The notes beneath the pieces are model-generated. The model saw nothing but the letters and a program-made list of their open reading frames with translations, made no database searches and had not been told where the DNA came from. A stretch of DNA of 20,462 bases from a virus: IMG/VR virus record IMGVR_UViG_3300049491_000027, positions 1-20,462 of that record. The stretch is one strand, 5' to 3'. Every line of letters starts with the position of its first letter. The first letter of the stretch is position 1. Positions 1-20,462 of the stretch are shown in pieces. A program made the translations under genes and the position numbers.

Positions 1-685
1 CCAGTGGGGCGTAGCCGTTGGCGGCGCCCCTGTTGGCGATGCCCTCTTTGGCTGCCAGTGCGGTGTCCAGGCCGGTGACATCGGTCTGGGCATGGGAGTG
101 GACGGCGGCTGCTTTGCCCGCCAGCGCAGCCGCAGCCGCAGCCGTCGTCTCGAACCCGGACAGGTCCTGGTCCCCGGTGTTGACGCCCGTGACGGCGGCC
201 AGCTTCGTCTGCATGGCCGCGGTCATCACACCCGCATTACTGCTGTCCGCGGCGGGCAGGGTGGCGTCCGTGCCACTGTCGGATGCCACCGTGACGGTGG
301 TGGCGGTCCGCGACACACTCAGGCTGGCGCCACCCCCGCCACCGCCCTCCACCGGGTGCAGCTCGAGGTAGGCGGCTACTGCTGCCGCGATGACGGCGTC
401 GGTGGTCGCAGGCGGTATCGCCACCGACGAGGAGATCAGATCCCACAAGTCCACATCCGTAGCGGGGACGGTGACCTGATAGGCCGCATTCTTGTGGGTG
501 ACGACGCACGGGCCGGGGTCCAGGTCGACGCTCACCACACCAGCCACAGGGGTGGCGGCGACACGTTTCGTGGTGACCACCGCGTCCCCGTCCGACGACT
601 CCCGCAAAACGGGGGACGCGAACACCCACCGGGCCGGGTCGGGCGCCCCGGCGATGGTTTCGACGGTCCCCGTTATCAGCGTCAC
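1..685 (-). CDS. Tail fibre-like minor tail protein, N-terminal part (continues past left edge)
   Basis: Reading leftward from GTG at 683-685 the frame stays open to base 1 (228 codons), so the gene is cut by the window. GTG overlaps the CotH-like gene's TGA by 3 bases (GTGA). Residues 1-85 form a small beta domain (ETIAGAPDPARWVFASPV, AAYQVTVPATDVDLWDLI); 114-119 is a hexaglycine hinge; then comes the fibre motif TLPAADSSNAGVMTAAMQTKLAAVTGVNTGDQDLSG (residues 142-177), typical of phage tail fibres, and a coiled-coil-like AAALAGKAAAVHSHAQTDVTGLDTALAAKEG repeat (residues 185-215). The frame was found by direct translation and its codons fit the module better than the shadow frames. Function: probable fibre shaft adjoining a distal receptor-binding head off the map. 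Confidence 0.78.
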   Translation of the reverse strand, partial: MTLITGTVETIAGAPDPARWVFASPVLRESSDGDAVVTTKRVAATPVAGVVSVDLDPGPCVVTHKNAAYQVTVPATDVDLWDLISSSVAIPPATTDAVIAAAVAAYLELHPVEGGGGGGASLSVSRTATTVTVASDSGTDATLPAADSSNAGVMTAAMQTKLAAVTGVNTGDQDLSGFETTAAAAAALAGKAAAVHSHAQTDVTGLDTALAAKEGIANRGAANGYAPL

Positions 686-2775
686 AGCGCGGCCACCTCG
701 GTCGGGGTCAGGGTGACGTTCCAGAACTTCGCCGACCAGATGGTCGCCTCGTCACTGGTCTGCCACTCCGGCGGTGTCAGCCACACCCCGGCGCTCCCCA
801 GGTTCGTGGTCGGGGTGAACGCGTAGGAGATGATCTCGGTGCCGTTGAAATAGGCTTTCACGCCGGACGAGTTGTAGGTGTAGGCGAGGGTGTATTTGGT
901 GCCGATGGTCATCTGCGGCCCGGACGTGTTGGTGCGGGTCACGAAGTCGGCGTACACCGACGCGCGGCGGTCCGCTTCGATGCTGAAATTGTTGGACCCT
1001 TCCATCTGCGCGAACGTGATGCCGTCGGTGATGGAGTCCAGGGTGACCTCGAACGCGGCGGAGAAAGCGGAAATCGCGGCGGTGGGTCCGACCGGGCCGG
1101 CGAAGTAGCCGCGCCTGATCCCGCCGCCGGACACCCAGGTGACGGGGTCGCCTGCTGTCAGCACGAAGCTGCCGATGGACGAGGTTGCGGTGGTGCCCGC
1201 CCCTTCGGCGAAGTCGAACGACGACACGGGTGTCGGGACGGTGACGCCGCTGCCCGCGATGGTCGTCACCGACAGCGCCGACGAGTAGGCGGACGTGTTC
1301 CCGGCCGCGTCCTTCGCGCGCACCTTCACGCTGTAGCCGGTGGACGCGGTCAGGCCGGTCACCGTCTTCGAGTTGGTGGTCGCCGTCGTCCGCACCGACG
1401 TTCCGCCGTCGGTGGAAATGTCGTAGGAGGTGACTGCGGTGTCGTCGGTGGACGCCGTCCACGTCAGGCCGAACCCGGTGGCTGTGATGGCCGACGACGC
1501 GAGTCCGGTGGGCACGGCCGGTGCGGTGGTGTCCGGCGGTCCGGTGCCGGGAAGGTTCGCGTCGATCCACGCGACCCGGTCGGCGATCCACGTCTTCAAC
1601 TGGTCGGCCGACTCCTGCCAGGCGGGGCGGTCCTCCCAGATCAGCGCATCGTTGACCCGTGACACGGCGACCTTCTGCAACGCCGCGTCGACGAACGTGC
1701 CGATGTTGCCGATGGCTGCCATCAGCAGCGCCCACCGTGCTCGTAGCGCCGTCTCGAACGCCGGATCGGCCTGCATCCGGTGCATCCACGTCGCACCCGT
1801 CGACGGCGCGCCGATGACGTTGGTGGTGCCCAGCCACCAGCCCGACGACGAGTACGCGCTGTCGCCCATCAGACCCATACTGAGGTCGTAGTCCCACAGT
1901 GGTCCCATGAACAGCCGCCCCGGAACCCCGGTGGCGTCCCGCGTTTTGTACAACTTGCACGATGCGGCGAACCCGGCGTCAGGTCCGGCGAGCAGTTCGT
2001 TGATCAGAAACCAGTCCATGAAACTGTTCAGGTCGACGTACTTGGTGTAGCCGTCGGTGGGGTCCAGCCAGCCCGTCCCGTACAGGACGGTCTCGAAGTT
2101 GTTGATCCAGTTCGTGATGTAGGTGACGTGCGCGGCGGTGGCCCCGTCCGGGTCGTCGAGGTTGATCGGCAGGTTGTCGTGGACGGTGTTGAAATAATGT
2201 GTACCGCCGAGGCGGACATCGATCTCCAACAAATATGCGCCGGTCAGTGGGAGGCCGGTGGTGCCGGTCGCGGCGGTTGCGTTCACACGCGCCGGCTCGA
2301 ACTTCACAATTTCGGTCAGTTGGTACAGCCCCTGGTAGACGCCGTTCAGAACGAGGTCGACGGGCCGCGACTTCGGGGTCCACGCCAAACCGGTCAGCCG
2401 TGAACCCATCTCGAACGCGACGGCGTTGCGAACAATCGACTGGTCGGCGTAGTTCGCCAACAAAGCCCAGTTCTTCGACGCGGCCACACCCGGCCCTGCG
2501 AGCGCGGCGGCGGCGTCGAGTTTGATGCGGTACGGCTTCTTCGGCAGCACCCATGTGGAGTTCCCGCGCCCACGCATGCCGCCGGTCACCGTCGACCCGT
2601 CCACCTTGAACGTGGACGTGATGTAGGTGACCTTGTCGACGATCGGCGCCCCCCCGGTCGTGGTGATCGTCAGGGTGGGGATGCCGTACTGGCCTTCGCC
2701 GGCAGCCGCGGCGGCGGCCAGTTCGCTGAACACGGTGCCGGTGATCATCTCACCGTCAGTCCACGTGGTTTTCAT
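682..2775 (-). CDS. CotH-kinase-like minor tail protein with fibronectin III and LamG-like domains
   Basis: A 697-residue tail fibre/tip protein. Residues about 30-405 match the CotH kinase family (bacterial spore-coat kinases such as CotH, and fungal CotH): R68-G-R-G-N-S-T-W75 glycine-rich loop, K79KPYRIKL86, NWALLANYAD 102-111, VYQGLYQLTE 146-155, FMDWFLINEL 252-261, K274LYKTRD, and GPLW-D295-Y-D297-LSMG, the expected metal-binding acid motif. After a PPDTTAP linker, residues about 417-505 form a fibronectin type III domain (VPTGL, GFGLTWTAS, TGYSVKVRAKDAAGN). About 518-697 form a LamG/concanavalin-like lectin domain (SFDFAEGAG, KYTLAYTYNSSGVKAYFNG, AKFWNVTLTPTEV). ATG at 2773-2775 has AAGAGGAA about 10 bases upstream. 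Stop overlaps the next GTG (GTGA). Lectin domain suggests host-surface binding; kinase activity is untested. Confidence 0.88.
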   Translation of the reverse strand: MKTTWTDGEMITGTVFSELAAAAAAGEGQYGIPTLTITTTGGAPIVDKVTYITSTFKVDGSTVTGGMRGRGNSTWVLPKKPYRIKLDAAAALAGPGVAASKNWALLANYADQSIVRNAVAFEMGSRLTGLAWTPKSRPVDLVLNGVYQGLYQLTEIVKFEPARVNATAATGTTGLPLTGAYLLEIDVRLGGTHYFNTVHDNLPINLDDPDGATAAHVTYITNWINNFETVLYGTGWLDPTDGYTKYVDLNSFMDWFLINELLAGPDAGFAASCKLYKTRDATGVPGRLFMGPLWDYDLSMGLMGDSAYSSSGWWLGTTNVIGAPSTGATWMHRMQADPAFETALRARWALLMAAIGNIGTFVDAALQKVAVSRVNDALIWEDRPAWQESADQLKTWIADRVAWIDANLPGTGPPDTTAPAVPTGLASSAITATGFGLTWTASTDDTAVTSYDISTDGGTSVRTTATTNSKTVTGLTASTGYSVKVRAKDAAGNTSAYSSALSVTTIAGSGVTVPTPVSSFDFAEGAGTTATSSIGSFVLTAGDPVTWVSGGGIRRGYFAGPVGPTAAISAFSAAFEVTLDSITDGITFAQMEGSNNFSIEADRRASVYADFVTRTNTSGPQMTIGTKYTLAYTYNSSGVKAYFNGTEIISYAFTPTTNLGSAGVWLTPPEWQTSDEATIWSAKFWNVTLTPTEVAAL

Positions 2776-2792
2776 GTCTCAGGTTCCTCTTC

Positions 2793-3050
2793 TCAACTGG
2801 TGACGGAAACGGTGCGACTGTCGGCGACCGGGGTGTACACCCGCGGGTCGGCTGGGACGGCGAACGTGCGTGCGTCGGCGCCGACCGCGTAACCCCTCGG
2901 CTCCGCGGCGGCGACCGCATGCACCCGCGGTTCGGCGGCGACGGCGTCGGTCCTCGGGTCGGCGGCGACGACCACGATCCGCACCGTGCGTACCGGCGCC
3001 GCGCCGCCTTCGCCGAGAATGAACGGCAACACCGCGGGCAGAGTCGCCAT
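2793..3050 (-). CDS. Small tandem-repeat protein (VxADPRxY repeats)
   Basis: An 85-residue protein starting at ATG (3048-3050), 2 bases after the previous TAG. After 'MATLPAVLPFILGEGGAAPVRTVRI' it consists of six 9-10-residue repeats with consensus A-V-x-A-(D/E)-(P/A/S)-R-x-(Y/H/F/D): VVVAADPRTD, AVAAEPRVH, AVAAAEPRGY, AVGADARTF, AVPADPRVY, TPVADSRTV. Alternating hydrophobic and charged positions suggest a regular beta structure with Arg on one face. Similar short V-P-A-(D/E)-x-R-x-Y repeats occur in small phage structural proteins, but no function is established that I can name. It precedes the CotH-like gene by 17 bases. Other frames here are shadows. Confidence 0.75.
   Translation of the reverse strand: MATLPAVLPFILGEGGAAPVRTVRIVVVAADPRTDAVAAEPRVHAVAAAEPRGYAVGADARTFAVPADPRVYTPVADSRTVSVTS
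2822..2997 (-). repeat. Six tandem 9-10-residue coding repeats (AVxADPRxY)
   Basis: The repeats fill most of the 85-residue protein. On the plus strand they appear as recurring cgggtcggc / cgcgggtc / gtcggcggc words. Copies vary in third positions and in length by one residue. Confidence 0.7.
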
Positions 3051-3052
3051 GA

Positions 3053-3331
3053 CTACTGGGAGACGATCTTGATGCTGATAGTCCGGTCGTCGGTACGGCC
3101 GCCGGTGGTGACGATATGGCACACCACGTCGTAGCTCGTCGCCTCGGTGCCACCCGAGATCATGGAGGTCACGGTGGTCCCGGTGTGCGAAGCGGTCGCC
3201 GCGGTGATGCCCGTCCCCGCGGTGACGGTCGCCGTGGAGATGGTGTCGCTGACCGGGGTCAGCCACTTGCTCCAGTCCCACACATAGTCCAATACCGCGT
3301 TGGGGTCTTTCGTGAACGTCTTGAATGCCAT
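3053..3331 (-). CDS. Fibre-tail adaptor-like protein (KDP-x-LDY-x-x-DW-x-x-WL family)
   Basis: A 92-residue protein beginning MAFKTFTKDPNAVLDYVWDWSKWLTPVSDTISTATVTAG. The KDP-x-A-x-LDY-x-x-DWS-x-WL-x-x-x-DTI start followed by alternating beta strands (TVTSMISGGTEATSYDVVCHIVTTGGRTDDRTISIKIVSQ) matches small beta-sandwich proteins seen in tail modules of many siphophages, described as fibre-tail adaptors. Its neighbours are fibre proteins, which agrees. The ATG (3329-3331) has AGGAG with a 6-base spacer (3338-3342), so the longer frame to 3499 is rejected. TAG at 3053 lies 2 bases before the next ATG. Family assigned from memory of the motif; its structural role is inferred. Confidence 0.7.
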   Translation of the reverse strand: MAFKTFTKDPNAVLDYVWDWSKWLTPVSDTISTATVTAGTGITAATASHTGTTVTSMISGGTEATSYDVVCHIVTTGGRTDDRTISIKIVSQ

Positions 3332-3357
3332 TTTCTGCTCCTGTATCTGGTTAGGGT

Positions 3358-3576
3358 TCAGGGAGTTACGGGCGGAACGCCCATGTCGACATCGGGCCAG
3401 TCGGCCACCATCGCGGAGGTGACGAAGTGCGACCCCCTGCCGACAGCGTTGCTGGTCAGCCAGGACAGGCAGCCGTTGTTGTCGATGCTGTCGTCCCACT
3501 GGGTGCGGATCGCCACGGTGGGCGTCCCCGGATAGTCGGGGTGCTTCTTCACCGCACCCACCGGTAATTCGGTCAT
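3358..3576 (-). CDS. Small protein of unknown function in the tail fibre cluster
   Basis: A 72-residue protein starting at ATG (3574-3576) behind a very good ribosome binding site: GGAGGAG (3585-3591) with an 8-base spacer in the 22-base gap after the repeat protein. The sequence (KKHPDYPGTPTVAIRTQWD then SWLTSNAVGRGSH, ending DVDMGVPPVTP) shows no domain I recognise; no signal peptide or membrane segment. Two Trp and one Cys are present. It precedes the fibre-tail adaptor-like gene by 26 bases. It could be a small structural or assembly factor; the strong initiation signal suggests it is well expressed. Confidence 0.72.
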   Translation of the reverse strand: MTELPVGAVKKHPDYPGTPTVAIRTQWDDSIDNNGCLSWLTSNAVGRGSHFVTSAMVADWPDVDMGVPPVTP

Positions 3577-3598
3577 CAGTCGTTCTCCTCCGATTTCC

Positions 3599-5875
3599 TT
3601 ACGCCACAGGGATTCTGGTCAGTGACATGTAGGTGATGGTTCCGCTGGCGTCCCCGTACATCGTGACGGCCGACGACAGTTGGAACCACACGCCGGGTTG
3701 GACGTAGTCACCGGCCTGTAGGTATTCCATGAACGTGTACCCGAAGCCGTCGACGGTGCTGGAACCTTCAAGCTGCTGGTCGGGGCCGCGCTGCTTGATC
3801 GACCCGTTGACGTACATCAACACCCGCGTGGTTTGCGCGGAAATGCCCAGGCCGGTGGCGGTGTCGAACCGGAACGTGAAAATGTACGGCCCCGGCTTGG
3901 TGACGGTGATCCGGTTACTGGCCTGCGTGAACGTCAGGTCGGCGCTGATCTGCGCCGGGGTGGAGTCGAACACGCTCGCCGGGAGCGTCTGCTCGGAGGT
4001 GCCCGAAGTCGCGGCCGAGTTGCTGCCCGAGGTGCGGACCACCCGGCAGAACGTGCCCAGGACGGCGGCCGGCACGTTGTCGGCCACCGAGACGGAACCG
4101 GTGGACGGCGGATCGACCTGATTGTTGGAGGTCACGAACGACCATGTGCCGAACTGCGCGCCCCACCCCCACCCGAGGTTGGACGCGCCGGTCGTCACCA
4201 GCGCCGACGACGAGTCGTTCCAGGTGTCGATGACGGTGGTGTTGCGGGTCAACTTGTAGAAGCGGACCCCGGACGACGTTCCGGCTTCCACGATCATCTG
4301 GGTGCCCGGCGACGGTCGGGCGCAGGCGAACTGGCTGCCGACGTAGGTGTCCGACCCGGCGTTCCTATATCCCCACTGCGCTTTGTTGTTGTCGGTGAAC
4401 TCAAGGAACCCGTACTGCGTTTCGGCAGTATTCATGCGGAACAGCAGCCGGATGTGCCAGTAGTTGCTCGCACCCGACGGCCCCTGCGGGGCGAGCGACC
4501 CGCACGTCCACACGAGCTTCTGGTACGAGGTGGTGGTCACCGACCCGGCGGCATGCAGGGACCGGAACCTGAATGCTTTGACGACGTTGGTGGCGCCGTC
4601 GTTGGGGACGGCGTCGGTGCCGTTGCACTCAATGACTGCCGTACCGGAACCGACGGTGACCGTCTCGCTCCAGTAGCTGGCCCCGCCGAGGCTCCCCGCG
4701 GCGACCCGGTCGAAGCTGTCGGTGAAGGAGACACCGGAGTTGACGGTGCCGTCCGCGGTGGACTGCAAAGCGGCCAGCGCGGCAGCCAGCGCGGCCTGCG
4801 TCTCAGCGATGGCCGCCACCTGTGACTGGGCGTCAGCCACAGCCACAGCCACGGCGTTGTCGTCGCCCGTGAACCCTTTGAAGAAGCCGTCAATCCAGTC
4901 CTGCGCCCTCGTCAGGGCCGTCCCGGCGTTGCTTATCGCTGTGGTGGCGTTCGTCCCTGCGGTGGTCGACGTACTTCGCGTTCCCAGCAGGTCAGCCGAC
5001 CAGGCAGCCAGGTTGGCTACCGAGAAGTTAGAGAACAGGGTCGTGAAGTTGCCGAACGCCGTGGATGCGTTCGTCCCGGTGGTGTTCAGACTCGTGTTGG
5101 CCGCCCCGATGTTCGCCCAGGAACCACCCGAGAGGAAGCTTGTCCAGTTCGACAGGCCGGTGGATGCGTTGGTGCCCGCGGTACTGGCGGTGCTTTTGGT
5201 GCCCAGCAGGTCGGTTATCCAGTCGCCGACAGTTCCAAGTCCGAAGCTGGACAGGATCGACGTGAAGTTCCCGAGCGCCGTGGTGGCGTTCGTGCCCGCG
5301 GTGGAAGCCGTCGACTTCGTGCCGAGCAGGTCGCTGACCCACGCGGGTACAGAACCCAACCCGAACCCCGACAGGACAGACGACCAGTGCCCGAACAACG
5401 TCGACAAGTTGGTGGTCAGGTCGGCGATCTTGGCCTGCGCGATCTCCCCGATATCTTCGAGGTTGAACAACTTCCCGGCATCCAGAAAGATGGTCTGGAA
5501 TGCGTCGATCGCATCCGCCACATCGAATGTGCCGTCGGTGAAGTCGATACCGGTGAAGAAGTCGCGGACGTTGGCGAAGAACACAGCCAGCGGGTCGGTC
5601 GGGTCGCCGCCGGTCCCGAAAATCAGGCCGGTGATCGCGGCAATGATGTCGTCGATGGAGGAGATGGAACCGAAGTCGAAGACACTCAGGTCTATCCCGA
5701 GAAGTTCTTCGATGGCCGCGATGACCGACGCCTCGAGATCCTCCTGAACCTTCGCCAAAATCTTCTGCCACATCTCGGCGAACCCGGACGTGTACGCACC
5801 CAGATGGAACTCCGTGCCGGAGCGGTTCGGGTCGTAGTCCGCCTCAAGTTGGCGGAGGTCGATAGCGCGAGGCAA
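3599..5875 (-). CDS. Minor tail protein with Ser/Thr-rich tandem repeats and beta head
   Basis: A 758-residue tail fibre-like protein. N-terminal 1-150 is helical and acidic and anchors to the tail. Residues about 163-315 hold four degenerate repeats (three of about 40 and one of 33 residues), each built on 'N-F-T-x-L-x-S' then 'DLLGT(K/R)ST(A/S)(S/T)TAGTNA(T/S)T', alternating helix and Ser/Thr/Asn turns. A helical stalk follows (340-375; AVAVAVADAQSQVAAIAETQAALAAALAALQ). The segment from VSFTDSFDRVAAGSLGG (about 382) begins a jelly-roll-like region found in many actinophage minor tail proteins. The C terminus (about 598-758) is another beta sandwich like those of trimeric receptor-binding heads (YIFTFRF, GDYVQPGVWFQLSS). 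The start is TTG (5873-5875), 2 bases after the previous TGA, with no strong Shine-Dalgarno, so the start is uncertain. Confidence 0.82.
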   Translation of the reverse strand: MPRAIDLRQLEADYDPNRSGTEFHLGAYTSGFAEMWQKILAKVQEDLEASVIAAIEELLGIDLSVFDFGSISSIDDIIAAITGLIFGTGGDPTDPLAVFFANVRDFFTGIDFTDGTFDVADAIDAFQTIFLDAGKLFNLEDIGEIAQAKIADLTTNLSTLFGHWSSVLSGFGLGSVPAWVSDLLGTKSTASTAGTNATTALGNFTSILSSFGLGTVGDWITDLLGTKSTASTAGTNASTGLSNWTSFLSGGSWANIGAANTSLNTTGTNASTAFGNFTTLFSNFSVANLAAWSADLLGTRSTSTTAGTNATTAISNAGTALTRAQDWIDGFFKGFTGDDNAVAVAVADAQSQVAAIAETQAALAAALAALQSTADGTVNSGVSFTDSFDRVAAGSLGGASYWSETVTVGSGTAVIECNGTDAVPNDGATNVVKAFRFRSLHAAGSVTTTSYQKLVWTCGSLAPQGPSGASNYWHIRLLFRMNTAETQYGFLEFTDNNKAQWGYRNAGSDTYVGSQFACARPSPGTQMIVEAGTSSGVRFYKLTRNTTVIDTWNDSSSALVTTGASNLGWGWGAQFGTWSFVTSNNQVDPPSTGSVSVADNVPAAVLGTFCRVVRTSGSNSAATSGTSEQTLPASVFDSTPAQISADLTFTQASNRITVTKPGPYIFTFRFDTATGLGISAQTTRVLMYVNGSIKQRGPDQQLEGSSTVDGFGYTFMEYLQAGDYVQPGVWFQLSSAVTMYGDASGTITYMSLTRIPVA
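4931..5389 (-). repeat. Four degenerate 33-40-residue coding repeats in the 758-residue tail protein
   Basis: Residues about 163-202, 203-242, 243-275 and 276-315 repeat HWSSVLSG/NFTSILSS/NWTSFLSG/NFTTLFSN and then TAGTNATTALG, TAGTNASTGLS, TTGTNASTAFG, TAGTNATTAIS. Protein pattern is conserved but the DNA copies differ at many third positions, so the expansion is not recent. Copy three lacks the LLGTKST part. Confidence 0.85.
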
Positions 5876-5877
5876 AG

Positions 5878-6942
5878 TCAGCCGACCGGGATCAGCAGAA
5901 TCGACAACTGGGCGTCCTTGCGGTTGAACAGGTACGCCCCGGCGATGCCGTCATTAAATAGATTGGCGTATATCGTCGCTGTGGCGCCGGTGGAGCCGGC
6001 CGCCAGTACACCGACACCGTTGTCGGGTGTGACCGCGACACTGGTCGCGCTGGGACTGGAGTAGTGCGGCACAATCGTCGTCCACGTCGAACTGTTACCG
6101 AACCCGCGGGCGATCAACGTCCCCGACGTGGCGTGCCCCAACCGGACCTCGCAACCCAGGATCAAAGGATCACTGTCAGCTTCCACACCGACCGCACGAA
6201 TATGTCCATGCACCCACGGGATGCAGTCGAAGTCCTGCGGCGGGATGACAAAGCTAGCGATCTGCTGCCTCGTTGCGATCCCCGTAAAATTCGTGAAATT
6301 GGCTTCGGGAACCGAGAAAGTCAGCGGGACGATGGTGCCGACCGGTTTCGGACTGTAGTTGGTGCCGTCCCACACAATCGTGTCACCGATATCAGGTGCC
6401 CCAGTGGTCGTCTCGTCGTAATCCGTAGCGTCACGGATGGTCGCGTTGTCGCCCTGCGGCCCCTGCGGCGCCTTCAGTTTGAAATGCCAACCGGGATTCG
6501 CGGCAGTACCGGTGACGATGATCTCCGACGCCAGGTCATCATCGAGCGGGTCGACCAGCTCCACCGTCGGGCTGATGTCCGGTACGGGTCCGGGCGGGCC
6601 TTGCGTGCCCATCGCATACGCCCGATATTGGTCGCCGTCCCAGACGTAAACCTGGTTGCCGATCCACCACGCTTTACCGATATCCGACTCGTCGTCGGTC
6701 AGATCATCAGGCAGATCCTCCACCTCGGTGATCGACGACCACTGCATGTCCACAATCGGTGCGTTCACACCCGGATTGCCCTTCGGGCCGACCAGCGCAT
6801 CCAACGTGATCGCACCATCGTTGCCCAAAATCTCGAAGCTGCCGGACATCATCGACGGGGTATCCAGATCACTGACCACCCCCCAGATGTGGCAATTTGT
6901 GAGGATAGAGCCCAAGTAAACGGCGTCGCCCGGGGCGGTCAT
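5878..6942 (-). CDS. Collagen-like minor tail protein
   Basis: A 354-residue tail protein of a class common in mycobacteriophages. Short Gly-X-Y runs occur at residues 52-58 (GPKGNPG), 112-119 (GTQGPPGP) and 158-165 (APQGPQGD), alternating with small beta modules; two of these show W-x-G-N-x-x-Y-V-W-D-G and G-D-T-I-V-W-D-G patterns (residues 92-104, 186-196). The acidic run 'EDLPDDLTDDESDIG' follows the first collagen triplets. The last 145 residues (VPLTFSVPEANFTNF to the end) are beta-rich with no obvious motif and may form a receptor-binding or trimer-capping head. ATG at 6940-6942 forms ATGA with the HNH stop. Fibre role is inferred from family and neighbours. Confidence 0.85.
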   Translation of the reverse strand: MTAPGDAVYLGSILTNCHIWGVVSDLDTPSMMSGSFEILGNDGAITLDALVGPKGNPGVNAPIVDMQWSSITEVEDLPDDLTDDESDIGKAWWIGNQVYVWDGDQYRAYAMGTQGPPGPVPDISPTVELVDPLDDDLASEIIVTGTAANPGWHFKLKAPQGPQGDNATIRDATDYDETTTGAPDIGDTIVWDGTNYSPKPVGTIVPLTFSVPEANFTNFTGIATRQQIASFVIPPQDFDCIPWVHGHIRAVGVEADSDPLILGCEVRLGHATSGTLIARGFGNSSTWTTIVPHYSSPSATSVAVTPDNGVGVLAAGSTGATATIYANLFNDGIAGAYLFNRKDAQLSILLIPVG

Positions 6943-7442
6943 GCTGCGACCTTTCTCAGTCTGAGAGCTTTCTGACGGGCTCTGTCACAGGTTCCGCAGT
7001 ATCGCGCTCGGAATTTGCCGTGCACGAAACGTGCCATGTCGAGTGGGTGCCCTTGCGGGCAGTGAGTCTTGTTGGCGTTCTGGTTGTTTCCGTGGCGCAC
7101 CTTGTCGTACTGGTTCTCCGACGGCGTCCCCCAGTACAGGTTCTCGATTGTGTTGTTCGCTGGGTCGCCGTCGCGGTGCAACGCCCACATACCTTCCGGG
7201 CGTGGATCGCCGAACGCTTCGAGAACCAGTTGGTGAACGGCGCGGCGGACGGGTTTTGTATCCCGGTAGAGCGTTACGCGACGGTGTCCGTACTTGTTAC
7301 GGGACTCCCCGTTGAGGATCTTGCCGTCGTGCCAGCATTGGGTGCCCCATCGGTTGTTCCGATAGTGTCCGAGGGATCTGACTCTGCCTGCGGAACTGAC
7401 TTCGTAGTCATGCCCGGTGATGGGTCGCCATTCCTCAGTCAA
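6939..7442 (-). CDS. HNH endonuclease with NUMOD4-type motif (free-standing homing endonuclease)
   Basis: A 167-residue nuclease. Residues 3-26 carry the NUMOD4-like EEWRPITGHDYEVSSAGRVRSL motif. The HNH core is VH70QLVLEAFGDP, then LH89RDGDPANNTIENLYWGT (N96/N97/N101, W104), a canonical beta-beta-alpha-metal arrangement with the second His and the Asn present. C-terminal C128-P-x-G-H132 ... Y-C149-x2-C152 looks like a zinc finger, often used for DNA recognition in such enzymes. It likely cuts an uninserted copy of the genome, spreading itself. The TTG start (7440-7442) overlaps the previous gene's TGA by 3 bases and has GGAG 6 bases upstream. Its TGA overlaps the next ATG by 4 bases (ATGA). 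Codon use looks less GC-rich than neighbours. Not a virion protein by sequence. Confidence 0.9.
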   Translation of the reverse strand: MTEEWRPITGHDYEVSSAGRVRSLGHYRNNRWGTQCWHDGKILNGESRNKYGHRRVTLYRDTKPVRRAVHQLVLEAFGDPRPEGMWALHRDGDPANNTIENLYWGTPSENQYDKVRHGNNQNANKTHCPQGHPLDMARFVHGKFRARYCGTCDRARQKALRLRKVAA

Positions 7443-7909
7443 GTTGTACTCCAATCGGTTTCGGTATCGGGTTCGTCGGTGATGCTGACGAACGGCTGCA
7501 CCGACCACAGCGCCGGCTGATGCTCCGGGGCTGGTGGTGCGAGTCCGAGTCGGCGTTTCGCTTCCAGCCTCAAATGGTCAGGTAGGGCTTCGATCTGTGC
7601 GACGGTCATCTGCTCGAGGTCGGCCAGCGGATCATCCGGGGCGCTGGGTGGCACCCATGTGACGGCGTCTTCCATGACACCCGGCCCGTACACCCGCTGC
7701 TTCTTGATCAGCGGATCGTCGTATTCCTCGATGAGCGGTAAACCATCGGTGTTGTTCGGTTTACGCCAACCGTCTCTGGTGAGATGCCAGCACACCCACG
7801 CCTTTATGCCGGAGGCGTCCATGACCGACCCGTCTTTCGCGACGGGATAGTGCAGCGAGTCGAGCATCTGCCCATACACGGCGGACAGGTAGGCGTTACG
7901 GTCCATCAT
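7439..7909 (-). CDS. Gene-29-family (DUF2744-like) phage protein
   Basis: A 156-residue protein resembling the conserved actinophage family that lies just after the two large minor tail genes (gene 29 in L5). Supporting sequence: SGIKAWVCWHLTRDGW, then 'DPLIKKQRVYGPGVMEDAVTWVPPSAPDDPLADLEQMTVAQIEALPDHLRLEAKRRLG', the highly conserved block of the family. The C terminus is Pro/Thr/Asp-rich. Function is not established; probably tail assembly or structure. Two adjacent ATGs (7907-7909 and 7904-7906) both overlap the upstream TGA; either is possible, and I use the first. An upstream ATG at 7981 would overlap the small gene by 76 bases. Stop TGA at 7439 overlaps the TTG of the HNH gene by 3 bases. 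Confidence 0.78.
   Translation of the reverse strand: MMDRNAYLSAVYGQMLDSLHYPVAKDGSVMDASGIKAWVCWHLTRDGWRKPNNTDGLPLIEEYDDPLIKKQRVYGPGVMEDAVTWVPPSAPDDPLADLEQMTVAQIEALPDHLRLEAKRRLGLAPPAPEHQPALWSVQPFVSITDEPDTETDWSTT
7449..7452 (-). promoter_or_regulatory. Shine-Dalgarno of the HNH gene, deciding a TTG start
   Basis: GGAG lies 6 bases before the TTG at 7440-7442, inside the end of the previous gene. It supports TTG over the ATG at 7508, which would overlap the previous gene by 70 bases. Confidence 0.7.
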
Positions 7910-8067
7910 GCGGGAACCGTGGTTGACGCTATGGCCCGCATCCATTCCGACCCGCACCATATGTGCCACGTGAAACCACACCAGTACGTCGCCCCGATGT
8001 CATCAGGCCCGAGGTGGGTGGGCAGATCATCCGCGGTGTCCAACGGACCCTCGAGTTTCAACCGCAT
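7906..8067 (-). CDS. Small Trp/Cys-rich protein of unknown function
   Basis: A 53-residue frame whose ATG (8065-8067) overlaps the tail hub TGA by one base and whose TGA overlaps the next gene's ATGATG. Both junctions have the same 1-base TGATG form as other genes of this cluster, which is the main support that it is translated. The sequence is acidic at first (LKLEGPLDTADDLPTHLGPDDIG) then aromatic/cysteine-rich (YWCGFTWHIWCGSEW). I recognise no family. The two Cys in C-x6-W-C spacing could form a small knot or bind metal, but only two are present. If the following gene instead began at 7981, this frame would be an artefact. Confidence 0.6.
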   Translation of the reverse strand: MRLKLEGPLDTADDLPTHLGPDDIGATYWCGFTWHIWCGSEWMRAIASTTVPA

Positions 8068-9947
8068 CAGAAAAGATCCCCGCTCCCGGCGAACAGCCCG
8101 ACCATGTTCCACACTGCTGCAATCGTTCTGGTGGCTTTGGCTACCGGGTCTTCCTCTTCGGTGTCGCGGCCGATACTCAGTTCTACGGTGATCGGCGTCG
8201 AAGAATCCCACGAGTAGCGGATGGCGGTGACTTGGTCGACGTGCAGTATGTTGCCCATCTCGAACGCAACCCGGTCCCCGAGAACAAAGTCCACGTTAGC
8301 GAGGTAGGGTGCGCCGTTGCGGATCGTTGTCGAGAAACTTGTGTAACTTCTCGTTTTCCAGTGCCCGGTCCGTAAATCCATCACGGCCGAGACGGTGTAC
8401 GCGGAACCGGAGCCGCCCTCGAAATGCTCGAGGAAACCGAAGTCGCCCATGCGGATCGCGCGTACCGGGTCCGTGAAGCGTTGCCACGCGAGCAGGGTGT
8501 CGTCGAGCTGGCCCTGATATAGCTCCTCGAGGCCGGGAGTACCGGGTGCCATGAACCCAGACACGGCGAAACCCGATGCGGCGTAAATCAATTCGGACAG
8601 TTGGGACAGTCCGTACTTGATGGCGAATGTCTGCAATTGGTTGACCCAGCCAGGCGACTTCGATCCGACCATGATGGTCTTGGCCGTCGCACCATGCAGG
8701 CTGCGCTGCGACTCGACAATTCCCGAGTATTCGCCGTCGCGGAAAACCACCCACGGCGGCTCCGGTGCCACCATCGCCAACTTACGGAAGAACGGATCAG
8801 TCGACCCATCCATGTCCTTGTCGACGGGGTACACGATCTCGGTGATCAGATCATCGGCGGTCGAGGCGATCAGCTTGATCGGCCCGTCGAGCAGCGTCCC
8901 GGTCGGGCCGGTGGTGCCCGACTTGTCCTCGACGGCCATCACCACACAGTTGCGGTGCGGCCGGACCAACTCGTCCAGATCTGTGGGTAGCCCGGTGGTT
9001 TCGCCGATCTGTTTGAGGATCGGCCCGAACATCGGCATCTCTTTCAAACCGAGATGAAGTTCGGGGTGCGGGCTGGTGGTGTCCTCCGTCAACCATGTGT
9101 AGGCGCGGATCATGCAGCCGGCGTCCTCCAACAGTGGTGCGGTGACGGTGTGCAGGTCCGTCCACCGCGATGTGAGGATGGTGAACCGCGACTGGTCGAG
9201 GATGGGGTTGATGAACTGGCATTGTATCGGCCAGGACAGCGGGTCGATCCCTTGCAGCGCACCGACACCCAGCCAGGCGCCGGGGTTTAAAATGTTGGTG
9301 GGGATCGACAGGAACGGGCAGAACTGGCGCATCAAATTGATGAACAGGGTGATCGTTACCGCGGTGCGGCAATTCCAGGGCAGCACCCACATTTTCGGCA
9401 ACTGGACTTCGGGCGGGAAGATGGGGTTCGCGCCGCCCAAAATGTGGGACAGGTGGGCGCGGTTGGAGATCATCTCCAACTCCACGGTGTGCAGGCCGCC
9501 GCTGTCACGTTTCGCGTTGACGCCGATAATCTTGCCGCCCCAACGTGTCCGCCAATCGGGTGCGGTTGCTATCGGGTCCAGCGTGAAATGCAGATCCTCC
9601 TCGACGCGGCGGTCGTACAGGATGAAATCGCTGAGCCAGTTGTCGCGGCGGATGACGACACTGCCCGCCCCGGCGTCGGCCATCACCTCCTCACACATCA
9701 CGCTGCGTTCCTGCGCGATCTGACCCACGTACTGCCAGTCCTTGTCCCACAACCGAAGCAGCGGACGCTGTTTGACCGATTCGATGATCGTCTGTCGGCG
9801 CTTCTCCAAATACCGGTACGACGACATCGGATGCGTCAAATCGGGGACACCGTGGCGGCCGACAATCGCCTCGGGGATGGCGTTGAGCGCGCCCTTGACG
9901 GCCTCGTTGAAGTCGATGCTGTAGTCGGGGAAGTCGATGAGCGCCAT
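8067..9947 (-). CDS. Minor tail protein, tail hub/Tal-like (Gp37-like family)
   Basis: A 626-residue protein of the tail tip, encoded after the Dit-like gene. Visible features: LRLWDKDWQYVGQI and CEEVMADAGAGSVVIRRDNWLSDFIL near the N terminus, 'WGGKIIGVNAKRDSGGLHTVELE', then the central 'LPWNCRTAVTITLFINLMRQFCPFLSIPTNI' and RWTDLHTVTAPLLEDAGCMIRAY, and a C-terminal LEELYQGQLDDTLLAWQRFTDPVRAIRMGDFGFLE with 'HFEGGSGSAYTVSAVMDLRTG'. This layout matches siphovirus gp37-like / mycobacteriophage gp28-type minor tail proteins. No peptidase or transmembrane segment is evident. ATG at 9945-9947 overlaps the previous TGA by one base; its TGA overlaps the next ATG by one base. The longer frame reaching 10082 is inside the previous gene. 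Confidence 0.85.
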   Translation of the reverse strand: MALIDFPDYSIDFNEAVKGALNAIPEAIVGRHGVPDLTHPMSSYRYLEKRRQTIIESVKQRPLLRLWDKDWQYVGQIAQERSVMCEEVMADAGAGSVVIRRDNWLSDFILYDRRVEEDLHFTLDPIATAPDWRTRWGGKIIGVNAKRDSGGLHTVELEMISNRAHLSHILGGANPIFPPEVQLPKMWVLPWNCRTAVTITLFINLMRQFCPFLSIPTNILNPGAWLGVGALQGIDPLSWPIQCQFINPILDQSRFTILTSRWTDLHTVTAPLLEDAGCMIRAYTWLTEDTTSPHPELHLGLKEMPMFGPILKQIGETTGLPTDLDELVRPHRNCVVMAVEDKSGTTGPTGTLLDGPIKLIASTADDLITEIVYPVDKDMDGSTDPFFRKLAMVAPEPPWVVFRDGEYSGIVESQRSLHGATAKTIMVGSKSPGWVNQLQTFAIKYGLSQLSELIYAASGFAVSGFMAPGTPGLEELYQGQLDDTLLAWQRFTDPVRAIRMGDFGFLEHFEGGSGSAYTVSAVMDLRTGHWKTRSYTSFSTTIRNGAPYLANVDFVLGDRVAFEMGNILHVDQVTAIRYSWDSSTPITVELSIGRDTEEEDPVAKATRTIAAVWNMVGLFAGSGDLF

Positions 9948-11062
9948 CAGGCGAACGCCATCCCGTAACGCTGCGGCATGATCGCGGTGATGCTGCCGCC
10001 CGCATTGGAGTGCCGGACTTTGATGCGGTTGACGGTTCTCGCCGGCCACGGCGTGGTGAACCGGTCGTTGAACCTGCGCCACACCGGCAACCCGGTATCG
10101 AGAATATCGTGCAAGAAGAAGTTGACCAGTTCGGAGTTGCGTGCGATCCGCATGAACAGCGGGTCAACGGGATCGGTTGCGGCCGTGAGGGTCCGGGCGG
10201 TCGGGTCAGTATCAACAAGGACGGTGCCGTCAGTCGGGGTGAGTAGCGGTAGTTGCACCATGCGTCCGCCGGGGCCGTCCTCTATCCACGCCCGCCCCGG
10301 TGAGGACACGAGGAACTTCGCCCACGCCGGTTCGGCACCACGGTTGGGGACCACAATGTTGCCTTCGCCGATGTGCGCGCCGGGAACCAGCGCGGACACA
10401 CCGGGAATCAGTCCTTCGAGGATGTCCTCCACAAACTCCTCGAGTTCGTCCCACGGGGTGGCCGGTATCCCGCCGTCCCCGACACCGTCATTCACCCAGG
10501 TGGCGACTTCCTGCCGTTTACACCAGTGTGGTTGGCCCGCGATGACACTCATGTCCCACTGCATGAAATTGTTGTCCATCGCCTGCGGGTCCAGCGTGAA
10601 CATCGTCTTCGGTTCCTCAGCTAACCGAACCCGGACGAACCGCCAGCCGTGCGTGCGGGTGAACACACCCAAATAGCCGTCGACGGTGGCGGACCAGGAC
10701 GCCCACCAGCGTTGCTCGATCATCCGGTAGCGGAATATGGTGTCGGGCTGTCCGGTGCCGATCATCGCCGCGAACTGGATCTCCCGCTTCTTCCAGTCGA
10801 CCCGTTCGAACGTCGCCCCAACCTGATACGGGCCTTCGCTTATGAGTTGAGTAAAGGGCACGCCCATCAGGCCGGCGACCTGCGGCGCCAACTGGACGCC
10901 CTGCGCGCCTGCGTGGGCGCCCCACAGATCCCAATAGGGTCTGCGCCCGTTCCCGTCCGGTATGCCGATGTAGATGATTTTCGTTTCGAGCGATTGGAGC
11001 CGTTTGTCTAGGCGGAAGAAGTTCTCAGAAGGCGGCCCACTGTAGGGGGTCGGTGAAGACAT
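9947..11062 (-). CDS. Minor tail protein, distal-tail-like (L5 gp27-type position)
   Basis: A 371-residue protein encoded directly after the tape measure, the position of the distal tail / hub adaptor that joins the tube to the tip. It has Gly/Trp/Arg-rich beta segments: ETKIIYIGIPDGNGRRPYWDL, GPYQVGATFERVDWKKREIQF, FRYRMIEQRWWASWSATVDGYLGVFTRT, RFVRVRLAEEPKTMF, then a C-terminal half with IVVPNRGAEPAWAKFLV, DPTARTLTAATDP and a WPARTVNRIKVRH segment. The 'W..f.......G.l.V.t..g.R...vRl...P' pattern is that of actinophage minor tail (Dit-like) proteins. ATG at 11060-11062 overlaps the tape measure TGA by one base; the same frame is open to 11476 but that extension lies in the tape measure gene. 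Confidence 0.85.
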   Translation of the reverse strand: MSSPTPYSGPPSENFFRLDKRLQSLETKIIYIGIPDGNGRRPYWDLWGAHAGAQGVQLAPQVAGLMGVPFTQLISEGPYQVGATFERVDWKKREIQFAAMIGTGQPDTIFRYRMIEQRWWASWSATVDGYLGVFTRTHGWRFVRVRLAEEPKTMFTLDPQAMDNNFMQWDMSVIAGQPHWCKRQEVATWVNDGVGDGGIPATPWDELEEFVEDILEGLIPGVSALVPGAHIGEGNIVVPNRGAEPAWAKFLVSSPGRAWIEDGPGGRMVQLPLLTPTDGTVLVDTDPTARTLTAATDPVDPLFMRIARNSELVNFFLHDILDTGLPVWRRFNDRFTTPWPARTVNRIKVRHSNAGGSITAIMPQRYGMAFA

Positions 11063-14000
11063 CAGACGAACCTGCGGGTGCCGAGATGCGGAACCTGCGC
11101 CGACGCCTGCTGGCGTTGCGTCTTGTCGAGTACGGTCCCGGCGTCGTCGTTGACTTGGCCGATGTGGACCGAGTTGTCGACACCGGCGGCGCCGGGTGCG
11201 GCGGGTACACCGCCGGGGCCGGGTAGCGGGCCGGTTCCGACTCCTTGCGCGACACCGGCGTTCGCGAACTGGTCTGCGGTCACTGCCGGGTTTTCGAGGG
11301 TGCCGAACGGTTGCGGGATCATCGACGCGATACCGGAGACGACACCGGAACCGGAGCCGGTGATGCCCGCGCCGAGTGTGCTGAGCAGCCCGCCCGCGGC
11401 GCCGGTGCCGGGGAATCCGCCGACCAGGCCGCCCAGGAATCCGAGCATCCCGCCCAACGATTTGACGGCCGGCCACTGCGTCGGATCACTGAAACCCGGC
11501 GGCATGAACGATTCCTTGAATCCCTCGACGCCGAGATCCATCAACTGGCCGATGCCCTCAGTGATCTTGACGAACGGGTTGTCGGAACCGGAGCCGCCAC
11601 CCAGTGCGGTGTCGGCGGCATCGTTGGCGGCGCTGTCTACCTGCGCCTCGAGGTCGGTGAGTTTCTGCTTGGCTTGCTCGAGTTCCCGTTTGTCTTTCTC
11701 GACTTTGTCTTTGGCGCGTTGCAGCGTCGACGGTTTGCTTTTCGGGTTCGCCTCGTATTCGGTCAGTGCCTGCTCGTCCACGTCTAGACGGTTCTGGAGG
11801 TCGGTGATGCGGTCTTGGGCTGCGGACAGTTGCGCCGGGGTCGCCTTGCGGGTGCCGCCGCCGCGCCCGCCGGTCCCGCCGCCGCCCGTGAGCGCGCTGG
11901 CACTGAATGCTGGCGCCTTGACGCCCTTACCGGCCAGGAACACATGGACGTGGTTTCTGTGCTGGCTGTTGTCATCAGAGCTTGACGGGTTGCCGTAGGA
12001 CGACACGGAGCCGCCGGGTTTGTAGATTTTGTCCCGCCAGATGGCCCATTGCAGTCCGAGGGTGCCGGCGTTGTCCACAACGAAGTCTTTGACGGCGTTG
12101 CCCATCGCGATGCCGTCTTCGGACTTGTAGTCGGGGATCATCACATCCAGTGCGTTACCGGATGAGTGTTCCCCGTAGGAGTCTTGGCGGCCGACATCGC
12201 CGTTGACGTTCACCAGCGACGGCCATTGCTGCATCAGGATGGAACGCAACTGGTCAGCGCCCGGACTGAGTCCTTGCGCGAAGCCGGGGAGCATCGCCTT
12301 CAGCATCGCCACCGGGGGTGTCCAGCCCGCGTTCAACGCGGCCACCAGCGATGCGCCGCCGTTAGCCATCGCACCCTTGGTGACGACACCCTCACCTGCG
12401 GTCAACCACGCCAGCACGTTGTCGGTGCCGCCCTTACCGCGGACCGTCCCGCCCCGCGCGTGACCTGGCAGGTTTTCGTTGCCCGCCGCGGCGGACTGCT
12501 GACGCTGCGACACCCGTAACTGATCCGGGCTGATGATGTTGCCGTCAGTGTCTTTGTATTCGATGCGGATCGCCATACGCCCATCGGGCAACTGGTTGAC
12601 GGCGTAACCGAGGTCTTTGACGTTTTGGATGTTCTCCGGGGTGGTGTCCTTGATGACAATCGTGTGGCCGTCAGGCAGCGTCTCAATACCGGTCTTCAGC
12701 AGGTCGACGTTGGCTTGCGAGGCGGCCGCTTTGGTGCCGACCGCCTCCAAATCTTTGTGCAGCTTCGACGGGTCGAAGTCCTGCATAGCTTTCCCGGCGG
12801 CGGTCAGCCCTTCGCCCCACCCGAACGCGGAATCAGCCTCCGCATCGAGCTTGTCGGCCAGTTCAGTGTCGCCGCCCAACCGTTTCAGCGTCGCCATCAC
12901 CCGCAGCGACGCGCCATGCACGTCACCCAACGGCGCGATGAGCTGGCCGATGCCTTCGGCTGTCAGACCCATCGCCTTGAGGATCGCGTCAGTGGATACG
13001 AGCGCCGCATCAGCGATGCTGACGAAGAACCCGACTACCGTGTCTTTGTTCTCTGAGAACCAGCCAGCCAAATCTTTCATCGATGATTCGATGACGGGTC
13101 CGAGGTGTTCCCACACGTCGAGGCGGATGCCTTCCATCGTGTTGTTGAAACCCTCTATCGCCCCGGTGGCGCCGCCCATCTGCGCGGCCGCCATCTCCGC
13201 CGCCTGGCCCTCCTTGTTGATCTCCCCGCGTATCCGGTCCCAATGCTTCGTGGCGCCGATACGGACCAGCGCGGCCGCCCGGAAAGCATCCGTCCCGTAC
13301 AGGGTGGCAGCCGCGTTGTTGAACTCTGCTTGCGTCATCCGCTTCGACGCGGTCTCGAGCTGGCCCATCATTTCGCGGTAGCCAACGAAATTGCCGTTAG
13401 CGTCCTCAAGTTGCAAATTCAGGTCAGCCATCGCCCCGGCCTGCGCCTCGGACGGCGACTGCCACGCCAACAGCGATGTTTTCATCATCGTCCCGGCGTC
13501 GGAACCCTTGATGCCCAACTGCGCGAACGTGCCCAGCGTGGCGAGGGTGTCCTCCATGCTGATGCCGAACGACGCGCCCGCGCTCGCACCGGCCTGCATG
13601 GCCTGCGCCAAATCAGGCATATCCAGTGACGACGCCAACACTGCGGCAGCGAAATCATCAGCTACCTGCGTGCCTTTGGAGAAGTCGAGGCTGAACACGT
13701 TCATCGCCGTCGACACCATCTCAGCGGCTTCAGCGGCGCTGATCTGTCCGGCCGTCGCCAACTGCAACGTGCCCCGCGATGCGCTGATGGCCTGGTCGGC
13801 GGTCAACCCCGCCTTAGCAAGTTCAGTCAACGCTGATGCCGCGTCGGCGCTCGAGGTGCCCGCCAAGTTCACATCAGAGCCGAGTGCCCGCGCGGTGTCC
13901 CCGAGTTTCTTCATGTCGGCCGCGGACGCCCCGGTGACGCCCTTCAAGTTGTTCATCTGCTTCTCGTAGGACAAACCCACGTCGATCACAGACTTGAACT

Positions 14001-14418
14001 GATCGATGACCGTGTCCACAACCTTGGTCAGTCCGGCCGCCGCCAACCCGGCGATCATCCCGGCGCCCAGCAGCTTCCCGATCTTCATACCGCCCGCGGT
14101 GGCCCCGGCACCCATATCCGCGCCGCCGAGGACCGCTTTGGCCTTCTTCGTCTCAGACTGGAATGCCTGCGCGAACTTGCTGCCACTGGACTTACCGTGC
14201 TTCGCGGCGGCAGCGTCGGCGCCCTTCAACGCGCCGTCAACACCCTTAGCGGCCTTCGCCGACTCCTTACCGAACCCCTTCGAGAACTCGCTGCCCGCCT
14301 TGGTGCCCGACTTCTGCGCGGTCCCCGAAACCTTCGTGAAGTCCTTGTTCAGTTGTTTCATCGCATCGCCGTATTTCACGGTCAACGAGATAAAACCCGA
14401 AGCGAGTTCGGTAGCCAA
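11062..14418 (-). CDS. Tape measure protein with embedded zinc-peptidase-like domain
   Basis: The 1118-residue product sets tail length and leads DNA into the cell; at about 1.5 angstrom per residue it predicts a tail near 170 nm. The start is TTG at 14416-14418 behind GGGAGG. N-terminal 1-105: Ala/Lys/Gly-rich coiled coil (MKQLNKDFTKVSGTAQKSG). 111-145: hydrophobic GKLLGAGMIAGLAAAGLTKV. About 150-385: TP901-type core (YEKQMNNLKGVTGAS, LTELAKAGLTADQAI, MGQLETASKRM, LYGTDAFRAAALV). About 440-470: WFSENKDTVVGFFVSIADAAL. About 720-830: peptidase-like domain (H751-x-x-x-x-x-D757, H820-R-N-H823-V-H825). After it come an Ala/Gln/Lys coiled coil ('LSAAQDRITDLQNRLDVDEQ') and a Gly-rich hydrophobic segment (GGMLGFLGGLVGGFPG). 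TGA overlaps the next ATG by one base. Confidence 0.93.
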   Translation of the reverse strand: MATELASGFISLTVKYGDAMKQLNKDFTKVSGTAQKSGTKAGSEFSKGFGKESAKAAKGVDGALKGADAAAAKHGKSSGSKFAQAFQSETKKAKAVLGGADMGAGATAGGMKIGKLLGAGMIAGLAAAGLTKVVDTVIDQFKSVIDVGLSYEKQMNNLKGVTGASAADMKKLGDTARALGSDVNLAGTSSADAASALTELAKAGLTADQAISASRGTLQLATAGQISAAEAAEMVSTAMNVFSLDFSKGTQVADDFAAAVLASSLDMPDLAQAMQAGASAGASFGISMEDTLATLGTFAQLGIKGSDAGTMMKTSLLAWQSPSEAQAGAMADLNLQLEDANGNFVGYREMMGQLETASKRMTQAEFNNAAATLYGTDAFRAAALVRIGATKHWDRIRGEINKEGQAAEMAAAQMGGATGAIEGFNNTMEGIRLDVWEHLGPVIESSMKDLAGWFSENKDTVVGFFVSIADAALVSTDAILKAMGLTAEGIGQLIAPLGDVHGASLRVMATLKRLGGDTELADKLDAEADSAFGWGEGLTAAGKAMQDFDPSKLHKDLEAVGTKAAASQANVDLLKTGIETLPDGHTIVIKDTTPENIQNVKDLGYAVNQLPDGRMAIRIEYKDTDGNIISPDQLRVSQRQQSAAAGNENLPGHARGGTVRGKGGTDNVLAWLTAGEGVVTKGAMANGGASLVAALNAGWTPPVAMLKAMLPGFAQGLSPGADQLRSILMQQWPSLVNVNGDVGRQDSYGEHSSGNALDVMIPDYKSEDGIAMGNAVKDFVVDNAGTLGLQWAIWRDKIYKPGGSVSSYGNPSSSDDNSQHRNHVHVFLAGKGVKAPAFSASALTGGGGTGGRGGGTRKATPAQLSAAQDRITDLQNRLDVDEQALTEYEANPKSKPSTLQRAKDKVEKDKRELEQAKQKLTDLEAQVDSAANDAADTALGGGSGSDNPFVKITEGIGQLMDLGVEGFKESFMPPGFSDPTQWPAVKSLGGMLGFLGGLVGGFPGTGAAGGLLSTLGAGITGSGSGVVSGIASMIPQPFGTLENPAVTADQFANAGVAQGVGTGPLPGPGGVPAAPGAAGVDNSVHIGQVNDDAGTVLDKTQRQQASAQVPHLGTRRFV
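11930..12260 (-). other. Embedded M15/VldE-like zinc peptidase-like domain in the tape measure (residues about 720-830)
   Basis: The segment has DSYGEH751SSGNALD757VMIP, then VDNAGTLGLQWAIWRDKIYKPGG, then H820RNH823VH825VFL. The H-(x5)-D in a G-x-A-x-D setting and the late H-x-H are the expected zinc ligands of M15-type peptidases. The LG-(V/L)-x-W-x-IW-x-x-KI(Y/W) centre resembles the actinobacterial VldE/ARB_07466 C-terminal family found in phage tape measures and cell-wall enzymes. It would open peptidoglycan crosslinks during DNA entry. Ligand assignment is by pattern, not structure. Confidence 0.7.
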
Positions 14419-14422
14419 TCAG

Positions 14423-15120
14423 TCACCTCCCATCGAACAGTGTTGTGAGTTTCGCCGGCCGATCAGGATCGGCATCCCGCCCGTAACGCCGCGCCATCCG
14501 GTCCTTGATGACCGACAACGGTGCCGCCTTCGTCTTGCGGGACTTACCGGCCGGTGCGACACCCGGCCGCGGTGTCAGCGCGGGCCGGTTCCGGCCCCGC
14601 TGCCCGTCCTTCGTTTTCGCCCACTGCAACCAGTGCAGGGTGTCGACCATCTCAGCCAACAACATGTTGGTGAGCGTCCAGCCGGCACGGTCGGGGAACA
14701 TCGCCCTGAACAGGTTGGAGTCCACACCGACATGCCGGACATAGACGGACAGGTCACGCCAGTTGAACCGCTCACTTGGGCAGTCCCGCAGGCGCAGCCC
14801 GTCTTTCATCAGGTCCGCCTCCAACGCCTCCCCGTACCTGTCGATGATCAGGAGGAGGCGTTGGATTCCCCCAGTTCGACACCGCCGGACGCCTGCCAGG
14901 CGACGATGATGCCCATCAGCGACTTGCGGGGCAGCTTGTCGAGGATCTTCAACTGCTCGGCGTCCAAACCCCACTCGAAGGTCTGCCACATACCCTCATC
15001 AGGGTTGGAGCGTTGCAGACGCATGATGCCGATGGGCGAGTCCTCGATGGGTTTGAACGACAGCACCACCGTTTCGGTGGTGCCGTCATCCTGCGGGATC
15101 TCAACTTTGTGTTCGTACAA
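14423..15120 (-). CDS. Tail assembly chaperone, long form (gpG-GT-like) by -1 frameshift near 14869
   Basis: The 84 zero-frame codons end at Gly-Gly in GGGGGAA (14866-14872); a -1 shift continues as GIQRLLLIIDRYGEALEAD and on to TGA at 14423, giving about 232 residues. The second part (148 residues) has the helical DLSVYVRHVG and LFRAMFPDRAGWTLTNMLLAEMVDTLHWLQWA sequence typical of actinophage second chaperones, then a basic, proline-rich C terminus (RKTKAAPLSVIKDRMARRYG) that may bind the tape measure. The downstream frame has no good start of its own at the correct place, supporting expression only as a fusion. The TGA lies 4 bases before the tape measure start. Confidence 0.88.
14426..14431 (-). 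promoter_or_regulatory. Shine-Dalgarno of tape measure gene, deciding a TTG start
   Basis: GGGAGG lies 7 bases before the TTG at 14416-14418, inside the end of the chaperone frame. It supports TTG as the start. Confidence 0.8.
14821..14864 (-). promoter_or_regulatory. Frameshift-stimulating hairpin (11-bp perfect stem)
   Basis: Minus strand CCAACGCCTCC (14864-14854) and GGAGGCGTTGG (14831-14821) are perfectly complementary, with a 22-nt loop that contains CCTG...CAGG, able to form a 4-bp inner stem. The zero-frame TGA lies in the loop. The stem starts only 1 nt after the slippery heptamer, so the lower pairs may have to open before the ribosome is stalled. Confidence 0.8.
14848..15120 (-). 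CDS. Tail assembly chaperone, short form (lambda gpG-like)
   Basis: The 90-residue product begins at TTG (15118-15120) behind GAGGAG and ends at TGA at 14848. Tail assembly chaperones bind the tape measure and recruit tube subunits; they leave before the finished tail. Lambda-type tails make two forms in a fixed ratio by frameshifting, and so does this locus. Features are an acidic/hydrophobic domain (VEIPQDDGTTETVVLSFKPI, SPIGIMRLQRSNPDEG, then 'EQLKILDKLPRKSLMGIIVAWQASGGVEL') followed by a short Ser-rich tail NASS. The gene sits in the normal place between tube and tape measure. The short form is read in frame zero without the slip. Confidence 0.88.
   Translation of the reverse strand: MYEHKVEIPQDDGTTETVVLSFKPIEDSPIGIMRLQRSNPDEGMWQTFEWGLDAEQLKILDKLPRKSLMGIIVAWQASGGVELGESNASS
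14866..14872 (-). promoter_or_regulatory. -1 ribosomal slippery heptamer GGGGGAA
   Basis: Minus-strand heptamer G-GGG-GAA, zero-frame codons GGG GAA. The P-site tRNA re-pairs perfectly on GGG after a -1 slip, and the new frame is exactly the open frame of the downstream chaperone. It lies 6 codons before the zero-frame TGA. The only mismatch is at the A site (GAA to GGA). Confidence 0.85.
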
Positions 15121-15125
15121 CTACG

Positions 15126-15131
15126 CTCCTC
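15126..15131 (-). promoter_or_regulatory. Strong Shine-Dalgarno for the tail assembly chaperone, deciding a TTG start
   Basis: GAGGAG (minus strand) lies 5 bases before the TTG at 15118-15120, directly after the tube-gene TAA. This supports TTG as the initiator; no ATG or GTG is suitably placed. Confidence 0.8.
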
Positions 15132-15132
15132 T

Positions 15133-15705
15133 TTAAGCGATTCCGTTGTCGGTCCAGGTGTAGACGTGGTTGCCGGTGGCGTCCTCGAACACCTCCAGTT
15201 CGACCTCGTATTCGATGGTGTCGGTGTGGACGCGGACCACGTCGCCTATGGAGGTGATCTGCCCGTCGGGGATGTAGTCCCGGTAGAACGCGCCGTCGTC
15301 GCCGAGTTCGGTGTCGGTGGTGTCGAACACCCACGACTTGTGCGGCAGCTTCTTCTTGTTCTTCGTGATCGCGACCTCGCTGCCGGTCACGGTCACGTTG
15401 TCCTCGCCGTAAACCGCTTTCAGCACATCCGCGTTCAGCGATTCGAGCAGCACGAACTTGTAGGTGTGGGTGTAGTCGGTTTGCAGGACTTTGACGGTGG
15501 CGCCGCCGAAGTTCTTTTTCTTCTCAATGGAGCGGTCGGTGGTTTCGGTGATGCCGTCCTCACCCAAATGGCCGAGGTCGGTCCAGTCGGCGGGGTCCAG
15601 CGCGGTGGTTGCGTCGGTCGGGCCGGCCGTACCCAGATCCGCCACCAGGCAGGAACCGGTCGCCAAGGGTTCGGCGGCGTACACATTTTTGGTGTCAGAA
15701 GCCAT
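15133..15705 (-). CDS. Major tail (tube) protein
   Basis: The 190-residue protein polymerises as stacked hexameric rings into the tail tube. The sequence has the mycobacteriophage-type tube pattern: an N terminus NVYAAEPLATGSCLVADLGT, an Asp-Pro-Ala-Asp-Trp-x-Asp-Leu-Gly-His-Leu-Gly-Glu-Asp-Gly segment, DRSIEKKKNFGGATVKVLQTDYT (the conserved basic KKK-x-FGG loop), strands TYKFVLLESLNADVLKAVYG, and an alternating strand region ending 'DTIEYEVELEVFEDATGNH'. Spacing relative to the chaperone genes is the standard one. The ATG start at 15705 is preceded by AAAGG about 11 bases upstream. No Ig-like C-terminal extension is present, so the tail surface is probably smooth. It stops 12 bases before the chaperone start. 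Confidence 0.9.
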   Translation of the reverse strand: MASDTKNVYAAEPLATGSCLVADLGTAGPTDATTALDPADWTDLGHLGEDGITETTDRSIEKKKNFGGATVKVLQTDYTHTYKFVLLESLNADVLKAVYGEDNVTVTGSEVAITKNKKKLPHKSWVFDTTDTELGDDGAFYRDYIPDGQITSIGDVVRVHTDTIEYEVELEVFEDATGNHVYTWTDNGIA

Positions 15706-15741
15706 GATCGTTTGCCTTTCCAGGCGGAAGTGTTTTCGGGG

Positions 15742-16137
15742 TTAGAAGGACGCCCGCAGAAGTACGTCGAGCGTCATCTGAAATCGGGGTGTCGAATCGT
15801 CTGGGTCATCGAACCGGGCTGGTGTGCCCACGGGGACCACGTTCCTGATCCCGTTGCCCGGTTGGTGTTTCGCTGCCTGCATGTGCGCATACACTGTTTC
15901 GGCGAGTGCGCCGGCCGCCATTTCGGCGGGGTGATAACAGTGAATGATCAGCCTGCGTGGCGATAAGGCGATGTTGTCGCCGCCGCTGGTTGATGCGGTG
16001 CTGATGGTGACCAGCAGGGTCGGCCGGTTGGCCGGTACGTCGGTGGCGACCCGGATCGCCGGGTCGAGGACCGAGGTGAGGTAGTCGCGCACCACTTTCG
16101 GTGCGTACTTGTAGACGCCGGTGGCCGGTGCGGTCAT
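15742..16137 (-). CDS. Tail terminator protein
   Basis: A 131-residue protein in the tail terminator position, just before the tube protein gene. The terminator hexamer caps the tail tube, stops its growth and makes the head-binding surface. The sequence shows 'APKVVRDYLTSVLDPAIRVATDVPANRP' (helix then strand), a run LLVTISTASTSGGDNIALSPRRLIIHCYH of paired strands, then 'EMAAGALAETVYAHMQAA' (helix) and a C-terminal beta strand FQMTLDVLLRASF. This alpha/beta layout matches lambda gpU / SPP1 gp17-like terminators of actinophages (which often have 'D...l.....g...p.RP..fv.v...gg....' and 'cya......a..la..v...l'). ATG overlaps the previous TAA by one base. A 36-base gap follows before the tube gene. 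Confidence 0.78.
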   Translation of the reverse strand: MTAPATGVYKYAPKVVRDYLTSVLDPAIRVATDVPANRPTLLVTISTASTSGGDNIALSPRRLIIHCYHPAEMAAGALAETVYAHMQAAKHQPGNGIRNVVPVGTPARFDDPDDSTPRFQMTLDVLLRASF

Positions 16138-16430
16138 TAGTTGCCGCCCGCGAGGTGCAGATTGTGGACGAGCGTGTTGTTACTGGCGTTGTCGCGCATC
16201 GCCGCCCCGGTCGCGGTGATCACCGTGGCCCGGTAGCCGCGTTTGGACAACGGTTTGTCGCCCTGCACGCTCACCATGTAGTTGGCGGGTGATTCGGCTT
16301 TCTCCGACAGCGGTAGACCGGCGTTGCAGGCGTCAGCGACCCGGTGCATCCGTTTGACGCATTCGGTGTCGACGATGTCCTTCACCATCTTGTTCCAGTT
16401 CGGCTTGTTGAACCGCAGCCGGTCAGCCAT
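16137..16430 (-). CDS. HK97 gp10-like neck / tail completion protein
   Basis: A 97-residue basic protein with the features of the gp10-like neck family: a short N-terminal helix (NWNKMVKDIVDTECVKRMHRVADACN), then a NYMVSVQGDKPLSKRGYRATVITATGAAM segment in which two beta strands carry the protein-display motif, and a final 'DNASNNTLVHNLHLAGGN'. The family normally has 'R..Y.v.v......g.r..a.V.a..p.a...e....l' with this spacing, and lies between stopper and tail terminator genes, as here. ATG starts immediately after the previous TGA; its TAA overlaps the next ATG by one base. The role in joining head and tail is inferred from family and position; the precise partner is unknown. Confidence 0.72.
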   Translation of the reverse strand: MADRLRFNKPNWNKMVKDIVDTECVKRMHRVADACNAGLPLSEKAESPANYMVSVQGDKPLSKRGYRATVITATGAAMRDNASNNTLVHNLHLAGGN

Positions 16431-16775
16431 TCACCCGGTCACTCTCTTGAGTTTCAAGATGGTGCCCGGATTCCACTGATGGAACCCATAGTTCGCGTCC
16501 TCGACAGCGACCACCTCGAACGCACCCGGCCCGAACCCGACCGGCAGGGTGAGACGGTCCCGCACCGACACCACCGTGCCGGCGGGGACCGCCACATCCA
16601 CATCAGATACCACCCTCGAGGTGTAGCCGTTGACGGACTCCACCGCGCTCGGCTGGATAGCGATCACCCGCACATTGGTTGCGGCCGCCCACGATTCGGC
16701 GTCATTGCCGAGATCATCAGTGCCCGAACCGTTGAACACCTCATGCCCAACAATCCACGGGGTTGGGAAACTCAC
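16431..16775 (-). CDS. Head-to-tail stopper protein
   Basis: This 114-residue, beta-rich protein sits second after the capsid gene, where the stopper (SPP1 gp16-like), which plugs the DNA channel below the adaptor, is normally found. Recognisable features are the start SFPTPWIVGHEVFNG, an Asp/Asn-rich turn, RVIAIQPSAVE, a PAGTVVSVRDRLTLPVG segment and a C-terminal WNPGTILKLKRV strand, all typical of small beta-barrel neck proteins in actinophages. I choose GTG at 16773-16775: it gives a 4-base GTGA overlap with the adaptor stop and has GGGA 6 bases upstream. A GTG at 16785-16787 (MGFAV start, 118 residues) is the alternative. The next gene's ATG follows the TGA with no gap. Confidence 0.75.
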   Translation of the reverse strand: MSFPTPWIVGHEVFNGSGTDDLGNDAESWAAATNVRVIAIQPSAVESVNGYTSRVVSDVDVAVPAGTVVSVRDRLTLPVGFGPGAFEVVAVEDANYGFHQWNPGTILKLKRVTG

Positions 16776-17176
16776 GGCGAATCCCACACCGGAACATCGG
16801 ACAGGACGCCGCCGTTGGCGGGCATCAAATCAACTTCGAACGCATGTCCGGCCGTCGACGCCTTGCATAACTTCTCCAACTGTTCGATCTCCGACGGCCA
16901 GAACATGCCCCGGCGTTGTTGCCGGGTGTCGAACGCCTGCGAAAAGCCGAGCGCGGTCAACTGTTGTGACGCGCCGGTGCCGGAGTCGTGCCAGCGGAGG
17001 ATCGCCCCCCGGATGACGGCTTTGGCCGCATCCGGGTAGGCGAAATCCTCGGCCGTGATGCACGGTGCGTGCAGCACAGCCATCGCCAGCGCGTCCTCGA
17101 TCATCGCTTCGGCTTTCGCCTCTTCGATGTCGGCGAACGGCGCCAGGTCGTCGACGGTGATCGACACAGCGGGCAT
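16772..17176 (-). CDS. Head-to-tail adaptor (connector) protein
   Basis: A 134-residue protein encoded directly after the capsid gene, where siphophages place the HK97 gp6 / SPP1 gp15-like adaptor that docks under the portal. It is mostly helical: a 'VDDLAPFADIEEAKAEAMIEDALAMAVLHAPCI' stretch, then FAYPDAAKAVIRGAILRWHD, then LTALGFSQAFD, and a loop RRGMFWPSEIEQL. The acidic start 'SITVDDLAPFADIEEAKAEAMI', the AKAVIRGAILR helix and the R-x-x-FWP-x-EI loop are characteristic of actinophage adaptors. The ATG at 17174-17176 overlaps the capsid TAA by one base (TAATG), indicating translational coupling; a longer frame reaching 17593 exists but would run inside the capsid gene. A Gly/Asp-rich tail ends at DVPVWDSP. 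Confidence 0.83.
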   Translation of the reverse strand: MPAVSITVDDLAPFADIEEAKAEAMIEDALAMAVLHAPCITAEDFAYPDAAKAVIRGAILRWHDSGTGASQQLTALGFSQAFDTRQQRRGMFWPSEIEQLEKLCKASTAGHAFEVDLMPANGGVLSDVPVWDSP

Positions 17177-18423
17177 TAGAAGGCTGCTGTCCCTTTGGTA
17201 TAGGTAACAAACGCATCTGGGCTGCCCATCACAAATCCGTAATACGCCTCTACCAGGAGCAGAACGAGGTTCTCCTGGAACGCGGAGTGCCACGTCGAAC
17301 CGTCGTAGTACGACGCCTCCTGGCTGACGCGCACGCTGATGTCCATGCCGACGCCGTACACGGCTTGCGACCAGTCGCCGCCCACACCACGCAACAGGGT
17401 ATCGGTGCCGCCGGAACCGGACGCCACCACGGTCGCTTTCGATGCCGCCGCCGTGCCACCGGTCAGGGTGGTCTGGTTGACGGCGAACGGCGCCGCCGGT
17501 GCGGTCACACCCGACGCGACATCCACGAACGTGAACACATACGGGCCTGGTGCCGAGCCGGTGACCGTGACACCGGAGTAGATGCCGCCCCACGCCCGCA
17601 CCGCGGTCTGCAAGGTGGCGCCGGACACGTTGTATGCCTGGCTGGTGGAGTTCCCACCGGAGAACAGGGTGAACGTGCCACCGGTCGGGGTGCCGACGAG
17701 GGTGATGGTCTGCACCTTGTCGCCGGCCCGCACATACCGGCCGGAAACCCCGGTGTTGAATGCGGTTGGGAACCCGGCGATGGTGCCCGCCGAATGGCCC
17801 GCCGAGTTCACCGAGTCGGTGTACACGGGTCGGCCCTGCGTGTCGACCTGCAACTGGGCGTCGATCTTCAGTCGCGGGTCGGCGGCGATGCCGGTGAAGT
17901 CGTAGTTCTTGTCGATGACCCGGCCTGCGCCGGTGACCACATCGACATATATTCCGCCGGCCGCGGTGGAGGTTGTGCCCAGCGCGACAGTGTTCGTGGC
18001 GAGCGCCAGGTATTCGGTGAACGGTCCCGCCGCCCCGGTGCGCAGCGACAGTCCGTTGATGACGGCGTAGTCGAACGCTCGGGCGATGGCGACCGGAAGA
18101 TCCTGCTGCAACAGGTCGTACAGGCCGGCCGGGTTGGTCTTCGCGACCTCCTCGGACACGGGGACCAGCAGGGCGACCTTTTTGCCGGTCATCTGCTTGA
18201 CGCCGGTGCCGACCTGCGCGGCCGGTTTCACGCCGCCCTCTGCGACCCAGTCGGCGACGGGGACATCCATCGGGACGGGGATCGCGGTGTTGGCGCTGAC
18301 GGACAGCGGAACCCTGCGCGCCAAACTCTGCACGGCGGACAGTTCGGTGGCCTTGTTGAAGATCGGGCCGGTGATGGTGGGTGGTAGCAGGGTCGAAGAG
18401 ACCGAGCTGAGAGTAGTTGCCAT
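17176..18423 (-). CDS. Major capsid protein, HK97 fold, with an inserted Ig-like domain
   Basis: Forms the icosahedral shell. The 415-residue protein has the HK97-type layout: a short N-terminal arm, a segment 'PVPMDVPVADWVAEGGVKPAA' followed by VPVSEEVAK (E-loop/P-domain region), the helix 'DLPVAIARAFDYAVING' (spine helix), and a C-terminal P/A-domain end with GDWSQAVYGVGMDISVRVS, the 'SAFQENLVLLLVEAYYGF' strand-helix and DAFVTYTKG. No long N-terminal delta domain is present, consistent with the separate scaffold gene. Residues about 237-337 do not belong to the core: they read like a GTFTL...YN-x-SGATLQTAVRA...VTVTG-x-PGPYVFTF...LTGGT module, a beta-sandwich type seen repeatedly in phage structural proteins. 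The ATG start lies 15 bases after the scaffold stop with only a weak GAAAG upstream. Its TAA overlaps the next ATG by one base. Confidence 0.93.
   Translation of the reverse strand: MATTLSSVSSTLLPPTITGPIFNKATELSAVQSLARRVPLSVSANTAIPVPMDVPVADWVAEGGVKPAAQVGTGVKQMTGKKVALLVPVSEEVAKTNPAGLYDLLQQDLPVAIARAFDYAVINGLSLRTGAAGPFTEYLALATNTVALGTTSTAAGGIYVDVVTGAGRVIDKNYDFTGIAADPRLKIDAQLQVDTQGRPVYTDSVNSAGHSAGTIAGFPTAFNTGVSGRYVRAGDKVQTITLVGTPTGGTFTLFSGGNSTSQAYNVSGATLQTAVRAWGGIYSGVTVTGSAPGPYVFTFVDVASGVTAPAAPFAVNQTTLTGGTAAASKATVVASGSGGTDTLLRGVGGDWSQAVYGVGMDISVRVSQEASYYDGSTWHSAFQENLVLLLVEAYYGFVMGSPDAFVTYTKGTAAF
17413..17715 (-). other. Ig-like beta-sandwich insertion within the capsid protein (residues about 237-337)
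   Basis: Between the end of the 'SGRYVRAGDKV' segment and the conserved GDWSQAVYG strand lie about 100 residues very rich in Gly, Thr, Ser and Val. The internal pattern is TPTGGTFTLFSGG, QAYNVSGATLQTAVRA, VTVTGSAPGPYVFTF, FAVNQTTLTGGT. This matches the alternating-strand layout of small modules common in phage tail and capsid proteins. Its position in the peripheral/axial part of the HK97 fold suggests surface display. Boundaries are estimated from where the core family pattern stops and resumes. Confidence 0.65.
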
Positions 18424-18438
18424 TGGAATTTAGGCTTT

Positions 18439-18939
18439 CTATGTGTTGGAGAGCTGGTTTGACAGGAATGACGCGAACTGGCTGGCCGGACTGGTCGCCT
18501 CGAGCGGTGTCCGGCCCTGGTTCGGGTCAGGTTTCGGGGTCCGCGGTTTCGCGGCCTCCCCGATGAGTTCGAGGACATCCTTCGCTGACGCTTCGATCTC
18601 CTGACGGGTCGTGCCCGTCAGGAACTTCATCGCATTAGCGGGGACACCCTGTTCGGTTGCCACTTCGTAGCGGATCAGGGCCGCTTCGGCGGCGTCTGCC
18701 CGTGCTGTTTCGGCGGCGATTCGGTCGGTTGCCCGTTCGGCTTCCGACTTGGTTGCTTCCTCGAGCTGGTCGAGCCGGTTGGCTTTAGTTTTCAGTTCTC
18801 GGATCTGCGCCTTCTGGGCTGCAAGAGTTCTGACGAGGGGGTGATCGGGTGGGAATTCGTCTGGTTTCGGCTCGACAGTGTCATCGTCGGGTTCCGGTTC
18901 GGAGCCGTCGATCAGAGTGGGTGGAACGGGTTCGGTCAT
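18439..18939 (-). CDS. Capsid scaffolding protein
   Basis: Scaffolding proteins drive procapsid assembly around the portal and leave before DNA fills the head. This 166-residue product has the expected build: an acidic, Pro-rich N terminus (PEPDDDTVEPKPDEFPPDHP), a long charged coiled coil (about residues 38-90, rich in Ala/Glu/Lys/Arg, with AQKAQIRELKTKANRLDQLEE), and a C-terminal segment after a KPRTPKPDPNQ linker that would contact the capsid protein. It lies immediately before the major capsid gene, the usual place. I take the ATG at 18937-18939 because GGGAG lies 8 bases upstream (18948-18952); an in-frame TTG at 18954 would place that sequence inside the gene. Sequence identity to known scaffolds is not needed for this call, but the assignment rests on position and composition. 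Confidence 0.82.
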   Translation of the reverse strand: MTEPVPPTLIDGSEPEPDDDTVEPKPDEFPPDHPLVRTLAAQKAQIRELKTKANRLDQLEEATKSEAERATDRIAAETARADAAEAALIRYEVATEQGVPANAMKFLTGTTRQEIEASAKDVLELIGEAAKPRTPKPDPNQGRTPLEATSPASQFASFLSNQLSNT

Positions 18940-18964
18940 GCTTGTTGCTCCCAAGTTTTGGGTT

Positions 18965-18993
18965 GAAGAAAACCCCGGCCGGTTCGATCGGGG
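18965..18993 (-). terminator. Possible weak intrinsic terminator between MuF and scaffold genes
   Basis: In the 68-bp gap after the MuF-like gene, the minus strand reads CCCCG, 11-nt loop, CGGGG (18993 to 18973), followed at once by TTTTCTT. A GC-only 5-bp stem plus a T-rich tract resembles a Rho-independent terminator. The short stem and large loop make it weak, so it could at most attenuate transcription between portal/MuF and the abundantly needed scaffold and capsid genes, or act as an RNA processing hairpin. The rest of the gap holds only the scaffold gene's ribosome binding site. Confidence 0.3.
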
Positions 18994-19007
18994 CGAGAAT
19001 TAGATGG

Positions 19008-19550
19008 TTACCAGGCTGGCGCGGCCGAGCATCCGCAGTGGTCGTGCGATTTGAACTGCACGCTCGTTTGCGTGTACACGGCTCCGCGTCCGATGAGCAT
19101 GGCGCAGAACGAACACTTGCCCGCCCCTGTGCGCTTCCAGCCCTTGGCTTTCGGGTCGGCGATGGACGAATGCATGACGGTGTCGCGGGCCGAGTTAGCT
19201 ATCCGGCGCTGCGCCCCGCCTTCGAGGTTGACGCGCGCCGCCTCGAAGTCCGGTTCCGGCTGCTGTAGCGGTGCGGTAGCCCACCCGACCAGTTCGTGTG
19301 CCCCTTTGTCGCCGAGGTCGGGGATGACCGCCGTGAAACGTCCGGCGATGCCGTCGGTTTCGCGTAGGTCGTCGTACCAGTCGGCGGCTAGTGCGGCTGC
19401 TGCCATGCTCCAGGTGTCGATGAAACCCGGCATCAACTCATGCAGGGCTTCGGTGATCTCATCGACCGTGGACAGTGCCCAGATGGCGGCTAGTTCTTCG
19501 AACGCGATGTCGTTGACTACCGCTACCTGTTCAGCCAGTTGGGGCGGCAT
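19008..19550 (-). CDS. MuF-like minor capsid protein (phage head morphogenesis family)
   Basis: This 180-residue protein follows the portal gene directly, the usual place of MuF / SPP1 gp7-like minor head proteins, which associate with the portal and are packaged in the procapsid. The diagnostic part is the C-terminal third: a cluster C146-x2-C149 ... G-x-V-Y-T ... H169-x-H171-C172-x-C174, the pattern expected of the MuF domain and probably a metal-binding site. The N-terminal 120 residues are helical and acidic. The ATG start at 19548-19550 overlaps the portal stop by 20 bases. Actinophage annotations sometimes call this gene a capsid maturation protease; I see no Ser-His protease signature, so I keep MuF-like. 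No C-terminal toxin extension is present, unlike some MuF polymorphic-toxin fusions. Confidence 0.82.
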   Translation of the reverse strand: MPPQLAEQVAVVNDIAFEELAAIWALSTVDEITEALHELMPGFIDTWSMAAAALAADWYDDLRETDGIAGRFTAVIPDLGDKGAHELVGWATAPLQQPEPDFEAARVNLEGGAQRRIANSARDTVMHSSIADPKAKGWKRTGAGKCSFCAMLIGRGAVYTQTSVQFKSHDHCGCSAAPAW

Positions 19551-20462
19551 TCACAATCCCAGGCTGCGCTGGCGGCGGCGCTGGTTGCGTCATCCGTTGC
19601 TGCAACGTCTCCAACACCGACCGGCCCACCACGCGGCGCCGCTCCGACTCCAACACCCGCTGCTCAGCAGGCGCCAAACCGATCCGATCCGCAGTCACCG
19701 ACGACGCCGCAGGCAAAATACCCGCCGCCACCAACTTAGACACCTCATCCGCCGCCGCCGCCCGCGTCGGAGTAGCAGCATCACGCCACTTCGCCGACAC
19801 CGCAGAGTCATACCCGTCAGGAATAGCGCCGTCACGAATCAACAGGGCCAGACGGCCCACCTCCCGCCACGCCCTACCGAACGACGCCTGCCTGCGCTCC
19901 GCGCGCTTCACCAAACGGGCCTCACCCGCCCGGATCGCGTCCGCAGACGCCGGATTATCAGTCTGGAACCCCAAATAGGCGGCCGGAATACCCGCCTCAG
20001 CAGCCAACAAAGTCGCATAACCACGAATCTGATCCACATACGGCGCCGGGGACGCAGGCGAGAACTGTTTAACGTCCGGCTGCGGATCATCAGGATTCTC
20101 AGACGGCGGGATCATCAAATACCGGCCCTGAATCGCCGTCCACTGACTGATCGCGTTGCCCGTCGAATCCTGAAACATCTCCTCAGCGATGTTCAACCCC
20201 ACCCGCTGCGGCGCGTTATAGAACTCGCGGTTCGTCTCCAACCCGCGCAACGTCCGGCCCGCCGCCTCCGTGTAATACCGGACAGGGCGGGTGATCTCCG
20301 AACGGCCGATCTGCCTCGAGCCACGCGCCCGGTTCGGTATCAAAACCACCGGCACCCGACCCAGACGGTGTTCATCCCGGTCCACCGTCAACCACACACC
20401 GTTCGTGTTCGCGAACGTCACCGTGTAGTCCGGCTGGTACAACGTCACCTCGGTGGGCCGGT
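19531..20462 (-). CDS. Portal protein, C-terminal part (5' end beyond window)
   Basis: Portal subunits form the dodecameric ring at one capsid vertex through which DNA enters and leaves. The frame stays open through the right edge (it reads RPTE before the Val-Thr-Leu-Tyr at 20448), so the first codons are outside the window and about 309 residues are visible. The segment VPVVLIPNR followed by SEIT, a 'LRGLETNREFYNAPQR' stretch, and the 'LLAAEAGIPAAYLGFQTDNPASADAIRAGE' region (helix, then the N-P-x-S-A-[DE]-A-I-R motif) are typical of SPP1 gp6-like actinophage portals. The C terminus is Pro/Ala-rich. It ends in TGA and overlaps the next gene by 20 bases. Its codons end in T or G (TAT, GAT, GAG, TTG) more often than those of its neighbours, suggesting a different history. 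Family call is confident; the true start is not visible. Confidence 0.9.
   Translation of the reverse strand, partial: RPTEVTLYQPDYTVTFANTNGVWLTVDRDEHRLGRVPVVLIPNRARGSRQIGRSEITRPVRYYTEAAGRTLRGLETNREFYNAPQRVGLNIAEEMFQDSTGNAISQWTAIQGRYLMIPPSENPDDPQPDVKQFSPASPAPYVDQIRGYATLLAAEAGIPAAYLGFQTDNPASADAIRAGEARLVKRAERRQASFGRAWREVGRLALLIRDGAIPDGYDSAVSAKWRDAATPTRAAAADEVSKLVAAGILPAASSVTADRIGLAPAEQRVLESERRRVVGRSVLETLQQRMTQPAPPPAQPGIVNAAPTG

Follow-up and report, generated by a model that had tools for sequence, protein, structure and literature searches.

The major capsid protein (MCP) encoded in the window, by which we mean the whole 20,462-base virus record analysed here, carries inside its HK97 core an additional domain of about 105 residues that belongs, by sequence profile and predicted fold, to the "C-terminal extension" (CTE) family of mycobacteriophage Bxb1. 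This shows that what is known as a C-terminal extension can also lie within the core of a capsid protein, where a large uncultured actinobacteriophage lineage has kept it. The CTE family, the idea of display and the slot in the A-domain are each already known; our literature search turned up no case of the combination, in which a CTE-family domain is inserted in the A-domain of an HK97 MCP and conserved by a lineage. None of the 50,697 cultured or deposited phage genomes compared has a record that covers 80% of the window MCP.

The capsid protein and its inserted domain

The window holds a siphovirus-type head-tail gene module on the minus strand, in the order portal, protease, scaffold, MCP, adaptors, tail terminator, tail tube, tape measure and minor tail proteins, and from portal to tail tube this is the order expected around an HK97-fold MCP. 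The portal (20448-19531), the VG15-like head maturation protease (19008..19550; PHROG 2.8e-33, Pfam VG15 1.8e-34) and the head scaffolding protein (18439..18954; PHROG 8.8e-26) precede the MCP (17176..18423), which is followed by a head-tail adaptor (16772..17173; PHROG 2.3e-46), all on the minus strand. The 415-residue product of the MCP reading frame matches Pfam Phage_capsid (PF05065, 2.7e-18, residues 12-227), NCBIfam TIGR01554 (1.7e-14, ending at residue 223) and the PHROG major head protein (3.6e-42), and its predicted model finds the capsid proteins of HK97 (1ohg, 1.2e-10) and Bxb1 (7.7e-18) with Foldseek. The curated HK97 models end at residues 223-227 in this protein, yet reach residue 303 in the Bxb1 MCP, which indicates that the core is interrupted here.

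Naming the parts by analogy with the HK97 fold, residues 1-232 (17728..18423, minus strand) make up the N-terminal core, with N-arm, E-loop, spine helix and most of the A-domain, as judged from the Pfam match and the secondary structure of the AlphaFold (AF2) model. Residues 339-415 (17179..17409, minus strand) make up the C-terminal core, with the end of the A-domain and the long P-domain strands (344-349, 354-367 and 386-399 in the AF2 model); they correspond to the second segments aligned by phmmer in the MCPs of Cozz and Bxb1. Between the two lies the inserted domain (17410..17727, minus strand), located by alignment with insert-free relatives, profile, Foldseek and AF2.

The borders are set most directly by the relatives. 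Most MCPs in 80 viral contigs with relatives of this protein (numbered with the prefix L) have about 415 residues and keep the segment, whereas those of L070-L080 have about 305 and are without it, at 53-58% identity to the window MCP. In the insert-free proteins the stretch SGKLIRQ joins directly to SGLADTGLRAIGGDWSQ; in the window MCP about 105 residues separate R232 from the block of D341 and GDWSQ, and since the extra residues fall there we place the insert at approximately residues 233-338. At this site the alignment counts 107 residues in the window MCP against 4 in the insert-free relatives. AlphaFold predicts the segment to form a domain of its own, rich in beta strands and including one helix, with a pLDDT of about 82-91 across residues 241-300 in the full monomer model and a mean of 73 for the insert folded alone. 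A preliminary description of this DNA had proposed a separate internal domain interrupting the HK97 core at 17413-17715 (residues 237-337), and both alignment and predicted structure bear this out: the segment is not common to all HK97 relatives, the motifs quoted for it are present in the insert, and its borders lie within four residues of ours at the N-terminal side and one at the C-terminal side.

Family membership and occurrence on other virion proteins

No family in Pfam or NCBIfam matched the insert, Big_2 included (no Pfam match at E 0.1), and in PHROG it matched only tail families, by way of those families' own copies of the domain. A profile built from 59 inserts (A2) and run with hmmsearch against all PDB chains identified the Bxb1 tail-tip protein gp23 (2.4e-28, three copies), the Bxb1 MCP (7.1e-9, at its C terminus) and the Bxb1 tail tube (1.3e-5), with nothing significant beyond these three proteins. 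Structural comparison of the isolated domain gave a similar picture, the seven best Foldseek matches being six Bxb1 chains and one chain of phage Patience (TM 0.54-0.65, E 6e-4 to 0.034) and the sole matches at E<0.1; the match to the Bxb1 MCP has an E-value of 6e-4, a probability of 1.0 and a TM of 0.61. The Bxb1 extensions (PDB IDs: 9d9w, 9d9x, 9d93, 9d94) are thus of the same family by both profile and fold, and are found on structural proteins of the virion, the MCP among them.

The domain had been called Ig-like in the preliminary description, a label that found no support as it stood. That the insert is a true Ig-like domain (Big_2, I-set or FN3) would agree with its setting, since surface proteins of the virion are the usual place for phage Ig-like domains and the insert is a beta-rich fold of roughly 100 residues, and the similarly placed extensions of LeBron and Wildcat have been described as Ig-like (PMC3029335). 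However, no Ig model in Pfam or NCBIfam matches the insert, while the LeBron MCP extension, as a positive control, matches Big_2 (8e-8) and reaches only 2 bits with the insert profile, on which grounds a Big_2 identity was rejected. Additionally, antibody folds appear in the Foldseek search only at E>1, and the predicted models have a conserved helix between strands. We consider a true Ig-like domain improbable; given its membership of the Bxb1 family, the insert can be called Ig-like in only the loosest sense, and the case cautions against giving that name to every extra beta domain of a phage.

In position the window insert departs from the Bxb1 extensions, which are C-terminal on both MCP and tail tube, whereas the window domain is internal (residues 233-338 of 415). 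A close parallel is the MCP of the M. abscessus prophage prophiBWHA-1, which combines a related HK97 core with the same domain and likewise has 415 residues, but carries the domain at the C terminus. The C-terminal position gave the Bxb1 examples their name and does not define the fold: both positions occur in the tail tubes of relatives of the window phage. The tail tube proteins of L021, L028, L029, L057 and L068 contain an internal copy that splits them into two halves (found by profile search, for instance at L021:5794-6906, L028:3886-4809 and L057:5796-6725), and the tail tube of L002 and gp31 of phage Gina have their copy at the C terminus. The same search of the window and its relatives found no CTE-family domain in the window's own tail tube protein (15133..15705, minus strand; Pfam Phage_TTP_17). 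Beyond these, large mycobacterial and Gordonia phages carry the domain in their tail sheaths.

Two related observations concern decoration in other phages. In Microcystis phage Mae-JY24 the same domain lies in the middle of a protein (L099:2348-3076) whose gene has that of the protease on one side and the following head gene on the other; to judge from this position, it is possibly a decoration protein. The tail tube of another relative (L039:5636-6484) ends instead in a C-terminal extension that is weakly Big_2-like, and the type of decoration therefore differs between close phages.

Distribution, history and selection

Searches with an insert-free MCP and with a further insert-bearing one returned 162 distinct MCP-like sequences, which split cleanly into insert-bearing and insert-free groups but for four exceptions, namely two truncated fragments and two spurious hits aligning to the insert alone. 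Streptomyces and Kitasatospora prophages are among the sources of insert-free MCPs; the insert is present in a prophage region of Leifsonia sp. Root227 (L082, 71% identical, with the same insert) and, in part, in a Mycobacterium contig. As related MCPs sit in prophages and contigs of these four genera, the window phage probably infects an actinobacterium.

In a tree of the core, built with the insert removed from 66 insert-bearing and 30 insert-free MCPs, two changes in the presence of the insert are needed and the starred branches force only one; with a quick tree method and long-branched outgroups, one or two gain or loss events is a minimum count that carries no direction. The domain is kept without exception in the 66 MCPs sampled from the insert-bearing group. 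Identity to the window protein ranges from 46 to 75% in the insert and from 57 to 86% in the core. The median pairwise dN/dS is 0.24 for the insert and 0.19 for the core (simple NG86 estimates over pairs that are not independent), so that the insert is under purifying selection, slightly more relaxed than the shell core, and these pairwise estimates gave no sign of positive selection on it. We conclude that the insert is not a chance product, since Bxb1 virion proteins match its profile, the 66 sampled MCPs keep it and its codons show purifying selection.

These data also bear on whether the domain is a neutral passenger that moves as a mobile module from one virion gene to another and persists because it is harmless. 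Its occurrence in many virion genes and positions would fit, as would some hints of exchange between relatives. In the trees of insert and core the window insert groups with L008 and the window core with L002, L003 and L005, but for the window congruence is not rejected by AU tests (p 0.095 and 0.54). The core data do reject another grouping that the insert favours (p-AU 0.011), which was picked post hoc after seeing the tree. Exchange of the domain between relatives is for these reasons only hinted at. A dN/dS well below 1, and retention over a divergence deep enough to bring core identity down to 57%, make a passenger very improbable.

Insertion site and proposed role

In the AF2 model the insert comes after the A-domain strands at residues 212-222 and before those at 344-349 and 354-367, which return to the P-domain. 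A similar arrangement is found in the coat protein of phage P22, where the I-domain (222-345) lies inside the A-domain and is followed by further A-domain (346-357), P-domain (358-416) and A-domain (417-430) segments (PMC9965877). The end of the insert is 77 residues from the C terminus, compared to 85 for the P22 I-domain, and this similarity suggests, by residue counting, that the insert occupies the same slot, the last A-domain loop. The preliminary description had called the site unusual, which is right for this domain family, C-terminal as it is in Bxb1, but not for the slot itself, already known from P22 (PMC9965877). The two domains appear to share the location but not the fold, the P22 I-domain being a six-stranded beta-barrel with no detectable relation to the insert, and with a known role in stabilising the capsid. 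Domains inserted into the HK97 fold are also known from crAssphage (its I-domain) and from family 2B encapsulins (the CBD) (PMC10172136, PMC12407261), though these are E-loop insertions with different folds, whereas the window insert appears to be in an A-domain loop.

The reading we favour, and hold to be somewhat probable, is that the insert is a free-standing CTE-family domain in the A-domain loop, facing outward, that serves as a weak multivalent adhesion module and is not needed for assembly. The HK97 shell would fold around the inserted domain, one copy per subunit would project outward (about 415 copies if the capsid is T=7), and the many copies together could provide a weak, multivalent hold on the actinobacterial envelope before the tail tip engages; for assembly the insert would be dispensable. 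In the phages compared here the family recurs on exposed parts of the virion only, namely the C terminus of the prophiBWHA-1 MCP, tail tubes and tail sheaths. Because related phages wear it at the ends of their shell and tail proteins, the insert probably studs the particle surface and may aid attachment to the host, and hundreds of copies can reasonably be expected on the outer surface. Both the C terminus and the I-domain of the P22 coat point outward (PMC9962691), and the capsid and tail extensions of Bxb1 are accessible to antibodies; the phage is viable after their removal, phiFW1 being an existing viable mutant, though they are not replaceable by foreign peptides (PMC8704799).

For adhesion the experimental example is phage Douge, whose Ig-like domains, carried by the MCP and the tail tube protein, attach to M. 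smegmatis cells as well as to LAM/AM and alpha-glucan, and which adsorbs more slowly to a host without surface AM (PMC13033339). Douge belongs to cluster L, as does LeBron, and its domain is for this reason probably of the Big_2 type, making it an analogue of the insert rather than a demonstrated homologue. Both phages have an extra beta domain on the MCP and the tail tube, the glycan binding having been measured for Douge; the LeBron domain is a C-terminal Big_2 not detectably homologous to the insert, a comparison that used the LeBron sequence. By this analogy the insert may plausibly bind glycans as well; our literature search found no report of binding by any CTE-family domain.

The main rival is structural reinforcement, in which the insert would contact neighbouring subunits or capsomers and stabilise the shell or its assembly, without adhesion, in the manner of the P22 I-domain, the D-loop of which stabilises the capsid across two-fold axes (PMC9962691). 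The apparent use of the same slot fits this role, as do the purifying selection and the fact that no separate decoration gene adjoining the MCP was recognised in a PHROG scan of the window, although one may lie elsewhere. Unlike a C-terminal CTE, the insert is anchored at both ends and is missing from none of the MCPs sampled in its lineage, and such anchoring and retention would also fit a structural role; it is the complete retention that keeps reinforcement viable as the main rival. Against it, the homologous Bxb1 extensions are dispensable for viability (PMC8704799), the insert-free relatives build capsids without the domain, no P22-like capsid is among the listed Foldseek matches of the insert, and the family is present on tail tubes and sheaths, where contacts between capsomers are irrelevant. 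Taken together we regard reinforcement as rather unlikely. As a natural example of a capsid display site anchored at both ends, the insert could be used to find out whether such modules act in adhesion or strengthen the shell.

There is also a wider reading, which we put forward tentatively and would rate as possible rather than probable: the last A-domain loop may be a general display site of the HK97 fold that has received a mobile surface module, with the same module also inserted into tail tubes and appended at the C termini of capsid and tail proteins, so that one adhesion domain would be shuffled across the whole virion of actinobacteriophages.

Several genes in the tail part of the window, all on the minus strand, are of separate interest. 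The gene that ends the tail block (682-2775) encodes a CotH kinase domain (7.9e-37) together with a fibronectin type III domain and a weak laminin-G match; homologues with 44% identity are found in mycobacteriophages of about 113 kb, such as HokkenD, where they are annotated as kinase, minor tail protein or hypothetical. An HNH endonuclease with a NUMOD4 motif (6939-7508) is flanked by two minor tail genes and is probably a free-standing homing endonuclease. Lastly, the product of 3053-3499 matches the family of the podophage GP4 fiber-tail adaptor gp77 (4.6e-23), within an otherwise siphovirus-like block of genes.
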